64,000 nt of DNA from Dehalococcoidia bacterium (lineage in GTDB: Bacteria > Chloroflexota > Dehalococcoidia > Dehalococcoidales > UBA3254), in the NCBI GenBank assembly GCA_025361145.1, contig JANYAV010000018.1:62001-126000 (forward strand). Direction: 5' to 3'. The notes under the pieces were generated by a model. That model worked only from the letters and a program-made list of their open reading frames with translations, was not told the DNA's origin and searched no databases. Of this stretch, positions 1-64,000 are shown in pieces (position 1 is the first letter of the stretch; each line of letters begins with the position of its first letter). The translations under genes and the position numbers were made by a program.

Positions 1-86
1 AGCCTTGTTGATAGCTCAAAAAGCCAGGCGACAGTGTTGATTTCTAAAAGTAAAGGATGTTTACGATATGCGAATTTAGCAGACAT
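1..86 (-). CDS. Probable GH13 (alpha-amylase family) glycosidase, N-terminus only
   Basis: An ATG on the minus strand at 84-86 opens a frame that stays open to the left edge (28 residues visible). It reads MSAKFAYRKHPLLLEINT followed by VAWLFELSTR. The pattern HPLL-EINT-VWL-ELS is the usual opening of bacterial GH13 glycosidases, which hydrolyse alpha-glucans. A TACAAT-like box lies just upstream, near 98-103. A glucan hydrolase would fit an organism that also carries glycogen synthase (26734-28134). With so few residues the family call is tentative; the coding call is more secure than the function. Confidence 0.5.
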   Translation of the reverse strand, partial: MSAKFAYRKHPLLLEINTVAWLFELSTR

Positions 87-134
87 TTGTTTTATATTGT
101 ACTCTAAAAACTTTCAGATAGGTATGCTGAAACG

Positions 135-695
135 TTATTGTTTCTGTGGTTTAACCCGGAGGGGGATGCCCGCTACCATGAAATAGACTTCATCGGCGCT
201 GCGAGCTAGCATCTGGTTAGCGCGACCGAGAAAATCACGGTATAGCCGGGCCAGACGGTTGTCAGGCACGATATCCAGCCCAACCTCATTGCTAACAATA
301 ATGAAAGAGGCTGGGAGAGCCTTCAGACACTCCTGAAGCTCAGTGATCTCTTCGATAACTTGCTTCTCACTCTCAGCTTCGCTGAGAGTGGCGAATTGCT
401 CATCTGGATAACGGCATAAAAGGTTACTAACCAGCAGAGTGATACAGTCAATCAGGATCAACTCCTCTTTCTGATAGGCGATATCAATCTTGTCACCTAT
501 ATGCTGCTCAACTTCCAGTGTCCGCCAGTGAGTGGGACGCTCAGCCTGGTGTTTTTCAATGCGGAGACGCATGGATTCATCACCTGCGGAAGCCGTGGCC
601 ACAACAAGGACCGATTTGGCCTGAGCGGCCATCTCCTGCGCCAGATGGCTTTTACCGCTGCGAGCGCCGCCCAGAATCAAGGTTACCTTCTTCAT
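135..695 (-). CDS. cobU: Adenosylcobinamide kinase / adenosylcobinamide-phosphate guanylyltransferase (CobU)
   Basis: Bifunctional enzyme of late cobalamin assembly: it phosphorylates adenosylcobinamide and transfers GMP to give AdoCbi-GDP. The 186-residue protein has a P-loop GGARSGKS at residues 9-16, the RIEKH segment around His49 and RPTHWRTLE near His56 (the region of the GMP-accepting histidine), and the family C-terminal block NEVGLDIVP to GRANQMLA. The frame stays open 57 codons further upstream, but that part overlaps the preceding gene and has no family similarity; the ATG at 693-695 puts the P-loop at the normal distance. Last gene of the operon, 13 bases after the Dph6-like gene. 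Confidence 0.96.
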   Translation of the reverse strand: MKKVTLILGGARSGKSHLAQEMAAQAKSVLVVATASAGDESMRLRIEKHQAERPTHWRTLEVEQHIGDKIDIAYQKEELILIDCITLLVSNLLCRYPDEQFATLSEAESEKQVIEEITELQECLKALPASFIIVSNEVGLDIVPDNRLARLYRDFLGRANQMLARSADEVYFMVAGIPLRVKPQKQ

Positions 696-708
696 ATCAA
701 TCCACCGC

Positions 709-1380
709 CTATTTTGATACCAGTATCCCCTTGCCGATTTTGAGATACCAGTGATTATTTCTTTTTTCTGTCTTAGTATCTTGCAGTTCAAGGCGTTTTT
801 TAAAGAGCGGTCCATCCACCACGATGGTATGGAATTCACCGGCTTCTCCGCAAGGTGAGATTTCATCGTCGTGAGCCGACAGTTCTTTTAAAAATGCAGC
901 ATCGAATTTCCTGCCCAGCCATTCTTCACCCAAGAGATCAGCCTGCGTGGCGATTACTATTGCTTCAAATCCCAGGTCAATAAAATTTTTAGCGACATCT
1001 TCATGATGCTCCTGCCAGAGTGGTAAAATCGGCATGATTTTGGCATTGGAACAGATCCGGGTAATCCACTCTCTGTGGGGATTAAAGTCAATGTCCCCAA
1101 AAACCCCGTAATTAACCCCTTCAGCTTTCAATTTGCTGATGGTTGAGGTATAGATCGCTTCATAATTGGCGGAAGTGGTTGCCTGCTGCAACAAAGGCAG
1201 TCCCATCGCTTCAGCCTGCAGGCGAATCCAGCGGATAGAGAGGCCATGGGAGCAAGAACGCCTTTTATCATTAGTGACCATATTCAGCAAGCAGGCGACC
1301 TGGAAACCTTGTTGAACCGCCTGGTAGGCAGACTGGCAGCAATCCTTGCCGCCGCTCCAGGAAATAAAAGCTTTTTTCAT
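709..1380 (-). CDS. Dph6-like PP-loop ATP pyrophosphatase (diphthine-ammonia ligase family)
   Basis: A 223-residue adenine-nucleotide alpha-hydrolase of the DUF71/Dph6 family. The PP-loop SWSGGKDC sits at residues 7-14, and the C-terminal half has the family motif GEAGEFHTIVVDGPLF. Archaeal and eukaryotic relatives use ATP and ammonium to amidate diphthine on EF-2. Bacteria have no diphthamide, so the substrate here is unknown. It lies between cobC and cobU with 13-base gaps on both sides, inside a riboswitch-controlled B12 operon. That context suggests a corrinoid-related amidation or another ATP-dependent step, which is inference only. Confidence 0.85.
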   Translation of the reverse strand: MKKAFISWSGGKDCCQSAYQAVQQGFQVACLLNMVTNDKRRSCSHGLSIRWIRLQAEAMGLPLLQQATTSANYEAIYTSTISKLKAEGVNYGVFGDIDFNPHREWITRICSNAKIMPILPLWQEHHEDVAKNFIDLGFEAIVIATQADLLGEEWLGRKFDAAFLKELSAHDDEISPCGEAGEFHTIVVDGPLFKKRLELQDTKTEKRNNHWYLKIGKGILVSK

Positions 1381-1393
1381 TGTTTACACCTTT

Positions 1394-2017
1394 CTATAAT
1401 GTTCTGCACTTATCTACCAGATGGGACGTATCGTTTAAAAGACTCAGAATGGCCGTATTGGGGTAGATATCTAATATACTTAAAGAAGCCAGATCTACAC
1501 GGATATTCCAGCGGCTTTTCATATCCAGGTTTAACAATTGACAGATTAAAGAGCGTATTACACCGCTATGAGCTACCACCATGATTGTTTGTTCATGGTC
1601 GTGATTACAGAGGCGCGCCCTGAACTCCGCGATTCTTTCTTCCAATTGGGCCAACCCTTCACCTTCAGGGTATTGTATTCCGGTATCAAGGCCGGTCCAC
1701 ATCCTAGCAATCTCAGGAAAATGAGTTTGCACCTCGCTGAAGTTCAATCCCTCTATCTTCCCGAAATCGATTTCTCGCAATTCAGGACAGCCAGTTACTG
1801 GAAGATGGTGAAAGGCAGCCACGGTTTGTGCGGTGATCAAAGCCCTGCGCATTATCGAGGAATAAATACAATCAATTTTTTCAACAGCCAGACGGTCTCG
1901 CAATTGCTCGGCCTGTCTTAGCCCAACAGGCCCCAGTCCTACGTCAGTCCTTCCCCAGTAACGTTGTGAACTTTTGCTATCGGTTTCTCCATGTCTTACC
2001 AGTAGTAATTTAGGCAA
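1394..2017 (-). CDS. cobC: Alpha-ribazole phosphatase / histidine phosphatase (CobC)
   Basis: A histidine-phosphatase-superfamily protein of 207 residues with LVRHGETD at its start (catalytic His9), Arg57 in SSIMRRA, Glu82 in REIDFG and the second histidine in VVAHSG (His150). In cobalamin synthesis CobC removes the phosphate from alpha-ribazole-5'-phosphate or from cobalamin-5'-phosphate. Phosphoglycerate-mutase-like relatives share the fold, but the position between cobS and cobU supports the B12 role. The gap to cobS is 11 bases. Confidence 0.9.
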   Translation of the reverse strand: MPKLLLVRHGETDSKSSQRYWGRTDVGLGPVGLRQAEQLRDRLAVEKIDCIYSSIMRRALITAQTVAAFHHLPVTGCPELREIDFGKIEGLNFSEVQTHFPEIARMWTGLDTGIQYPEGEGLAQLEERIAEFRARLCNHDHEQTIMVVAHSGVIRSLICQLLNLDMKSRWNIRVDLASLSILDIYPNTAILSLLNDTSHLVDKCRTL

Positions 2018-2028
2018 GATTCCCCCTT

Positions 2029-2772
2029 TTAAAGCAACCAGTGATTATATACCAGTAGCAAAGCGATTAAAAGTACGATGACAAATGAAATTTCATTGAT
2101 TGCTCCATAGATATCACCTGTCAGTCCTCTCAAGCGGCTTTTGAAATACAACGACATTAAGCTTATTGTCAGCCAAACGCCGGCAAAAATAATCAGTCCG
2201 GCCCACCTGAACAAAACACCTGTCAGGGTCAGACTAACCAGAGTCGCAAAGATGAAATGACGGAGGCTAACCACCTCTTTGAAGGCTTTCCCCAGACCAG
2301 ACGGTCGGGCATATGGGTAGACAAAGATGGAATTGACCATTGCCCAACGGCTGAGGACAGGCGCCAGAATTAGTAATTGCGTCTTGATTGTGCCGGGTAT
2401 GTTGTTAAGGGTAATGTATTCAATAAGGAGGAAGAGAGCGAGCCCGATTGCGCCAAATCCACCGATACGGCTATCTTTCATGATGGCCAGGCGTTCCTCT
2501 GTAGCACGGTGTCCAGCCATGCCGTCCATGGTATCAGCCAACCCGTCCAGATGGAGCCCGCCGCTGAATAACGCGATAGCAAGCACCAGCAAAACATTAA
2601 CCACAGCAGCCGGCAGGATATAGCCTAACCCCCAGTTCATCCCCGCCAGGGCCAGGCCAATAACCAGACCCACGATAGGGAAGTAAACACTTGAACGGCC
2701 TACCTGTTCAGCAGTAAAACTGCGCTTGACAGGCAGTAACGTCAAGAATTGAAAAGCAGCTAGTAGTTCCAA
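2029..2772 (-). CDS. cobS: Adenosylcobinamide-GDP ribazoletransferase (cobalamin synthase, CobS)
   Basis: Polytopic membrane enzyme that joins AdoCbi-GDP to alpha-ribazole (phosphate) to give adenosylcobalamin (phosphate). The 247-residue protein starts with FQFLTLLPV and carries the family motif HLDGLADTMDG at residues 74-84, then KDSRIGGFGAIG at 99-110; both acidic clusters are expected to bind Mg and the nucleotide. Hydrophobic segments alternate along the rest of the chain. It starts only 4 bases after cobT ends, so the two are probably translationally coupled. Confidence 0.96.
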   Translation of the reverse strand: MELLAAFQFLTLLPVKRSFTAEQVGRSSVYFPIVGLVIGLALAGMNWGLGYILPAAVVNVLLVLAIALFSGGLHLDGLADTMDGMAGHRATEERLAIMKDSRIGGFGAIGLALFLLIEYITLNNIPGTIKTQLLILAPVLSRWAMVNSIFVYPYARPSGLGKAFKEVVSLRHFIFATLVSLTLTGVLFRWAGLIIFAGVWLTISLMSLYFKSRLRGLTGDIYGAINEISFVIVLLIALLLVYNHWLL

Positions 2773-2776
2773 AATA

Positions 2777-3835
2777 CTACTCCTTGTCCGATACTCCGGC
2801 TTCAGTAAAGGTAGCCATCTCGGAGAGGGTACGGCAGGCAGCGTCTGCCAATGCCATAGCTAAAGCGGCCCCGGTACCTTCACCCAGCCTCATACTTAAA
2901 TCCAGTAAAGGTTTCAGTCCAAGATAATCTAACAGGTATTTATGTCCCGGTTCAACTGAGACATGGCCTGCGATCAGATAGTCCTTGACCTGCGGGCAGA
3001 GTCCCACCGCGATCAAGGCAGCCGCGCCGGAAATGAAACCGTCTATCATAACCGGTACACGGTTGGCGGCAGCCCCCAGGATTACTCCAGCCAGACCGCC
3101 GATTTCAAATCCACCTACTTTTGCCAGCACTTCCAGCGGTTGATCGGAAGTTGGATTATTGACTTTAAGCGCCTTTTCAATGGCTGCGATTTTTCGTTGC
3201 AGCTGCTCATCGGAAAGGCCTGTACCCCGCCCCGTTACTTCCACGACACTTTTTCCTGTCATAACGGCGCAAATAGCGCTGCTGGCGGTGGTATTACCGA
3301 TGCCCATCTCGCCGGTACCCACGATATCCAGACCCTTATTTATTTCGGATTGCACTACTGCGATACCGGTCTCGATAGATTGCCTGGCCTCGTCGAGGGT
3401 CATTGCCGGGCCAGAACACATATTGCGGGTACCTTGAGCGATTTTGTGATGATGGATACCCATGAAAGCGGAGGTTTTTCCGGCGATGCCGATATCTACC
3501 ACTACTACTTTGGCCCCGATCTGGCGGCAGATGACCGTAATGGCCGCCCCACCCCGTACGAAATTCAGCACCATCTGCGCGGTTACTTCCTGTGGATAGG
3601 CGCTGGTGCCTTCAGCGACTACTCCATGATCGGCTACCATTACAACCACCGCTTTACGGGTTACCTGCGGACGGGCCTTTGCTTGTATACCCGCTATTTG
3701 AATAGAGAGATCCTCCAGTTTGCCTAGACTTCCCGCAGGTTTGGTCAGGGTTTCCTGTCTGGCCCTCGCCAGTGACAGCGCATTTTTGTCCAGGGGCTGA
3801 ATGCTTTTGATTGTATCAACTAAAGATTTTGGCAT
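2777..3835 (-). CDS. cobT: Nicotinate-nucleotide--dimethylbenzimidazole phosphoribosyltransferase (CobT)
   Basis: Activates the lower-ligand base by making alpha-ribazole-5'-phosphate from nicotinate mononucleotide. The 352-residue protein matches the family along its length: KPAGSLGKLEDL near residue 33, VVMVADHGVV, TGEMGIGNTTASSA in the middle, GFISGAAALIA, and the C-terminal SVEPGHKYLL and RLGEGTGAALAM, where the glutamate is the likely catalytic base. Length and motifs are normal. A 37-base gap separates it from the asparagine-synthase-like gene upstream. Confidence 0.96.
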   Translation of the reverse strand: MPKSLVDTIKSIQPLDKNALSLARARQETLTKPAGSLGKLEDLSIQIAGIQAKARPQVTRKAVVVMVADHGVVAEGTSAYPQEVTAQMVLNFVRGGAAITVICRQIGAKVVVVDIGIAGKTSAFMGIHHHKIAQGTRNMCSGPAMTLDEARQSIETGIAVVQSEINKGLDIVGTGEMGIGNTTASSAICAVMTGKSVVEVTGRGTGLSDEQLQRKIAAIEKALKVNNPTSDQPLEVLAKVGGFEIGGLAGVILGAAANRVPVMIDGFISGAAALIAVGLCPQVKDYLIAGHVSVEPGHKYLLDYLGLKPLLDLSMRLGEGTGAALAMALADAACRTLSEMATFTEAGVSDKE

Positions 3836-3872
3836 TATACTCCTTTTTTATCTGAGAGTTATTTTTTGTTTT

Positions 3873-4859
3873 TTAACTTGATATTGGATATGCTCCGCAA
3901 ATTCGGCAATAAGAGGTGCTTTCTTTAAAATTTCCGCTGCATTCAGGGCATTTTCTGCCCTCGACCGCGCTGAGATGGGGAATTCCATGTAAATGCCTGT
4001 ATAGTTCGTAGTAGTGCAGGTGTTCTTTGCTGCGGATTTTAACCCGATCTTCGTTCCAATATAGTGTCTTTTTGCGGCTGAACTCATTGTCCGGGATTCT
4101 GTTTTCAAAACAGGCCGAAAGCGTGGTAGTCCCTGTTCCTACTTCCAGGGGTGCTTTAGTTCGCCAGACTATCCCCGGTGATAAGAGACTTTCAAAAGCC
4201 TGGCGCAGAATAAATTTGCCAAAAGTTTGCCCTTCATGTTTGCCAACCTTGAATGAGGAATCAAGATTCATTGCCAAGGCTTTAAACTCAGGGTCGAGAA
4301 TTGGCAGAAGGACGTCAATCCCCAGATTCTGAGATAAAGGAATCGAGGAAAAGGACATATTTTCCCACATTTTAGCTAGTTCCGTGTCCAGTTGCGCTTT
4401 AGCAAGATCAAAAAAGAAACTGTAGCCGGCAAATAGCTCATCGCTGCCGTCACCGGTCATGACAGATGACAGACCGTGTGCTTTAGCTATTTTCAGTCCG
4501 ATATAACAGGCTGCGCTGTTGCGTACCTCCATAGGATCAAAGGAACCCAGAATTTTAATTGTGTTGGAAATACCCTCCTCCATTTCAGCTTCTCCGATGG
4601 AATGGATGGAATGTTCGAGATTAAAAAGTTTAGCTACTTTTTTAGCATATTCAATATCGGGAGCAGGGGCTCCTTTCAAGCCCAGCGTAAGACAATAGGG
4701 TTTCTGGTATCTGGAAGCCAGTCCGGCCAGGATAGAGGTATCCAGCCCCCCGGAGAGCAACAATCCTTCGCTCAGATTGCGTTTTACACTCGCCTCGAGG
4801 GCACATCTAATAGCCTCAATACTGGCCTGTAATGATTTCGAATTATTAAACTCCGGCAT
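3873..4859 (-). CDS. Asparagine-synthase-like PP-loop enzyme without glutaminase domain, with C-terminal zinc ribbon
   Basis: A 328-residue protein matching only the synthetase half of asparagine synthase B. The ATP-pyrophosphatase loop SGGLDTS is at residues 36-42 and GDGSDELFAGY at 136-146. The N-terminal glutamine-hydrolysing domain (Cys2) is absent, so any amidation would need free ammonia or another protein's ammonia. The last 30 residues add CPEC (304-307) and CRIC (318-321), a zinc-ribbon-like knuckle pair not usual for AsnB. The gene overlaps cobD by 14 bases and precedes cobT, so it is co-expressed with corrinoid salvage. The substrate is unknown; neither true asparagine synthesis nor a corrinoid side-chain reaction is shown by sequence. 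Confidence 0.85.
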   Translation of the reverse strand: MPEFNNSKSLQASIEAIRCALEASVKRNLSEGLLLSGGLDTSILAGLASRYQKPYCLTLGLKGAPAPDIEYAKKVAKLFNLEHSIHSIGEAEMEEGISNTIKILGSFDPMEVRNSAACYIGLKIAKAHGLSSVMTGDGSDELFAGYSFFFDLAKAQLDTELAKMWENMSFSSIPLSQNLGIDVLLPILDPEFKALAMNLDSSFKVGKHEGQTFGKFILRQAFESLLSPGIVWRTKAPLEVGTGTTTLSACFENRIPDNEFSRKKTLYWNEDRVKIRSKEHLHYYELYRHLHGIPHLSAVEGRKCPECSGNFKESTSYCRICGAYPISS

Positions 4860-6099
4860 TCAATTCCCCCTTCTCTTGTAGCCTGTTAATAGTACCAATC
4901 AACTTTCGGCATTCGATAAAAGTCCGCGAGGCGATACGGACATAACCTGGCAGTCCGAAAGAAGCGCAATCGCGCACTATGATACCCTCTTTCATCAGAG
5001 ATTGACGAAAAGTTTTTCCACTCATCACTTTTAACAGAATAAAATTCGTTTTGGAAGGCAGAGTAGTTAATCCGAGCTTATTCAATTCTCTGATTAGATA
5101 TAATTTAGCCTGCCGGATTCTTTTTTGACATTGTATTAGATAGGCTTCCGCGTCAAGCACAGCTATACCGGCCTGTTGAGCTCCGCTATTTACATTCCAG
5201 GGTGGACAGACGAGGCGGAGAGTATTGATAATATTAACCCCGGCGGCAGCATATCCCAGGCGCAAGCCAGCCAGTCCGTAATCTTTGGTGAGGGAGCGCA
5301 GAAAAATAATATTGCCCAAATCAATCAAAGATTGAGAGTACAAGGATTCATTTACAAAATTGGGAAGAGCTTCACCCGAAGAAATGGTATTGACGTCATC
5401 TGCAGAGTTGGCATGGGGTTTAGCCACAGAATTTATATAAGCTTCATCGAGAGAATTGGGAAGAGCTTCATCTAGAGAATCGATATAGGCTTCATCAACG
5501 AAATTGATATAGGCTTCGTCCAGAATCAGCAGCGCATCACCCAGATTTGAGATGAGAGTTTCTATTTGTTTGCGGTTAAAAAATTGGCCGGTGGGGTTAT
5601 TGGGGTTACACAGAAAGACGGCCTTTGGGCGATATTTCCGGACGGCTGCGAGCAAGCCCTTCATCGTTTCAGACTCAGTTTTCTGCCATTCCATCTGGTA
5701 GTTAATCACCTCTGCCCCGGCGATGCGGGAGGCGGTTTCATATTCGCTATAGGTAGGGCAGGGAATCAGAACCCGGTCTCCTTTATTAAAATAAGCCAAA
5801 GCAATAAGCCTGATCAACTCGGTGGAACCATTGCCTGCCAGAAGGTTTTCTACCGGAACTCCGAGTTTTTGAGATAGCTTTAAACGCAATGCAAGGCTCT
5901 GGGAGTCCGGATACAGGTTGATTTTAAGGCCCTGTAAACTTTTCCGGACAGCTGCGGGAGGAGGGTAGGGATTGCAGCAGACGCTAAAGTCCAGCATATG
6001 GTCAGCAGATAAGCCCATGCTCTCAAGTTCAGAGTAGTTGGGGCCGCCGTGCGTTACGGTAGGAATATTATTTAGTTCAGGCCTGGGTAGTAAGGGCAA
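4846..6099 (-). CDS. cobD: Threonine-phosphate decarboxylase (CobD), aminotransferase fold, with internal repeat expansion
   Basis: PLP enzyme of the histidinol-phosphate aminotransferase family. In B12 assembly it decarboxylates threonine phosphate to aminopropanol phosphate, the linker used by CbiB. The N-terminus HGGPNYSELESMG and the DFSVCCNPYPPP motif are CobD-like. CNPNNPTG is at residues 164-171, the pyridine-nitrogen aspartate is Asp194 in LILDEAYINF, and the PLP lysine is Lys272 in SLTKDYGLAGLRLGY. At 417 residues it is about 50 longer than usual: residues 194-257 hold a run of eight-residue repeats copied from DEAYINFV. It overlaps cbiB by 23 bases and the downstream gene by 14. Confidence 0.93.
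   Translation of the reverse strand: MPLLPRPELNNIPTVTHGGPNYSELESMGLSADHMLDFSVCCNPYPPPAAVRKSLQGLKINLYPDSQSLALRLKLSQKLGVPVENLLAGNGSTELIRLIALAYFNKGDRVLIPCPTYSEYETASRIAGAEVINYQMEWQKTESETMKGLLAAVRKYRPKAVFLCNPNNPTGQFFNRKQIETLISNLGDALLILDEAYINFVDEAYIDSLDEALPNSLDEAYINSVAKPHANSADDVNTISSGEALPNFVNESLYSQSLIDLGNIIFLRSLTKDYGLAGLRLGYAAAGVNIINTLRLVCPPWNVNSGAQQAGIAVLDAEAYLIQCQKRIRQAKLYLIRELNKLGLTTLPSKTNFILLKVMSGKTFRQSLMKEGIIVRDCASFGLPGYVRIASRTFIECRKLIGTINRLQEKGELNAGV
5329..5520 (-). repeat. In-frame 24-bp tandem repeats inside cobD
   Basis: Read on the minus strand, this stretch encodes successive eight-residue units: DEAYINFV, DEAYIDSL, DEALPNSL, DEAYINSV, AKPHANSA, DDVNTISS, GEALPNFV, NESLYSQS. The first is the normal active-site strand; the rest look like progressively decayed copies. 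The unit is 24 bp, so the frame is kept. It lies between the pyridine-binding Asp194 and the PLP lysine Lys272. Confidence 0.85.
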
Positions 6100-7015
6100 A
6101 GCGAGTTACCTCCACTGCAAAACACAGGAAAAACCAGGAAAAAGCTGAAACAAACATTAACTGCAAAGAGTAATCAATAGTACGCGGAACCAGGGGCTGC
6201 ATATCATCACCCAGTTGGTAATGGCCCAGTTTGGTTAAGCGCAGCTCAAGAGCCCCGGCAGCGGCAGACATGGACCAACCCGCGTTGGGACTGGCGGTTT
6301 TAGCATGATCACGAAGCATAATGCGCCAGGCTGCCCGGGTATTTTTTCTTAATAAAATAGCTGCCAGAACGAAAAATAAACCGGTGAGCCTGGCCGGAAT
6401 GATATTAGCCACATCATCCAGCCTGGCAGCGAATTTACCCAGATATTCATATTGGCCGTGACGGCCAATCATGGCATCCAGTGTATTGATCACCCTGTAA
6501 GCAATCGCCCCGGGAATGCCCAGGATCAAGAAATAAAACAGAGGCGCCACAAAACTATCGCAGGTGTTTTCAGTTACCGATTCCACCGTGGCGGAAACGA
6601 CCAGGGGTTCTGTCAGATCGTGGGCATCGCGTTTTACCATGGAACGCAATCCAAAGCGAGCTTCGGCCAGGTTATTATTCAGTAAAAGTTGTTTTATTTT
6701 TAGGGCAGCTTGCTGTAATTCTTTTAAAGAGAAGGTGGTCTTGAAAAGGGTCATGCCGGCGAGGATATAAACTAAAAAATTCCAGTCTTTCAGGTAGGCC
6801 AGGAGATAATAGGCAGGGACCGCAAACAAGCCGATAGTAATCAGTGTTAAAATTGTGCCGAAAATAAACTGGAAAAGGGGCTTGCGGTTAAGTCCCCATT
6901 TTTCCCAAACAGCGGTAAAATGTCCCATCCAGACCACCGGATGCAAGGCTAGCGGCGGTTCTCTGAATAGCAGGTCGATTACCAGCGCTCCAGTTAAGAT
7001 TAATATTAGATCCAT
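6077..7015 (-). CDS. cbiB: Adenosylcobinamide-phosphate synthase (CbiB)
   Basis: Integral membrane enzyme that condenses adenosylcobyric acid with aminopropanol (phosphate) to give adenosylcobinamide (phosphate). The 312-residue protein has the family start (ALVIDLLFREPPLALHPVVW then MGH), the VKRDAHDLTEP and VESVTENTCDSFVAPLFY blocks near residues 128-155, the VINTLDAMIGRHGQYEYLG block, and a late SPNAGWSMSAAAGAL. It overlaps the BtuD-like stop by one base and cobD by 23 bases, which indicates tight coupling with the enzyme that supplies its substrate. Confidence 0.96.
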   Translation of the reverse strand: MDLILILTGALVIDLLFREPPLALHPVVWMGHFTAVWEKWGLNRKPLFQFIFGTILTLITIGLFAVPAYYLLAYLKDWNFLVYILAGMTLFKTTFSLKELQQAALKIKQLLLNNNLAEARFGLRSMVKRDAHDLTEPLVVSATVESVTENTCDSFVAPLFYFLILGIPGAIAYRVINTLDAMIGRHGQYEYLGKFAARLDDVANIIPARLTGLFFVLAAILLRKNTRAAWRIMLRDHAKTASPNAGWSMSAAAGALELRLTKLGHYQLGDDMQPLVPRTIDYSLQLMFVSAFSWFFLCFAVEVTRFALTTQA

Positions 7016-7836
7016 CAGTTTTTACTCAACGAAATATTATTAGAGTTATTGGTCTCAGTTTTATGACTGACCAGTACCACCGGCAAAGCGTTTAAGGGGT
7101 GGGGGTAGATCTGGCTTTCCATAGCATAAACCGCCCGGATATTCTCGGCGGTTACTACCTGTTGAGGTGAGCCCTGGGCGAAAAGGCGGCCATCTTTCAG
7201 CATTATCAGCCGATCGCAATATTGGGCTGCCAAGTTGAGATCATGCAGTGTAATCATGACCGCCAGTTTATTTTCCTGGCAGAGGTCCCTGATAAGGTCC
7301 AGAATCGCGGTCTGATGATTGATATCCAGGTTAGCGGTAGGCTCATCCAGCAGTATGATTCCCGTTCCCTGCGCCAGCACGCGCGCGATAGTCACTCTCT
7401 GGCGTTCGCCACCGGAAAGCTCGCTCATCCGGCGTCCGGCCAGATTGGTGATGCCGGTGCGCTCCATGGCCCAACCGGTTATTCTAAGGTCGGTGGCGCT
7501 TTCTTGGCGCAGCAAACCCAGATATGGAGTTCGGCCTAAAAGAACAATTTCAGCCACAGTAAAAGTATCGGGCATGGAGGGATTTTGCGGCACAACACCA
7601 ATTATTTTGGCCAGCTGGCTGCGGGAAAGGTTATTGAGTACTTTATCATCCAGTTTGATCTGTCCTGATCCCAGGGAAATAACCCGGCTGAGCGCCTTGA
7701 TAATAGTGCTCTTGCCGCAGCCGTTGGGACCGATTAAGCCCAATATTTCTCCGGCTATGACCTGAAAACTCAGGTTAGTCACCACAGGGTGGTGATCGTA
7801 ACCTAAGGATATATTTTGGATTTCTAATTTTTCCAT
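7015..7836 (-). CDS. btuD: Corrinoid/iron-siderophore-type ABC transporter ATP-binding protein (BtuD-like)
   Basis: A 273-residue ABC ATPase of the FecE/BtuD class. Walker A GPNGCGKS is at residues 36-43; it also has a Q-loop (VVPQNP), the signature LSGGERQR, Walker B IILLDEPTANLD and the switch histidine in TLHDLN. It powers the BtuC-like permease encoded 8 bases upstream. The family also moves haem and siderophores, but the upstream cobalamin riboswitch and the downstream cob genes point to corrinoids. Confidence 0.92.
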   Translation of the reverse strand: MEKLEIQNISLGYDHHPVVTNLSFQVIAGEILGLIGPNGCGKSTIIKALSRVISLGSGQIKLDDKVLNNLSRSQLAKIIGVVPQNPSMPDTFTVAEIVLLGRTPYLGLLRQESATDLRITGWAMERTGITNLAGRRMSELSGGERQRVTIARVLAQGTGIILLDEPTANLDINHQTAILDLIRDLCQENKLAVMITLHDLNLAAQYCDRLIMLKDGRLFAQGSPQQVVTAENIRAVYAMESQIYPHPLNALPVVLVSHKTETNNSNNISLSKN

Positions 7837-7844
7837 CTGCTGCC

Positions 7845-8909
7845 TTAAAACACCGCTTTCTTTTTACGTCTTAAGAGGAAAAGGAAGAAGGGAGCGCCCA
7901 GAAAAGCGGTAATAATACCCACTGGAATCTCGGTGGGGGGAATCAGCGTACGGCTGGCTGTATCGGCCAGTATTAAAAGCAGAGCTCCTGTCAGCGCCGA
8001 TAATGGCAGCAGTGTGCGGTGGTCAGGTCCCCAGATCAAACGCACAGCATGCGGGACAATGATACCCACAAAACCGATGGTCCCTACGAAACAAACTGCC
8101 GCGGCGGTGACCAGGGTCGAAGCGGCGATCAGAATTAATTTGGTGCGTTCCACGTTGATGCCCAATTGTTCGGCCTGTTCCTCGTCCAATTGCATGGCGT
8201 TGAGAGGCCGCGCGAAGAGGAAAATCACCACAAGGCCGATAAGCAGAAAAGGCGCGATCAAACCGACCTGCTGCCAGTTAGCCAGGGAAAACCGGCCCAT
8301 CAGCCAGGACAGAATGCCAGGCATTTTATCGGCGGAAATGAGAGTGATATAGGACATTACTGATATCAGAAAAGAGCCGATAGCCACACCGGCCAGAATA
8401 AGGGTAGTGACCGGCAGAGTTTTGCCCACTTTGGCGATCAGGTAGACGATCGAAACACTGACCAGAGCACCCAGAAAAGCCAGGACCGGTATCAAGTATC
8501 CACCAAGGAAGGTCCAGGGCACCAGGAAGCCAAATACAGCGCCCAGCGCTGCTCCCTGGGCTACTCCGATGAGGTAAGGATCGGCCAAGGGATTACGGAA
8601 AAGACCCTGATAGGTGGCGCCTGCCACGCCCAGGGCGGCACCGGCCATGCCCGCCAGCAGTATGCGGGGCAAACGGATACCGGTAATAACCATATCGGTA
8701 GTAGCTGACCAGTCAGCGGTGGAGTTGACCAGCGGCAAATGGGATATCAGAATGGCCCAAACCTGCAGAAAGGGAATACGAACACTGCCAATGGTTAGCA
8801 CGAGGCTGGCGACGACCAATAAGGCGGCAGCCAGAGCCGCGATCGAATACCTGGCGAAACGGCGTCTGCGGGTTATTTTACTTTCGAGATCAATACTAGA
8901 AATTGTCAC
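7845..8909 (-). CDS. btuC: Corrinoid ABC transporter permease (BtuC-like, FecCD family)
   Basis: A 354-residue polytopic permease of the FecCD family, with about ten hydrophobic segments. Family signatures include RLPRILLAGMAGAALGVAG, the following NPLADPYLIGVAQGAALGA, and the C-terminal VGFVGIIVPHAVRL, which faces the ATPase. It would form the membrane channel of a BtuCDF importer. It lies 15 bases after btuF and 8 before btuD. Cobalamin specificity is inferred from the riboswitch and the operon. Confidence 0.92.
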   Translation of the reverse strand: MTISSIDLESKITRRRRFARYSIAALAAALLVVASLVLTIGSVRIPFLQVWAILISHLPLVNSTADWSATTDMVITGIRLPRILLAGMAGAALGVAGATYQGLFRNPLADPYLIGVAQGAALGAVFGFLVPWTFLGGYLIPVLAFLGALVSVSIVYLIAKVGKTLPVTTLILAGVAIGSFLISVMSYITLISADKMPGILSWLMGRFSLANWQQVGLIAPFLLIGLVVIFLFARPLNAMQLDEEQAEQLGINVERTKLILIAASTLVTAAAVCFVGTIGFVGIIVPHAVRLIWGPDHRTLLPLSALTGALLLILADTASRTLIPPTEIPVGIITAFLGAPFFLFLLRRKKKAVF

Positions 8910-8924
8910 TCTTTGCCTGGGCTC

Positions 8925-9821
8925 CTATTTAAAAAGTTCGGGATGAATTATTTGGGCCATTTGTTCCAGAGCGTCAATGGTGCGGGGTGTGGTACGGCCG
9001 AAAATGTCCGTATTAACCTGGTAGACACGGTTATTTTTCAAGGCATCGGTAGCCTGGAAGCGGGGTTCATTTTTTAGAAACTGATAAGAAACAGCCTGAT
9101 CGCCCATACTGCTCAGCACCACAATGATCTCAGGATTGCGCTCAATGGCGGTTTCGAGATTGATAGTAGCGTTGGCTTCCAGGTCTGCGGCGATGTTAAC
9201 GCCGCCGGCTTTAACGATCAAATCGTCGATCATACTACCGTGGCCGACAGTCCAGAGAGGGTCATGCCAGGTGACGAAAAAGACCCGGGGCTTGGCGGCG
9301 CTGGCAGTTTGCTGTTTCACATCGATAATGCGTCGATCAAGGGCTTCAACCAGCGCAGCAGCTTCAGCCTTCTTTCCCGTGACCCTGCCAATCAGATCAA
9401 TATCTGCCAGTAGAGAGTCAAGGTTGGGAGCTGCCAGTCCTAAGACGGGAATCCCCAGCTTCTCAAAGGCCGGGATCACATCCTTTTTATGGATGTTGTC
9501 CGCCAGGATCAGATCTGGGTTCAGTGATACCACTTTTTCCAGGTCTACTTTGCTGAATTCCGATACTTTGGGTTTATCAAGGGCGGCGGGAGGGTAATTA
9601 CAGTAAGTAGTTACCCCGATCAAGCGGTCTTCCAGTCCCAGAGCATAAACGATTTCAGTATTCGAGGGAGAGAGGGAGATAATACGCTGGGGGATTCCGT
9701 TGATCTGTACCGTCCGGCCCAGGTCGTCGGTGTAATTGCCTTGCGTTACTGGGGTTGTACAGCCTGCCAGAGTTAAAACAACTAATAAAAGGCTCAGTGC
9801 TAATAAGGAAAAACGTTTCAT
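8925..9821 (-). CDS. btuF: Corrinoid-binding lipoprotein (BtuF-like)
   Basis: A 298-residue periplasmic-binding-fold protein with an N-terminal lipoprotein signal ending in LAGC, so Cys21 would be lipidated. The mature protein has the BtuF/FhuD pattern: DDLGRTVQI, PQRIISLSPSNTEIVYALG near residues 44-62, GVTTYCNYPPAA, and VSLNPDLILAD. It would capture corrinoids outside the membrane and deliver them to the BtuC-like permease. It is the first gene after the cobalamin riboswitch and terminator; an AAGGA ribosome site lies about 9 bases before the ATG. Confidence 0.93.
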   Translation of the reverse strand: MKRFSLLALSLLLVVLTLAGCTTPVTQGNYTDDLGRTVQINGIPQRIISLSPSNTEIVYALGLEDRLIGVTTYCNYPPAALDKPKVSEFSKVDLEKVVSLNPDLILADNIHKKDVIPAFEKLGIPVLGLAAPNLDSLLADIDLIGRVTGKKAEAAALVEALDRRIIDVKQQTASAAKPRVFFVTWHDPLWTVGHGSMIDDLIVKAGGVNIAADLEANATINLETAIERNPEIIVVLSSMGDQAVSYQFLKNEPRFQATDALKNNRVYQVNTDIFGRTTPRTIDALEQMAQIIHPELFK

Positions 9822-9889
9822 TCAGATACATCCTTAATTATTAAATTCTAAATCCACAACCAGCTACGAGTTTCTAGCTTAAAATTCAC

Positions 9890-9960
9890 CCAACCACCCC
9901 AGATCCTTCGCTTCGCTCCAGGATGACAGCCCCCCAATCAGTTCTTGGAGGCATCCCGAT
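9890..9960. repeat. Dispersed GGAGCGAAGCGAAGGATCTC-type intergenic repeat
   Basis: Read on the minus strand this contains GTCATCCTGGAGCGAAGCGA followed by AGGATCTGGGGTGG. The same module, with small changes, recurs at about 26511-26720, 28246-28384, 36357-36470, 38618-38800, 52560-52612 and 60508-60548. It lies in the leader between the terminator and btuF. Confidence 0.75.
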
Positions 9961-10002
9961 TGATATATTCCGGAAACTTCAGACTCGTTGAGACGAGACG
10001 AA

Positions 10003-10043
10003 ATAAAAAGAAAATCCCCCTCAATATACTTCGAGGGGGATTT
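10003..10043 (-). terminator. Rho-independent terminator of the cobalamin riboswitch
   Basis: An 11-bp perfect stem AAATCCCCCTC / GAGGGGGATTT (10012-10022 with 10033-10043) is followed on the minus strand by TTCTTTTTATTT. It lies between the riboswitch aptamer and btuF, as expected for a ligand-controlled transcription-termination platform. Confidence 0.85.
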
Positions 10044-10049
10044 AAGCTT

Positions 10050-10185
10050 TTGGCTGTGTCCCACCTCCTTTCCCGCGGAGGAATTCCTGACTCAGCGTTC
10101 TGGCTTGCCCGGTTTCCCGGGATTACAGCAGGCGGTACTGCGCCGGATTTACACCGGCTTGCTGTCTGAGTCTAAATGTTCTATT
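10050..10185 (-). promoter_or_regulatory. Cobalamin (B12) riboswitch
   Basis: The minus strand carries the conserved cobalamin aptamer core: AAGCCGGTGTAAATCCGGCG then CAGTACCGCCTGCTGTAATC, a CCCGGG/CCGGG-type stem, and AAGCCAGAACGCTGAGTCAG in place of the B12 box region. A perfect terminator hairpin follows about 10 bases downstream. It controls the btuFCD-cbiB-cobD-cobT-cobS-cobC-cobU operon; with ligand bound, transcription should stop before btuF. Exact ends are approximate. Confidence 0.9.
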
Positions 10186-10277
10186 AATTATCACAATACA
10201 GGAAAAATAAATAAAAAACAAGAAATAAAAAATAAGAAAAATATTACCAAATAAGAAATAAAGTGCAAGTAACCAAA

Positions 10278-10360
10278 AGAGTAAAGGAGACCGGGGTTTT
10301 ATAAGGTGACACCTTACTATTAAGGAGAGAAGGACGCAAGGTGGCATCTTTACCGAGAGA
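10278..10360. repeat. REP-like paired palindrome element (copy 1)
   Basis: A pair of short palindromes, AAGGTGACACCTT (10303-10315) and AAGGTGGCATCTT (10338-10350), lies in inverted relation, with the flank GGGGTTTTATAAGG on one side and TTTACC on the other. The same layout recurs at 10995-11075, at 31940-32018 in the other orientation and five times at 55763-56134. A related TGCAAGG-ACGGA-CCTTGCA palindrome follows at 10406-10424. The 10186-10517 gap holds these repeats and the presumed riboswitch promoter, with no gene seen. Confidence 0.75.
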
Positions 10361-10517
10361 GGAAAGGGCACAAGGGGAAAAGGACAGGATGTAATGGTTG
10401 GATTCTGCAAGGACGGACCTTGCAGAGAGGGGTATACAATTACGTTATTAATTCTGTTAATATATAGGCAACTGGGTATGCCCTGTCCATGCCCATGAAT
10501 TAGCGCAGGAGGAAGCC

Positions 10518-10925
10518 ATGGACAAACCTGGTACATATTCCATTACGGAGGCCGCTGAACTGCTCAAGCTCAGCCCGAAGACTATCCGGCGCTATATTAA
10601 AGCCGGGAAATTGCCCTCTACCAAGGTGCCAACCAAATTTGGCGATGAGTACCGCATTACCGAAATCCCGCAGGCTTTGAAAGAGGAAGCGGATGTTCAG
10701 GCTGAGAGCCAGTCTAAAGTTGAAATAGTGCCGGTTGCCCAGCCCTCTTCCACACTGGACGCTCAGTTTTTGTATCAGGAAAATATGCGGCTGATGGCCC
10801 AGCTCGGAGCGGCCACTGAAAGGCTGCGGCAGATGGAAGACAAACTGAAGTTATTGGAAGCGCCTAAAGAAGAAGCGGCGGCCGTTCACCGTCCATGGTG
10901 GAAGAGGCTGTTCGGGAGAGCTTAG
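10518..10925 (+). CDS. MerR/excisionase-type HTH protein with C-terminal coiled coil
   Basis: A 135-residue protein. Residues 6-52 form a winged-helix HTH of the MerR/excisionase class (SITEAAELLKLSPKTIRRYI, then KAGKLPSTKVPTKFGDEYRI). A linker rich in Ala, Glu and Gln follows, then a predicted coiled coil (YQENMRLMAQLGAATERLRQ onward, about residues 90-118) and a basic aromatic tail RPWWKRLFGRA. It has a good GGAGGA ribosome site. A paralogue with the same plan lies at 60611-61057, also ending in a Trp-rich basic tail. It may bind DNA as a dimer and perhaps touch the membrane through the tail. REP-like elements sit on both sides. Target unknown. Confidence 0.8.
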   Translation: MDKPGTYSITEAAELLKLSPKTIRRYIKAGKLPSTKVPTKFGDEYRITEIPQALKEEADVQAESQSKVEIVPVAQPSSTLDAQFLYQENMRLMAQLGAATERLRQMEDKLKLLEAPKEEAAAVHRPWWKRLFGRA

Positions 10926-10994
10926 GGGTAAAGTAAAAAGGCAAAGGTCAATCCCGATTCACTACGTTCATTCGAAACCTTCGGCTGGGGGAAA

Positions 10995-11075
10995 AGGAGA
11001 CGGAGGTTTTTATAAGGTCTCACCTTACATAGGGAAAAAGGAGCGCAAGATGAGACCTTTACCAAAAGAGGGAAT
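10995..11075. repeat. REP-like paired palindrome element (copy 2)
   Basis: AAGGTCTCACCTT (11013-11025) and its near-complement AAGATGAGACCTT (11047-11059) could fold as one hairpin or as two small ones. The flanks GGAGGTTTTTATAAGG and CTTTACC match copy 1. A further palindromic segment with AAGGAGTCTCCTC and GACTCCTTGAG follows at 11112-11166; related sequences recur near 17940 and 55628. No gene is seen in 10926-11238. Confidence 0.75.
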
Positions 11076-11238
11076 GGGAAAATAAGGTCGAACCTGCAAA
11101 TGGGACTGCCTCAAGGAGTCTCCTCGCAGGCAGGAGTTTTTTGGAGGCAAGGAAGACTCCTTGAGAAACCCGAAGCGCGAATAAGCCAATATATTTTTCT
11201 ATGTAATATAATCTCAGGTTTTGGGAGGAATGGTGGAA

Positions 11239-11394
11239 ATGGATATAACAGGGTGGATTATTGCGGTAGTGGTCGGACTTATCCTCTTGTTTCTGGTTTT
11301 TAAGTTTATTAAAAACTGCTTGCCTAAAATCCTTATTGCGTTACTTATTCTGGGAGCCTTACTTTTTGTTATCTCCCGCTTTTTCGTAAAGTAA
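11239..11394 (+). CDS. Small membrane protein, 51 residues, two transmembrane segments
   Basis: An ATG at 11239 is preceded by GGGAGGA at 9-base spacing, which favours it over the ATG at 11230, where the site would abut the codon. The product begins MDITGWIIAVVVGLILLFLV, has a short basic loop KFIKNCLPK, then ILIALLILGALLFVISRFFV and a final Lys. This is a helical hairpin with two membrane spans and little else. I do not recognise a family. It lies convergent to the RNase D-like gene, 15 bases from that gene's stop codon. Confidence 0.6.
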   Translation: MDITGWIIAVVVGLILLFLVFKFIKNCLPKILIALLILGALLFVISRFFVK

Positions 11395-11409
11395 AAACTG
11401 ACCTGTTTA

Positions 11410-12276
11410 TCAGTTTCTTTTAGCGGCAGATTTAAGTTCGCTCAAGATGCTCAGCATGGAAGCTTTGCTGAAGCGGTTAGGAAGCTGCATCCCGTCGACA
11501 TATTCCGGGTCTTTGACGATTTCAATAACATCATTCTTATTGAGTATCCAGTGTGATGGAATATTATACTCACAGGCATACTTTTCGATTATTTTGCCCA
11601 CTTCCAGCGCCACCAATTTTTCCTCGTCCCTGAGTTCCCGAAAACCGTTAATGCGGGAATATTTATCCTCCGGATTGCGGGTATAGTCCTTGTTCTGAAT
11701 CTTGAGGTTGTTCAGTATATAGCTTTCCAAGAGCTGGGCTTCAAAGAGCTTTTTAAGCAGAATGTCCTTTAATTTTAAGAGATAAGTGACGTCGCTGATG
11801 GCATATTCTATCGCTTCGGGGGAGATCGGCCTGAGGGTCCAATTATGCTGTTGGAATTTAGCTTTGTTCTCCAGAAATACGCCGAGTTCGGCCCCGATCA
11901 ATGAATGGAGGTCCTGTTTCGGATAATTGAGAAGAGTGACGGCTGGCCGGAGATCTAAGATGGATTTTATTTCTATGCCGTAGACGTTCTTCAGCAAAGA
12001 AAGGTCGCTGGCGGCGTCATAGATCACCTTCAAAATGTCACGGTTTTCAAAAAACGTTTTCAGCAGTTCCGTGTCGATTTTAAAAGGATCTATCAGGGTC
12101 TTATTCTCGCCATCGAAGATTTGCACCAGGCAGAGGGTTTCGCCGTAAGCATGCAGATTGAGTTCGGCTTCAGTGTCCAGGGCCAGGGTAGTGCTCTTTT
12201 TATCCTCGAAGGTCCTTATAAAAGAGGAAAATTCTTTATTAGTTTTGATAAAAGTATAATTCAAATTTGGAATCAT
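11410..12276 (-). CDS. Ribonuclease D-like 3'-5' exonuclease with HRDC-like C-terminus
   Basis: A 288-residue DnaQ-fold exonuclease of the RNase D group. Exo I is LALDTEAE (Asp34 and Glu36), Exo II is YDAASDLSLL (the first position is Tyr where RNase D usually has His), and Exo III is YAISDVTYLLKL with the Tyr-x3-Asp signature. The C-terminal third (LRDEEKLVALEVGKIIEKYA onward) looks like an HRDC helical domain. The family trims the 3' ends of tRNA and other structured RNAs. It stands alone in its orientation, with the papain-like lipoprotein gene upstream on the same strand beyond a terminator. Confidence 0.88.
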   Translation of the reverse strand: MIPNLNYTFIKTNKEFSSFIRTFEDKKSTTLALDTEAELNLHAYGETLCLVQIFDGENKTLIDPFKIDTELLKTFFENRDILKVIYDAASDLSLLKNVYGIEIKSILDLRPAVTLLNYPKQDLHSLIGAELGVFLENKAKFQQHNWTLRPISPEAIEYAISDVTYLLKLKDILLKKLFEAQLLESYILNNLKIQNKDYTRNPEDKYSRINGFRELRDEEKLVALEVGKIIEKYACEYNIPSHWILNKNDVIEIVKDPEYVDGMQLPNRFSKASMLSILSELKSAAKRN

Positions 12277-12316
12277 TATTGTTTTAATTGTAATTCTACT
12301 TTAATAAACATGCAAA

Positions 12317-12344
12317 CAGGCGGCACCCCTCAGAGTGCCGCCTG
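12317..12344 (-). terminator. Stem-loop downstream of the lipoprotein gene
   Basis: A 10-bp stem CAGGCGGCAC / GTGCCGCCTG with an 8-base loop lies 27 bases beyond the stop of the 12371-14734 gene. The U-run on the minus strand is weak, so it may be a moderate terminator or an mRNA 3' end structure. Confidence 0.65.
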
Positions 12345-12370
12345 TAAAGTCAGCCTGAAAAGGTAAAGTG

Positions 12371-14734
12371 CTACCAGAGCATCATAGTTATCGCCGATTT
12401 ATCACTGGCCGTGGGATTAAGGTATTTGGTATCCCCCCAGGGATTGCCCTCATAATTGGTGGTGAAATGATAATCAAATTTAGTGATAGTATTTCCCGCG
12501 GTTTCACCCGTTTGTCCTACCGCAATTTTATTGAACGGGACGTTGGAAATCTCGAAACTGGCTGACCAGTTTGAAAGCAATACCGTCCCTACGCCGTCAT
12601 TACGCACATAAGAATACCTGGCGCTCACTGTTTTGCCATCTGCTGAGACAGTTCCGCTGATATCGTGGACACGGTGGCTGTTATTGCCGACCATATAATC
12701 TGATGTACCGGAGAACGATAGGCCGCTCCAGGTGATGGGAATATAATTGTCAGGGTAATCGTAAGGGACTGCGATAGAGAATATATCCGTGGTGCTAGTA
12801 TGAGTCCCTTCCCTGTGGTTAGTATTATCTTGAGTTGCCTGGGTGGTGACTAACATCCGGATATGGGTGGTCTTCTGAAGCGTGGCAGCGACGTCCTGTG
12901 TGGGGCTGGGAGGGACTGTTTTCGCAATAGTCGCTAAGGCTTGAGCGGTACCAACTTCTTTGCTGTCCTTATCAAAAAGCTTGACGGCGATGTTATATTT
13001 GCCTTCAGCGGCGAATTTAGTGGACAAGGTTGTTCCGCTGCCGCTCTGAGACGGCTTATCGTTGATATACCAGTCATAGCGGGCTTTATCCAGAGGCGCG
13101 TCAGTTTTTGCCGTAAAAGTGTAGTCTTTGTTGATCTCACCGGTGAGGGTGGCCGGGGTGATACTGATCCCGCTGTAGGTTATATTGAAATACTTAAAAT
13201 CTATGAATTTAGCAATCTTAATGGGGTTTCCGGACTTATCTTTACCATCCACAGTCCCATCGATTTCAATGCCCAATTTGTTGACTCCCGGCAGAAGCTC
13301 GTAATTGCCAGCAGCGTCCCAGTTCAGTAGCTTGCCGTCACGATAGGCGCGTATTGTAACCTCGGAGTTGGTGAGGGCTGCCGTTTTAGATAGGGCGTAG
13401 ATATTGATCAATTTAGAAGGAGAAACATATCCATCCACGAGTGGCTGTTCTTTTAAATTTTCATCCAGCCAGACCACTTGATAGTTCGGGAAGATGCCAT
13501 TTCCTATTGTGCCAGCTTTTAATTCAGCCCAACGCTGGGCGATTTTATCCCAACTGACGGTGGTGGTTTTTGCGCAATACTCTATTGTTTCATAAGCTTT
13601 GCCGTTGCCGTTAGCGATTTCTTCAGCATTAGCCCCGGAGTTATAAGGCACAAATTTCCCATCTTTAAATTCGATGCGCCTTTCGGTATTACCGGGATAG
13701 TTAGGATCGGCTATATACAGATTGCCGTCTTTCACCCGGTAACAGATCATGTCATGACCGCCGCCGGCATTGCTGTAGATGCCCACTTCCTGAGGTTCTC
13801 CGGTAATCTGCATAGAGTAAGCGAATAATTTCCAGGTCCACTCGTCATTTACCCCGGTCAGGCTGGTCCAAAATTTATTTTCAAAGCTATTCCAGTTGAT
13901 ATCATGATGGACGGTAGATGCAAACCGATATCCCAGCGAATCATCCTGCCAGAGGTCCGGTGTGGCCGGTTTATCTCCGTTATTATCATAGCGGCCGTAC
14001 AGGGTCAAATCCTGGCCGTCCGGTTGGGTGACGTAGTACCAGAGAGCGGTGACGCTTTGCCCCGCGCAGTGACCGCCTTTGGCGATATAGGAGCCGTAGT
14101 TAGTGAATTGCCAGTCATCGATGCCTGGCCGGAAACCGGAATCTATGTCACTCTTTAATTGGGTGAGAGGGATCATACTGATCAGAAAATTGCTGAAATG
14201 GCGGGTGCCCACCGTGATCGAGGTGTCAGTCTGCGCCAGAGTTGGCAGTCCCTCCAGGGTCTTCGTTTTTTCGTCGTAGATAAAGCCCATGGCGAAGCTA
14301 TCAAGCGGTACCGTGACAGGTATGGTTAATTCCATTATTTCATCGGCGTAGGCTCCGCCGTTATCCACTTTGATCAGAGGCGTCAGGGGATTAAAAGCTT
14401 CACCGAAGGTGTGTTTTTCGATAGGGGCGTAGGAGATTTTGAAATTAAGATTATCCGGATAAGAACCGGGAGGTACGCCCAACACCATGCCATTTAAAGG
14501 ACTGGCGGGATCGTTAAGCTTAAAACTACCTCCCTGGGGAGTGACCGGGATAGGGCTGGACTCAATCGCAGCGGCGGTAGAGATAGTGCCGGTAGTACCG
14601 CGCGGGGGAGCAGCCTTGATGGTGGTGGGGGTAATTGGGGAACTTGCGGATTGGCCGCCGAATAAAGAACAGCCGGCGAGCAAAGAAACCATTAAGGCAG
14701 CCGTAAATAAAATATAGGCAACCCTTTTCAACAT
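12371..14734 (-). CDS. Large surface lipoprotein with papain-like Cys-His domain and PKD-like domain
   Basis: A 787-residue exported lipoprotein. The signal peptide ends in LLAGC, with Cys22 as the lipid site. Residues of about 60-200 form a beta-rich domain. The next segment carries a plausible papain-like triad: Cys in GGHCAGQSVTALWYY, His in NAGGGHDMICYRV, and Asp/Asn in LYIADPNYPGN, the order used by C39 and papain-fold enzymes. A PKD/Ig-like domain follows (YTFTAKTDAPLDKARYDWYI). The C-terminal 190 residues are beta-rich with no recognised family. It may be a cell-surface peptidase or transglutaminase-like protein; activity is inferred from the residue pattern only. Monocistronic. Confidence 0.75.
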   Translation of the reverse strand: MLKRVAYILFTAALMVSLLAGCSLFGGQSASSPITPTTIKAAPPRGTTGTISTAAAIESSPIPVTPQGGSFKLNDPASPLNGMVLGVPPGSYPDNLNFKISYAPIEKHTFGEAFNPLTPLIKVDNGGAYADEIMELTIPVTVPLDSFAMGFIYDEKTKTLEGLPTLAQTDTSITVGTRHFSNFLISMIPLTQLKSDIDSGFRPGIDDWQFTNYGSYIAKGGHCAGQSVTALWYYVTQPDGQDLTLYGRYDNNGDKPATPDLWQDDSLGYRFASTVHHDINWNSFENKFWTSLTGVNDEWTWKLFAYSMQITGEPQEVGIYSNAGGGHDMICYRVKDGNLYIADPNYPGNTERRIEFKDGKFVPYNSGANAEEIANGNGKAYETIEYCAKTTTVSWDKIAQRWAELKAGTIGNGIFPNYQVVWLDENLKEQPLVDGYVSPSKLINIYALSKTAALTNSEVTIRAYRDGKLLNWDAAGNYELLPGVNKLGIEIDGTVDGKDKSGNPIKIAKFIDFKYFNITYSGISITPATLTGEINKDYTFTAKTDAPLDKARYDWYINDKPSQSGSGTTLSTKFAAEGKYNIAVKLFDKDSKEVGTAQALATIAKTVPPSPTQDVAATLQKTTHIRMLVTTQATQDNTNHREGTHTSTTDIFSIAVPYDYPDNYIPITWSGLSFSGTSDYMVGNNSHRVHDISGTVSADGKTVSARYSYVRNDGVGTVLLSNWSASFEISNVPFNKIAVGQTGETAGNTITKFDYHFTTNYEGNPWGDTKYLNPTASDKSAITMMLW

Positions 14735-14821
14735 AATGGGCTCCTTAGATAGTCTTTTTAATAAGGATTATTTTAAGGCTTTTACCAGTCTTATACAACA
14801 GAGCATTAACTGCAAAAACAA

Positions 14822-14857
14822 GGGTGGTGACGAGTGGATTTAGACCACTGACTAAGG
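14822..14857 (-). pseudogene. tRNA-Met 3'-end fragment (attachment-site-like scar)
   Basis: This 36-base stretch matches the 3' part (T-arm, acceptor strand and part of the anticodon arm) of the intact tRNA-Met at 17779-17850, in the same orientation, with about five differences. The T-stem pairing GTGG/CCAC is kept. Nothing of the 5' half is present. It sits just beyond the stop of the 14852 gene. Confidence 0.75.
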
Positions 14858-15382
14858 CAGGCCGTAAATCCCGGTGTTTTTATCCATCAATATCGGCCAA
14901 TGAGGCGGAAAGAAGGTGAACAGAATTAAAATAAGCCCCACCATTATGATGGCGGCCAATCCTGCATAGCTGGTATATTTTGGCAGCTTTTTTAAGTTCA
15001 TGATCTTGTAACTGATCAGTTGGGCCAGAGTGACTGCTAGCGCAAAGGTAGTGATATCAACAATCAGTATTTCTGTCCCGGTGAAAGCCGTATAGGTGTA
15101 GAAAATAAGGCCGGTGATAATGGGCAGTAAAACGATGGCGGTGCCTTTGGCTGCCAGAAAATTATGGGTGTAAGAACGGATAAAGCGGTATTCTATCGCA
15201 GCAAATAGGCACATAGGCCAGAAGCCCTGTTTAAAATGCTCCCAGACGCTTTCATTGACGGAGGCTATGGCCCCGACAAAGGTAGAATTCCCCGACCACT
15301 CAAAAACAAAATGAAGAAGCGCTCCCAGGGAAAAGACGAAAACGATCCCGCAGATTTCCCATTTTAGAATGCGTTTTTTCAT
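14852..15382 (-). CDS. DUF6512-like integral membrane protein
   Basis: A 176-residue polytopic protein with about five hydrophobic segments: residues 11-30, 55-70, 80-100, 105-130 and 140-165. The motif VGAIASVNESVWEHFKQGFW (residues 36-55) is the feature I associate with the DUF6512 family, whose function is not known. The gene is not obviously in an operon; the peroxiredoxin gene on the same strand lies 114 bases upstream. The last codons overlap the tRNA-Met fragment, so its 3' end may have been rewritten by that event. Confidence 0.7.
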   Translation of the reverse strand: MKKRILKWEICGIVFVFSLGALLHFVFEWSGNSTFVGAIASVNESVWEHFKQGFWPMCLFAAIEYRFIRSYTHNFLAAKGTAIVLLPIITGLIFYTYTAFTGTEILIVDITTFALAVTLAQLISYKIMNLKKLPKYTSYAGLAAIIMVGLILILFTFFPPHWPILMDKNTGIYGLP

Positions 15383-15496
15383 TTTATTCGTTCCCTCGAT
15401 ATTTGGCAGCAGTATCTCGGTTAAGTACAGACTGAACCTTTATTGAGATTTTAGCAGCTTTAGTTGGATAAAGGAATAAGCCGGGTAACCCTAATA

Positions 15497-15964
15497 TTAT
15501 TTAAGTTGACGGATAACCTCAGCGATATCAGGCAGGGTGCTGATCTGGTAAACCTTGACCCATTGGACTTTTCCATCTGCTCCAATAATAATATTGGCGC
15601 GCTCGGAGAAACCGTTCTTCTCGCGGAATAAGCCATATTGTTTAATGACCCCGCCATGCGGCCAGAAGTCAGAAAGGAGACGCAGGTTTTTTAATTTCAT
15701 ATCATCTGACCATAACTTTTTTGAGGGTACCGGATCTACACTGATGCCGACGGGAATAGTGTTCAAGGACGTAATTTCAGCGAAATGCGCTTCTAGAGCC
15801 TTCATTTGCTGGGTACAAACACCCGTAGCAGCCAGGGGATGGAAGGAAAGTAAAACCTTCTTGCCCTGGTTGGCGGAAAGAGTAAAATCGATACCATACT
15901 GGTCCTTTAAAGTAAAATCCGGTGCGATCTCGCCGGCAGTGATGGGGCTAGCACGATCAAGCAT
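15497..15964 (-). CDS. Peroxiredoxin (AhpC/TSA family) with a single cysteine
   Basis: A 155-residue thioredoxin-fold peroxidase. APDFTLKDQYG is at residues 14-24, and the peroxidatic loop reads LLSFHPLAATGVCTQQM, with Cys50 preceded by the loop threonine. The supporting arginine is in FSERANIIIG. I see no second cysteine, so it would act as a 1-Cys peroxiredoxin or use a partner thiol. The more usual FYPxxFTxVCPTE loop is altered here (no Pro after Cys). It probably reduces hydroperoxides in the cytosol. A small membrane-protein gene lies divergently upstream. Confidence 0.87.
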   Translation of the reverse strand: MLDRASPITAGEIAPDFTLKDQYGIDFTLSANQGKKVLLSFHPLAATGVCTQQMKALEAHFAEITSLNTIPVGISVDPVPSKKLWSDDMKLKNLRLLSDFWPHGGVIKQYGLFREKNGFSERANIIIGADGKVQWVKVYQISTLPDIAEVIRQLK

Positions 15965-16104
15965 AATCTTACCTCCATGTTCATATTATTTAATAGTTAT
16001 ATTATAGTTGAAAGTGATAATCCGGAGTGGAGTTGAAAGGGGGTAACAAATTATGCAATAAAAGTGGTATTATTTTGCCAAACAGGGTTTTAGAGGAGGG
16101 AATC

Positions 16105-16230
16105 ATGAGCGATTTGATGTTTATTTTCGGCTGGGGATCGACAATTGGGACGGGTATTTTCCTGGTGTGCTTAGCTGGAATGATCTATATCTTATCCAGG
16201 GTTGGGAAGGGAAAAGAGAAAAAAGAGTAA
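16105..16230 (+). CDS. Small single-span membrane protein, 41 residues
   Basis: The ATG at 16105 has an excellent AGGAGGG site 4-5 bases upstream; the frame is open further upstream but that part has no start with a ribosome site. The product starts MSDLMFIFGWGSTIGTGIFL, continues VCLAGMIYILSRVG and ends in the charged tail KGKEKKE. It has one transmembrane helix and a short basic cytosolic tail. No family recognised; it could be a small subunit of a membrane complex. Confidence 0.6.
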   Translation: MSDLMFIFGWGSTIGTGIFLVCLAGMIYILSRVGKGKEKKE

Positions 16231-16281
16231 TAGGAATCGCCGGTTAAACCGGTTATCTTAAAATTCAACACCTTGGCAAAA

Positions 16282-16350
16282 GGGTGACAACAAATGGATT
16301 ATAGCCACTTGCCAGGGCTTACGAGAATAGATGCCTCTTGCAGGATTGAA
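16282..16350 (-). pseudogene. Decayed tRNA-Met-like copy
   Basis: Over the first 45 positions this matches the intact tRNA-Met (17776 onward) at about 33 sites with one gap, in the same orientation. The T-arm and anticodon-arm segments are still recognisable (AGGGCTTACGAG against AGGGCTTATGAG). The anticodon position has drifted from CAT to CGT, the stems no longer pair well, and the rest cannot be aligned reliably. I read it as a relic, not a working tRNA. Confidence 0.55.
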
Positions 16351-16385
16351 CATTTGATATATTAGAATATGGAGGGATAATCACT

Positions 16386-17456
16386 TTACCGTCTATAGGT
16401 GCCCTTAAATCTCAAATAAGCCGGCTTATCAAGATCTGCTTCGGATTTCAGGTTCCTTAATATTTTGTTCATTTCCAGCTCTCTGGCAATACCGGAAATC
16501 AGGTCTCCAGCGGCAAATCCAGTAGCGATCAAGGTTAATTTCACTTCATTGCCCAGGCCGGAGTCGATGTTCACGCCAAAAATAATGTTAGCTTCCGGAT
16601 CTACTGCCTGTCCGATAATCTTAGCGGCATCGTTGACCTCAAACAGCGTTAAGTTGTTACCGCCGATAACGTTGAAAAGAACGCCTTTGGCACTTTTAAT
16701 GCTGACATCCAGCAGCGGACTGGCTAGAGCTTCTTTAGCCGCGCTCACCGCGCGATTTGGGCCCGAACCGCGGCCAATAGACATCCAGGCAGGGCCGGCA
16801 TCTTTCATGACGGAGCGGATATCGGCGAAATCCAGGTTGACCAAACCGGGTACGGTAATAACATCGGAGATGGCCTGAACCGCCTGGCAGAGGATCTCAT
16901 CTGCAGTTTTGAAGGCATTATCAATGTTGGTCTTGTTATCCGTAATTTCCATTAAACGGTCGTTGGGAATGATGATCAAGGTATCCACTTTACCGTTAAG
17001 CTGACTGATGCCTTCTTCAGCTAGCTGCTTACGGTGGTTGCCTTCAAAGCTAAAAGGCCTGGTGACCATGGCGATGGTTAAAGCCCCGGATTGTTTGGCT
17101 ATATCTGCGATTAAAGGAATGGCGCCGGTCCCAGTGCCGCCACCCATGCCCGCTGCCAGGAAGACCATATCTGCTCCAAATAAGGCCTGTTTAATCTCTT
17201 CCCGGGCCTCTTCGGCGGACTTGCGGCCAAGGTCAGGATCTCCGCCGGATCCCAAGCCGTGGGTGGCAAATGCACCCAGAGTAATACGGACAGGGGCTTC
17301 GGTTATCTGAAGGTGAGCGGTATCGGTATTCATAGCAATGAATTCTACGCCTCGGATTTGTTCGCGGACCATTCTGGATATGGCATTACAACCCGCTCCC
17401 CCTAAACCCACAACCTTGATTTTAGTTGGGCTGGCGACATAATGCATTCTAGACAT
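16386..17456 (-). CDS. ftsZ: Cell division protein FtsZ
   Basis: Tubulin-like GTPase that forms the Z-ring. The 356-residue protein has VGLGGAGCNAISRM near residues 16-29, the GTP signature GGGTGTG at 105-111, NDRLMEI, and the T7-loop segment LDFADIRSVMKDAG followed by MSIGRGSG. The C-terminal linker is very short, and the tail DLDKPAYLRFK resembles the conserved FtsZ tail that binds FtsA-type partners. A strong AGGAGGT site precedes the ATG. No ftsA, ftsQ or mur genes are nearby, which is unusual. It is flanked by a tRNA-Met on one side and a decayed tRNA-Met copy on the other. Confidence 0.95.
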   Translation of the reverse strand: MSRMHYVASPTKIKVVGLGGAGCNAISRMVREQIRGVEFIAMNTDTAHLQITEAPVRITLGAFATHGLGSGGDPDLGRKSAEEAREEIKQALFGADMVFLAAGMGGGTGTGAIPLIADIAKQSGALTIAMVTRPFSFEGNHRKQLAEEGISQLNGKVDTLIIIPNDRLMEITDNKTNIDNAFKTADEILCQAVQAISDVITVPGLVNLDFADIRSVMKDAGPAWMSIGRGSGPNRAVSAAKEALASPLLDVSIKSAKGVLFNVIGGNNLTLFEVNDAAKIIGQAVDPEANIIFGVNIDSGLGNEVKLTLIATGFAAGDLISGIARELEMNKILRNLKSEADLDKPAYLRFKGTYRR

Positions 17457-17775
17457 TTATACCTCCTTCTCTAAAAGCACACCCCGCTTTTATATAAAAA
17501 AAGGAGCACAATCCACAGCTAAATTGATTAGCCGTCCTTGCGCCCCGTTTCAAGCTTCTACCTCTTGTTTTATTTTCAGGTGTCTTTCATATTCTTGTGT
17601 AAAAGCATATACCAATCGCATACGTTTGTCAATAACGAATAAAAGAATAAAATTCCAGGTTAGAGCCCTGAGAGTGCAGCAATGAGCTTCAAGTTACAGG
17701 AGGCGTTTGATTAGACATTCGGACTCTGGTGAAGGCCTTGTTTTGAGGATTGTGGATCAGCTGTAGAAAATAAAA

Positions 17776-17850
17776 TGGTGGCAACGAGTGGATTTGGACC
17801 ACTGACCAAGGGCTTATGAGTCCCCTGCTCTACCACTGAGCTACGTTGCC
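17776..17850 (-). tRNA. tRNA-Met (anticodon CAT)
   Basis: On the minus strand GGCAACG (17844-17850) pairs with CGTTGCC (17780-17786). The D-arm is GCTCAGTGGTAGAGC, the anticodon loop CTCATAA and the T-arm GTGGTCCAAATCCAC. The 3' CCA is encoded (17776-17778). The anticodon stem has one A-G mismatch next to the loop. A lysidine-modified tRNA-Ile cannot be excluded from sequence alone. Confidence 0.92.
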
Positions 17851-18040
17851 GTCCTTTAATTTTATACCATATTGGGTATCAAATCTCAAATCGCAAACTT
17901 GCAGTTTCAAGTTCCGAGTTTACAATTTCCATTTACACAAGGAGAGTCCTTGTGTAACATCTTTATTTGGAGGCAAGGAAGACTTCTTAGTCCGAAAGGA
18001 GAATTCAAAAGGCAAAAGTAAAAAGTTAAAAGTTGAAAAA

Positions 18041-18074
18041 GGGGGTCTCTCCGCAAGAACAGCGGGGAGACCCC
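18041..18074 (-). terminator. Terminator downstream of the surface-protein remnant
   Basis: A near-perfect 13-bp stem (GGGGTCTCTCCGC with GCGGGGAGACCCC) is followed on the minus strand by CCTTTTTCAACTTTT. It sits 26 bases beyond the stop of the truncated surface-protein fragment. Confidence 0.75.
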
Positions 18075-18099
18075 GGAAATGGTTTAATTCAATTTACGG

Positions 18100-18258
18100 T
18101 TAAGATCTTCTTCTGATTAAGATGACCCCCATCACTACACCCATCACAACTATGGCGCCCAGGATGACGATGATGACCGTCATATTATTGGACTTGGCCG
18201 GCGCGGTAGTCGTTTTGGTAGTCGTCGGTTTAACAGACGGAGTGGGCGCCATGCTGGT
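18100..18258 (-). pseudogene. C-terminal remnant of an S-layer-like protein
   Basis: The minus strand encodes a Thr/Pro-rich linker (MAPTPSVKPTTTKTTTAPAK) and then a membrane anchor (MTVIIVILGAIVVMGVVMGV plus ILIRRRS, then stop). This is the same end plan as the intact surface proteins at 21845-24988 and 28923-31829. The upstream domains are missing: similarity stops near 18258, where a LuxR-type fragment begins on the other strand. The stop codon and terminator are retained. Confidence 0.7.
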
Positions 18259-18259
18259 C

Positions 18260-18403
18260 ATTGCCCCAGATACCCTCAAAAGCCATCTGCGCAATCTCTA
18301 CCGTAAGGTGGGAGTCCGCAACCGCGTGGAGTTTACCCTGTTAGCGATCAAAGAATATAGCTCGCCTTCTGACAGCGGCGAAACTGGTTCCTCTGACAGG
18401 TAG
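18260..18403 (+). pseudogene. LuxR-type HTH regulator, C-terminal fragment
   Basis: The plus strand encodes IAPDTLKSHLRNLYRKVGVR then NRVEFTLLAIKEYSS and a short Ser/Gly-rich tail to a stop. This is the recognition-helix half of a LuxR/GerE HTH domain. The first HTH helices and any receiver or sensor domain are absent, and no promoter or start is attached. It is a remnant fused at about 18258 to the surface-protein fragment of the opposite strand. Confidence 0.75.
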
Positions 18404-18470
18404 TTTGTAACATATAGCTTAAAGATAATTACAGCTCAATCCAATAGTCTGCAAGCTTTCTCCTAAAATA

Positions 18471-19844
18471 TTACCTGGCGGGCCGTTCCCTGCCAAAAAT
18501 AAAAGCAGCTAACGCAATTGTTAAGCCCAGCGTGAACATGATAGCGGTGATAATCGGCAAATTATGATCTGGATCAGGTTTCGGTGCGGGTGTTGAAGAT
18601 AGGGTTCCCTGGGCGGTGTTCGTAGTCACGTTCTTGGCGGGCGACTGGCTTGTCATCAGATTCGAAGGTGTTGGAGTAATCCCGGGTTTCTCCGTACCGG
18701 CCGTGCCGCTGCCAGGAGCAAGTTGAGAGCCAGAGGGTGCTACAGCCGGAGTATTAGAAGCTGAAAATGGCGGTATAGTCTCAATCGCTGTTTTACTTAT
18801 TAAGGCGTAGATCGAGAAGTGACTGATCCTGGCGCTGGCAGTTCGGGTTACGGGGTCAACTGTGCTGGGCAATTCTCGCCAGACAGCACCATCGTAATAG
18901 GCGATGTGTAGATCTGTTTCAGCTACGCCTTTCGGCAAATTGGCTGGATTATAACTTAGTGAGAGCAGGATAGCAGGGTTAAAGGTAGCTCCAGGCGGAC
19001 CAAAAGTGTAAGCCAGAATCAGAGCATTTCCAGGGGGAGTTGCTGGAGGAGAATCCAGAGCCTCCGCCGTCAGTTTGGAGAGTAGATTACCTGTACCACT
19101 GAGTAAGCTGGTTCCGGCAGTGATACTCAGGGCAGCCTGACCATCCTCTGTGCTGAGTCTGGCCGAGTTTTGAGCTAAACCGTTACTATTGATAGTTAAA
19201 GGCGCGTCTGCCGCAAAGCCGCTGGTATCCAGTATTTTTTCGCTGGCGCTGCCGCCCCCGCTGCCGCCGCCCCCTGAAGGAGCTGGAGTCGTGATGGCAG
19301 GATTTAAAGTATAGGTTCCAGCGGTGAGAGTCCCGGTGGCATTGGTAGCCTGGGTATCACCCATGACCAGGGTGGGCCGCTCAAACGAGGTAGAAAAGAC
19401 CACGGTGGTAGTCGGAGATGTGGCTGCCAGCGCCAGGAAACGGATGGTAGCAAGGGTGAAAGTGCCATGGGGGTAAGGGTTAAAAGCGCCAGCGGAATAA
19501 TCGATATGGCCAGTGGCGTTGTTAACCGAGTTCCAGAGCGGTACATTTAAGGTCGTACCGCCGGAAATCTGGATACCGTCTTGCCTTGAATTCATATCTA
19601 CTACTGCTAATCTGGCCGGATCAAAATCCAGGTAGGCATCTACACCCACCACCTCCTGACTTCCGCTCTGGGCCTGAATTATAACCTCAAACGTGTCACC
19701 CGCCTGGACAGTCTGGAGAGCAGGGGAGAGGATCAGGTTAACCGGCTCCGCTGCCACAATGGTTAAGGCAGGTAAGATCACGGCGGATAAAGCCATGATC
19801 AGCGCAATAAGCCATCCAATCAGTTGATAAATATTCTTTATCAT
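18471..19844 (-). CDS. Membrane-anchored cohesin-domain protein
   Basis: A 457-residue exported protein. After the signal peptide (cleavage near IVAAEP), residues 33-180 form a cohesin-type beta-sandwich: VNLILSPALQTVQAGDTFEV, VVGVDAYLDFDPARLAVVDM, and GTFTLATIRFLAL. A Gly/Ser linker and a second beta-rich region (about 200-350, with DLHIAYYDGAVWRELPSTVD, a Big/ZU5-like pattern) follow, then a Pro/Ser/Thr-rich stalk and a C-terminal membrane helix IITAIMFTLGLTIALAAFIF with a basic end. Cohesins bind dockerins; the gene upstream, two bases away, encodes a dockerin. It would display the cohesin on the cell surface. Moderately sure of the cohesin, sure of the anchor. Confidence 0.82.
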   Translation of the reverse strand: MIKNIYQLIGWLIALIMALSAVILPALTIVAAEPVNLILSPALQTVQAGDTFEVIIQAQSGSQEVVGVDAYLDFDPARLAVVDMNSRQDGIQISGGTTLNVPLWNSVNNATGHIDYSAGAFNPYPHGTFTLATIRFLALAATSPTTTVVFSTSFERPTLVMGDTQATNATGTLTAGTYTLNPAITTPAPSGGGGSGGGSASEKILDTSGFAADAPLTINSNGLAQNSARLSTEDGQAALSITAGTSLLSGTGNLLSKLTAEALDSPPATPPGNALILAYTFGPPGATFNPAILLSLSYNPANLPKGVAETDLHIAYYDGAVWRELPSTVDPVTRTASARISHFSIYALISKTAIETIPPFSASNTPAVAPSGSQLAPGSGTAGTEKPGITPTPSNLMTSQSPAKNVTTNTAQGTLSSTPAPKPDPDHNLPIITAIMFTLGLTIALAAFIFGRERPAR

Positions 19845-19846
19845 TT

Positions 19847-21562
19847 CTAGGGTACTTCAATCGGCGAAATGCGAGTATAGTTACCGGAAAGCAGACTGAA
19901 ATCAGCTATGTTAACCACGTTGTTGCCGTCAAAATCAGCAAGAGCATTATAAGCCGGGTCGGTTGCAAGTTTGCCGTAGGCACCAGCCAGAATAGCGAAA
20001 TCAGCGCTATTGATTCTGTCGTCATTAGTCGCGTTTCCTTCAAGCAGCGTTCCCAGCGATATACCGGTGGTATCAGTACCTATTGCCACATTTTTCTTAA
20101 CATTAACCAGTGTGTGAGAGCTGACAGCTGAAATATCGTAGGTGCCTGTTTGCACATCGCTACAATGGATCAGGGCAGTATTGCCGGCTTTAGTAGAGGT
20201 GAGTGTAAAGGTCTTAAGAGGAGTGGCAGTTAGAACATTGGCCCCTGGTGTGAAGAATTTAACCGTCAGCGGTACAAGCCAAGCGCTGTCAGGTCGATTA
20301 GCCCCCTGTAAACTAACCGAGATATTAAGATCAATTTGGGAGGCTATAGTATAAGTGTCACCGCTGAGAGTACCGGTGACACTGGTGCCTTCAATGTCAC
20401 CGCTAACATACGTTTTCCTGGGGGCTGAGGTAGCAAAGGTAACAGATGTAGTAGGAGAAGTTTGAGCTAATGCCCGGAAACGGATAGTCGCCACGCTGAA
20501 GGTGCCGCTAGGGTAAGAGGTTCCTCCGAGTATCCCTGCACTGTAATCAATGTGACCGGCGGTATTATCGACAATATTTTGTATTGGACCCGTCAGAACA
20601 GCGCCATCACTAATTTGGATGCCGGCAGTGGCGGAGTTCATATCCAAAACCACTAATTTGGTAGGATCAAAGTCCAGGTAGGTGTCTACTCCGACCACTT
20701 TTTGACTGCCGCTCTGGGCCTGTATCACAACATCAAAAATATCGCCCACCACTGCAGGTTCTGTACCAGTCACCAGAACCAGGTCAACGGGAGAGGCAAA
20801 ATTAGCTGTCAAAGTTTGGGCGGAAACCATAGTAAGCGTGGTTGGATTAGTTTTTCCGGTAATGGCCCCACTCCATCCAGAAAAATTAGAACCGCTGTTG
20901 GCTGCCGCTGAAACTGGCACTACCGTGTGCTGGTAATAGTTATAAGAAGTGACTGAAGCAGCCGGCCGGGTTGTCCCGTTACCGTTCACCGACATCGTCA
21001 GTCCATAAATGGTGCTCTGGGCAGGATCAGGGAAGGCCGGGCTGTCCGGAGGGGAACTGATATAACTGCGGCTGCCTCCAGTCGCAATATCTGGTGTACC
21101 GGAAGCCGCATTGAACCTTATATATAGCGCGTCACCTCCAGAAATCGACATAGAACCCGCGTCAATATCAAAGTTGAAACCATTTTGAAAACCGGTTTGA
21201 TAAGCGGCAACAGGGAAATCATGGCTGCCGAGATATTCTATATTTTCTCCGGATCCATGTCCTACGTTGATGGTTAGGCTACCGGTGTAGGCAGAATTAA
21301 GAGCAATATATCCCCGCCAGTGTCCGGCGGGTATAGTCATTGCCGCTGTGGCTGTCAAAGAAGTGCAAAAGGCTTGCGGAGGCGAAAGGGTAGTATGCCC
21401 TGTTCCGGTGCTGGGGCTGGCTGCCAAAATCAGCGTATCTGTGATATACCAGACCTGCTGTCCTCCACTGCTGGCGTTTACCGCTGTAATCGGAATTACG
21501 CCCCCTGCCAGGGCAGCCAGCAAGGTTACCAGTAGCAGCATACTTAATAACTTGGCCTTCAT
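19847..21562 (-). CDS. Secreted protein with InlB-like repeat, cohesin and C-terminal dockerin
   Basis: A 571-residue exported protein (signal peptide about 1-30). A beta-rich N-terminal domain spans about 35-195; a divergent InlB/Listeria-Bacteroides-type repeat follows (YYQHTVVPVSAAANSGSNFS to TLTANF, about 206-255). A cohesin-type domain spans about 258-405 (GDIFDVVIQAQSGSQKVVGV, TYLDFDPTKLVVLDM). The C-terminus is a type I dockerin with two calcium-loop repeats: GNATNDDRINSADFAILAGA and DFDGNNVVNIADFSLLSGN. There is no membrane anchor, so the dockerin probably tethers it to a cohesin such as that of the adjacent gene. The two cohesins are clearly related. Confidence 0.85.
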   Translation of the reverse strand: MKAKLLSMLLLVTLLAALAGGVIPITAVNASSGGQQVWYITDTLILAASPSTGTGHTTLSPPQAFCTSLTATAAMTIPAGHWRGYIALNSAYTGSLTINVGHGSGENIEYLGSHDFPVAAYQTGFQNGFNFDIDAGSMSISGGDALYIRFNAASGTPDIATGGSRSYISSPPDSPAFPDPAQSTIYGLTMSVNGNGTTRPAASVTSYNYYQHTVVPVSAAANSGSNFSGWSGAITGKTNPTTLTMVSAQTLTANFASPVDLVLVTGTEPAVVGDIFDVVIQAQSGSQKVVGVDTYLDFDPTKLVVLDMNSATAGIQISDGAVLTGPIQNIVDNTAGHIDYSAGILGGTSYPSGTFSVATIRFRALAQTSPTTSVTFATSAPRKTYVSGDIEGTSVTGTLSGDTYTIASQIDLNISVSLQGANRPDSAWLVPLTVKFFTPGANVLTATPLKTFTLTSTKAGNTALIHCSDVQTGTYDISAVSSHTLVNVKKNVAIGTDTTGISLGTLLEGNATNDDRINSADFAILAGAYGKLATDPAYNALADFDGNNVVNIADFSLLSGNYTRISPIEVP

Positions 21563-21809
21563 CTCTCCCCCCTTTCAGCTTCCCGTTTATTTAATAACAC
21601 TTTTAAGGCTATTAAAAACCGCTCGGTGAGCCTCGCTATTACCTTTGCTGAACTCTAAATCTAACCAGGGCAGATAAAGATTGCAGTAAGTTTAATATAA
21701 CTACTACAGAATGTCAATTATACGAATAAAACGCTAAAATAACGTTCTAAGAAAAAAAACACTGAGAAATAAAATCTTTATGATAAAACACGTGGGCACA
21801 CAATTCTTG

Positions 21810-21838
21810 TTGACAGCAAGATAACCTGACATTAAAAT
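21810..21838 (+). promoter_or_regulatory. Sigma-70-type promoter of the Asp-box surface protein
   Basis: TTGACA (21810-21815) and TAAAAT (21833-21838) are separated by exactly 17 bases. A start 7 bases after the -10 box would fall on the A of the ATG at 21845, so the mRNA may be leaderless. Confidence 0.75.
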
Positions 21839-21844
21839 AGGTCA

Positions 21845-24800
21845 ATGGCAAGAATCAAAATTACCCTCAGATTCCTGTTATTAGTCGTTTTTTACGCTTC
21901 CTGTTGCGCTACTTTCCCCCAAACGGTTGATGCCGAAAACTTAAAATGGTCCAGAGTAAATATCCCCTCTAATGGGGTGAGCGGTCAATGGATACTGGCG
22001 CAAGGCTCAGATTTACACAGCCTCACCCTGGCTTCAGACGGCACACTATATTGCAGCGCCAATCCCTCCTTAACACCCTTCCGCCTTTTTAAGTCTACAG
22101 ATGGCGGCGGCAGATGGTCCTATACCGGAAGGGTGGAGGATGTCATAATTGATATCGCTGTTCTTAATGCTGATTCCAACTGCGTTTATTATGCCACGGC
22201 TGAAAAGGTGTATAAATCCATTGATGCAGGAGCCAGTTTTACCCTGCTGGCCGCTAATCCGGGTGGATCAGGATTGGAAAATAAGCAGATTACTTCTCTG
22301 GATGTCGCATCCTGGGACAATGTCACCTATGTCGCTGTCGGCGTGCTTGACCGGGATGCCGCGCAATATGGCGGGGTCTACGTTTTTGACGAGAGCCAGC
22401 CGGCAGTCTGGCGTGATTGTGGTATTGGGAATTACGATGTCTATAAAGTGGCTTTCTCGCCCCGCTTTGCTGAGGATGGCCAGCTGATAGCCATAGTGAC
22501 GGATGAGCAGGATACGCTTGTTTTAAGTGGTAATATAGAAGCTGGTTGGCCCTTTCAGGCCGGCGCGGCCCGTCTGCCAGGATTGATTCCGCTTTCCGCT
22601 GATATCGTTTTCCCCGCTGATTATGACTCTGCTGTGGTTTCAGGTCAATACGTTCAATTCATCTCTCTCAATACCGGTTACGGTCAGGGCGGGATTTATA
22701 GCCTGCGCGGCCAGCCAGCCCCTGCCCCTTCAACACTTACCCCATTACATTCCGGGGATTTTTCGAGTTTAGCGATAAGCGGGAACTCCGGCGCAGCTAA
22801 ATTGCTGGCCGGATCTGCCGGGACGACTCAGATATATTTTAGTGAGGATGCCGGAGTCACCTGGTCGTCCAGTCTTAAACCGCCCAGCGGAGACGCAAGC
22901 ACCGAGGTTCTAATGGCCGCCGATATTGCCGATAGCGGTGTCGCTTATGCCATTACCTCCGGCGCGGAAAGCGCTTTTTCCGTCAGCAGGGATCAAGGTA
23001 ATACCTGGAATCAGACAGGGCTGATTGACACCCGCATTTCGACCATTCTGGATTTGGCGGTCTCCCCTGATTATGCTCTGGATAACACCTTATTTTTACT
23101 GACTGCCGATATCCAGAATAGCCTCTGGTACACCTCTGACCAGGGCCTCAGCTGGGAGAGAATTTATTGCACTGCGCCATCTCAGCCGGAAAGGATTAAT
23201 CTGGTCCTTTTATCTCCCCAATATCCCTCTAACGGGACGCTTTTCTTAGCTGGCACTGGTGGAGGCAATCCCTTCATCTGGAAGTCGGAGAACAGCGGGC
23301 AGAGTTTCAGCCGGACAGCGTCGGTTGACCCTGCTACCGGAGTTCCAGTTAATATCGATGCCTGGACCATAACCTCTGGCAATGTCCTTTTCGTTGGTAA
23401 CTTTGACGGCGATCGTAGCCTGGTTTATCAGACTGGGCCGAATTCATTGTCTTATGTTGATAAAGGCGTTGCCGGCAGACAGATAATAAGTTCCTTGGCT
23501 CTTTCTCCGAACTATAACAACGACCACTCTATTTTAGCCGGAAACACCTTTGGCAGCGTGTTTTTCTCTAATGATAGCGGCCTGGTTTTTGAATCTCTGC
23601 CTTTGGATGCGGCTGAACCTACTTTTGCCGGTAATATCGCGGTGGCCTTTGATGCGGATTTTGCTCAGAATAAAACGATCTATGCAGCGGACGATATCGC
23701 AGGCAAGGGTGTTTACCGGTTTGTGATCGGTGAGAGTTTTTCCTGGGAGTCTATTGATACGAACCTGTCGGCTGAAGCCGGCATCGGGCAGCTTGCGGTT
23801 TCCTCCACTGGTGTGCTTTATGCCCTTAATTCGCAGACTGTAAAAAATGCCGGGAGTAAAGGTGGGATGGAGCGGTCGCTGAACTCATCTGCCGCGGCTC
23901 CGGTCTTTCAGACTGTTATTGGTGGATTGAATGACGGCATCACTTTGAAGAAACTTTGGGCACAGGGCAATAATTTATGGACTATAGATACCCAAGATAC
24001 CCATAACAAGAAGCTTTTAATCTATACGGATACCCTTGTTAATCCCGTAATCCTGGTTTCACCTGCTGACAGCGCTGCGGGTCTAAATCCGGATAATACT
24101 ACTCTATCCTGGCAACCGGTGGGGGGTGCCACCGCCTATCACTGGCAGATTGATACCGCTGGCGATTTCTTAAGTATAGCGGATGAAGGCGATACCGCTT
24201 CGTCACAGATCACCCTGACAAATCTGGATAAAAACACTACTTATCACTGGCGAGCGATGGCCGTTTTGCCGGTCGTCAGTCCCTGGTCCACCGTCCGGGT
24301 TTTTAATACCTGCCACCTTGATGCTCCCACCTTGAGCCAACCCGCTTCAAGCGGCACTATTTCAATTAAACCTGTCTTCAAATGGAGTATCTCGGCGGGT
24401 GCCGAACAATATGGACTGCAGATCTCCCTGAACCCCACGTTCTCCACTTTGGCGATCAATAGAATTTGCGATGCCACTGTCTGGCAGAGCGATATTTCTT
24501 TGAACTATAACTCTACCTATTACTGGAAGGTTCGGGCCATCGCCGGAGTAGTCAATAGTGGCTGGAGTGCGGTAGGCGTCTTTATTACCCAGGCTGCGCC
24601 AACACCTCCCGCTCCTTCTACGCCCGCTCCAACCCCAACCCCAACCCGCACCCCTTCTCCTACGCTTGCACCTGCACCTGCTCCTGCTCCGTTGTTTACA
24701 TCACCTTCTCCACAAGCTTCTTCCACGCCTGTACAGGCTGCTTCAACCACTCCCCCAGCCTCTATAGCCTCACAGGCTTCTTCATCCGCGCCTGACATCA

Positions 24801-24988
24801 AATCGGATTCATCCAAAAATACCGCTGTCTCGGTGGAAACGCCGCTTTTAAGCTCTGCGCCCCCGGGCACAACACCGGCAGGTCCTGTTAATTCAACCAG
24901 CCCCGTGTTGTTTGCAGTAGTCGGCGGATTGGCGGTTCTAACGACAGTATCTACAGCAGCCCTTTTTATGCTGAAGAAAGTCAAATAG
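21845..24988 (+). CDS. S-layer-like surface protein with Asp-box repeats, Fn3-like domains and membrane anchor
   Basis: A 1047-residue exported protein. A signal peptide of about 30 residues is followed by a beta-propeller-like region (about 40-720) with repeated Asp-box motifs such as KSTDGGGRWSYTG, KSIDAGASF, SEDAGVTWSS, SRDQGNTWN and TSDQGLSWE. Two Fn3-like modules follow (STLSWQPVGGATAYHWQIDT and KPVFKWSISAGAEQYGLQIS), then a Pro/Ala/Ser/Thr stalk (about 915-1010) and a C-terminal helix VLFAVVGGLAVLTTVSTAAL with basic end KKVK. The plan matches the 28923 S-layer-like protein. Similar proteins coat Dehalococcoidia cells. No Shine-Dalgarno site is seen; the start rests on the promoter geometry. 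Confidence 0.85.
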   Translation: MARIKITLRFLLLVVFYASCCATFPQTVDAENLKWSRVNIPSNGVSGQWILAQGSDLHSLTLASDGTLYCSANPSLTPFRLFKSTDGGGRWSYTGRVEDVIIDIAVLNADSNCVYYATAEKVYKSIDAGASFTLLAANPGGSGLENKQITSLDVASWDNVTYVAVGVLDRDAAQYGGVYVFDESQPAVWRDCGIGNYDVYKVAFSPRFAEDGQLIAIVTDEQDTLVLSGNIEAGWPFQAGAARLPGLIPLSADIVFPADYDSAVVSGQYVQFISLNTGYGQGGIYSLRGQPAPAPSTLTPLHSGDFSSLAISGNSGAAKLLAGSAGTTQIYFSEDAGVTWSSSLKPPSGDASTEVLMAADIADSGVAYAITSGAESAFSVSRDQGNTWNQTGLIDTRISTILDLAVSPDYALDNTLFLLTADIQNSLWYTSDQGLSWERIYCTAPSQPERINLVLLSPQYPSNGTLFLAGTGGGNPFIWKSENSGQSFSRTASVDPATGVPVNIDAWTITSGNVLFVGNFDGDRSLVYQTGPNSLSYVDKGVAGRQIISSLALSPNYNNDHSILAGNTFGSVFFSNDSGLVFESLPLDAAEPTFAGNIAVAFDADFAQNKTIYAADDIAGKGVYRFVIGESFSWESIDTNLSAEAGIGQLAVSSTGVLYALNSQTVKNAGSKGGMERSLNSSAAAPVFQTVIGGLNDGITLKKLWAQGNNLWTIDTQDTHNKKLLIYTDTLVNPVILVSPADSAAGLNPDNTTLSWQPVGGATAYHWQIDTAGDFLSIADEGDTASSQITLTNLDKNTTYHWRAMAVLPVVSPWSTVRVFNTCHLDAPTLSQPASSGTISIKPVFKWSISAGAEQYGLQISLNPTFSTLAINRICDATVWQSDISLNYNSTYYWKVRAIAGVVNSGWSAVGVFITQAAPTPPAPSTPAPTPTPTRTPSPTLAPAPAPAPLFTSPSPQASSTPVQAASTTPPASIASQASSSAPDIKSDSSKNTAVSVETPLLSSAPPGTTPAGPVNSTSPVLFAVVGGLAVLTTVSTAALFMLKKVK

Positions 24989-25189
24989 TTTGCTTGCGAA
25001 ATTCTGCTGAAATCGTATTGGGTAACCCCTGGGTATACTTACCTTGCCCACCTGTCTACACCCCGCATTTCGACTTCCAACCCCGCAAAATATTGCAGAT
25101 ATTAGCAGCGGCAAATGTAATAGGGTATTATATATATTGAAGGCTTCTAAAGATTAAGGTGATAAAAATTTGGCTAAAAGGAAAAATAT

Positions 25190-26059
25190 TTGAAAATTGT
25201 TACCGATAGCGGCTGCGACCTGCATATCAGCCGTGAAAAGATAGCCGAACTGGATATTCATGTTGTACCTCTGGTAGTTGATGTCGGCGGTAAGACTTTT
25301 CACGAGGGTGTGGACATAGAACCGGATCAATTTTACGATCTTCTGGTTAACAGCCACACCCCTGCTAAAACCTCACAGCCCTCTCCTGGTGATTTTGCTA
25401 AGATTTATCAGCAGTTGGCTGCCACCGATCCTGAAATCCTGTCAATCCATATGTCCTCTGGTTTGAGCGGCACTCTTAATTCTGCCAGAGAAGCCGCTAA
25501 GCTGGTACCGCAGGCCCATGTCACCCATATCGATACGAAGACTCTCGCTGTAGCAGCTGGCTGGCAGGTGGAAGCGGCTGCCCGTGCGGCCAAGACTGGC
25601 TGGGCCAAAGAGCGCATTATCGCTTTGACGGAGAGAATCAGCGCGGCCAGTGAGAGCTTGTATACCCTCAAAGAACTTAAGTACCTTATTCAGGGCGGTC
25701 GCATCGGCCACCTGAAAGGCCTCTTGGCTACGGTTTTGGGCATCAAACCGCTGATCGGGGTAGAAAAAGTAAAGGGCACTTATGTGCAGCGCGGACAGGT
25801 GCGTAATTTTCAGCGTGCCCTGGAAGGCCTGGTCGATCTTATTTCCCACCAGCACGAGCCTCACAGCGCTTTACGAGTGCAGGTCTGCCATTCTAATAAC
25901 CCTGAGGGAGCACTCGTTTTACATGATTTGATAGATAAGGCGTTTAAATGCAGCTGGCTGCCGGTGGGCCGTTTGTCTCTGGTGCTCGGCGCTCATACCG
26001 GTCCCAGTATGGTGGCGGTGGCTTACGCCCCGCAGTCCGCTTTCGCCGAGGTGCCGTAA
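25190..26059 (+). CDS. DegV family fatty-acid-binding protein
   Basis: A 289-residue DegV/FakB-type protein. Such proteins bind a fatty acid and, in Gram-positive bacteria, present it to the kinase FakA. The start is TTG with an AAAAGGA site; MKIVTDSGCDLHIS opens the first domain, the loop SIHMSSGLSGTLNSAREAAK (about residues 84-103) is the lipid-carboxylate site, and LKELKYLIQGGRIG with GIKPLIGV (about 160-195) is diagnostic. No FakA homologue is in the window. Monocistronic. Confidence 0.93.
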   Translation: MKIVTDSGCDLHISREKIAELDIHVVPLVVDVGGKTFHEGVDIEPDQFYDLLVNSHTPAKTSQPSPGDFAKIYQQLAATDPEILSIHMSSGLSGTLNSAREAAKLVPQAHVTHIDTKTLAVAAGWQVEAAARAAKTGWAKERIIALTERISAASESLYTLKELKYLIQGGRIGHLKGLLATVLGIKPLIGVEKVKGTYVQRGQVRNFQRALEGLVDLISHQHEPHSALRVQVCHSNNPEGALVLHDLIDKAFKCSWLPVGRLSLVLGAHTGPSMVAVAYAPQSAFAEVP

Positions 26060-26149
26060 CTGATAACTTAAAGCTCAAACCTCAAAGCTGGTTTTGGTTT
26101 GTAATTTGGAAATTGTAATTTGGGATTTGCTGCAGCTTCTAGCTGCAGT

Positions 26150-26224
<75 letters not shown>

Positions 26225-26506
26225 ACGCTGCATTCGTGGAATTCCTAAGGTCTACGCACTAATTAACCGTGCACTACGTAATATATTAGCATAAAACACA
26301 TTCAAAAAAAAGCAGAGCAAACAGGCCGGGCATCTCTTATTACAAAGCGACTATTAAAAAAGGTAAGCGGGATCTCGTCAAGTTTACCGTTGCATTCACA
26401 GGCTCGAAAATCACTAACAGGCCTCTATTTGCCGCAACATCCGTCGTTTTGTTTATAACCCTACCCAGAAGTCTATGGGGTCTCCCCAAATCTTATTTCT
26501 ATTTGG

Positions 26507-26720
26507 ATGTTGTCATACTGGAGTCCCGATTTTATCGGGACGAAGAATCTGGAGGATGGGATGAAGTCAATTGTCCTCCCGCTCTCCTATTCGCAGCGGC
26601 GAGTAGAGGGATGCTCCAGCATGACACCCAGCTACTATCTGAGATTGCTTCGGAAGGGGAAAAGATCCTCGCAAAGACAGTATGGGGTGCTTCGCTGCGC
26701 TCGCAAAGACGGAAAGGGAT
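26507..26720. repeat. Cluster of dispersed intergenic repeats
   Basis: It contains GTCATACTGGAGTCCCGATT with the hairpin TCCCGATTTTATCGGGA, then GAAGAATCTGGAGGATGGGA, and later inverted copies of the GCTCCAGCATGAC and CTTCGCTGCGCTC modules. The same pieces appear at 28246-28384 and elsewhere. The 26225-26733 gap shows nothing else. Confidence 0.7.
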
Positions 26721-26733
26721 TGGCAACCGGCAG

Positions 26734-28134
26734 CTAGGTGCCCATTACTCTTTGGTAGGCCTTTTCATACTCCCTTGCGGAAACGTCCCAGGAGAAATCC
26801 AGCTTCATCAACCTTTGTACAGCCGTCTGCCAGATGGTTTTATTATTAAAGGCTTTAACTGCCTCTGTCACTGCTCCCCTCAGGGCTTCGCTTGTATATT
26901 CGTGGAAAACAAAGCCGTTGCCCCGGGTCATCTCGGCTTTAAAAGGCGGCACGGTATCCACCAGTCCTCCGGTGTGCCGCACCACCGGCACCGCTCCGTA
27001 GCGCATAGCTATCAATTGCCCCAGTCCGCAGGGTTCAAAGCGGGAAGGCATCAGGAAAATGTCGCAGCCGGCGTAAACCAGCCGCGCCAGCGGCTCCTCG
27101 AAGGCCACTATTCCTGCCGCCTGCTGGGGATAACGGGCGGCAAATTCTTTGATCATCTTTTCATAATTATCTCTGCCTTTACCCATAATAACGAGCTGCG
27201 CCCCGCTTTCCGGTAGAAGCCTGTCCAACCCCTGTCCCACGATGTCCAGCCCTTTCTGCTCGTCCAGGCGGGTAACCATGCCGATCAGGGGAATTTCAGC
27301 GTCCACCGGTAAACCGGCCACTCTCTGTAAAGCCGCTTTGTTAAAACGGCGGTTGCTCGTATCCTCCGCGGAATAGTTAAAAGGCAGCAGAGGGTCTGTC
27401 CGTGGGTCCCAATCTTCAGGATGCAGTCCGTTGACTATCCCTCTCAAACTGTCCTGCCGGTATCTCAGCAGGCTGTCCAGGCCTACCCCGTATTCGGGGG
27501 TGGCGATTTCCCGCGCATAGGTCTGGCTAACGGTGGTGACCAGGTCTGCCCTCAGTACGGCCTGCGCCATATAAGTATAAGGCAGCGGGGGAGTCCCCGG
27601 CGGCAGGTTTTCCCACTGCTTTTTTAGTTCTCGGGAATACCTGAAACTATCATCGAAAAAACCCTGGTAAGCCAGGTTATGGATGGAAAACACGTGTTTA
27701 TAGGCTTGCCCGGCTTGCTTTTGCCACATTACCAGCAGTGCGGTTATCCAGTCATGGCAGTGCACTATTTCCGGCTGCCAGTCCAGGCTGGGCAGCATCT
27801 CGAAAAGCGCCCTTGAGAAAAAATAAAAACGTTCCAGATCGTGATTATACACCTCGCGGGTGCCGAAATAGTGCCGGTTCTCCAGCAGATAGATCGGAAC
27901 GCCGTTGATCTCGGTCAGGTTTAAGTTGGCTGACTCATGGTCCAGGCTCAGGGGGAAGTCCTGGATGACCGTTTTTAGGGAGTAGCGGCTCTCCAGTCCG
28001 TCATACTGGGGCAGCACGATACGCACGTCGTGGCCCAGCGCGCGCAAGGCGCGGGGCAATGAGCCCACCACGTCCGCCAGTCCGCCCACCTTGGCCAGGG
28101 GAGACGCTTCAGATGAGACAAATAATATTTTCAA
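26734..28134 (-). CDS. glgA: Glycogen synthase (ADP-glucose type)
   Basis: GT5 glycosyltransferase that extends alpha-1,4-glucan from ADP-glucose. The 466-residue protein has the donor-site KVGGLADVVGSLP at residues 16-28, HCHDWITALL, the VSQTYAREIATPEYGVGLD block, NGLHPEDWDPRTD, MVTRLDEQKGLDIV, and the C-terminal MPSRFEPCGLGQLIAMRYGA with the following TGGLVDTV, all normal for GlgA. No other glycogen gene lies in the window except the possible GH13 fragment at the left edge. Monocistronic, with repeats on both sides. Confidence 0.96.
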   Translation of the reverse strand: MKILFVSSEASPLAKVGGLADVVGSLPRALRALGHDVRIVLPQYDGLESRYSLKTVIQDFPLSLDHESANLNLTEINGVPIYLLENRHYFGTREVYNHDLERFYFFSRALFEMLPSLDWQPEIVHCHDWITALLVMWQKQAGQAYKHVFSIHNLAYQGFFDDSFRYSRELKKQWENLPPGTPPLPYTYMAQAVLRADLVTTVSQTYAREIATPEYGVGLDSLLRYRQDSLRGIVNGLHPEDWDPRTDPLLPFNYSAEDTSNRRFNKAALQRVAGLPVDAEIPLIGMVTRLDEQKGLDIVGQGLDRLLPESGAQLVIMGKGRDNYEKMIKEFAARYPQQAAGIVAFEEPLARLVYAGCDIFLMPSRFEPCGLGQLIAMRYGAVPVVRHTGGLVDTVPPFKAEMTRGNGFVFHEYTSEALRGAVTEAVKAFNNKTIWQTAVQRLMKLDFSWDVSAREYEKAYQRVMGT

Positions 28135-28245
28135 GTTTTACTATCCCGCTTCCTATTATATATATATAACCTCCATTATATATAGGTAAGAGCGGTTCCT
28201 CAAAAAAGCTCTTTCATTTCTTAGTCCCAGTCTTGTCATTCCAGT

Positions 28246-28516
28246 GCCCCATTTGTGGTGTCATTCTGGAGTCTCTTTATTGGTGTCATTCTGGAGTCCC
28301 GATTTTATCGGGACGAAGAATCTGGAGGAGGGGATGAAAACCCCGCCACCCTGAGATGCTTCGCTTCGCTCCAGCATGACAACCCCGTGTTACCTTCTAA
28401 ACTCGAAACTCATTACCCCCCTTTACATCCTCTTTTGCATATAATATAATGTCCAAAGTCGCGCATAAGGCGTGCCGCAGGTCCCGGCTGAGTCCCGATT
28501 TTATCGGGACGAATCG
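28246..28516. repeat. Cluster of dispersed intergenic repeats upstream of the S-layer gene
   Basis: Two copies of GTCATTCTGGAGTC (28259 and 28285), the hairpin TCCCGATTTTATCGGGA twice (about 28298 and 28492), GAATCTGGAGGAGGGGATGA, and an inverted GATGCTTCGCTTCGCTCCAG module. Apart from these and the promoter below, I see no gene in 28135-28922. Confidence 0.7.
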
Positions 28517-28678
28517 GGAGAAATTGGCGTTTGAGGCCGGATTGGTCGGCGTCGATATAATAGAATAGAATAATCGCAGTCCTAACCTTTGGCTAACGGT
28601 TTCGTTGTATAAGGAGACGGAAATACTCCTCAACTCGAAACTTTAAGCTTATCGCTTTGAGCTTTAAGCTGGTGAAGG

Positions 28679-28707
28679 TTTAGACTGTTGACAGCATGTA
28701 GTATAAT
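28679..28707 (+). promoter_or_regulatory. Likely promoter of the main S-layer-like gene
   Basis: A perfect TATAAT lies at 28702-28707 with TTTAGA 17 bases upstream (28679-28684). A TTGACA at 28688-28693 is too close to pair with this -10. This gives a leader of about 210 bases before the ATG at 28923. Confidence 0.45.
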
Positions 28708-28922
28708 AGAGTGGATATACTGTGTGGTATTGTATCCTGTAGAAATTACATTAGAAGGGGGTGATTTAATCGAAGCAGCCCGGAAGGGAGAGTGAGAAAA
28801 CAAGTAAATGGTTGTTTTTTTGTTACATTGCACAAAGCTTCATAGATAAATAGATATTTTATATCGCTATTTGTGGAGCGAGGTTAGATAATAGTAGATC
28901 CTTAAGGAGATTTTTAAAGTCG

Positions 28923-31829
28923 ATGAGAAATATCAATAAAATTTTGGCGATCGTCCTGACCCTGGCTATCATCGCCGGTTCGTTAGTCGCTGCCGTACCC
29001 GTGGCTGCCGACGCTTCCAGGTTCTCGGACGTAAATTCCCCATTAGCTTCAACCATGCCTGGTAACTTCCTTGTTACCGGTGGCAATGTTACCATGTTTG
29101 CCCAATCTCAGGATGGCAAAGCTCAATTCGCTTATGATAATGGTACCTCTAAAAAGCTATATGCATCCGTTGATGGCGGGATGTCTTGGAGTGCCCCCGC
29201 TGCCACTGGTGTTGCTAGCGCAAACGTCACCGCTATTGCGGTATCTACTAACTATGCCAGCGATAGCACCGTTGTTGTAGCCGAAGGTTTTAATATTTGG
29301 CGCTCTACCAACGGTGGTTCAAGCTTCGCTAAGCTCACTGGTACCGCTACCCCTGCTATTGCAAAACCCATTAAATCCCTGGCCTATGGTCTTAATTACG
29401 ATGGCTCCAATAATATCTGTTTAATTGGTACCGTAGATGGAACTGTCGGTGATGCAGCCGTAGGTAACTTGTATGTTTGGACATCTGACACCCTTTATAC
29501 TAATGTTACCGGTGCCGGTTATGTCGCTGGTGATGTCATTGGCGTCGGATTTTCTCCCAATTATGCCATTGATTATCAGATTTTCGCTGTAACCGTTTCT
29601 GACGCAGGCTCCTATCCTGTAACCTTCGAAACTTCTCCTGCTAACACCTTTGCCTGGGTTACAAAAACCAGTACCACCGCTGTTAGCGCAACTAAAGCCT
29701 CCATCGCTGTTCCCACTGATTATGATTCTATCAATAATAATGTTATTCTGGTCGGTTTAAATCCCGGCGGTATCTACAAAGTAGATTTCGCCGCTGTTCC
29801 AATCACTGACAACCGGATCTATGATGGTGCTGTGACCAGCCTGGCTTTAAACAGCTCCACGGTCTATGCCGGCTTAGCTACTGGCGATGTCAGAAGATCC
29901 ACTAATGCTTTCACCAGTTCCAGTGGTGTAACCTGGACTGCTGCTACCAAAAAACCCTTCCCCAATACCGCGGCTGGTGCAGCTCTTGTTGCCATCGCTT
30001 CCAATGGTAACATCATCGCAGTTACTGCTGGAACTACTGGTGGCGCTTATATCAGCACTGACGCAGGTGTTACTTTTAATGGTGCTGGCTTGATTAGCGC
30101 TTCCGCTGGCTTGACTTATAACGATCTGGCAGTTATTGATAACACAACCATGTTCATACTGGCGAAAGATGGTGCTCATTATCTGCTTTTCACTACCTCT
30201 GATGCCGGCACAACCTGGTCTCTTGTTTATAACTATGTTCAGACCGGTGCTGAAATTTTCCTGAGTGTCAATTCGTCACCCGCCTTCGCTACTGATAAGA
30301 CCCTTTTCTTACCTATGAGCAATAAGAAAGTCCAGAAATCAACCGATGGCGGTCTTAATTTCACTACGATTACTGCTGCCGGTCCTTTTGCTGGAACTCC
30401 TGTAATGACTGCCTTCCTGGTCAAAGATGGTAGCACTTTCTATGCCGCTTACTCCCCTGACAAGACTGTTTATAAATCCGGCAGAAATACCGCTTCTCTC
30501 GCTATTACTACTGGTACTCGGATCAACACTCTTGCCATGGATAAAGAAGGCAATGTCTATATCGGTGATGATGCCGGTTATGTCTGGAAGTCTACCGATG
30601 ACGCTTTGAACTTCGCTAAGGTTATTGACAAAAAAGCTGGGACCACTGTCAATGTCATTGGTTTTGATCCCAAGAATAGCAACAATATCATGGTAGGTGC
30701 CAACAACGGTGTTTATTTTGTTGACTATACCACTCCGGAATGGAAACAAATTAAATCCACTACTGGCGCTGTTAGGGCAATGGTTGTAACCGCTGATGGA
30801 GCGTTGTACGCCAATGATACCGCTAATGGTTATGTTCGTTCCCTCAACCCCGCGCTTAACGACAGTATTTGGTCTGTCGATGATCGAGGAGCAACTGGTC
30901 TTGTAACTGGTCTAAACGTGATTGGCCTTAATTTTTATGTCATTAAGGCTGGTGCTTCAGTTCGTATTTTGACCGATTTAAACAAGAATCCTGTTGCGAC
31001 CTCTTTCCCCGTTGCCGGCGGCAACGTTCCTACTAATAACATTTACTTTACCTGGGTAACTTACCCAAGTGGTGTTTTTAATCTTGTTTATGACATTCAG
31101 GTATCTCGTGATTCTGGTTTTGTTAGCAACATTATTGATTCAGTCTCTACTCCAACTGTACTTACTGGTCCCGTTTTAGGCACAATGTATGTTTACACCT
31201 CTGCTGTATCCGCTTTTGTTCCTGGTCAGACCTATTATTACCGGGTCAGATTAGGGTCAGATGGAGCAACCAAAAGACTATTAAGCCCTTGGTCTCCTGT
31301 AGTTCAATTCACCGTAGCTCTGCCTGCTGATGTCAATCAGGGTATCAACGCTGAAGGCAGAATTTCCCCCACCAACGGCAAGACCGACGTTTCCGTCACT
31401 ACTCCCCTTCTGTGGGGCGCAGTCGATGGCGCTACCAGCTATGAACTTCAGCTCGCTGATAATGCTACTTTCGCCAATGCTGAAGTCGCCACTGGTTTGA
31501 CCTCTACCGTTTATACTCCCAAGGCCGCTTTGAAAGCTGGAACTACCTACTTCTGGAAGGTTAGAGCTGTCAGCGCCACCGGTAACAGCGCCTGGGTTGC
31601 CAGCGCTTTCATTACCGCCGCTGCTGCTCCTACCGTTACCGCTGCTCCTACTCAGGTAGCTCCCGTTATCACGGTCAACGTTCCTACCCAGGCTCCTATC
31701 ACTGTGACCCAGATCCCGGCCCCTGTTACTCCTCCCGTGACTCCCGCCTACATCTGGTTCATCATCGTGATCGGCGCCGTTCTGGTGATCGCTGTTATCG
31801 TCCTGATCGTCAGAACCCGCAGAGTCTAG
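28923..31829 (+). CDS. Major S-layer-like protein with Asp-box repeats and C-terminal anchor
   Basis: A 968-residue exported protein: signal peptide about 1-30 (LAIVLTLAIIAGSLVAAVPV then AADA), a long Asp-box beta-propeller-like region (ASVDGGMSWSA, STNGGSSFAKL, TSDAGTTWSL, STDGGLNFTTI, STDDALNFAKV), two Fn3-like modules near 700-900 (WGAVDGATSYELQLADNATF), a Thr/Pro/Val stalk, and the membrane helix YIWFIIVIGAVLVIAVIVLI ending in RTRRV. Codon choice is noticeably restricted (GCT, GGT, ACC, CTT), which suggests high expression, as does its strong terminator. Paralogue of 21845-24988. AAGGAG precedes the ATG. Confidence 0.88.
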   Translation: MRNINKILAIVLTLAIIAGSLVAAVPVAADASRFSDVNSPLASTMPGNFLVTGGNVTMFAQSQDGKAQFAYDNGTSKKLYASVDGGMSWSAPAATGVASANVTAIAVSTNYASDSTVVVAEGFNIWRSTNGGSSFAKLTGTATPAIAKPIKSLAYGLNYDGSNNICLIGTVDGTVGDAAVGNLYVWTSDTLYTNVTGAGYVAGDVIGVGFSPNYAIDYQIFAVTVSDAGSYPVTFETSPANTFAWVTKTSTTAVSATKASIAVPTDYDSINNNVILVGLNPGGIYKVDFAAVPITDNRIYDGAVTSLALNSSTVYAGLATGDVRRSTNAFTSSSGVTWTAATKKPFPNTAAGAALVAIASNGNIIAVTAGTTGGAYISTDAGVTFNGAGLISASAGLTYNDLAVIDNTTMFILAKDGAHYLLFTTSDAGTTWSLVYNYVQTGAEIFLSVNSSPAFATDKTLFLPMSNKKVQKSTDGGLNFTTITAAGPFAGTPVMTAFLVKDGSTFYAAYSPDKTVYKSGRNTASLAITTGTRINTLAMDKEGNVYIGDDAGYVWKSTDDALNFAKVIDKKAGTTVNVIGFDPKNSNNIMVGANNGVYFVDYTTPEWKQIKSTTGAVRAMVVTADGALYANDTANGYVRSLNPALNDSIWSVDDRGATGLVTGLNVIGLNFYVIKAGASVRILTDLNKNPVATSFPVAGGNVPTNNIYFTWVTYPSGVFNLVYDIQVSRDSGFVSNIIDSVSTPTVLTGPVLGTMYVYTSAVSAFVPGQTYYYRVRLGSDGATKRLLSPWSPVVQFTVALPADVNQGINAEGRISPTNGKTDVSVTTPLLWGAVDGATSYELQLADNATFANAEVATGLTSTVYTPKAALKAGTTYFWKVRAVSATGNSAWVASAFITAAAAPTVTAAPTQVAPVITVNVPTQAPITVTQIPAPVTPPVTPAYIWFIIVIGAVLVIAVIVLIVRTRRV

Positions 31830-31863
31830 TCTCTAAACAAGATTAGCTTCTAGCTAAGCTCCA

Positions 31864-31897
31864 GAGCCCCCCGGGAAACCGGGGGGCTCTCTTGTTT
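31864..31897 (+). terminator. Strong terminator after the S-layer-like gene
   Basis: An 11-bp GC-rich stem (GAGCCCCCCGG with CCGGGGGGCTC) and a GAAA tetraloop are followed by TCTTGTTT, 35 bases past the stop codon. Confidence 0.9.
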
Positions 31898-31924
31898 ACA
31901 GCTAAAAGCTATCAGCTTAAAGCT

Positions 31925-32018
31925 TTCTCAAAAGGTCTCACCTTAAGGTCTCACCTTAAGGTGAGACCCTTTGTGCCTGGCAAGGTGAGACCTTATAAAA
32001 CCCTGGTCTCCTTTTCTC
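31925..32018. repeat. REP-like palindrome cluster (copy 3)
   Basis: Tandem AAGGTCTCACCTT units and their complement AAGGTGAGACC, then CAAGGTGAGACCTTATAAAA followed by CCCTGGTCTCC. This is the paired-palindrome element in the reverse orientation to copies 1 and 2. A further partial copy (CAAGGTGAGACCCTGCGAG) is at 32329-32347. Confidence 0.8.
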
Positions 32019-32112
32019 GCATGCTTACTAACAACTAATTACTAATTACTAACTGCTACTCTTTACTAATAAGGTATAATGCAATTAGAGCTAAGTTTAC
32101 GAGGTGGCTAAT

Positions 32113-32322
32113 ATGACCAAACAGATTACCTTAAAAATCGTAGGTATGCATTGCGGCGGCTGCTCAGCCAGTGTTGAGAAAGCCTTAAAGAGCATTAACG
32201 GAGTCTCCGCGGTTACGGTTAATCTGGCTGCCGGAAAAGCTGTAGTGGACTTTGATCCGGATAAGACCAACGACAAAGAAATGGCTAAAGCCGTCAAGAA
32301 CGCCGGTTTCAGCGCAGGCTAA
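32113..32322 (+). CDS. copZ: Copper chaperone (CopZ-like, single HMA domain)
   Basis: A 69-residue heavy-metal-associated domain. GMHCGGC carries the two metal-binding cysteines near the N-terminus, and the beta-alpha-beta pattern continues to VKNAGFSAG. It would carry Cu(I) to the ATPase encoded 87 bases downstream. I chose ATG 32113, which has GAGGTGG six bases upstream; a GTG at 32104 in the same frame overlaps that site. A TATAAT box is at 32074-32079. Confidence 0.9.
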   Translation: MTKQITLKIVGMHCGGCSASVEKALKSINGVSAVTVNLAAGKAVVDFDPDKTNDKEMAKAVKNAGFSAG

Positions 32323-32409
32323 CCTATACAAGGTGAGACCCTGCGAGATCAATCCTGGCTTCGCCTATCTGCTTTGAGCTATAAGCTTTAAGCTTATAGC
32401 TCTGTTATA

Positions 32410-34839
32410 ATGGATTTGATGAACGCAAAAACCACACTCAGAATTAGCGGTATGCACTGTGCTGCCTGTGCCTCAGGGCTGGAAAGCGACCTTAAACAAT
32501 TGCCGGGTATTAAACAGGCTTCGGTTAACATTGCCACGGAAAAAGCCGTGGTGGAATACGATCCTGCTTTTTTGAGCGAAAAAGACCTGCGGAAGAGTGT
32601 TGAAAAAGCCGGCTTTCAGGTCGTTTTTAATGAAGTTACTCTTGGTTTGATCGGCATGCATTGTGCTACCTGCGCTTTAACTATTGAAAGCGCTTTACAG
32701 GCAACTCCCGGTGTGGTTTCCGCCGCGGTTAATCTGGCCGGTGAGACTGCCCGTGTGGTTTACAATCCGGAAATGGTTTCCACTTCTTGGCTAAAGAAGA
32801 CGGTGGAAAAGGCCGGGTTTCAGGCGGTAGTGCGGGGTTCTGCTGCCGCTGACACAGAGAAACTGGCCCGCGATAGAGAAGCCCGCAGTCTAAAAATCAG
32901 GGTCATCCTCAGTTTTATTCTGGCTATCCCAACCTTTATCCTGATGCTGGTTTCACCCTTTGACATGACGGTAACTAACTGGGTGGTGCTGGCGTTGGCC
33001 ACTCCCGTCCAGTTTGTCATCGGCGCCCAATTCTACGTGGGTGCTTTTAAAGCCCTGCGCAACCGGCGCGCCGGTATGGATACCCTGATCGCCCTGGGCA
33101 CCAGTTCTGCCTATTTTTACAGCCTGCTGGTGGTGCTGGGTGTGCTTTCGGGAGCCGTCTATTTCGATTCTGCTGCTTTGATTATCTCGATTATTTTACT
33201 GGGCCGGTGGTTTGAAGCCCGCGCCAAAGGCCGCACCTCTCAAGCCATTAAAAAGCTGATCGGCCTGCAGGCTAAAACCGCCGGCATTATCTTAAATGGG
33301 GTTGAGACTCAGGTACCGGTGGAAGATGTGGCTGTGGACAATATCGTGGTGGTCCGCCCCGGTGAAAAAATTCCGGTGGATGGCGTGATTATCCAGGGTT
33401 CTGCCAGCGTGGACCAGTCCATGTTAACCGGTGAAGCTTTGCCGGTGGAAAAGAAGGTAGGCGATACTATCATCGGCGCCACCCTTAATATCAACGGTTT
33501 CTTTCAATTCCGGGCTACTAAAGTCGGCCAGGATACCGCCCTGGCCCAGATCGTTAAGCTGGTAGAAAACGCCCAGGGTTCCAAAGCCCCTATTCAGCGA
33601 CTGGCGGACAAGGTCGCCGCGATTTTTGTGCCGGTGGTACTGGCTATAGCTTTTTTAACTTTTCTGAGTTGGTATTTGGCGCTGTCCCTGGGCTGGTATC
33701 AGGTTAACGCTGGGGCCTTTATCTTCGCCCTGACGGCCTTTATCGCCGTCCTGGTGATCGCTTGCCCCTGCGCCCTGGGTTTGGCCACTCCTACCGCCAT
33801 TATGGTGGGTACCGGCAAAGGCGCGCAGAACGGTATTCTTTTCAAGAGCGCGGAAGCGCTGGAGCTGGCTTGCCGGGTCAAGACCGTAGTTTTTGATAAA
33901 ACCGGTACTCTCACTCAAGGCCAACCGGTATTAACTGATGTTTCCCCCGTTGCGGGTATTTCTGAGACCCAACTGTTGTCTCTGGCTGCTGCCGTTGAAA
34001 AAGGCTCTGAGCATCCCCTGGGTCTGGCCATCGTCCAGGCCGCGGCCAGCCAAAAACTGGTTCTTTCCACCGCGTTGACTGAATTTGAAGCCGTCAGCGG
34101 TCAAGGCCTGCGGGCTAAGCTGGACAGCAAAGACGTTTTATTGGGAAATCGTCAATTCATGCAGGAAAACGCTATTGACCTGAGCCCCTTAACCAATGAG
34201 ATAGATCAATTAGAACAGCAGGGTAAGACAGTGATAACTGTCGCTGAGGACGGGCGGTTTGTCGGGCTATTAGCGGTCGCCGATACCCTTAAAGCCACTT
34301 CCGCTCAGGCTGTCAGTCGCCTGCAATCTCTGGGTCTCAGAGTTGTCATGATCACGGGAGATAACCGGCGTACGGCGGAAGCTATTGCCGGGCAGGCGGG
34401 TATCAAGGAGATTCTGGCTGAGGTGCTGCCGCAGGACAAAGCCGCGGAAATCAAGAAATTGCAGAGCGGCGGGCTGGTAGCCATGGTGGGTGATGGGATC
34501 AATGACGCTCCTGCCCTGGCACAGGCGGATGTGGGGATAGCCCTGGGTAGTGGTACGGACATCGCCCTTGAAACGGGTGAAATAGTGCTGGTGAAGAATG
34601 ATTTGAACGATGTGGTGAAAGCTATTGAACTTAGCCGCTATACCCTGCGCAAAATTAAACAGAACCTTTTCTGGGCTTTTATTTACAATAGCCTGGGTAT
34701 ACCCATCGCTGCCGGCGTGCTTTATCCGCTGATAGGTTTACAGCTAAATCCGGTCATCGCAGCAGCTGCCATGGGTTTTAGTTCAATTTCGGTGGTTTCT
34801 AATTCACTCTGGATGAACCGTTATAAAATGCGCTCTTAA
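32410..34839 (+). CDS. copA: Cu(I)-exporting P1B-type ATPase (CopA) with two HMA domains
   Basis: An 809-residue heavy-metal pump. Two N-terminal metal-binding domains carry GMHCAAC (residues 14-20) and GMHCATC (about 81-87). The membrane CPC is at Cys452-Cys454, the phosphorylated Asp496 is in DKTGT, TGE is in [11 protein letters not shown], the nucleotide-domain His-Pro is in SEHPLG, and GDGINDAP starts at 694. The C-terminal [16 protein letters not shown] and [14 protein letters not shown] blocks indicate Cu(I) specificity. Start: no ribosome site is seen before 32410, but TATAAT at 32406-32411 would place a transcript start at the in-frame ATG 32419, so a leaderless mRNA with that start is possible. 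Ends overlapping the convergent NYN gene by 4 bases. Confidence 0.95.
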
Positions 34840-35456
34840 GGCGGAGAGGGCGGCCCGCTCTTGAATTGATTTGCTGGCTTAAAAATGGGTTTGCTGATGA
34901 TCTTTTTAACCGGTTGGCGGCGTATGGGCTGAGGCCGGCGTTGAATAACCCAGATATCATTGAAGAAATTTCGGTCCAGCAGATGCCGATGATCGGCGAT
35001 GTCCAGAAGATCTTTGGAAATCCCGCTCTCGAAATAGGCCACTTCGACGTGTTTGCCCATGTTTTTTACCGCCTGGGCTGCGTAGGCAAAATCGGCGTCA
35101 CCGCTAATCAAAATTGCTGTATCGTAAAACCCGCTCCAGGCGAAATATAGCAGGTCGGTGGCGATCATCACGTCAATGCCTTTTTCGGTTCCCACGCTTT
35201 TCTTGGTGCTGCCCAGCCGCACTTCCAGATAGGGAGTTTTGCGCAGGGCATCCAGAAAATCCTGTTGTTCGCGGTGTCCTTCCGGGTATTGGGAGGGGTC
35301 TTGTTGAACGTTGTAATAATAGATGCGGAAAAGGTTCCTGCCAGCCGTCAGTTTATTAGCCAGCTCGGTGAAATTGATATCATGGCGGCCAAAGCTGTTC
35401 TTGGCTGAATGGTATAAATTACTGCCGTCAATAAAGATTGCTACTCTATCATCCAT
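34836..35456 (-). CDS. NYN-domain ribonuclease-like protein (LabA/DUF88 type)
   Basis: A 206-residue PIN-like NYN protein. The acidic residues expected at the metal site are in [12 protein letters not shown] (Asp10), [13 protein letters not shown] (near residue 97) and [13 protein letters not shown] (near 119). The C-terminal 45 residues are Pro/Lys/Arg-rich and probably disordered or RNA-binding ([18 protein letters not shown]). Family members are thought to act on RNA, but the target here is not known. Its stop overlaps the copA stop by 4 bases from the opposite strand. Confidence 0.88.
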
Positions 35457-35699
35457 TGTTTCATTCCTTATAATGCCGGTTGATTTTATCGGGTCATTTA
35501 ATTGGGAACATTATATTACATCATACACTATCTCACAACAGGTAATTCTTTGCAGCCTGAATGAACAGTGAACTGACAGCGCGTCTGTCTGGAGCATCTA
35601 GGGGTTGTCATCCTGGAGTCCCAATTTTTGCACAAGGAGAGTCCTTGTGCAATTAAAAGGACGGCGCTTGAGTGGAAATAGGAGAAATGTATTGGATTA

Positions 35700-35951
35700 T
35701 TATCTTTTACGATAAATACTTTGGCGATGTCCTACCCTTAGTATGATGATATCCTGACCCTCTATATCAAATATTACCCGGTATTCACCGATTCTGAATC
35801 TGTAAGTCCCCAAAGAAAAATGAATAAGCTTCTTAGCGTGTTTTAAAGGATCGGCCAGATACCTTTTCAAAGTGCTTTGTATTTTTTCAACTGCAGCTGA
35901 ATCTAATTTGGAGAGATCTTTTCTGGCGCTTTCTGTAAATAGATATTTCAT
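35700..35951 (-). CDS. RelE/ParE-superfamily toxin
   Basis: An 83-residue toxin-type protein: MKYLFTESARKDLSKLDSAA, KKLIHFSLGTYRFRIGEYRV and ILRVGHRQSIYRKR. GTYRFRIGEYRVIF is the core strand pair of RelE, and the terminal GHRxxIY pattern is typical of mRNA-cleaving RelE proteins. The start chosen at 35951 lies 4 bases after the antitoxin stop; the frame extends 10 codons upstream but that part overlaps the antitoxin. Probably a ribosome-dependent mRNA interferase silenced by the upstream partner. Confidence 0.88.
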   Translation of the reverse strand: MKYLFTESARKDLSKLDSAAVEKIQSTLKRYLADPLKHAKKLIHFSLGTYRFRIGEYRVIFDIEGQDIIILRVGHRQSIYRKR

Positions 35952-35955
35952 CTTT

Positions 35956-36174
35956 TTACTTAGCCTTGAAAACCTCATCAAAGGTCAGGGTTTTCCCATC
36001 TCGATATTCCTGGCGGGCTTGTTTTATGCTTTCAAGATATTCCGGGCTGGTAGCGGCTAGTATACTCTCTATAAGCAACTCCTTGTCTTGAGGTTTAAGA
36101 GCATTGATAGCCTTAATCAAATCGGATAGAGATAGACCCATATTAATTTTAATATCTTCCGTTTTGCTAACCAT
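35956..36174 (-). CDS. Antitoxin partner of the RelE-type toxin
   Basis: A 72-residue acidic protein: GLSLSDLIKAINALKPQDKE then LLIESILAATSPEYLESIKQ, and a C-terminal tail EYRDGKTLTFDEVFKAK. The helical N-terminal half and the flexible end that would wrap the toxin are typical of small addiction-module antitoxins (the tail resembles those of the addiction-module component family). It is immediately upstream of the toxin, in the usual antitoxin-first order. The DNA-binding mode is not clear from sequence. Confidence 0.82.
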   Translation of the reverse strand: MVSKTEDIKINMGLSLSDLIKAINALKPQDKELLIESILAATSPEYLESIKQARQEYRDGKTLTFDEVFKAK

Positions 36175-36289
36175 AGCGATTTCTCCTACAACACGGATTC
36201 AACGTCACTATTATTTTAGCATAATGGCTTTATTAAGTTTCAAGTTGTGAGTTTTGAGTTTCTAGTTTCAAGGACGTCTTCGGCAACTG

Positions 36290-36470
36290 GGGTTTCTTAA
36301 GGACGGACTTTGCTTTCGAGACTAACGAGACGCAAGGTCCGTCCTTGTGAAAGTACCATTCCCCTCCAGATTCTTCGGCCTCGCCATCCGAGGCCTCCAG
36401 AATGACACCTCCTGGTTAAGTCCGGTGATTGTCATGCTGGAGCGAAGCGAAGCATCTCAGGGTGGGGTTC
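36290..36470. repeat. Palindrome and dispersed repeat cluster
   Basis: AAGGACGGACTTTGC (36293 onward) faces GCAAGGTCCGTCCTT (about 36330-36348), making a long hairpin of the AAGG/CCTT type. CTCCAGATTCTTCGGCCTCG and GTCATGCTGGAGCGAAGCGA modules follow. No gene is seen between the antitoxin and 36490. Confidence 0.7.
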
Positions 36471-36489
36471 CCCTGTTAAAGGTCTTGCA

Positions 36490-37386
36490 TCATTGCGTTG
36501 TTTTGTGCAGTCGGTCAAAACCCTCTCCCTCTCTTTTTATCTTGAAAAGCAGGGCGCTGAACTCCGCGCCTAATAGCAAAATAAAGGCTGAATAGTAGAT
36601 CCAGACCAGAGAGATAATTACCGAAGCTATGGAACCGTAAACCGCATCGTAGTGAGACGATGAATTAATATAAAACACGAAGATTGTTTTAGCTACCTCA
36701 AATAAAATAGTGGAGAGCACCGCTCCGGGCCAGATATGTTTCCAGCTCAGCCAGATCGCCGGAGATAATTTGTGCACTAACAGAAAGACCACCAGACTGA
36801 AAGAAAGGGCCACCAGGATGGTTAAAATATTGACCACTATTCCTGTGATGGGCAGTTGAACTTGTCCCAGCCGCGTCAGGAAAGTAGAAGTGCCCAGGGA
36901 AAGTAGAAACAAGCAGCCTGTCCCCGCCACCATACCCAATTCTCGGGGTTTCCGGATATAAAAAGGATGCTGGTAGGGAATGTCCCAGGCCTTATTGATG
37001 CCATGTGTCACTGCGCTGAAGACTCCTGTGCCGGACCATAATAAACCCAGCACGCCCACCAGTCCGAATACTCCGCGGAAGCGCGCGATTTCTTCTATGC
37101 CGCTCTGTAAAATGCCCAGCGAGCCGGGTAAATATTGTCCAAAAAAGGTGATTAACTCACTGCGCATGGCTTCAGGTGGTAAAAACAGGCTGAAAATGGC
37201 CAGCAAACCCAGCAGCAGGGGAAAGAGCGATAAAAAGGCGAAGTAAGAGATACCGGATGCCATATTAGAGATATCATCCCTTCCTATTTTACGCAGCAGG
37301 GCCACGCAGAATCTGACGAAGGTCAGGTCGGACAGATTGATCGCGGTTCGCTGTATTCTGGCTCTGAGAATTTTAAGAAAAAGCAT
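36490..37386 (-). CDS. YihY/BrkB-family inner membrane protein
   Basis: A 298-residue polytopic protein of the YihY (formerly RNase BN) family, with about six membrane spans. Family blocks seen are MASGISYFAFLSLFPLLLGL (about 43-62), FRGVFGLVGVLGLLWSGTGV, ALMKGINKAWD-like INKAWDIPYQHPFY, WKHIWPGAVLSTILFEVAKT, and YGSIASVIISLVWIYYSAFI with LLLGAEF. Function in bacteria is not established; the old RNase BN label is incorrect. Monocistronic. Confidence 0.9.
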   Translation of the reverse strand: MLFLKILRARIQRTAINLSDLTFVRFCVALLRKIGRDDISNMASGISYFAFLSLFPLLLGLLAIFSLFLPPEAMRSELITFFGQYLPGSLGILQSGIEEIARFRGVFGLVGVLGLLWSGTGVFSAVTHGINKAWDIPYQHPFYIRKPRELGMVAGTGCLFLLSLGTSTFLTRLGQVQLPITGIVVNILTILVALSFSLVVFLLVHKLSPAIWLSWKHIWPGAVLSTILFEVAKTIFVFYINSSSHYDAVYGSIASVIISLVWIYYSAFILLLGAEFSALLFKIKREGEGFDRLHKTTQ

Positions 37387-37575
37387 TATAGAGTTTCCTC
37401 ACATCACAATCATGGGTTGTTTCCTGTTTCAACTAGAGGAACTTCTAGATTATAAACGAAATTCAGCGCTTTTGTCTTTATTATTTTCGCCCTACCGCCT
37501 TCACCTGTTATGTTATAATTCAGGAAGTAAGCAGGCAAGGCTGATATCTGAATTACCTATATAGGCAGGACTAAT

Positions 37576-38376
37576 TTGAGAATTCTGGTTTCTAACGATG
37601 ACGGTGTTTATAGTGACGGTATCTGGGCACTGGCGCATGAATTGAGCGGAATCGCAGAGGTCGTCATAGTGGCCCCGGATCGTGAACAGAGTGCAGTTGG
37701 TACCGCGGTTAGCTTGCGTAAACCGCTCAAGGTCCAGGAGATTATTCCGCTGCGACAGGGCATAAAAGCCTATTCAGTCGAGGGGACTCCTTCTGATGCT
37801 GTGATCGTTGGACTGGGTAAGGTAGTCAGCGGTAAAGTCGATCTGGTGGTTTCCGGCATTAACCAGGGTTCCAATCTGGGCGAGGATGTTCTGATATCAG
37901 GGACGGTAGGAGCGGCTTTATCCGGTTATCTGCGCGGTTTTCCGGCTATGGCTGTTTCTTGTGAAGCTCAGAGGTATTCTCCCGCTTATCTCAAAAAGGT
38001 ATCTTGCTTTGCCGCTTTGCTGGCTGGGCGCATGCTGGCCGCCGATTTACCGGCTAAACTTTTTCTGAACGTCAATATGCCGGATCTTCCTGTGGCTGAG
38101 ATTAAAGGTCTGAAAATCGCCGGCCTGGCTCATCGCAGCCATGTCAATACCGTCGAGGAAGGCCATGACGGCAAACGCTCCTACTATACGCTGGTCAGGG
38201 CTTCCGTCAACCAGCAAGTGGACAAACGATCTGATATCTGGCTGACCGGGCAGGGGTATATTACCATCACACCGGTCAACCTCTTTTTAAATGATCGTCT
38301 GCCGCTGGCGTCTTTGGAAAAACTGATCTCAGGGCTCTTTGAGGAATTCCAACAATTCATACTAAATAACAAATAA
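37576..38376 (+). CDS. surE: 5'/3'-nucleotidase SurE
   Basis: Metal-dependent phosphatase acting on nucleoside 5'- and 3'-monophosphates. The 266-residue protein opens with ILVSNDDGVYSDGI (metal ligands Asp8 and Asp9), carries APDREQSAVGTAVSL (about 36-50), the core VVSGINQGSNLGEDVLISGT (about 92-111) and VGAALSGYLRG. The start is TTG at 37576, six bases after an AGGA site; TATAAT at 37512-37517 may be its -10 box. Confidence 0.95.
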   Translation: MRILVSNDDGVYSDGIWALAHELSGIAEVVIVAPDREQSAVGTAVSLRKPLKVQEIIPLRQGIKAYSVEGTPSDAVIVGLGKVVSGKVDLVVSGINQGSNLGEDVLISGTVGAALSGYLRGFPAMAVSCEAQRYSPAYLKKVSCFAALLAGRMLAADLPAKLFLNVNMPDLPVAEIKGLKIAGLAHRSHVNTVEEGHDGKRSYYTLVRASVNQQVDKRSDIWLTGQGYITITPVNLFLNDRLPLASLEKLISGLFEEFQQFILNNK

Positions 38377-38617
38377 TAAATAAGAAATCACAGATTATAA
38401 ATAAAAAATAATAAACCTGAAATGAGAATTAAGATTCAGGATTTAAGGGTAGAGCTGTGAGCTATGAGCTTTGGGTGAAAATTCTAAATCCTAATATCTA
38501 AAAGCTAAATGCCGATTCCTTAACGTCTTCGGCATCCCGGATGAAGGTATGAATCGGGACAAATTCTAATTACCAAATTTTTAACGTCCAAAATAAAAGA
38601 CCGCTGGTTCCTGCTCG

Positions 38618-38800
38618 TTTGTCATGCTGGAGCGAAGCGAAGCATCTCAGGGTGGCGGGACTTGTACCTCATCCTCCCCTCCAGATTCTTCAGCCTCGCC
38701 GTTCGAGGCTTCCAGAATGACACCAAGATCAAGATTGGTCTACTTGATTTTACAGGGGTTGTCATGCTGGAGTGAAGCGAATCATCTCAGGGTAGTTGGG
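38618..38800. repeat. Three copies of the GCTGGAGCGAAGCGAAGC repeat
   Basis: GTCATGCTGGAGCGAAGCGA at 38620, an inverted CTCCAGATTCTTCAGCCTCG at 38689, and GTCATGCTGGAGTGAAGCGA at 38760. The rest of 38377-38861 is AT-rich sequence with AGCTATGAGCTTT-type palindromes and no gene. Confidence 0.7.
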
Positions 38801-38861
38801 AAAACTTTTAACTTGTCACTCGTACCTCGTAACCGTTCCCCGATTCTGATAGGATGAAAAT

Positions 38862-39542
38862 ATGGAGAATATTTCACCCTGGGTAGCTTTTGGCGGCGGG
38901 CTGCTGTCTCTGCTTTCCCCCTGTATCTTGCCCCTTATGCCGCTTTATCTGGCGGTCCTGGCTGGGTCGAGTCTGACCGGAGAAGGCAAAAGAAGAAGGC
39001 TAAAAGTTTTCAAACATTCTCTGCTTTTTGTGGCGGGTTTTTCTCTGGTCTTTGTGGTCATGGGGGCGGGTGCTGGCTGGATAGGTGATTTAATCAACTC
39101 CAACCTTTTCCTGGTGCGGCGTGTCTCCGGCAGCCTGATGATTCTCTTCGGGCTTTTTGTTCTGGCCTCCAGCCGCCTTAGCTGGTTGAATTATGAGAAA
39201 CATCCCTCGGTCAGTGCTAATCTGACCACCGGCTATCTGCGCTCATTCCTGGTAGGATTATTGTTTGCCTTAGCCTGGACTCCCTGCGTAGGCCCGGTTC
39301 TGGGGGGCATTCTCAGCCTGGCTTTCAATTCCAATTCGGTTTGGCAGGGGGCCGTTCTGCTGGCTATCTATTCGCTGGGGCTCGGCTTGCCCTTTCTGGT
39401 GATCGGGCTGGCTTTCGATTCTCTACAGCCCATCTTGCTGCGATTGAGACGGTTTTCAGTCTATATCTACCTCGTTAGCGGGTTCTTATTGATCCTGACT
39501 GGTGTCCTGATCTGGCTAAATAGGTTAAACTGGTATGTATAA
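38862..39542 (+). CDS. ccdA: CcdA-type thiol:disulfide transmembrane carrier
   Basis: A 226-residue protein with six membrane spans. Each pseudo-repeat keeps one redox cysteine: Cys21 in LLSPCILPLMPLYL and Cys142 in AWTPCVGPVLGG. It would move electrons from cytosolic thioredoxin to an outside thioredoxin-like acceptor. The next gene, 9 bases downstream, encodes exactly such an acceptor. Roles in cytochrome c maturation or reductase maturation are possible; the window does not decide. Confidence 0.93.
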   Translation: MENISPWVAFGGGLLSLLSPCILPLMPLYLAVLAGSSLTGEGKRRRLKVFKHSLLFVAGFSLVFVVMGAGAGWIGDLINSNLFLVRRVSGSLMILFGLFVLASSRLSWLNYEKHPSVSANLTTGYLRSFLVGLLFALAWTPCVGPVLGGILSLAFNSNSVWQGAVLLAIYSLGLGLPFLVIGLAFDSLQPILLRLRRFSVYIYLVSGFLLILTGVLIWLNRLNWYV

Positions 39543-39551
39543 TTATTCAGG

Positions 39552-40109
39552 ATGATAAACCGGATGAAGAGCTATAAAAAAGAATTTGTCTGGAAGCTGA
39601 TCTTGGCGCTGGCTTTGATTTGGCTGCTGATCTTACCGGTAGGCTGCCAGCCTTTAACCGAGAACTCCCTCCCCGAGCTAATTAATCGCCCGGCTCTGGA
39701 CTTTTATTTGAAAGATTTGGACGGTAATGGGGTACGGTTAAGCGATCTTTTAGGGAAAACAGTGCTTATGAATTTCTGGGCTACTACCTGTCCACCCTGT
39801 GTGGCTGAAATGCCAATATTCCAGGAACTTTATACTGAATGGTCAGGCCGCAGCGATGTGGCCTTTCTTTCCATCAATTTAGGGGAGGATGCAGGGAAAG
39901 TCAGATCGTTCCTGGAACGCCGCAATTTTACCTTCCCCGTATTGCTGGATTCAAACTGGGATGCCGCTGCAATTTATCAAATCCACTATACGCCTACCAC
40001 TTGCCTGGTGGATAGTCAGGGTTATCTGATGTTTGAGGTCTCCGGGCCTTTTCAAGACAGGGCAGCCCTGGACAAATATCTCTCCCAATTTATTCCGGCA
40101 CAGCCCTGA
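39552..40109 (+). CDS. TlpA/ResA-like thioredoxin lipoprotein
   Basis: A 185-residue extracytoplasmic thioredoxin-fold protein. The N-terminal helix ends in LILPVGC (Cys32), a lipoprotein site. The active site is NFWATTCPPCVAEMP (CPPC), the cis-Pro is in YTPTTCLVD, and the extra cysteine there may be a resolving or structural residue. It should reduce disulfides outside the membrane with electrons from the adjacent CcdA. A second start at the fifth codon (MKSYKK) is possible. Confidence 0.92.
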   Translation: MINRMKSYKKEFVWKLILALALIWLLILPVGCQPLTENSLPELINRPALDFYLKDLDGNGVRLSDLLGKTVLMNFWATTCPPCVAEMPIFQELYTEWSGRSDVAFLSINLGEDAGKVRSFLERRNFTFPVLLDSNWDAAAIYQIHYTPTTCLVDSQGYLMFEVSGPFQDRAALDKYLSQFIPAQP

Positions 40110-40187
40110 GCTTCCTCTGGCGTCAAAACCCGATTTGGAGTAAAATAATACTCGGGGTTGTGTGTAAAACTTGCTGGGAGGAGAATG

Positions 40188-40493
40188 ATGGGTGATATTT
40201 TAAACGAAGTTTATGGGGTAGTCCAATGTAAGGAGTGTCCCTGGTATAAGTCCTGTGCCACACCCATGCGTTTTACTGCGGAAGATCTGCGTAAACAGGT
40301 GGCGGCTTCCGGTCCCAATACAGTAGTGCCCACCGGGAATGCCGGCATGGAAAACTTCCTGGCCGGAATGGCTTCCGCCGCCCAAAATTCACTTTTAGAA
40401 GCCTGCCCGATTTTTATCGAACGTCTGCGCACCAGCCCTAAACTGGCGCAGCAACTCAAACAATTAATGCAAAACTGGTCTAACGAGGTATAA
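40188..40493 (+). CDS. Small cysteine-motif protein of unknown function
   Basis: About 101 residues. The N-terminus carries CKECPWYKSCATPMRFT, a Cys-x2-Cys-x5-Cys arrangement that could bind a metal or cluster, with one more Cys in LLEACPIFIERL. The rest is helical: EDLRKQVAASGPNT and the C-terminal RTSPKLAQQLKQLMQNW. Start: GGAGG at 40177-40181 is 6 bases from the ATG at 40188; the ATG one codon earlier is possible. It ends 5 bases before folK. I do not recognise a family. Confidence 0.72.
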   Translation: MGDILNEVYGVVQCKECPWYKSCATPMRFTAEDLRKQVAASGPNTVVPTGNAGMENFLAGMASAAQNSLLEACPIFIERLRTSPKLAQQLKQLMQNWSNEV

Positions 40494-40498
40494 ACAAC

Positions 40499-41011
40499 AT
40501 GATGAACAGCCAACTGGTTACCGTGTACCTGGGCCTGGGCTCCAATCTGGAAGACCGCCGTCAGCATCTGGATATGGCAATTGATTTCTTAAAAGAGCGC
40601 ATAAAAATAGAGCAATTATCTCCGATTTATGACACCGCTCCCGTTAATTTACCCGGACAGCCGAGATTTTTGAATATGGTGGTGCGGGTTTCCACGCGCC
40701 TGAGTCCTAATAACCTGCTTTTTATGGCCAAGGGGATTGAAGCAAAATTGGGTAGGGTACCCCTGGACACCCCTCGCCCCATTGACATCGATATTCTCTT
40801 TTTCGGTGATCAGGTTATCAATACACCTCCTGATTTGGTGGTGCCTCATCCACGCCTGTTTGAAAGGGCTTTTGTGCTGGTGCCCTTGGCGGATATCGCG
40901 CCTGATCTGGTTCATCCTGGCAATAAGAAAACGGTCAAACAAATGCTGGAGTCGGTCCAGGGCAAAGACGATGTGAAGCTCTTGACAGACCCCAACAAGC
41001 CGAAACCATAA
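40499..41011 (+). CDS. folK: 2-amino-4-hydroxy-6-hydroxymethyldihydropteridine pyrophosphokinase (FolK)
   Basis: Folate-pathway kinase that pyrophosphorylates 6-hydroxymethyl-dihydropterin. The 170-residue protein has VYLGLGSNLEDRRQHL (residues 8-23), SPIYDTAPV, QPRFLNMVV, and the diagnostic RPIDIDILFFG (about 97-107) followed by VVPHPRLFERAFVLVPLADI. Its stop overlaps the QueD-like start as TAATG, so the two pterin enzymes are coupled. FolB and FolP are not in the window. Confidence 0.95.
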   Translation: MMNSQLVTVYLGLGSNLEDRRQHLDMAIDFLKERIKIEQLSPIYDTAPVNLPGQPRFLNMVVRVSTRLSPNNLLFMAKGIEAKLGRVPLDTPRPIDIDILFFGDQVINTPPDLVVPHPRLFERAFVLVPLADIAPDLVHPGNKKTVKQMLESVQGKDDVKLLTDPNKPKP

Positions 41012-41379
41012 TGTACGAAGTTTTCGTTGAGCAATTTTTTGAAGCCGCCCATTTCTTAAAGGGCTATCAGGGCAAATGTGAGAATGTCCACGGCCATCGC
41101 TACTCTGTGGTGGTCAGGCTAAAATCTGAGAAGATCAATGAAATTGGATTGGCCTATGATTTCACTGATATCAAGCAGCATTTAAGAGCGATTCTGGTTA
41201 GCTACGACCATGCCCTCTTAAACGATTTACCGCCTTTTGATAAGATCAACCCCTCGGCGGAGAACATCGCCTCTACCCTTTATAACCAGCTCAAGGACAA
41301 AATTACCGGTACAGCGGTGGTCCTGTCAGCGGTCGAGGTCAGGGAAAATCCTTATCAAGGGGTAGTCTACACCCCCTAA
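41011..41379 (+). CDS. 6-pyruvoyl-tetrahydropterin synthase / QueD family protein
   Basis: A 122-residue T-fold enzyme. The zinc histidines are His15-equivalent in FFEAAHFL and the pair in NVHGH; the catalytic cysteine is in GKCENVHGH. YDFTDIKQHL and DHALLND complete the family pattern. QueD makes carboxy-tetrahydropterin for queuosine; some relatives replace FolB in folate synthesis. The retained Cys favours QueD-like chemistry, and a QueH gene lies at 45988, but tight coupling to folK makes a folate role possible. Both readings remain open. Confidence 0.88.
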   Translation: MYEVFVEQFFEAAHFLKGYQGKCENVHGHRYSVVVRLKSEKINEIGLAYDFTDIKQHLRAILVSYDHALLNDLPPFDKINPSAENIASTLYNQLKDKITGTAVVLSAVEVRENPYQGVVYTP

Positions 41380-41558
41380 TTCAGTCTTTCGGGAGGCAGC
41401 AGGGTGGGGATAGTATCGGTGATGGGGTAGTTGACCTTGCAGCGTGCGCAGTACAAAGCACCGGAAGTAATTTCCTCCCCATTTTCCTTCTCGATTTTTA
41501 ATTCCAGCTTGCCCTTGCAGACTGGGCACACCAGAATGGACATTAAGTCTTTTTTCAT
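41376..41558 (-). CDS. Trm112-family zinc-ribbon protein
   Basis: A 60-residue protein: MKKDLMSILVCPVCKGKLEL, ALYCARCKVNYPITDTIPTL. Cys11, Cys14 and the later CARC pair form a zinc ribbon, and YPITDxIP is the family signature. Trm112-like proteins are small partners of methyltransferases. Its stop overlaps that of the QueD-like gene by 4 bases from the other strand. Confidence 0.9.
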   Translation of the reverse strand: MKKDLMSILVCPVCKGKLELKIEKENGEEITSGALYCARCKVNYPITDTIPTLLPPERLN

Positions 41559-41603
41559 CTCTCAATTTTAACATTTCTTAACGCTATCGTACAGGGTAAA
41601 AAA

Positions 41604-41635
41604 GAAGCCTCCCGATCACATCGGGAGGCTTCTTA
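41604..41635. terminator. Terminator after the L25 gene (works in both directions)
   Basis: A 13-bp perfect stem (GAAGCCTCCCGAT with ATCGGGAGGCTTC), flanked by an A-run on the left and TTATATTTT on the right. On the minus strand it terminates rplY, 20 bases past its stop. Confidence 0.9.
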
Positions 41636-41655
41636 TATTTTCTGAAAAAATCCGC

Positions 41656-42342
41656 TTATTTCTTGGCAGCGGGAGCTTTAGCGTCGGCTTTGGCCGCGCC
41701 TTCAGCAGGAGTCGTGCCTTCAGCAGCAGCGCCTTCAACAGCCCCTTCGACAACCACAGCCTTGACCTCTTCAACCACTTCGACAGGTCTCAGGGCAACC
41801 TTGACAATGGTCAGGTCACCTTCGTTCAAGATGGTGATATCAGGTAGTACCACGTCCCTGACGTGAACAGCCTGATCGGCTGCGACGATAGAGCTGATAT
41901 CCACAGGGATACGATCGGGCATCTTATCAGGCAAGCACTCAATGTTTAGACTGCTCAGTACCTGGTATAGCATGTTCTCTCTGATCTTAAGAGCAGGTGA
42001 TTCGCCCACGATCATGATGGGCACTTCTACTCTGATCTTTTCAGTCATGTTAACTTCGTAGAAATCCACGTGCAGCAAGATGCCTTTTATGGGGTCTTTC
42101 TGCACCTCGCGCACCATAACAGGACGGGCTTTTTCTGATTTGCCGACTGTCAGGTTAATCAGACGAGTGTGGCCGGCTTGAGAAACTACTTTTCCCAGGA
42201 TTGCAGCATCGCCCTGTAAAGACGCCGATTCAACATTATGGCCAAACAGGTGTACCGGTACAACACCTTTGTTTCTTAAAAACTTGACCTTCTTTCCGAG
42301 CACCGCTCGTTTTTCAACTTTGAGTTCGATTCTTTCCGCCAT
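41656..42342 (-). CDS. rplY: 50S ribosomal protein L25 (Ctc/TL5 form)
   Basis: A 228-residue 5S-rRNA-binding protein of the long bacterial type. The N-terminal L25 domain (about 1-93) includes RNKGVVPVHLFGHNVES and VMVREVQKDPIKGILLHVDF. The C-terminal beta domain (about 97-190) includes EKIRVEVPIMIVGESPALKI. The last 35 residues are a low-complexity Ala/Glu/Lys tail (EGAAAEGTTPAEGAAKADAK), common in this family. Monocistronic with its own terminator. Confidence 0.96.
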   Translation of the reverse strand: MAERIELKVEKRAVLGKKVKFLRNKGVVPVHLFGHNVESASLQGDAAILGKVVSQAGHTRLINLTVGKSEKARPVMVREVQKDPIKGILLHVDFYEVNMTEKIRVEVPIMIVGESPALKIRENMLYQVLSSLNIECLPDKMPDRIPVDISSIVAADQAVHVRDVVLPDITILNEGDLTIVKVALRPVEVVEEVKAVVVEGAVEGAAAEGTTPAEGAAKADAKAPAAKK

Positions 42343-42733
42343 TTATGTAACTCCTTTATTTAACCCAACAAGTAATCATTCTATCAATTATTAGCTCCTC
42401 ATGCAACCTTGGGCGGTTTATCGTTTTGTTCATATTGGGTTGGCGCGTCGGTTAAAGTCTGTCATTCCTGCGAAAGCAGGAATCTAAAACACCGATTTAA
42501 CAATACTATTAATCCCAATATCAATGGTATTTGCAGAAACAGTATTATAATATTTTATAACAACTAGTTGACTCTTTACTAACTAGGAAATAGAATGTAT
42601 CCTAATCGAGCAGCCTTATAAGAAATACCTGTAAGGTGAACAAGCTTGACATTTCTCTTCCCAAATATGATTTGCAGATTGAGCTCAGAATGTAATTAGA
42701 AATAGCCCAAAATGGAAAAGGAGGGAGAAAGAA
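42343..42733. other. Intergenic region between rplY and the TRAP operon
   Basis: It holds one inverted repeat GTCATTCCTGCGAAAGCAGG (42462-42481), a common intergenic repeat type, and AT-rich sequence. A TTGACA at 42646-42651 precedes TATGAT at 42666, but the 14-base spacing is too short to call a promoter with confidence. No gene seen. Confidence 0.5.
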
Positions 42734-43843
42734 ATGAAAAACCGACTATTATTTCTGGTGCTTGCTCTGGTTCTTATCAGCAGCCTCGTATTAGTTGGCT
42801 GCGGTACTGCTTCCACAACTCCTGCTAAAACCACCATTGCGCCTACAACAACTGCGGCACCCACTACACCTGCGATAACCTACAAACTAAAGTACGGCGA
42901 TCAGAATCCAGCTACCGGCTGGGAAGGTACTCATGCTGCCCAACCCTGGCTGGATCAGATTACAGCGGCCACTAAAGGCGCTGTCCAGTTCGAAACCTAT
43001 TATTCTCAAACCCTATTCAAAGGCCCTGACGCCTGGACTTCAGTTAAGAATGGCGTAGGAGATATGGCCTGGATGTTCCATGGTTACTGGTCCAATCAGA
43101 CGCCTCTGGCTGACGTAATCTCCCTACCGTTGATGCCCTTCAAGAGCTCCAAGCAGGCCAGCGGTATATTCTGGAAGCTATATGAAAAATATCCGGGCAT
43201 ACGTGACCAGTTTAAGGACAATCATGTCTTGATCACCTGGACTTCCCAACCTTACTTCCTTATTACCAGCAAAAAACAGGTAAAAACCATGGAAGATATG
43301 AAAGGTCTGAACATCCGTGTTACCAGCGGCCCGCCTATTGATATGATGAAACTACTGGGCGCTACCCCTGTTACCAAGGGTATGCCGGATACCTATCTAG
43401 CCCTCCAGAAGGGTGAAATAGACGGAATGCTTGTCCCGTGGGAGGCTCTGCTATCGTTCAAACAGTATGAAGTGGTTAAATACTATACCTATGCTCCCCT
43501 GGTTACTGTGTACTTTACCCAGGCCGTGAACAACGCCACCTGGGACAAATTGCCCAAGAATATTCAGGACCAGATTAATTCTGTCTCAGGCCTGAAAGGT
43601 TCTGAATTCTGGGGTGCTAATATGTTCGATGCCGCTATGGTGGCCGGACGTGATCAGGTTAAGGCGCAGGGTGTTGAAATGATTGAATATACTCTGCCCG
43701 ATAATGAAATAGCCAGGTGGAATACCACCGCTGGTAAACCTCTCTGGGATGCCTGGGTCACCGCCCAGACCGCGGCCGGACATCCTGAGGCTAAGGAGAT
43801 ACTGGATACCTGCCTGGACTTGATCAAGACTTATAATCCGTAA
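42734..43843 (+). CDS. dctP: TRAP transporter solute-binding lipoprotein (DctP)
   Basis: A 369-residue extracytoplasmic binding protein. The signal ends in LVLVGC (Cys23 lipidated), followed by a Thr/Pro/Ala spacer. The DctP fold follows: YKLKYGDQNPATGWEGTHAA, VQFETYYSQTLFKGPDAWTS, DMKGLNIRVTSGPPIDMMKL with the arginine that normally binds a substrate carboxylate, and ALQKGEIDGMLVPWEALLSF. The ligand is probably an organic acid but cannot be named. A hairpin separates it from dctQ, so it is likely made in excess of the membrane subunits. Confidence 0.93.
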   Translation: MKNRLLFLVLALVLISSLVLVGCGTASTTPAKTTIAPTTTAAPTTPAITYKLKYGDQNPATGWEGTHAAQPWLDQITAATKGAVQFETYYSQTLFKGPDAWTSVKNGVGDMAWMFHGYWSNQTPLADVISLPLMPFKSSKQASGIFWKLYEKYPGIRDQFKDNHVLITWTSQPYFLITSKKQVKTMEDMKGLNIRVTSGPPIDMMKLLGATPVTKGMPDTYLALQKGEIDGMLVPWEALLSFKQYEVVKYYTYAPLVTVYFTQAVNNATWDKLPKNIQDQINSVSGLKGSEFWGANMFDAAMVAGRDQVKAQGVEMIEYTLPDNEIARWNTTAGKPLWDAWVTAQTAAGHPEAKEILDTCLDLIKTYNP

Positions 43844-43864
43844 GCTAATTGGCTTTGGTAAATT

Positions 43865-43925
43865 ACGTCATCTGTCCGGGTGTGTTTGCATTCGGGCAGG
43901 TGACGTGTTACATCTTTTCTTAATC
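43865..43925 (+). terminator. Intercistronic hairpin between dctP and dctQ
   Basis: ACGTCATCTGTCCGG pairs with CGGGCAGGTGACGT across an 12-base loop, followed by GTTACATCTTTTCTT. An attenuating terminator or mRNA-stabilising structure here would raise binding protein over permease levels. Confidence 0.65.
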
Positions 43926-43994
43926 AAAACGACTGCAAACAACTAATTGTTTTGGTGATGAAACTGGTGAAAATCTCTTAAGGAGAAACCAGGG

Positions 43995-44576
43995 ATGGAA
44001 GGTAATCTAGAAAAGAAGACAACCCCACCTCTCTTTAAGGGCGTCTTAGGTATTATCGTTCAATATATGGACGTGGCAGTCAATCCAATCACACGCTACG
44101 GGTCTTATATCTCAGCTTTTATGCTGGCCACCTTGATGTTATTAACTTTCATAGACACGATCTTTGCCAGATTAGGTAAATGGTCGTTTATTAACAGCCG
44201 CACTGATTTCTTTGGCCCGATCATTGGCGGGCAGGAAATAGCAGAGCTGCTCATGTTGACGATGATAGTTTCCGGCCTGGCTTACTGCGCCTCAAGGCGA
44301 GGTCATATTCGAGTGGATTTGATTCTAGAGCATGTTTCTAAAAAAGCCAGCCTGGGATTGGATATCTTTGCAAATTTCTTTTCTTTTGTATTTTATTTAT
44401 TGATCTGCTGGCAGGCGATTCAATTTGGAGTTGATAATATCAGAGATAAATCCGTCACCACGATATTGTTAATTCCCCACCCTCCTTTTAATTTTATTCT
44501 TGCGATCGGAGCTGGTATGGTCGCGCTGGTCTTTTTGCGAGACTTCTTTACCTCGATCAAGGAGGTAGTGGATTAA
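43995..44576 (+). CDS. dctQ: TRAP transporter small permease (DctQ)
   Basis: A 193-residue protein with four membrane spans, at about residues 35-55, 75-97, 120-142 and 160-182. GGQEIAELLMLTMIVSGLAY and RRGHIRVDLILEHVS are the family motifs. It forms the DctQM membrane complex. Its stop overlaps the dctM start (TAATGG), so the two are translationally coupled. A GGAGAAACC segment precedes the ATG. Confidence 0.9.
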   Translation: MEGNLEKKTTPPLFKGVLGIIVQYMDVAVNPITRYGSYISAFMLATLMLLTFIDTIFARLGKWSFINSRTDFFGPIIGGQEIAELLMLTMIVSGLAYCASRRGHIRVDLILEHVSKKASLGLDIFANFFSFVFYLLICWQAIQFGVDNIRDKSVTTILLIPHPPFNFILAIGAGMVALVFLRDFFTSIKEVVD

Positions 44577-45877
44577 TGGATTCGGTTACGGTCGGCTATA
44601 TTGGTATTGCGGTTCTACTTATACTCCTTTTCAGTGGTCTGCACATTGGGGTCGTGATGGGGTTGCTGGGTTTCCTCGGCCTGGTCTATTTATTGGGTTG
44701 GGATAACGCGCTGGGGGTTTTGAAAACTGAGCCTTATTCTGACTTTGCCAGTTATGATTTCAGCGTTATCCCGCTGTTTATCCTGATGGGGGAATTCTGT
44801 TTTTACGGCAATATTAGTGGTGATTTGTATCAAACAACCCACAAATTATTTGGCAGCTTGAGAGGCGGCCTGGCTATGGCCACCATCGGTGCCTGCGCTG
44901 CTTTTGCCGCGGTCTGCGGGTCCGGCATCGCTACCGCGGCTACCATGACGACGGTAGCTTTGCCTGAGATGAGAAAATATAAATATGATCTGGGTTTTGC
45001 TACCGGCACTCTCGCAGCCGGGGGCACTATCGGTATTTTGATCCCTCCCAGTGTCATCATGGTTATTTATGGTATGTTAGCACAGCAATCTATCGGTAAA
45101 CTGTTTCTGGCTGGTTTTATTCCCGGGATTATTCAGGCGGTAATGTTTATCTGCGTTATTGCTTTTATGTGCTGGCGCAATCCCAAACTGGGACCGGCCG
45201 GGCCAGGTTCTCGTTTTATCGAAAAAATAAAATCCTTAAAAAACACCTGGATTGTTATTGTGCTCTTTCTTCTTGTGATCGGCGGTATTTACTTCGGCTG
45301 GTTCAGTCCCACAGCGGGTGCCGGCATAGGTGCGATGGGTGCTTTTCTTTTCGCTTTGAGCAGAAGAAGATTGAGTTGGAAACAATTCGTCGGCAGCCTG
45401 GTTGAGACCACCAGGACCTCTGGTATGATATTTTTTATAATCCTGGGCGCCCTGATATTAAGCGTTTTTCTGGCTGTTACCCGTTTGCCCGCAGCTTTGT
45501 CCGATCTGGTCCTGAATTTACATCTTAGTAAATATGTAATTTGGCTATGCATAGTTGTCCTTTATTTATTTTTAGGGGCCGTGATGGATGAAATTGGCAT
45601 GATTCTGTTGACAGTGCCGATATTATTCCCGATTATGGTAAGTTTGGGTTTCGATCCGATCTGGTTTGGTATTATGGTGGTCATTATTTGTGAAATGGGT
45701 ATGATTTTGCCGCCTGTAGGTATGAACGTCTTCGTGATCAAAGGTATGGCGCCGGATGTGCCCACCTATTCTATCTACAAAGGTATTTTGCCCTTTGTTT
45801 GTGTTGATGTATTGGAAATCGTTCTTTTGACTGCGGTGCCGATTATCGTGCTCTGGCTGCCGTCGGCTTTAAGTTAG
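44576..45877 (+). CDS. dctM: TRAP transporter large permease (DctM)
   Basis: A 433-residue membrane protein with about twelve spans, the ion-coupled transport subunit. Family blocks: FSGLHIGVVMGLLGFLG, DFSVIPLFILMGEFCFYGNI, GLAMATIGACAAFAAVCGSG then IATAATM, LAAGGTIGILIPPSVIMVIY, and late EMGMILPPVGMNVFVIKGMA. Uptake is probably driven by a sodium or proton gradient, as in characterised TRAP systems. A hairpin terminator follows. Confidence 0.95.
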   Translation: MDSVTVGYIGIAVLLILLFSGLHIGVVMGLLGFLGLVYLLGWDNALGVLKTEPYSDFASYDFSVIPLFILMGEFCFYGNISGDLYQTTHKLFGSLRGGLAMATIGACAAFAAVCGSGIATAATMTTVALPEMRKYKYDLGFATGTLAAGGTIGILIPPSVIMVIYGMLAQQSIGKLFLAGFIPGIIQAVMFICVIAFMCWRNPKLGPAGPGSRFIEKIKSLKNTWIVIVLFLLVIGGIYFGWFSPTAGAGIGAMGAFLFALSRRRLSWKQFVGSLVETTRTSGMIFFIILGALILSVFLAVTRLPAALSDLVLNLHLSKYVIWLCIVVLYLFLGAVMDEIGMILLTVPILFPIMVSLGFDPIWFGIMVVIICEMGMILPPVGMNVFVIKGMAPDVPTYSIYKGILPFVCVDVLEIVLLTAVPIIVLWLPSALS

Positions 45878-45898
45878 ATTATTATTGTAATACAGGTG

Positions 45899-45938
45899 GC
45901 CCGGCTTTAGAATGCTAAGGTCGGGCTGAATTATTTTA
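45899..45938 (+). terminator. Terminator of the TRAP operon
   Basis: GCCCGGCTTTAG pairs with CTAAGGTCGGGC (one bulge) around AATG, followed by TGAATTATTTTAG, 22 bases after the dctM stop. Confidence 0.75.
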
Positions 45939-45987
45939 GATTGTCATTTTCTGTAAGGCTTGGTTTGGAGTTAAAACGGAAATTAAT

Positions 45988-46542
45988 ATGAAAGTCGCTT
46001 TACATATTTGCTGCGCAGTTTGCGCGGCGGGTGCTGCTGAACGTTTGCTGGAAGAAGGCTTTAGCCTTGAGGGTTATTTTTATAATCCTAACCTGTATCC
46101 GCAAGAGGAATACCTGCGCCGCTTGGAGAATGCCCAAATCGTGGCCGCCAAGTTGGGTTTTAGCTTAACCGAAGGTCCCCGGGATTATCAAAATTGGCAT
46201 GGGGCAGTCACCGGACTGGAAAATGAGCCTGAGGGTGGTCTCCGCTGCCAGACCTGTTTCAAATTCAGACTGGAACGTGCCTTTTTGTTTATGCAGGAAT
46301 CCGGTTGCCAGGCTTTTACCAGCACTTTGACTATGGGGTCAAATAAACCAGCCTTATTAATCAACCGATTGGGACATGAGATTGGCGGTGAGAGTTACCT
46401 TATGCGGGACTTCAAGAAGAAGGCCGGCATCCAGCGGGCAGGGCAACTGGCCGCCCAATGGGGTTTATATCGCCAGCACTACTGCGGCTGTCAATACAGC
46501 TTAAACGAGATGGAGAAACGAATAAGAAATAAGCTTCACTAG
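45988..46542 (+). CDS. queH: Epoxyqueuosine reductase QueH
   Basis: A 184-residue DUF208 protein, the non-cobalamin enzyme that reduces epoxyqueuosine to queuosine in tRNA. The adjacent cysteines in HICCAVCAAG (residues 7-16), the LRCQTCFKFRLE block (about 88-99) and the C-terminal HYCGCQYS supply the iron-sulfur ligands and redox pair. Use of QueH instead of the B12-dependent QueG is notable in a genome that imports corrinoids. Start ATG 45988; no strong ribosome site seen. Confidence 0.93.
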   Translation: MKVALHICCAVCAAGAAERLLEEGFSLEGYFYNPNLYPQEEYLRRLENAQIVAAKLGFSLTEGPRDYQNWHGAVTGLENEPEGGLRCQTCFKFRLERAFLFMQESGCQAFTSTLTMGSNKPALLINRLGHEIGGESYLMRDFKKKAGIQRAGQLAAQWGLYRQHYCGCQYSLNEMEKRIRNKLH

Positions 46543-46619
46543 CCCAGTGTGGCATCATATGCCGATTTGTTGGATAATAGTTACGAATTATCAATATTAA
46601 GAAGATTAATGGGGATGTT

Positions 46620-47852
46620 ATGAATTCAAAGTCAGTAAAGCAGACACAGCCAATTGATTTTGACGAAGATCGCCGCTGTTTTAATCAAGCCCGTCTTCAG
46701 GAATTAACCAAGGTTCTTACTGAAAGGGAAAAAGAGCTTAATTACGTTTATACTACCTCTCGTCTATTCGAGAATGAAAGCCTCTCCATCGATGATATTC
46801 TTCAGGGTGTGATAGATTCCGTTCCACCTGCCTGGCAATATCCGGAGATCACCTGTGCCCGCCTTAAAATCAAAAATAAGGAATTTATCACTGAGAGATT
46901 CGAGGAAACAGTCTGGAAACAGTCCCAAAACTTCGTTGTCAACGGTAAAAGATTCGGTTCCATCGAAGTCTATTACACCGAAGAGAAGCCTGCCTTGAGC
47001 GAGGGCCCCTTTCTAAAAGAGGAAAGAAACCTGCTTAACGTCATCGCTGAAAGATTAGGGCATACCATCGAACGTAAAATGGCGGAGCGCAGTATCAAGT
47101 TATTATATCAACAGGAAAGAAAACTGCGTGAAAAACTGCAAGCCGAGATGAGAGTACGGGTAGATTTTACCCGTAAATTGATTCACGAACTCAAAACACC
47201 GCTCACCGCTTTGATCGCAACCAGTCAGTTATTATACGATGAAACTCAGGGCCAAAGGGTAGGGAAACTGGCTAAATATATTCTGGATAGCGCCAGTAAT
47301 TTGAATATTCGTGTCGATGAACTCCATGATGTTGTCAGGGGAGAAACCGGAATATTAAAGTTGACTTTAAAACCGGTGAAAATCAAGCAATTATTGCAGT
47401 CCCTGATCAATGAGACTCAGGCTCTGGCTCAGCAAAGCGGTATATCCATAGAGTTGAATATGCAGAGTGAAATACCTGAAATTTATGCTGATCCCGATCG
47501 TCTTCGCCAGGTTGTTTTAAACCTGGTCAATAATTCTATTAAGTATGCCAGGGAAGGCCACAGAATTGTTATCGGAGCCGCCCAACTCGCCGCTGAATTA
47601 CAGGTTGAGGTGAGGGATTTTGGGCCGGGAATTGATGAGCAAAGGCAAAAGACGATCTTTGAACCAGGTTATCAACAATTTCATCTCGAAGAGCGCTCTG
47701 GTGGACTTGGCATTGGGCTGGCTTTATGCAAAACCCTCGTTGAGCTTCACGGCGGCCGCATTTGGGTTAAGAGTAAGGCAGGCAAAGGCGCCAGATTCAT
47801 TTTTAACATTCCTCTTAAAGAAGTACTGAATAACAATAAGGCTGGACATTAG
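46620..47852 (+). CDS. Cytosolic sensor histidine kinase
   Basis: A 410-residue kinase with no membrane helix. Residues about 20-160 look like a GAF-type sensor (LSIDDILQGVIDSVPPAWQY to ERNLLNVIAERLGHTIE). A coiled coil leads into the dimerisation domain, where His189 in LIHELKTPLTALIA is phosphorylated. The ATP-binding domain has the N-box VVLNLVNNSIKYAREG, DFGPGID and GGLGIGLALCKTLVELHGG. It forms an operon with the regulator 7 bases downstream. Signal unknown; conserved 'PPAWQYPEITCARLKI' suggests a family of similar sensors. Confidence 0.9.
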   Translation: MNSKSVKQTQPIDFDEDRRCFNQARLQELTKVLTEREKELNYVYTTSRLFENESLSIDDILQGVIDSVPPAWQYPEITCARLKIKNKEFITERFEETVWKQSQNFVVNGKRFGSIEVYYTEEKPALSEGPFLKEERNLLNVIAERLGHTIERKMAERSIKLLYQQERKLREKLQAEMRVRVDFTRKLIHELKTPLTALIATSQLLYDETQGQRVGKLAKYILDSASNLNIRVDELHDVVRGETGILKLTLKPVKIKQLLQSLINETQALAQQSGISIELNMQSEIPEIYADPDRLRQVVLNLVNNSIKYAREGHRIVIGAAQLAAELQVEVRDFGPGIDEQRQKTIFEPGYQQFHLEERSGGLGIGLALCKTLVELHGGRIWVKSKAGKGARFIFNIPLKEVLNNNKAGH

Positions 47853-47859
47853 AGAAACT

Positions 47860-48537
47860 ATGAAATTACTTATTATTGAAGACGATAAGAGTATTATTAA
47901 CGCCATCAGCGTTGCCTTCGAATTTCGCTGGCCGGAAGTGAAGGTGGTTTCTGCCATGTTTGGAAAAGAGGGAATAGACCTGGTCAAAAGAGAGTCGCCG
48001 GATGTGGTAATTTTGGATTTAAATTTGCCGGATATCAGCGGATTTGAGGTACTAAAAAGCTTTCGTGTCTTTTCATCTGTCCCAACCATTATTCTGACTG
48101 TTAGTTTTGATGATACGGATGTTCTTAAGGGGTTGGAAGCGGGGGCTGATGATTATATTGTGAAGCCTTTTAATTACCTTACTCTTTTAGCCAGGGTTAA
48201 AGCGGTGCTCAGGAGAACTGAAAGGGAACCTTTTAAAGGTAACATCATCGCTTTGAGCTCCAGACTGAATATCGATTTCGTCAGTCAAAAGGTCAGAGTG
48301 GATAATCGTCCTGTAAAATTAACTCCGATCGAATATCAGCTTTTAATCCTGCTGGTTAAAAATAAGGATAAGGTCATTAGTTATCAACAAATTATGCAAG
48401 AAATCTGGGGTAAGCCGCTGGGGGGCAATACCGAGAATATTCGTATTTATGTACGCCGGCTTCGTCAGAAATTACAGGATATACCACCTGAGATGATCTT
48501 GAATCAACACGGTTCAGGCTACATCTTTAAAAGCTAA
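47860..48537 (+). CDS. OmpR/PhoB-family response regulator
   Basis: A 225-residue regulator. The receiver has the acidic pair IIEDDK (Asp8-Asp9), phospho-Asp53 in VVILDLNLPD, a Thr/Ser in IILTVS and Lys102-type lysine in DDYIVKPFNYL. The C-terminal winged helix (about 128-225) contains RPVKLTPIEYQLLILLVKNK and TENIRIYVRRLRQKLQD. It is the partner of the kinase just upstream. Confidence 0.93.
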   Translation: MKLLIIEDDKSIINAISVAFEFRWPEVKVVSAMFGKEGIDLVKRESPDVVILDLNLPDISGFEVLKSFRVFSSVPTIILTVSFDDTDVLKGLEAGADDYIVKPFNYLTLLARVKAVLRRTEREPFKGNIIALSSRLNIDFVSQKVRVDNRPVKLTPIEYQLLILLVKNKDKVISYQQIMQEIWGKPLGGNTENIRIYVRRLRQKLQDIPPEMILNQHGSGYIFKS

Positions 48538-48685
48538 GCCTTTAGACAGCAAATCCGCAATCTTGCCGCATACCGATTCTTTGCTTCTCTCAAAAAGTTA
48601 ATCATTATATATAAAGTTGCAAAATATTAACAAATAGTTTAAAATTCGGCTTAAGTAATAGGTAAGCGGTTGCCGGTTTCAGATT

Positions 48686-49699
48686 ATGAGTTTTATAACG
48701 CAACACAACGTAGAAAGAAAAATACTTTCAATTCTGAAGGTGCTGAGCGCATTGCAGAGACCGGCTGGTTCCGTCATTATTGCCAAGCACCTGAAAGAGC
48801 GGGGCATAGATTTAAGCGAGCGGGCTATTCGATATCACATGCGCTTAACTGACGAACGCGGTTTCACTCAGTTGATCAGCGAAAGAGACGGACGTGTGAT
48901 TACTGAAAGAGGCCTGCATGAAATCCAGAGCGCCCTGGTTAATGATAAAGTTGGGCTGGCTATTTCCCGCATTGAACAACTGGCTTTTCGCACCAACCTT
49001 GATCTTGAGAACTTAAGCGGCAAAGTGCCGGTTAATATTTCCTTCTTCCCTGAAGAAAAATTTGCCGAAGCTTTAAAGGAAATGGCCCCGGTTTTTGAGA
49101 AAGGCCTGTGTGTCAGTCGCCTTGTCCATACCGTCGTGGGTGGTGAGCGTATCGGCGATATCCTGGTTCCTGAAGGGATGGTTGGGCTGGCCTCTGTTTG
49201 CAGCATTGTTATCAACGGCGCCTTGCTTAAAGCCGGCATTCCCATGGATTCCAGATTCGGCGGCCTTTTACAGCTGCACAACCACAAACCCATCCGCTTT
49301 ACCGAGATGATCCATTACAACGGCTCTTCGCTGGATCCCTCCGAGATTTTTATCAAAGCTAGAATGACCGCGGTCAAGGAAGCGGTGCTCTCCGGTGATG
49401 GTGAAATATTGGCTAACTTTAGAGAAATTCCGGCCATCTGCCAACCGGTCGCTGAAAATGTTATTAACAATCTTAAGCGCGCAGGAATTTTAGGTGTTCT
49501 CCTGGTTGGCAACGTCAGTGAACCTGTCTGTGAGATCAATATCGATTTAAACAAAATAGGCATAATTCTGCTGGGTGGGCTTAACCCAGTGGCAGCAGCC
49601 GCTGAGGCTGGTATTGAAGCTGAAAATCACTCTATGAGCACCGTCATTGATTTTCGCTTGTTAAAACCCTTTGAAGAGGTTTTAACTAAGGGTCGTTAA
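48686..49699 (+). CDS. nrpR: NrpR-type nitrogen regulator (winged helix plus DUF128)
   Basis: A 337-residue repressor-like protein. Residues about 9-75 form the NrpR winged helix (VERKILSILKVLSALQRPAG, LSERAIRYHMRLTDERGF), followed by one NRD/DUF128 domain (about 80-330) with FFPEEKFAEALKEM, GGERIGDILVPEGMVGLASV, GIPMDSRFGGLLQL and GILGVLLVGNVSEP. In methanogens NrpR represses nitrogen genes and is released by 2-oxoglutarate. It is mainly archaeal, so its bacterial copy suggests old lateral transfer. The next gene, 75 bases away on the same strand, is glutamate dehydrogenase, a fitting target. Confidence 0.92.
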   Translation: MSFITQHNVERKILSILKVLSALQRPAGSVIIAKHLKERGIDLSERAIRYHMRLTDERGFTQLISERDGRVITERGLHEIQSALVNDKVGLAISRIEQLAFRTNLDLENLSGKVPVNISFFPEEKFAEALKEMAPVFEKGLCVSRLVHTVVGGERIGDILVPEGMVGLASVCSIVINGALLKAGIPMDSRFGGLLQLHNHKPIRFTEMIHYNGSSLDPSEIFIKARMTAVKEAVLSGDGEILANFREIPAICQPVAENVINNLKRAGILGVLLVGNVSEPVCEINIDLNKIGIILLGGLNPVAAAAEAGIEAENHSMSTVIDFRLLKPFEEVLTKGR

Positions 49700-49774
49700 G
49701 AGCAAAGGCGCGACTTGCGCACTTTTTTAATAAAAGCCTTTAAGCAATAAGAAAATAGATAAGGAGATAACCAG

Positions 49775-51052
49775 ATGGCAAAAACCACCGTAACCGCAAA
49801 TAAAATTGCAGCAATTAATCCCTTTGAAACTGTCAGGACCCAGGTAGACAAATGCGCTGAAATCCTCAAGCTTAGCCCCGAAATAACTGAAATGCTCAAG
49901 AATCCCCTGCGAGAACTTCATGTATCTTTGCCCGTCCGCATGGACAACGGCAAGATTAAAGTCTTCCAGGGTTTCAGAGTTCAATACAATGATGCCCGCG
50001 GCCCGGGCAAAGGCGGCATCCGTTTTCATCCTGAGGAGACTATTGATACCGTCAAGGCGCTCTCAGCCTGGATGACCTGGAAATGCGCTGTTGTCGATAT
50101 TCCCCTGGGCGGAGCCAAGGGCGGCGTCATCTGTAATCCCAAGGAAATGTCCAAGGGCGAACTGGAGAGGCTTAGCCGTGCTTACATGAGAGCCATTGCT
50201 CCTTATATTGGGCCTGAGAAAGATGTTCCCGCCCCGGATGTTTATACCAATGGGCAGACCATGTCCTGGATGATGGATGAGTACTCTGTTATTTGCGGCA
50301 AACCCCAATTCGGTGTCATTACCGGTAAACCTCTTTGCCTGGGTGGTTCTCCCGGCCGCGATGATGCTACTGCTCGCGGCGGTATGTTCACTATCCGCGA
50401 GGCTGCGAAAGCTCTGAAAATTGATTTAAAGAATGCCACGGTGGCAATCCAGGGCTATGGTAATGCCGGTTATTATGCGGCCAAACTGGCCAAAGAAATG
50501 TTCGGCTGCAAAGTTGTTGCCGTCTGTGACAGCCGGGGAGGCGCCTACTCCGCTAAGGGTATTGATCCCGCAGTTGCCTTTACCTGTAAAGAGAAGACCG
50601 ATTCCGTCTGCAACCTGTCCAGTGTGGAAAAGCTGACCAATGAAGATGTCATAGGTCTGGATGTGGATATTTTGATCCCCGCGGCCCTTGAAAATGTGAT
50701 CACTGCCAAAAATGCCAGGAGCGTCAAAGCCAAGATTGTGGCTGAATTGGCTAACGGTCCCACTACTCCCGAAGCCGATGATATCCTCTATGCCAAAGGT
50801 GTGCACACCATTCCCGATTTCCTGTGCAATGCCGGCGGCGTGACCGTCTCCTATTTTGAGATGGTGCAGAATGCCTGTATGTACTACTGGGACGAGGCTG
50901 AAGTCTATGCCAAACTGGACAAAAAGATGACATCCGCTTATAAAGCGGTGCTCGCTACCAGCCGCCAGTACAAGATCAACATGCGCCAGGCCGCCTACGT
51001 TATCTCTGTCAGACGCGTGGTAGAAGCCATGCAGATGCGCGGTTGGGTCTAA
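49775..51052 (+). CDS. gdhA: Glutamate dehydrogenase (Glu/Leu/Phe/Val family)
   Basis: A 425-residue enzyme that interconverts glutamate with 2-oxoglutarate and ammonia. Substrate-site lysines are in GPGKGGIRFHP and TWKCAVVDIPLGGAKGGV; the catalytic aspartate is in KDVPAPDVYTNGQTMSWMMD. The Rossmann domain starts at VAIQGYGNAGYYAAKLAKEM. The C-terminal PDFLCNAGGVTVSYFEMVQN is standard. A GATAAGGAGATA site precedes the ATG. Its regulator is probably NrpR, encoded directly upstream. Cofactor preference cannot be set from sequence alone. Confidence 0.95.
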   Translation: MAKTTVTANKIAAINPFETVRTQVDKCAEILKLSPEITEMLKNPLRELHVSLPVRMDNGKIKVFQGFRVQYNDARGPGKGGIRFHPEETIDTVKALSAWMTWKCAVVDIPLGGAKGGVICNPKEMSKGELERLSRAYMRAIAPYIGPEKDVPAPDVYTNGQTMSWMMDEYSVICGKPQFGVITGKPLCLGGSPGRDDATARGGMFTIREAAKALKIDLKNATVAIQGYGNAGYYAAKLAKEMFGCKVVAVCDSRGGAYSAKGIDPAVAFTCKEKTDSVCNLSSVEKLTNEDVIGLDVDILIPAALENVITAKNARSVKAKIVAELANGPTTPEADDILYAKGVHTIPDFLCNAGGVTVSYFEMVQNACMYYWDEAEVYAKLDKKMTSAYKAVLATSRQYKINMRQAAYVISVRRVVEAMQMRGWV

Positions 51053-51083
51053 AATCACGGGTTAATAATTTGTAATATGTTTT

Positions 51084-51117
51084 GGAAGCACACAGCCATT
51101 TATGGTTGTGTGCTTCC
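51084..51117 (+). terminator. Stem-loop after gdhA
   Basis: GGAAGCACACAGCCAT pairs with ATGGTTGTGTGCTTCC across a 2-base gap, 31 bases past the stop. No U-run follows, so it may protect the mRNA end as much as terminate. A short CACAAGGTCTCACCTTGTG palindrome of the REP family follows at 51128-51146. Confidence 0.6.
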
Positions 51118-51291
51118 ATTGTCACGCACACAAGGTCTCACCTTGTGAGATTAACTCGTAACTTGTTTTGGATTTGAATATTAGAGTTTTTCTCTCGCAG
51201 CTTATAGCTTTAAGCTTTTTACTTGACACCTTTCAGAGTCCCTGATAAACTTTTCAGGTGGGCTGCGCTAGTAGCCTTTATTTTTCCCCGG

Positions 51292-51365
51292 GGCCCCATG
51301 GTGTAGCGGTCAAACATGCCACCCTGTCACGGTGGAGATCGCGGGTTCGAATCCCGCTGGGGTCG
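51292..51365 (+). tRNA. tRNA-Asp (anticodon GTC)
   Basis: Acceptor GGCCCCA pairs with TGGGGTC. The D-arm is GTGTAGCGGTCAAACAT, the anticodon arm CCACCCTGTCACGGTGG with GTC, and the T-arm CGCGGGTTCGAATCCCGC. The discriminator is G, as expected for tRNA-Asp. CCA is not encoded, unlike the other three tRNAs here. Confidence 0.96.
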
Positions 51366-51435
51366 CTTCCTCTTTACATTTGCCCCCATACTTGCTTTAA
51401 TTAGCCATAATTGCCAAGCTTAAATATTTGGTGCG

Positions 51436-51473
51436 CTTTTAGCTTTTAGCTTACAGCTTTAAGCTATTCTAAG
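51436..51473. repeat. AGCTT-rich palindrome before rmuC
   Basis: TTTTAGCTTTTAGCTTACAG followed by CTTTAAGCTATT is a self-complementary AT-rich repeat. Related palindromes occur at about 28640-28672, 31897-31925, 32370-32400, 51197-51217, 59237-59268, 60413-60435, 60564-60592 and 61061-61083, often just before a gene start. Confidence 0.7.
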
Positions 51474-51487
51474 CAGGGGAAAAGCCT

Positions 51488-52525
51488 ATGAGCGGGGAAA
51501 TCGTTGCCGTCATTATTCTCTCCATTGCCCTGATCGTCGTCGTTTTAGTCCTTATCCTGCGCAAGCCGCAGGATAACGGCCAGTCTTTCGCTCTCCTCCA
51601 GCAGCGCATCGGCCAGGTGGAGGAACAGGTTAAAAAGGGACTGGAAGATGGCAATAAAACTGTCAGCGAAAAATTCGAGAATTCTCTGCGAGTCATCGGC
51701 GATATTAAAAAGACTATCGGCAGCCTGGAAGAAACCAATAAACAGATGCTTGAGATAGGCAAGGACATCGCCGGCCTTCAAGACCTGCTGCGCCCTCCTA
51801 AAATCCGCGGCGGGTTAGGTGAAGTGACCCTCATCAACATTTTAAGTGAACTGCTGCCCCGCCAGAATTTTGAGGAGCAATACCGCTTCAGAAACGGGGT
51901 CATCGTTGATGCTGTCATCAAAGTGGGCAACCGTTTGGTGCCCGTTGATTCCAAATTCCCGCTGGACAGCTTTGAAAGGTATCTCGCTGCTACTGACGAT
52001 AAAGACAAGACCGCCTGCCTCAAAGAATTCTGCCGCAGCGTTAAAATCCAGATCGATGATATCTCCGCTAAATACATTCTGGAAGACGAATCTACCTATG
52101 ATTTTGCCCTCATGTTCATTCCTTCTGAAAATGTATATTACCAAACTATTCTTAAAGATGAGATAGAACTGGATGCTAAAAGCATCGCTGAATACGCCCT
52201 GGCTAAACGGGTGGTGATCGTCTCACCTAACAGTATTTATGCTTACCTGCGGGTCATTTTAATCGGCTTGCGCGGTTTTCAGGTTGAAAGCAACGTGCGC
52301 AAGATTATGGACGACTATAATCGCTTAAACAAGGAACTCGAGAAATTCCAGAAGCAATTCGAGACCTTAGGTGGCCATATCAATCACGCTCAGGCCGCTT
52401 TCGATGGCGCTGCCCGTCAACTGGGCACCTTTTCCGCCAAAATGGCCCAGGTCTGCCAGTCTCCGGAAGTTAAAACCCTGGAAGAAGGAGAGCCGTCTTT
52501 ATCCCAGCCCGAAAAACCACTCTAG
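51488..52525 (+). CDS. rmuC: RmuC-family DNA recombination protein
   Basis: A 345-residue membrane-anchored protein. The N-terminal helix (IVAVIILSIALIVVVLVLIL) is followed by a coiled coil (about 30-95) and the RmuC nuclease-like domain: GGLGEVTLINILSELLPRQN, VDAVIKVGNRLVPVDSKFPL with the acidic and lysine residues of a PD-(D/E)XK-like fold, and MFIPSENVYYQTILKD. RmuC limits inversions in E. coli; its chemistry is unproven. The length is short compared with the proteobacterial protein. Confidence 0.92.
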   Translation: MSGEIVAVIILSIALIVVVLVLILRKPQDNGQSFALLQQRIGQVEEQVKKGLEDGNKTVSEKFENSLRVIGDIKKTIGSLEETNKQMLEIGKDIAGLQDLLRPPKIRGGLGEVTLINILSELLPRQNFEEQYRFRNGVIVDAVIKVGNRLVPVDSKFPLDSFERYLAATDDKDKTACLKEFCRSVKIQIDDISAKYILEDESTYDFALMFIPSENVYYQTILKDEIELDAKSIAEYALAKRVVIVSPNSIYAYLRVILIGLRGFQVESNVRKIMDDYNRLNKELEKFQKQFETLGGHINHAQAAFDGAARQLGTFSAKMAQVCQSPEVKTLEEGEPSLSQPEKPL

Positions 52526-52559
52526 CAATAAAACTCGAAACTCGAAAACGATAGCCTCG

Positions 52560-52612
52560 CTGTCATCCTGGAGTCCCGATGAAATCGGGACGAAGGATCT
52601 CAGGGTGGTTGG
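52560..52612. repeat. Dispersed repeat between rmuC and the DUF4342 gene
   Basis: GTCATCCTGGAGTCCCGATG, an ATCGGGA complement and GAAGGATCTCAGGGTGGTTG. This joins the TCCCGAT hairpin version and the ATCTCAGGGTGG end seen in other copies. Confidence 0.75.
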
Positions 52613-52652
52613 GAGGGCTCGTAACTCTAAATTAATCTCTGGATGTCTTAAA

Positions 52653-52904
52653 ATGTCTACTGAAAAGTATACCGTCTCAGGTGAAGAATTACTGTCTAAA
52701 ATAAAAAAATTGATCCATGAGGGCAACATCCGCCGCGTGCGTGTCATTCAGGGCGGACGGGTCATTATTGAGATCCCCCTCACCGTGGGGGCTTCCGCGG
52801 CCGCCCTGGGCATCATGATGGCCCCGGTCCTGGCGGCCATCGGCGCTCTGGCGGCTTTGATTACCGAATGCACTCTTGAAGTTGAAAAAGTAGATAAGGA
52901 ATAA
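52653..52904 (+). CDS. DUF4342 protein
   Basis: An 83-residue protein. KYTVSGEELLSKIKKLIHEG then NIRRVRVIQGGRVIIEIPLT, and a hydrophobic glycine/alanine segment (VGASAAALGIMMAPVLAAIG to LITECTLEVE) are the DUF4342 pattern: a small domain followed by one or two membrane-associating helices. Function unknown. The frame is open upstream, but that part is a shadow of rmuC. No clear ribosome site; it ends 8 bases before polA and is probably co-transcribed with it. Confidence 0.8.
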   Translation: MSTEKYTVSGEELLSKIKKLIHEGNIRRVRVIQGGRVIIEIPLTVGASAAALGIMMAPVLAAIGALAALITECTLEVEKVDKE

Positions 52905-52912
52905 ACATATTT

Positions 52913-55618
52913 ATGGAAAAGCGGCAGCTTCTTTTATTAGTTGACGGCAATGCCCTGGTGCACCGCGCCTATCATGCTATGCCGCCTTTGACCGCGCCCA
53001 AAACCGGCGAAATCGTGGGCGCCGTCTATGGCTTTGCCTCGATGCTGGTCAGGGCCATCAACGACCTTAAACCCACCCACACCGCCGTGGCTTTCGACCG
53101 TAAAGCTCCCACTTTCCGCCATGAACTTTTTGCCGATTATAAAGCCCACCGCCCCGCCACTCCGAGCGAACTCATCAATCAGTTGGGCAGGGTCAGGGAG
53201 GTGGTCACTTCCTTCCAAATCCCCATCTTTGAGATGGACGGCTATGAAGCGGACGATATCATTGGCTCATTAAGCGCTCAGGCCGCCCAGCAAAATATCC
53301 AGACTGTCATTCTCACCGGTGACGCCGATATGATGCAGCTGGTTTCTCCCCAGGTCAAAGTCTTCTACCCCAGGCCGGGTGGTTCTTTTTCGGATGCCAT
53401 TCTGTATGACGAGGCCGCCGTCAGGCAAAAATATGGCGTAGAACCGGTTCTGATCGCCGATCTGAAAGCCCTTAAGGGAGATCCCTCGGATAACATCCCC
53501 GGCGTTCTGGGCGTGGGCGAAAAGACCGCCTTAAAACTGGTTCAGCAATTCGGACCTGTGGAAAATATGCTGGAGCACCTGGATGAAATCCAGCCTGCTA
53601 AGCTGCAGGAAAAGATCAAATCTAATGTTGAAGTAGTCAAACAGAGCAAGGTGCTCACTACTATCGTACGGGCCACTCCGGTAGTTCTTGATTTAGAGCA
53701 TTGCTGCCGCATGAGTCGTTACGACCGTGCCCTGGTAACCGACCTTTTCCGCGATCTGGGCTTTAATAGTCTTCTCGCCAAATTGCCTGCCTCAGATGTT
53801 GAGCAGCCAGCTTCGAAATCACCTGTGGTTGAGAGCAAATCTGTTGAAATAATTTATAAAACTATCGATTCTCCCGCTGATCTTCAGGCCCTGGTCAAAC
53901 ACCTTGCTGGAGCTAAATCTCTGGCCATTTCCGTTGAGGGTTCCGGCTTGAATCCCATGAACGCCCAGCTGGTCGGCCTGGCCGTTTCTCCCGCAGCAGG
54001 GGAAGCTTACTATGTTCCTCTCTCTGGACAGTTGTCCCAGTCGGAAACGCTTTTCCTTCTGAAGCCCTTGCTGTCCAATCCTGCCCTTGCCAAAAGCCTC
54101 CACAACACCAAATACGCCCTGGTCTTGCTGGCAGAATGCGGACTGGGAATCACCAATTTTGAATTTGACACTATGCTGGCCGCTTACCTGCTGGGCGATA
54201 AGTCATTGGGTCTCAAAGAAATGGTTTTTAGCCGCACCGGCCAGGAAATCACCCCCTCCAAAGAGCTGACCGGCAGCGGCTCCAGGCAAATTTCTATGTT
54301 TCAGGTTGATACTTCTGAAGTAGCCTCTTTCGCCTGCGCTAACGCCGATATGACCGGCAGGCTGGCCGCATTGCTTAAAGCTGAACTGGCCGCTCAGCCG
54401 GAACTAAATAAACTATATACGGAAGTTGAGGCCCCTCTGGTGCCGGTCCTGGCCCGCATGGAGCGCTGGGGCATCGGTCTGGATACTCAACTATTAGCTG
54501 AAATGTCTCAGCGATTGGGCGGCCAGATGGAGACCCTCAAGGCCCAGGTATTTAGCCATGCCGGTCATGAATTTAATCTCAATTCCCCCGCTCAGCTGGG
54601 TTCTGTGCTCTTCGATGAACTGCATTTGCCCGGCAAAAAGACCCACGGCAAGTATTCCACAGACGCCGCCATACTTGAGGAATTAAGAGATCGTCCCATC
54701 GTTGCCTGCATTCTGGAATACCGCCAGTTAATTAAATTGAAGTCCACCTATATCGACGCCCTGCCCGGACTGGTCAATCCCCGCACCGGCCGGGTGCATA
54801 CTAACTTTAACCAGACCCGCACCACCACTGGCCGCCTGTCTTCCAGCGAGCCCAACCTGCAAAATATTCCTATTAAAAGCGAGCTGGGCAGAGCAATTCG
54901 CCAGGCTTTTATCGCTCCTCCCGGCTATCTGCTGCTGGCGGGGGATTATTCACAGATCGATCTGCGCGCCCTCGCCCACCTTTCGCAGGACGAGAACCTG
55001 CTGGAGGCTTTCCGCCAGGATAGGGATATTCACGCCGCCACCGCCGCCCAGATTTTCGCCGTGGATATCTCGCAGGTCAAACCGGAAATGCGCCGCCTGG
55101 CCAAAACCGTCAATTTCGGCGTCATTTACGGTATGAGCGAGTTCGGCCTGGAGCAGGCTACCGAGCTGTCCCGCCAGGACGCCGGAAAATTTATTTCCGC
55201 CTATTTTACCCGTTACCCCGGCGTGGCCCGCTATCTCGAAGCCACCCGCGAACAGGCTCGGCACACAGGTTATGTCCAGACCCTCCTGGGACGGCGCCGC
55301 TATATTCAGGAGATCAACTCGCCCAACCGTATGCTTCGCGAATCCGCCGAAAGGATGGCCATCAATATGCCTGTCCAGGGCACTTCCTCTGATATCATCA
55401 AAGTGGCTATGATAGACTTGCACCGCGAGCTTCAGGCTCGATCTCTAAAGAGCCGCATGCTGCTCCAGGTGCATGATGAACTGATTTTTGAAGTCTCTCA
55501 GGATGAAATGGAATTGATGACCCGGCTCGTACCCCAGAAAATGTCATCTGCTATTAAGCTGAGTGTCCCCGTCAAGGTAGATATCAAGTCCGGCCCCAAT
55601 TGGGGCAGCATGGAGTAG
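52913..55618 (+). CDS. polA: DNA polymerase I with degenerate proofreading domain
   Basis: A 901-residue repair and replication polymerase. The 5'-nuclease domain (1-290) has LLVDGNALVHRAYHAM, AFDRKAPTFRHE, MDGYEADDIIG, and LKGDPSDNIPGVLGVGEKTA. The middle domain (about 305-500) resembles a 3'-5' exonuclease but lacks catalytic acids: the first motif reads LAISVEGSG where D-x-E is needed, and the second reads HNTKYALVLL. The polymerase domain (about 505-901) is intact: TGRLSSSEPNLQNIPI, LLAGDYSQIDLRALAHLS, RRLAKTVNFGVIYGMSEFGL and LLQVHDELIFEV. It likely fills gaps and removes primers without proofreading, as in Taq polymerase. Confidence 0.96.
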   Translation: MEKRQLLLLVDGNALVHRAYHAMPPLTAPKTGEIVGAVYGFASMLVRAINDLKPTHTAVAFDRKAPTFRHELFADYKAHRPATPSELINQLGRVREVVTSFQIPIFEMDGYEADDIIGSLSAQAAQQNIQTVILTGDADMMQLVSPQVKVFYPRPGGSFSDAILYDEAAVRQKYGVEPVLIADLKALKGDPSDNIPGVLGVGEKTALKLVQQFGPVENMLEHLDEIQPAKLQEKIKSNVEVVKQSKVLTTIVRATPVVLDLEHCCRMSRYDRALVTDLFRDLGFNSLLAKLPASDVEQPASKSPVVESKSVEIIYKTIDSPADLQALVKHLAGAKSLAISVEGSGLNPMNAQLVGLAVSPAAGEAYYVPLSGQLSQSETLFLLKPLLSNPALAKSLHNTKYALVLLAECGLGITNFEFDTMLAAYLLGDKSLGLKEMVFSRTGQEITPSKELTGSGSRQISMFQVDTSEVASFACANADMTGRLAALLKAELAAQPELNKLYTEVEAPLVPVLARMERWGIGLDTQLLAEMSQRLGGQMETLKAQVFSHAGHEFNLNSPAQLGSVLFDELHLPGKKTHGKYSTDAAILEELRDRPIVACILEYRQLIKLKSTYIDALPGLVNPRTGRVHTNFNQTRTTTGRLSSSEPNLQNIPIKSELGRAIRQAFIAPPGYLLLAGDYSQIDLRALAHLSQDENLLEAFRQDRDIHAATAAQIFAVDISQVKPEMRRLAKTVNFGVIYGMSEFGLEQATELSRQDAGKFISAYFTRYPGVARYLEATREQARHTGYVQTLLGRRRYIQEINSPNRMLRESAERMAINMPVQGTSSDIIKVAMIDLHRELQARSLKSRMLLQVHDELIFEVSQDEMELMTRLVPQKMSSAIKLSVPVKVDIKSGPNWGSME

Positions 55619-55762
55619 CGTTATTCTTAAGGAGTCCTCCTTGCCTCCAAAACCCCTTGTTGCAAGGAGACTCCTTAAAATTAGGTTTTCTGTTTGGTGT
55701 TTAAGGTTTAGAATTTGGATATTACCCTTGAGGGAGAGGAATTAAAGGTGAGGGGGTATTTC

Positions 55763-56134
55763 TCCCGGTAAAGGTCTCATCTTGCACCCCCTTTTCGCCT
55801 GCGTAAGGTGAGACCTTATAAAACTCTCGTTTCCCGGTAAAGGTCTCATCTTGCCCCCCTTTTCGCCTGCGTAAGGTGAGACCTTATAAAACTCTCGTTT
55901 CCCGGTAAAGGTCTCATCTTGCACCCCTTTTCGCCTGCGTAAGGTGAGACCTTATAAAACTCTCGTCTCCCTTGCCCGTTTTTCCCGGTAAAGGTCTCAT
56001 CTTGCACCCCTTTTCGCCTGGGTAAGGTGAGACCTTATAAAACTCTCGTTTCCCGGTAAAGGTCTCATCTTGCCCCCCTTTTCGCCTGCGTAAGGTGAGA
56101 CCTTATAAAACTCTCGTCTCCCTTGCCCGTTTTG
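55763..56134. repeat. Five-unit tandem array of the REP-like hairpin element
   Basis: Five units of 68-69 bp start at 55763, 55832, 55900, 55983 and 56051. Each reads CCCGGTAAAGGTCTCATCTT, a short GC/T-rich loop (CACCCCTTTTCGCCTGCG), then TAAGGTGAGACCTTATAAAA and CTCTCG. The two AAGGT arms pair, with a T-G wobble kept in all units. After units 3 and 5 there is an extra CTCCCTTGCCCGTTTT, so the array looks like a three-unit and a two-unit block. No spacer varies as in CRISPR, and no gene is seen in 55619-56194. Confidence 0.92.
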
Positions 56135-56194
56135 GTAGGTTTATAATTCAATTCTTAACTATTCACTCTGCGAATGCAGCAAGGAGTAACTGGC

Positions 56195-57016
56195 ATGCCC
56201 GAACTTCCCGAAGTTGAAACCACCATCAACGACCTAAAGCCCCATCTGACCGGTCTGCGTATCAAATCGGTCGAGGTGTTGGCGCCCAAAACCATTGAAA
56301 CCCCCTCTGCCGCAGAATTCGCCGCCGGCCTCAAGGACAGAACTATCATTAGACTCTCTCGCCGCGGCAAGCACCTGCTTTTTACCCTGGATGACCACCG
56401 CGTCTTGATCATTCACCTCAGGATGACCGGCTCGCTGTTAATTAAAAAGGCTTCTGAAGCGCCGGACAAATTCGTGAGGGTGATTATTAGATTCGCGGAC
56501 GGCACGCTCTTGCATTTCAGGGATGTCCGCCGCTTCGGGCGGATGTGGCTGGTGGAGGATGAGGCAGCGGTGGTCGGCAAACTGGGCGTTGAACCCTTCA
56601 GCCCTGAATTTACACCTGCCTTCTTGAAGGGTCTGCTTAAAGGCCGTCAGACACCCATCAAAAGCCTTCTCTTGAATCAAACTCTGATCGCCGGTATCGG
56701 CAATATGTATGCGGATGAAGCCCTGCACCACGCCCGTTTGCATCCTCTGCTTCCGGCTGGCGGTTTGAACAAGGCGGAAATTTCCGCCCTGCATGAAGCT
56801 ATACTGCACGTCTTAAGTAAAGGCATCAAGAATAAAGGCGCCAGCACTGACACTTATTTCCGCCCTTCCGGCAGTAAAGGATCGGCCCATCTTGAGTTTC
56901 AGGTCGCCCACCGCAAAGGCCAGCCCTGTTCCTGCGGCTGTGTTATAGAGCGCATCACCGTCCAGCAGCGCGGCACCTTCTTCTGCCCCCACTGCCAGCC
57001 CCTCTCAAAAAGGTGA
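56195..57016 (+). CDS. mutM: Formamidopyrimidine-DNA glycosylase (MutM/Fpg)
   Basis: A 273-residue base-excision repair enzyme that removes oxidised purines. MPELPEVETT gives the catalytic Pro1 (after Met removal) and Glu2; the helix-two-turn-helix contains LLNQTLIAGIGNMYADEALH, and the C-terminal zinc finger is CSCGCVIERITVQQRGTFFC then PHC, a slight variant of the usual spacing. The start at 56195 has AAGGAG 8 bases upstream and is required to expose Pro1; a longer frame exists but is wrong. Downstream REP-like palindromes begin at the stop codon. Confidence 0.97.
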   Translation: MPELPEVETTINDLKPHLTGLRIKSVEVLAPKTIETPSAAEFAAGLKDRTIIRLSRRGKHLLFTLDDHRVLIIHLRMTGSLLIKKASEAPDKFVRVIIRFADGTLLHFRDVRRFGRMWLVEDEAAVVGKLGVEPFSPEFTPAFLKGLLKGRQTPIKSLLLNQTLIAGIGNMYADEALHHARLHPLLPAGGLNKAEISALHEAILHVLSKGIKNKGASTDTYFRPSGSKGSAHLEFQVAHRKGQPCSCGCVIERITVQQRGTFFCPHCQPLSKR

Positions 57017-57041
57017 GACCTTAAGGTCTCACCTTTTGTGG
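57010..57041. repeat. REP palindrome on the 3' side of the RAYT gene
   Basis: AAAAGGTGAGACCTTAAGGT followed by CTCACCTTTTGTGGC is a perfect long palindrome made of two AAGGTGAGACCTT half-units head to head. It overlaps the end of mutM and abuts the RAYT stop. Confidence 0.88.
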
Positions 57042-57713
57042 CTAAAACTCAAATTCCGACTCTTCAAAATGAGGATTGTATTCCGCTACAAACCTTTCGT
57101 AGGAAAGTGCTGAATTTGTTTTCGAGAAAAAAGATAGTATCTCTTCCGGATGCACCCAACTTGTTTTTCTCAAACCCAAATAATCCTGAAAAGAACAGGG
57201 AAAATCCTTTTGGTCCGTGTTGTCTTGCGCTAAAGCTTGCTTGTGTATGTAGCGGGTAATATGCAGATATTGTGCTTCGTCGGTCATCAGCACCGCTTTG
57301 TAGACACCCTGGTATAATTTGCCTACCCGGTCATGGCTCCGATTGAAATACATCGTGTACCTGGTGCCAAGCGAACTCATGAATCGATCAATTCCATCAA
57401 TGGAGGTTTGTTTTAAGAACAGATGAAAATGATTCGGCATCAGGCAATAAGCTAATAAATGGATCTCTGAACTGTAGTTCTTTAAGTTTAGTGTACTAAA
57501 TGCGCTGTTTTTCTCTTTATAAGAGGACTGGGGATCCTGGAATAATTTTACTAATCCACTTTCGTCTTTAGGTGATAGATACTGTTTCAAATAATTAATA
57601 AAAACTGCATAGTCCTGTTCATCCACGAAGATATCTCTCTTTTCGACCCCTCGATTGTAGATATGATAATAGCCTCCTTCAACATATGTTTTTTGTGTAT
57701 TCTTCGCTGGCAT
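57042..57713 (-). CDS. REP-associated tyrosine transposase (RAYT, IS200-like Y1 family)
   Basis: A 223-residue HUH single-strand transposase. GGYYHIYNRGVEKRDIF (about 13-29) opens the domain, the HUH motif is His95-Phe96-His97 in CLMPNHFHLFLKQ, and the likely nucleophile is Tyr155 in YLHITRYIHKQA. Members with this sequence are single-copy and bind nearby REP hairpins. Both ends of the gene touch palindromes of AAGGTGAGACCTT type, the same core found in at least eight other places here. It lies between mutM and a CoA-transferase gene. An intact frame suggests it is functional or recently so. Confidence 0.92.
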   Translation of the reverse strand: MPAKNTQKTYVEGGYYHIYNRGVEKRDIFVDEQDYAVFINYLKQYLSPKDESGLVKLFQDPQSSYKEKNSAFSTLNLKNYSSEIHLLAYCLMPNHFHLFLKQTSIDGIDRFMSSLGTRYTMYFNRSHDRVGKLYQGVYKAVLMTDEAQYLHITRYIHKQALAQDNTDQKDFPCSFQDYLGLRKTSWVHPEEILSFFSKTNSALSYERFVAEYNPHFEESEFEF

Positions 57714-57737
57714 GAATCATATTATACCACATTATTA

Positions 57738-57772
57738 AAAAGGTCTCACCTTAAGGTGAGACCTTTTGAGGC
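57738..57772. repeat. REP palindrome on the 5' side of the RAYT gene
   Basis: AAAAAGGTCTCACCTTAAGG then TGAGACCTTTTGAGG. The same half-units as at 57010, in the opposite order, followed by the shared GTGGCTAAA/GAGGCTAAA tail in both copies. It lies between the RAYT start and the CoA-transferase stop. Confidence 0.88.
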
Positions 57773-57778
57773 TAAAGG

Positions 57779-58870
57779 TTAAATTACGCCCTCTTGTTTC
57801 AGTCTCTCGATTTCTCCCTGGCTGATTCCCAGCAAATTTCGATATACATAGTCGTTGTCCTGCCCCTTAGTCGGCGCAGTCCTGTCATTTTCCGCCTGTC
57901 GGAAAAAACCGCCGGCCAAAAGTTGCGGGTCTGCAATCAGGTCGGCTGCGTTTTGAACTACCCCGGCCGCGATGCCGTGTGCCTGTAAAGGCTGCATAAT
58001 TTCTTCGGGGGTGTGTAGAATCGTCCACTCCCTAATCTGGCTATCAAGCCGTTCTTTGTTTTGCAGTCGGGCTGAACAGGAGGAAAATTCTGGCCAATTG
58101 CTCCACCCCTCCTTCCCCAGCGCTTTCTTAAACTTTGTCCATTCTGCCTCGCCGCTAACCGTTATCGCCACCCAGCGGTCTTCGCCCTTGCAAGGGTAAA
58201 TGCCCTCAGGCGCTGGCCGATCGCTTGAATCCTGCTGGCAATTTCGCGTGTGTTCCAGGATGTTGTCAGCCAGCAAGGAAGTCATCGCCTCAGTTTGAGA
58301 AAGATCAATGCACTGTCCCTCTCCGGTCTTGTGCCGGTGTTCCAGCGCGCCCAGCAACGCCACTGCCCCATATAAGCCGGAAATATGGTCGGAAAAGGAA
58401 AACCCCACCCCCGCCGGCCCCTCCCCCTCATAACCAGTGAGTGAGGTCAACCCCGATATGGCCTGCACCGTCGGGCCGAACCCGCTGAAATCCCGCCGCG
58501 GTCCGCTCTGTCCGCAGGCCGACATGCGCAGGAAAATGATGTCTGGCCGGATTTTTCGCAATGCCGCATAGTCCAGTCCCCAGTTGTCCATCACTCTGGG
58601 CGCAAAATTTTCCACTACGACATCGCTCAGGGCGATCAGCCTGCGGGCTATCTCCCGTCCTTCCGTCTTATTCAGGTTTAGGGTAATCCCCAGTTTGTTG
58701 CGGTTCCAGGTCTCATAATACCCGCGGGAAAAGCGGTCATTAGCTTCCGCCAGAAGGGGTTGCACCTTGATCACTTCCGCCCCATTGTCCGCCAGCAGGC
58801 GGGTAGCGTAAGGCCCGGCCAGCACCCAGCTGAAGTCCAGAATTCGCAGTCCGTTTAGCGCGTTTTTCAT
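57779..58870 (-). CDS. Family III CoA-transferase (CaiB/BaiF)
   Basis: A 363-residue formyl-CoA-transferase-like enzyme. LRILDFSWVLAGPYATRLLA (residues 9-28) and NKLGITLNLNKTEGREIARR are the N-terminal signature; VVVENFAPRVMDNWGLDYAAL follows. The likely catalytic aspartate is in GFSFSDHISGLYGA near residue 160. EGIYPCKGEDRWVAITV and the C-terminal HGIAAGVVQNAADLIADPQL complete the family. Family members swap CoA between organic acids; substrate unknown. The length is slightly short of the usual 380-430. Its presumed promoter contains the 14-bp minisatellite. Confidence 0.92.
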   Translation of the reverse strand: MKNALNGLRILDFSWVLAGPYATRLLADNGAEVIKVQPLLAEANDRFSRGYYETWNRNKLGITLNLNKTEGREIARRLIALSDVVVENFAPRVMDNWGLDYAALRKIRPDIIFLRMSACGQSGPRRDFSGFGPTVQAISGLTSLTGYEGEGPAGVGFSFSDHISGLYGAVALLGALEHRHKTGEGQCIDLSQTEAMTSLLADNILEHTRNCQQDSSDRPAPEGIYPCKGEDRWVAITVSGEAEWTKFKKALGKEGWSNWPEFSSCSARLQNKERLDSQIREWTILHTPEEIMQPLQAHGIAAGVVQNAADLIADPQLLAGGFFRQAENDRTAPTKGQDNDYVYRNLLGISQGEIERLKQEGVI

Positions 58871-58896
58871 CTAACCCGATTATACCCCTTCTGACC

Positions 58897-59120
58897 AAGA
58901 TACAATAACCAAGATACAATAACCAAGATACAATGACCAAGATACAATAACCAAGATACAATAACCAAGATACAATAACCAAGATACAATGACCAAGATA
59001 CAAAGGCCAAGATACAATAACCAAGATACAATGACCAAGATACAATGACCAAGATACAAAGGCCAAGATACAATGACCAAGATACAATGACCAAGATACA
59101 ATAACCAAGATACAATGACC
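58897..59120. repeat. 14-bp minisatellite, 16 units
   Basis: Sixteen consecutive 14-base units of AAGATACAA plus a variable end: TAACC (7 units), TGACC (7) or AGGCC (2). The order is A A G A A A G C A G G C G G A G, where A, G and C name the three endings. Because 14 is not divisible by 3 and no unit contains a stop on the minus strand, all three minus frames are open through it; none encodes a real protein. It lies 26 bases before the CoA-transferase start. Confidence 0.97.
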
Positions 59121-59267
59121 AAACATGATGGTATTTGAAAATAATGCGCTAACAGATGGAAATTGGTTTGGTGGTAGTTGGTGATATGAATCCTGGTGAT
59201 TGGAACTTGTTTGGTGCTCGTATCTTGTGAACTTTGAGCTTTTAGCTTATAGCTTTAAGCTGATAGC

Positions 59268-59342
59268 TGGAGCGGGAGACGGGATTCGAACCCGCGACTT
59301 CCTCCTTGGGAAGGAGACGTGCTACCACTGCACTACTCCCGC
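59268..59342 (-). tRNA. tRNA-Gly (anticodon CCC)
   Basis: On the minus strand GCGGGAG pairs with CTCCCGC. The D-arm is GTGCAGTGGTAGCAC, the anticodon arm TCTCC-TTCCCAA-GGAGG gives CCC, and the T-arm is GCGGGTTCGAATCCCGT. CCA is encoded (59268-59270). It complements tRNA-Gly(TCC) at 26150. Confidence 0.93.
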
Positions 59343-59600
59343 TCGCACATTTTTAATTTTACTTTTATTCCCCGGTATTGTAAAGACATCCCAGTCATCC
59401 CTCCTCCTTTCTTGACACTTGCGACTTGAAACTCGTAGAAGCATTGTAACCGAGAAACGCACATATTATAATAATAATGTAATATAATATAATGTAAGAG
59501 ATGATTAATTAGTCATTGCCAGTCGTTAAACTCGGGTCAATAAAAAAGTGTGACTTTGGTCAATAATAATCTTATAAAATAGCTATATTTCAATGAAGAG

Positions 59601-59631
59601 TTGTGATATTATTGTGATTTTGTGTTATACT
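59601..59631 (+). promoter_or_regulatory. Possible promoter/operator of the MarR gene
   Basis: TTGTGA (59601-59606) and TATACT (59626-59631) are 19 bases apart. The direct repeat TTGTGATAT / TTGTGATTT between them could be a regulator site. The rest of 59343-59679 is AT-rich and shows no gene. Confidence 0.4.
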
Positions 59632-59679
59632 ATTCGTCAAAGAGTTTTAACTATAAAGAAGTAGGAGTGAGGGAAGAAA

Positions 59680-60231
59680 ATGCCGATTAATTTTAAAGTT
59701 GGTGATCCCATTCAGGGTGCCTGGTCGCTGCTGCAGCTGACCAACGACTCAATCGTGAAATGCGCCGAAACCGCCTTTACCAAGAGCAAACTCACCCCCC
59801 AGCAATTTTATGTTTTAGCTGCCATCAAGAATATCGGCGATCCTGTCTTGCCTACCGATGTTGCCAAGTGGCTCGATCGCAACACTAACACCATCACCTT
59901 GATCATCGACCGCATGGAGAAAGACGGGCTGGTTTCCCGCCTCCGAGATCTTAAAGACCGCCGTGCTTTGCGCTTGTTGATTTCCGCCCGAGGTCAGAAA
60001 CTTTACGAACAGGCTCTTAAACCTTCCAAAGAATTGCCTAAGATCATTCTCTCCGGTTTGTCCGCGGATGAACTAAAAACCCTTATCAATCTCCTGGCTA
60101 AAGTCCGCCAGAAGACCTTTGAATATCGCAAAATCGAAGACAAAGTGGCCAGTGAAGATTCTATGAAGGTAAAGAAGCACGAAATAAAAAATCCCCTCCC
60201 AAAGAAGAAAGCCGTTAAATCTAAGAAATAA
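59680..60231 (+). CDS. MarR-family transcriptional regulator
   Basis: A 183-residue regulator. The winged helix spans about 40-125: LTPQQFYVLAAIKNIGDPVL, PTDVAKWLDRNTNTITLIID, RMEKDGLVSRLRDLKDRRAL, with the basic wing RLRDLKDRRALRLLIS. The C-terminal 30 residues are very Lys-rich (KVKKHEIKNPLPKKKAVKSK), longer than usual, and may add nonspecific DNA contact. AGTGAGGG precedes the ATG. Standing alone, it may regulate itself; no target is evident. Confidence 0.9.
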   Translation: MPINFKVGDPIQGAWSLLQLTNDSIVKCAETAFTKSKLTPQQFYVLAAIKNIGDPVLPTDVAKWLDRNTNTITLIIDRMEKDGLVSRLRDLKDRRALRLLISARGQKLYEQALKPSKELPKIILSGLSADELKTLINLLAKVRQKTFEYRKIEDKVASEDSMKVKKHEIKNPLPKKKAVKSKK

Positions 60232-60261
60232 ATTATTCTTTCGTCTCCTTTAATTAAACAG

Positions 60262-60295
60262 CAGCCATCGCTCATAAAAGCGGTGGCTGTTTGTG
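60262..60295 (+). terminator. Terminator of the MarR gene
   Basis: CAGCCATCGCT pairs with AGCGGTGGCTG (11 bp, one G-T) across CATAAA, followed by TTTGTGTT, 30 bases past the stop. Confidence 0.85.
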
Positions 60296-60324
60296 TTAGC
60301 TATCTTAAAATCGCCCAACTGTAC

Positions 60325-60548
60325 AGGGTCTCACCTTGTTAGGCTCGCTTGCGCGTCAGGGTCTCACCCTGCTCAAACAACGAGGCTAGCAGGGTCTCAC
60401 CCTGTATGAAAGCTTGAAGCTGGAAGCTTAAAGCTCGTATAATAGGAAAACCAGGCAGGAAATTCCGCCTGGATCGATATCAAGCCAGGAAAAACTGACA
60501 GCATTGCTGTCATCCTGGAGCGAAGCGAAGGATCTCAGGGTGGTTGGG
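60325..60548. repeat. Palindrome and dispersed-repeat cluster before the second HTH gene
   Basis: Three short hairpins with CTC centres: CAGGGTCTCACCTTG, CAGGGTCTCACCCTG (60357 onward) and CAGGGTCTCACCCTG (60391 onward). They use AGGGT/ACCCT arms in place of AAGGT/ACCTT, a covarying form. GTCATCCTGGAGCGAAGCGA and AGGATCTCAGGGTGGTTGGG follow at 60508-60548, and AGCTTAAAGC palindromes on either side. No gene is seen in 60232-60610. Confidence 0.75.
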
Positions 60549-60610
60549 ATCACTCGAAACTACACAGCTTAAAGCTTTTAGCTTTAAGCTCTTTTTACAG
60601 GAGAAAAACT

Positions 60611-61057
60611 TTGGACGAACTATCCGTAACCCAAGTCGCAGAACTTTTAGGCAAGACCGACCGCACCATCCGTAACTATATCAAGGAAGGCCGCATCAAA
60701 GCCCGCCATGTCGAAAACCAGTTCGGCTGGGAATACCGGATCTACGACCTGGGCGAGTTTACAGCGGGTGAAACCCCGGCGGAAAAGAGCGCGGAAACCA
60801 GCACCCTTCCCGCTCTTGAAAATAAAGCTGAAACCGCCTTGCAGATCGTTACTAAGGAAAACCTGCGCCTCTGGGATGAATATAAGCAGCTCCGTGAAGC
60901 CAACAACCGCCTGGCTTACGACCTCGGCGCTCGCGACCAGCGCATCAAAGACCTCGAAAAAGAGCTGGAAAACTCCAAGCTTAAAGTCGCAGACCCCGAT
61001 CTATCGGGACTTAAAGCTGGCCACTGGTGGCAATGGTGGGGTAAAACAACCAGCTAG
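60611..61057 (+). CDS. MerR/excisionase-type HTH protein with coiled coil (paralogue of 10518)
   Basis: A 148-residue protein with the same plan as the 10518 gene: an N-terminal HTH (LSVTQVAELLGKTDRTIRNY, IKEGRIKARHVENQFGWEYR, residues 4-43), an Ala/Glu/Thr linker, a coiled coil (TKENLRLWDEYKQLREANNR then LAYDLGARDQRIKDLEKELE, about 86-130) and a Trp-rich end GHWWQWWGKTT. The start is TTG at 60611, after ACAGGAGAAA. The shared Trp-rich end in both proteins is unusual for a DNA-binding protein and may contact a membrane or partner. Confidence 0.8.
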   Translation: MDELSVTQVAELLGKTDRTIRNYIKEGRIKARHVENQFGWEYRIYDLGEFTAGETPAEKSAETSTLPALENKAETALQIVTKENLRLWDEYKQLREANNRLAYDLGARDQRIKDLEKELENSKLKVADPDLSGLKAGHWWQWWGKTTS

Positions 61058-61452
61058 AAGTTGGTGGCTTAAAGCTAAAAGCTGGGTAGCTCTTGACAAA
61101 CCTGGTTTTCGAGTGTTATCGTATATGTTACTTATCAATAATAAAGCTAAAATGGTAAAAGTGTAATTTGAATTAAGTACTAAAGTACTATTACACCGGT
61201 AAAAACAGCGGATAAAAGATGGAGGACCTTAAAGAAGAATATCGGGGTGGTTGCTGAGCGTAATATAGCTCAAATTGAAAGGGTGCTGGAGAGACGGCAA
61301 GCTGAATGGTGGTATTGACAACGTCATGGTTGGATGGTACTATGCCTATGTTAGCTTTGGCGCTGTCTGCGTCTAGCTGAACGTGTTTTATTAAAAATTA
61401 GATATGAATTAGAACCTGTAGATTACAAAATACTTGAAGGACAGGAAAACAA
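61058..61452. other. Intergenic region before the collagen-like gene
   Basis: It holds AGCTTAAAGCT palindromes near 61065-61083 and AGTACTAAAGTACT near 61177-61190. A short reading segment about 61241-61318 (NIGVVAERNIAQIERVLERR then QAEWWY) has no start in frame; the frame from ATG 61219 stops after 12 codons. This could be a frameshifted small gene, but I recognise nothing. Confidence 0.4.
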
Positions 61453-64000
61453 ATGAAGAGACTAGGATTGATTCTGGCAGTGGTTCTCATGGTGCTCGCG
61501 ATCTCCAGTACATTTATCGGTTGTACGGGATCGACTCCTACCGAGACTACTACAGTCCCCGGAGAAACAACAACTGATGTAAGCCCCACGGATACATCAA
61601 CTGTTCCGCCGGAGACGACCACGGGGACTACTACTCCAGCGGAGACGACCACTACGATTCCTCCGACCACTTCTGTAGCTCCGCCGACGACTACGGTTAC
61701 TTCCGGCACTACGATTTATGATTCCACCGGTTATCCTATTGTAGTCGTTCAGGGTCAGCCCGGTCCTCAGGGTCCTGCCGGTCCCAGAGGTCTCCCCGGA
61801 GACTCTGGTTCCTCTGGCCGTGATGGCGCTCCTGGTGCTTCTGGAGCCAACGGCGCTACCGGTGCTAATGGTGTTGGCTGGGGATCAGGAACACTTGCAG
61901 CACCCTACGAGTATCCTGCAGCTACTTCTCAAACTGTAATCAAGCTTAAAGCAGCTGCTTCTGACCCGCTTATCATAATTGATAGTGCCAACGCTCAGCT
62001 CTTTAAAGTGAGCGCTGTCGGTGCTGTAACAACTGCTAGTAATGTAATAGTAGGCGGTACCCTGACTGCGGGTGCTTCTTCTTTCACTACTTTATCAACA
62101 TCCGGTGCTGCCACCCTTAACTCCCTGGGCGTTACTACTAACGCCACAGTCGGCGGCACTCTTAATGTCACCGGTGTTCTAACCGCTGCTGGCGGTATCG
62201 CCGGCCCCATTACTACCAATAGTATTGACACTCCCGCCGCCCCCTCTATCCTGGCCATCGGCGGTACCAATGCTACTGCCATCAATGTCGGCAGTATTGC
62301 AAAGGGCACTACTTTCACCCAGCTCGGTGCTGGCCAGGTTATCTTTAATGGTAATGTAAATGCGGTAAACGGCCTGGATGTAACCGTTGCAGATCTCACG
62401 GTTGGCGGCGCTAACTTCAACGTCGCTCAAGCCACTGGTAATATCACCACCGCCGGAACCTTAGCGGTCAATGGTGACTCCATCACTGCTGATGGCGCTC
62501 TGAGCGTCGTCGGTGCTACCGGGATGGTTCTGGAAGCCACTACCGGCAATGCCACTCTCAATACCCTTCAAGCTGCCCAGGCCGTTAATATCGGTACAAG
62601 CAATGTCACCCGCACTATCAATGTTGGTAATGTCGCCTCATCTCAGGCCATTAACATCGCTGGTGCTGGCGCTATTGCGGTTGATACCATCGCTATCGGT
62701 ACCAGCGGCGCGGATATTATTACTATCGGCACTGGTACTGGCGGTTCTCTCTCATTAGGTAATGCCACCAGTACGGTCGGCATTACGGGTACCACCACTA
62801 TTACGGGTATTACCGCCATTAACGGGGTTACTATTGCCGCTACCGCCATCACCTTCCCAGGCGCTGGCGCGGTTTATTCTACCGGCGCTAATGCCATGAC
62901 CATCGATTCTCTCGGTACCGGCAACGTCAATATTGGCACCGGTGCCGCAGCCAAGACCGTTTCTGTTGGTAATAATACTGGTGCTACCGCTCTGGTGTTA
63001 GCCTCCGGCACTGGTGATGTTACTATCACCTCAACCAATGTATTATCAGCCAGTTCAACTAATGCTATGACTCTTTCTTCTACTGCTTCGACAGTAGGTA
63101 TCACCGGCCAAACCGGCGCTTCCGTCACTGCCACCACCGGCACCTTGGCCCTCTCCTCAGCGGCTGGCAGCACTACTCTTACGGTAGCTGGCGCGGGTAA
63201 TGATTTAACCATCAATGTAGCCGACGCTTACAGCAATACTGTCACCGGAACCTATACTGATACCGTCACTGGCGCTTACCTGGTAGATGGCTCCAGAACT
63301 ATTACCCTGGATTCCGCTGCTGCCAGTGCTCTCGCTATCTGGTTAAATGCCTCTAATGCCGGCGGCGGAGTAACCGTCAATGCCGGTACAGGTGGTATAT
63401 CTCTTGATGCCAGAGCCGCTGTTGCCTCTAATATCGGCATCGGCAATATCAATACTTCCGGCACCATCGCTATCGGTAATGCTGGTGCTGGCGCTGTCAC
63501 CGTTGACAGCGGGGCTGGTGTGTCAATTGACGGCGCTGCTGCTTCCAACTTCACTACATCAGCCGGTGCTTTAACCATAAATGGTGCAGCCGGTGTGAAT
63601 ATCCAGGGCAATGCCTCAGAGATTGATGTAACCACCACTGGTGCGTTAGATCAGAACTCGGGTACTGGAACCTGGGATACTACTACTACCTTAGCCTTAA
63701 CTGCTGGTTCTACCTTTGATATTGACGCGACTGGCGCTCTCTCTCTCAACTCCTCAGCCGCTCCTATTAATATCGGCAATGACCCGTTTGACCAGAACAT
63801 TAATATTGGTACTGCCGGTGTCAGAACTGTCACTCTTGGTAATGCTCTGTCGACCGTGGTACAAAGCAATGGTATCTTAGTAGACATTAACGCTGGGACT
63901 GGCGGCATAGATGCCGATTCAACCGGCCAGATTAACCTTGACTCAGCTCAGAATGCGGCCAATGCGGTTAGGATCAATGCTTCTCACGCTAATGGCGGAA
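61453..64000 (+). CDS. Collagen-like, repeat-rich surface lipoprotein (partial, runs off right edge)
   Basis: The ATG at 61453 (after AGGACAGGAAAAC) opens a frame I read to the right edge, at least 849 codons. The signal starts MKRLGLILAVVLMVLAISST and ends in FIGC, so Cys24 should be lipidated. A Thr/Pro/Glu-rich stalk (about 26-85) precedes a collagen-like Gly-X-Y block (GQPGPQGPAGPRGLPGDSGS, GRDGAPGASGANGATGANG, about 103-140). Beyond that comes a very long region of short beta-strand repeats such as INIGTSNVTRTINVGN, VNIGTGAAAKTVSVGN and INIGTAGVRTVTLGN, typical of beta-helical adhesins and tail-fibre-like proteins. No cysteine is seen after the lipid site. Function is probably adhesion or surface structure; the C-terminus is not visible. 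Confidence 0.85.
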   Translation, partial: MKRLGLILAVVLMVLAISSTFIGCTGSTPTETTTVPGETTTDVSPTDTSTVPPETTTGTTTPAETTTTIPPTTSVAPPTTTVTSGTTIYDSTGYPIVVVQGQPGPQGPAGPRGLPGDSGSSGRDGAPGASGANGATGANGVGWGSGTLAAPYEYPAATSQTVIKLKAAASDPLIIIDSANAQLFKVSAVGAVTTASNVIVGGTLTAGASSFTTLSTSGAATLNSLGVTTNATVGGTLNVTGVLTAAGGIAGPITTNSIDTPAAPSILAIGGTNATAINVGSIAKGTTFTQLGAGQVIFNGNVNAVNGLDVTVADLTVGGANFNVAQATGNITTAGTLAVNGDSITADGALSVVGATGMVLEATTGNATLNTLQAAQAVNIGTSNVTRTINVGNVASSQAINIAGAGAIAVDTIAIGTSGADIITIGTGTGGSLSLGNATSTVGITGTTTITGITAINGVTIAATAITFPGAGAVYSTGANAMTIDSLGTGNVNIGTGAAAKTVSVGNNTGATALVLASGTGDVTITSTNVLSASSTNAMTLSSTASTVGITGQTGASVTATTGTLALSSAAGSTTLTVAGAGNDLTINVADAYSNTVTGTYTDTVTGAYLVDGSRTITLDSAAASALAIWLNASNAGGGVTVNAGTGGISLDARAAVASNIGIGNINTSGTIAIGNAGAGAVTVDSGAGVSIDGAAASNFTTSAGALTINGAAGVNIQGNASEIDVTTTGALDQNSGTGTWDTTTTLALTAGSTFDIDATGALSLNSSAAPINIGNDPFDQNINIGTAGVRTVTLGNALSTVVQSNGILVDINAGTGGIDADSTGQINLDSAQNAANAVRINASHANGG

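Follow-up and report, generated by a model that had tools for sequence, protein, structure and literature searches.

The window analysed here is a 64,000-nt stretch of a contig from a Dehalococcoidia bacterium. Within it, the junction between mutM and a CaiB-like gene is occupied by a gene for a REP-associated-type transposase (RAYT1) and its flanking palindromes (Table 1). Both flanks are perfect 30-bp palindromes, each consisting of two hairpins (5-bp stem, 3-nt loop) with opposite loops, and the stop codon of mutM sits within the downstream one. On the plus strand each palindrome is trailed by G(T/A)GGCTAAA, so that TTTAGCC(T/A)C precedes each of them on the RAYT1 coding strand. The tag after the downstream palindrome, GTGGCTAAA (reverse complement TTTAGCCAC), holds the RAYT1 stop codon, and the tag after the upstream palindrome is GAGGCTAAA (reverse complement TTTAGCCTC). 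A first-pass annotation had described a gene with an HFH motif and Tyr155, bracketed by palindromes sharing a GGCTAAA tail, and all of these elements were found as described. The GT[AG]G foot of a canonical GTAG REPtron was absent, by eye, from the hairpins flanking RAYT1 and its two paralogues (RAYT2 and RAYT3, described below), which counts against the reading that we favor; the bases 5′ of the hairpins were CCTCAA/CCACAA (RAYT1), TTCCTGC (RAYT2) and GCTTCAA/GATTCAA (RAYT3).

Table 1. Coordinates in the window of RAYT1, its flanking palindromes and the related dispersed repeats.
Feature	Position	Strand	Evidence or remarks
RAYT1, 223-aa Y1/HUH REP-associated-type transposase	57042..57713	minus	PF01797; AlphaFold2 model; H95-F-H97 and Y155
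Downstream double palindrome AAAAGGTGAGACCTTAAGGTCTCACCTTTT	57008..57037		ssDNA fold -13 kcal/mol, z -5.3
Upstream double palindrome AAAAGGTCTCACCTTAAGGTGAGACCTTTT	57738..57767		ssDNA fold -13 kcal/mol, z -7.1
Five-unit REPIN-like array (AAGGTCTCATCTT - 20-21 nt - AAGGTGAGACCTT)	55763..56134		between polA and mutM
Single REPIN-like unit	10995..11080		RAYT1 core
REPIN-like unit (AAGGTGACACCTT ... AAGGTGGCATCTT)	10280..10370		RAYT1-type backbone but RAYT3 core
RAYT2-type palindrome (CTGCAAGGACGGACCTTGCAG)	10409..10421		
RAYT2-type palindrome AAGGTCCGTCCTT	36334..36346		
Four clustered RAYT1-type palindromes	31932..31994		tail-to-tail and inverted pairs
RAYT1-type variant AAGGTGAGACCCT	32330..32342		
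Lone RAYT1-type palindrome within CACAAGGTGAGACCTTGTG	51132..51144		
Three palindromes, variant CAGGGTGAGACCCTG / CAAGGTGAGACCCTG	60325..60405		

RAYT1 matched the PF01797 profile at 34.2 bits (cut-off 23) and has the HUH motif and catalytic Tyr of the Y1 fold that are expected of a RAYT/TnpA_REP; His95, His97 and Tyr155 were invariant in an alignment of 24 relatives. The AlphaFold2 model (mean pLDDT 91.4, 32 input sequences) had as its top solved-structure match 4er8, the E. coli RAYT with its REP hairpin (E 3.3e-6, probability 1.00), followed by the TnpA proteins of IS608 and ISDra2. Because the superposition on 4er8 was loose overall (rmsd 9), it supports the family and not the structural details. 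A phmmer search of RAYT1 against PDB sequences gave no match, whereas a profile search reached ISDra2 TnpA. The NCBIfam equivalog model for REP-associated transposases (NF047646, REP_Tyr_transpos) was matched by all 24 subfamily members, with E values up to 0.001; RAYT1 scored 35.4 bits, under the curated cut-off of 80, and this too counts against our favored reading. Y1_Tnp was the sole domain found, with no C-terminal HTH or DnaA-like domain of the TIRYT/subclass 2.1 kind, and no tnpB was seen beside the gene. RAYT1 is single in the genome, as expected of a low-copy gene and not of a multicopy insertion sequence with many near-identical gene-bearing units. Its GC content is 0.39, compared with 0.55-0.56 in the neighboring genes.

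The flanking palindromes recur well beyond the RAYT1 locus. GGTGAGACC was found 19 times in the window against 0.33 expected, a count reached by 0 of 100 shuffles, and the 13-mer containing the RAYT1 core, AAGGTGAGACCTT, has 29 copies across the 1.70-Mb genome (0 for the reversed-pattern control). Relatives without a RAYT do not share this abundance: the 13-mer occurs 0-1 times per genome in 150 relatives from the same order and is absent from a genome of the same genus (G001). These counts strongly support the earlier proposal that the RAYT is paired with cognate dispersed palindromes. Three of the 29 sites fall under an ORF of 120 aa or more, the remaining 26 outside any such ORF; the copies at C14:68388 and C16:12746, in seemingly genuine coding sequence, may be chance matches. 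Palindrome clusters other than those at the RAYT genes crowd near RAYT1, where 3.8% of the genome holds 4 of the 15 in a list compiled by hand (binomial p 0.002). The assembly consists of 25 contigs, and copies lie near the ends of C1, C4, C5, C21 and C24. Between positions 9500 and 62000, Rfam at the gathering threshold returned only tRNAs and a cobalamin riboswitch, and the repeats thus fit no curated RNA family. The first-pass annotation had assigned one core to all of the dispersed sites that it listed in the window. The copies themselves are real, but the site at 10303 carries AAGGTGACACCTT, the core of RAYT3 and not of RAYT1; those at 32329 and 60325-60405 carry a AGGGTGAGACCCT-type variant; and those at 55763-56134 form five tandem inverted pairs rather than single palindromes.

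Several other features of the window were recorded alongside these repeats. A AGCTTNNAGCTNNNAGCTT-based repeat has 28 matches, many of them overlapping, against 0.03 expected, and often lies beside RAYT1-type palindromes (31900-31925, 32370-32402, 51198-51217, 51434-51466, 59230-59269, 60410-60435 and 60566-60591). A 27-bp dispersed repeat, GTCATSCTGGAGCGAAGCGAAGSATCT, has five copies in the window where 0 are expected (9901-9927, 28354-28380, 36431-36457, 38621-38647 and 60509-60535). Hairpins of the AAGGAGTCTCCTT / AAGGAGACTCCTT kind occur at 55630-55676 and 11100-11165; their core also flanks a Microgenomates RAYT (locus L050), and no cognate RAYT was seen in the present genome. Two related MerR/HTH_17 proteins (10518-10925 and 60611-61057; 30% identical over 118 aa) have C-terminal tails with Trp, and each adjoins a palindrome group. 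Upstream of the CaiB-like gene and beside a tRNA gene, the 14-bp unit TGACCAAGATACAA is repeated in tandem (16.5 copies, 58892-59122), likely a variable-number repeat. The minus strand carries the cobalamin riboswitch (RF00174, 32.9 bits) at 10077-10212, upstream of a periplasmic-binding-protein-like gene.

Many of the RAYT1-type copies are paired in units of approximately 80 bp with the layout GGAGACCGGGGTTTTAT - AAGGTCTCACCTT - AC(19-23 nt)GC - AAGATGAGACCTT - TACCGAGAG. As in REPINs, these are dispersed, inverted palindrome pairs with near-constant spacing, the spacer, counted between the arms, being mostly 19-23 nt. REPIN populations larger than this one are typical of Pseudomonas. At three places (10303, C2:2885 and C23:8334) the one backbone bears AAGGTGACACCTT and AAGGTGGCA(T/C)CTT in place of the RAYT1 core. 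That units with a RAYT1 core and units with a RAYT3 core have a common backbone indicates that the arms follow the enzyme and the backbone does not. A second, shorter type of copy consists of one hairpin, or of two placed tail to tail, preceded by TTAGC(C/T)(T/A)C. Of 38 sites with this tag, 7 are followed by a real hairpin, against a background of 0.8%; an eighth match, inside the CaiB-like gene, is not a REP and was left out. The tag, which stands beside the RAYT, is missing from the REPIN backbone, so that the hairpin alone is common to the two types of copy, and this counts against our favored reading.

The genome holds two further RAYTs of the same subfamily, RAYT2 (C23:83470) and RAYT3 (C15:97942), and pairwise identity among the three is 51-65%. 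RAYT1 and RAYT3 are sisters in the tree (100/99), with dN of 0.26 and a dS of 2.29 that is near saturation. RAYT3 is flanked by AAGGTGACACCTT and AAGGTGGCACCTT, and its core, AAGGTGACACCTT, has 13 copies in this genome and 0 in the 150 relatives. RAYT2 has TGCAAGGTCCGTCCTTGCA upstream and, in frame, at two places in the C-terminal part of its own gene; its core, AAGGTCCGTCCTT, occurs nine times genome-wide, these two in-frame copies included. Each enzyme therefore has a repeat family of its own, with the core letters TGAGA for RAYT1, TGACA/TGGCA for RAYT3 and TCCGT for RAYT2, and the single RAYT-palindrome pair originally proposed is in fact one of three. A fourth Y1 transposase in this genome (L001, G000:C15:110942-111901; 319 aa), whose C terminus gives a weak DnaA-like match, is of the TIRYT/subclass 2.1 type; a RAYT1-type REPIN lies approximately 230-270 bp upstream of it.

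In the same-genus genome, mutM and the CaiB-like gene converge, their stop codons lying 6 bp apart with no RAYT in between. The polA-mutM junction is 5 bp there, compared with a gap of approximately 0.55 kb here that contains the five-unit REPIN-like array. Accounting for these junctions requires two adjacent gains in the lineage of the RAYT1 genome or losses in that of its relative; we favor gains, since RAYT-family matches are absent from nearly all other relatives. At the 10303/10409 repeats, the neighboring gene is not the same in the two genomes. The RAYT subfamily is present in 2 of 156 genomes of the order. The second of these (G090), from a distant member of the order, contains a broken RAYT with internal stops (L174, C130) together with a piece of a RAYT gene at the end of a contig (L175, C65); both are flanked by TTAGCCTCGCAAGGCGAGGCCTTGCGAGGCTAA-type repeats whose core differs from that of RAYT1, and the palindrome also occurs inside the broken gene. 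Contamination of the assembly was rejected for RAYT1, as the surrounding polA-mutM-caiB region is syntenic with the same-genus genome, and a phage or plasmid origin was rejected because such matches had only about 25-32% identity.

We searched 84,980 species genomes for homologues, listing at least 80 loci; the pattern search leaned on conserved motifs. Among the matches listed, the nearest RAYTs are mostly from Microgenomates (Daviesbacteria, Levybacteria, Woesebacteria, Gottesmanbacteria and others), the best being 64% identical to RAYT1 and from an unnamed bin and the next 60% identical and from Microgenomates. In the tree, RAYT1-3 are nested within a clade otherwise made up of Microgenomates and unnamed bins (100/98 and 99/88, the bootstrap being not fully settled). 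Of 81 RAYT loci, 64 have a match of 13 bp or more between their upstream and downstream flanks, compared with 40 of 3,420 mismatched pairs (chance of approximately 1%), and the cores are locus-specific (TGAGA, TTGAA, TCAGA, CCAGG, GGACG, TGTCA, AGACT, TCTAA and CGAGG). At 13 of the 29 near loci, a copy of the locus's own flank palindrome lies in frame within the RAYT gene, mostly near residue 62 or 160; among cross-pairs the figure is 19 of 812. In genomes of Woesebacteria, Chisholmbacteria, Gottesmanbacteria and UBA10108, dispersed copies match the core of the resident RAYT locus. One Gottesmanbacteria genome (G163) has inverted pairs whose spacer is a constant 29 nt in several cases and 7-10 nt in some, and its RAYT itself has REPINs as flanks. 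No excess of AAGGN5CCTT palindromes was seen in three RAYT-bearing Patescibacterial genomes (G151, G155 and G159), which counts against our favored reading. Given the nesting of RAYT1-3 within a Microgenomates clade and the low GC content of the RAYT1 gene, the simplest explanation is that this RAYT group was horizontally acquired, probably from Microgenomates (Patescibacteria), with the direction of transfer inferred from these sequence data. A working pair had initially been put forward as one that would extend RAYT-REP systems beyond their mainly proteobacterial range. The pairing is, however, no isolated extension of that sort: it was probably passed on from a group that is widespread among the ultrasmall Patescibacteria, and RAYT/REP pairs in several phyla, as well as GTAG repeats in Chloroflexi, have already been published (PMC3733652, PMC6006769).

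We consider it likely that the host maintains RAYT1 at low copy as a Y1 HUH transposase whose substrates are its own palindromes, in a REPtron-like RAYT-REP/REPIN system without a GTAG foot. Alternatively, 57008-57767 could be a conventional IS200-like insertion sequence with a hairpin at each end, and the dispersed palindromes could be decayed ends or MITEs rather than the REPs of a maintained enzyme. The hairpins at both ends, the same mechanistic class, the empty site in the same-genus genome and the GC contrast between the gene and its neighbors are compatible with such an element, but it is an unlikely explanation given that there is only one copy, that the three RAYTs are too divergent to be recent copies, that dN is well under dS with no tnpB seen adjacent, and that most dispersed copies are on a different, REPIN-type backbone. 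It is also quite improbable that a different enzyme, or recombination, moves the REPIN-like repeats and that these have the arm sequence in common with the RAYT flanks only because RAYT units inserted into them. While their backbone (GGAGACC..TTTTAT) is unlike the TTAGC-tagged flanks, and insertion sequences within REPs are on record (PMC8450116), the cores of RAYT1 and RAYT3 share that backbone and track two sister enzymes, and REPINs flank the RAYT itself in the Gottesmanbacteria genome. Finally, bidirectional terminators or other regulatory hairpins lying beside the RAYT by happenstance, as the A-tract/hairpin/T-tract layout between the convergent mutM and RAYT1 and the 26 of 29 sites outside ORFs might suggest, are very unlikely, as the same-genus genome has no such palindromes and the 150 relatives have few, their core varies with the RAYT and also sits inside RAYT genes, and a consensus terminator scan did no better than shuffles and did not include them among its matches; the palindromes may still contribute to termination in a secondary way.

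For the favored RAYT-REP/REPIN system, the chemistry of TnpA_REP (PMC8266576) provides a model for binding, cutting and strand transfer, on which we infer that RAYT1 mobilizes its repeats. RAYT1 would most likely bind the hairpin AAGGT-nnn-ACCTT in single-stranded DNA, for instance in the lagging-strand template. Tyr155 would then cut beside the hairpin at a nearby dinucleotide, with His95 and His97 holding the metal, and joining of the cut strand elsewhere could spread REPs and REPIN pairs between genes. In the short-hairpin enzymes of S. maltophilia and Marinomonas, loop and stem matter strongly (PMC8266576), and the variable loop of the RAYT1-3 hairpins fits with this. In a broader scenario, which we regard as evenly poised between right and wrong, a Patescibacteria-wide RAYT group was passed to a distant free-living lineage, and a hairpin code, AAGGN-nnn-N′CCTT with a variable fifth pair and loop, replaces GTAG; after duplication, the sister enzymes would have split their specificity (TGAGA versus TGACA/TGGCA), with the REPIN arms following on a shared backbone.

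How RAYTs recognize and spread REPs is an unsettled question, and those enzymes that have been assayed come from Proteobacteria and have GTAG-tagged REPs (PMC8266576). In the present case, a single small genome contains three related enzymes with three cores, two of them on one REPIN backbone, making the recognition code testable by swaps, and many Patescibacterial genomes supply more natural core variants. It also presents a striking example of the probable passage of a RAYT-REP system between Patescibacteria and another phylum. Among the top-ranked literature matches, none tied RAYT or REPIN to Patescibacteria or Dehalococcoidia, a result that argues only weakly for such work being absent. 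RAYT relatives that lack GTAG and have palindromic repeats, namely TIRYTs and subclasses 2.6 and 3, have already been described (PMC3733652, PMC6006769).

The RAYT1 system falls within the broad definition of RAYT-REP and outside the canonical one, both for its lack of a GTAG foot and by the NCBI cut-off. With GTAG REPtrons (subclasses 2.2, 2.4, 2.5, 2.7 and 2.8, PMC6006769; S. maltophilia Sm and Marinomonas Mb, PMC8266576) it shares the HUH motif and single Tyr, low copy number, flanking hairpins dispersed genome-wide, one REP family per enzyme and inverted pairs (REPINs). Its short stem is like those of REPtrons Sm and Mb, which have a 3-4 nt loop, and its in-frame REPs inside RAYT genes are as in subclass 2.4 (PMC6006769). 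It differs from GTAG REPtrons in having no GTAG/GGAG foot, in its AAGGN/N′CCTT stem with a variable base pair and loop, in the TTAGC(C/T)(T/A)C tag of some copies, in its Tyr motif (YIHxQA or YIHxNP), in an insert of approximately 50 residues before the HUH strands and in its NF047646 score under the cut-off. TIRYTs/TIRtrons (PMC3733652) and subclasses 2.6 and 3 (PMC6006769) likewise combine a Y1 transposase with non-GTAG inverted repeats, some of these repeats being self-complementary and moderately repeated in the genome, as with RAYT1; however, the majority of TIRYTs are members of subclass 2.1 and have HTH domains at the C terminus and GGGGWSAS motifs, whereas the 223-aa RAYT1 has no such domain. 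Fold and catalytic chemistry are held in common with the TnpA of IS200/IS605 elements (IS608, ISDra2), but RAYT1 is single copy with no tnpB seen, and its hairpins are dispersed without the gene. As in the REPINs of Pseudomonas (PMC3116915), the dispersed unit is two inverted palindromes at a fixed spacing, although here there are tens of copies, without GTAG, and two arm types are carried on one backbone.
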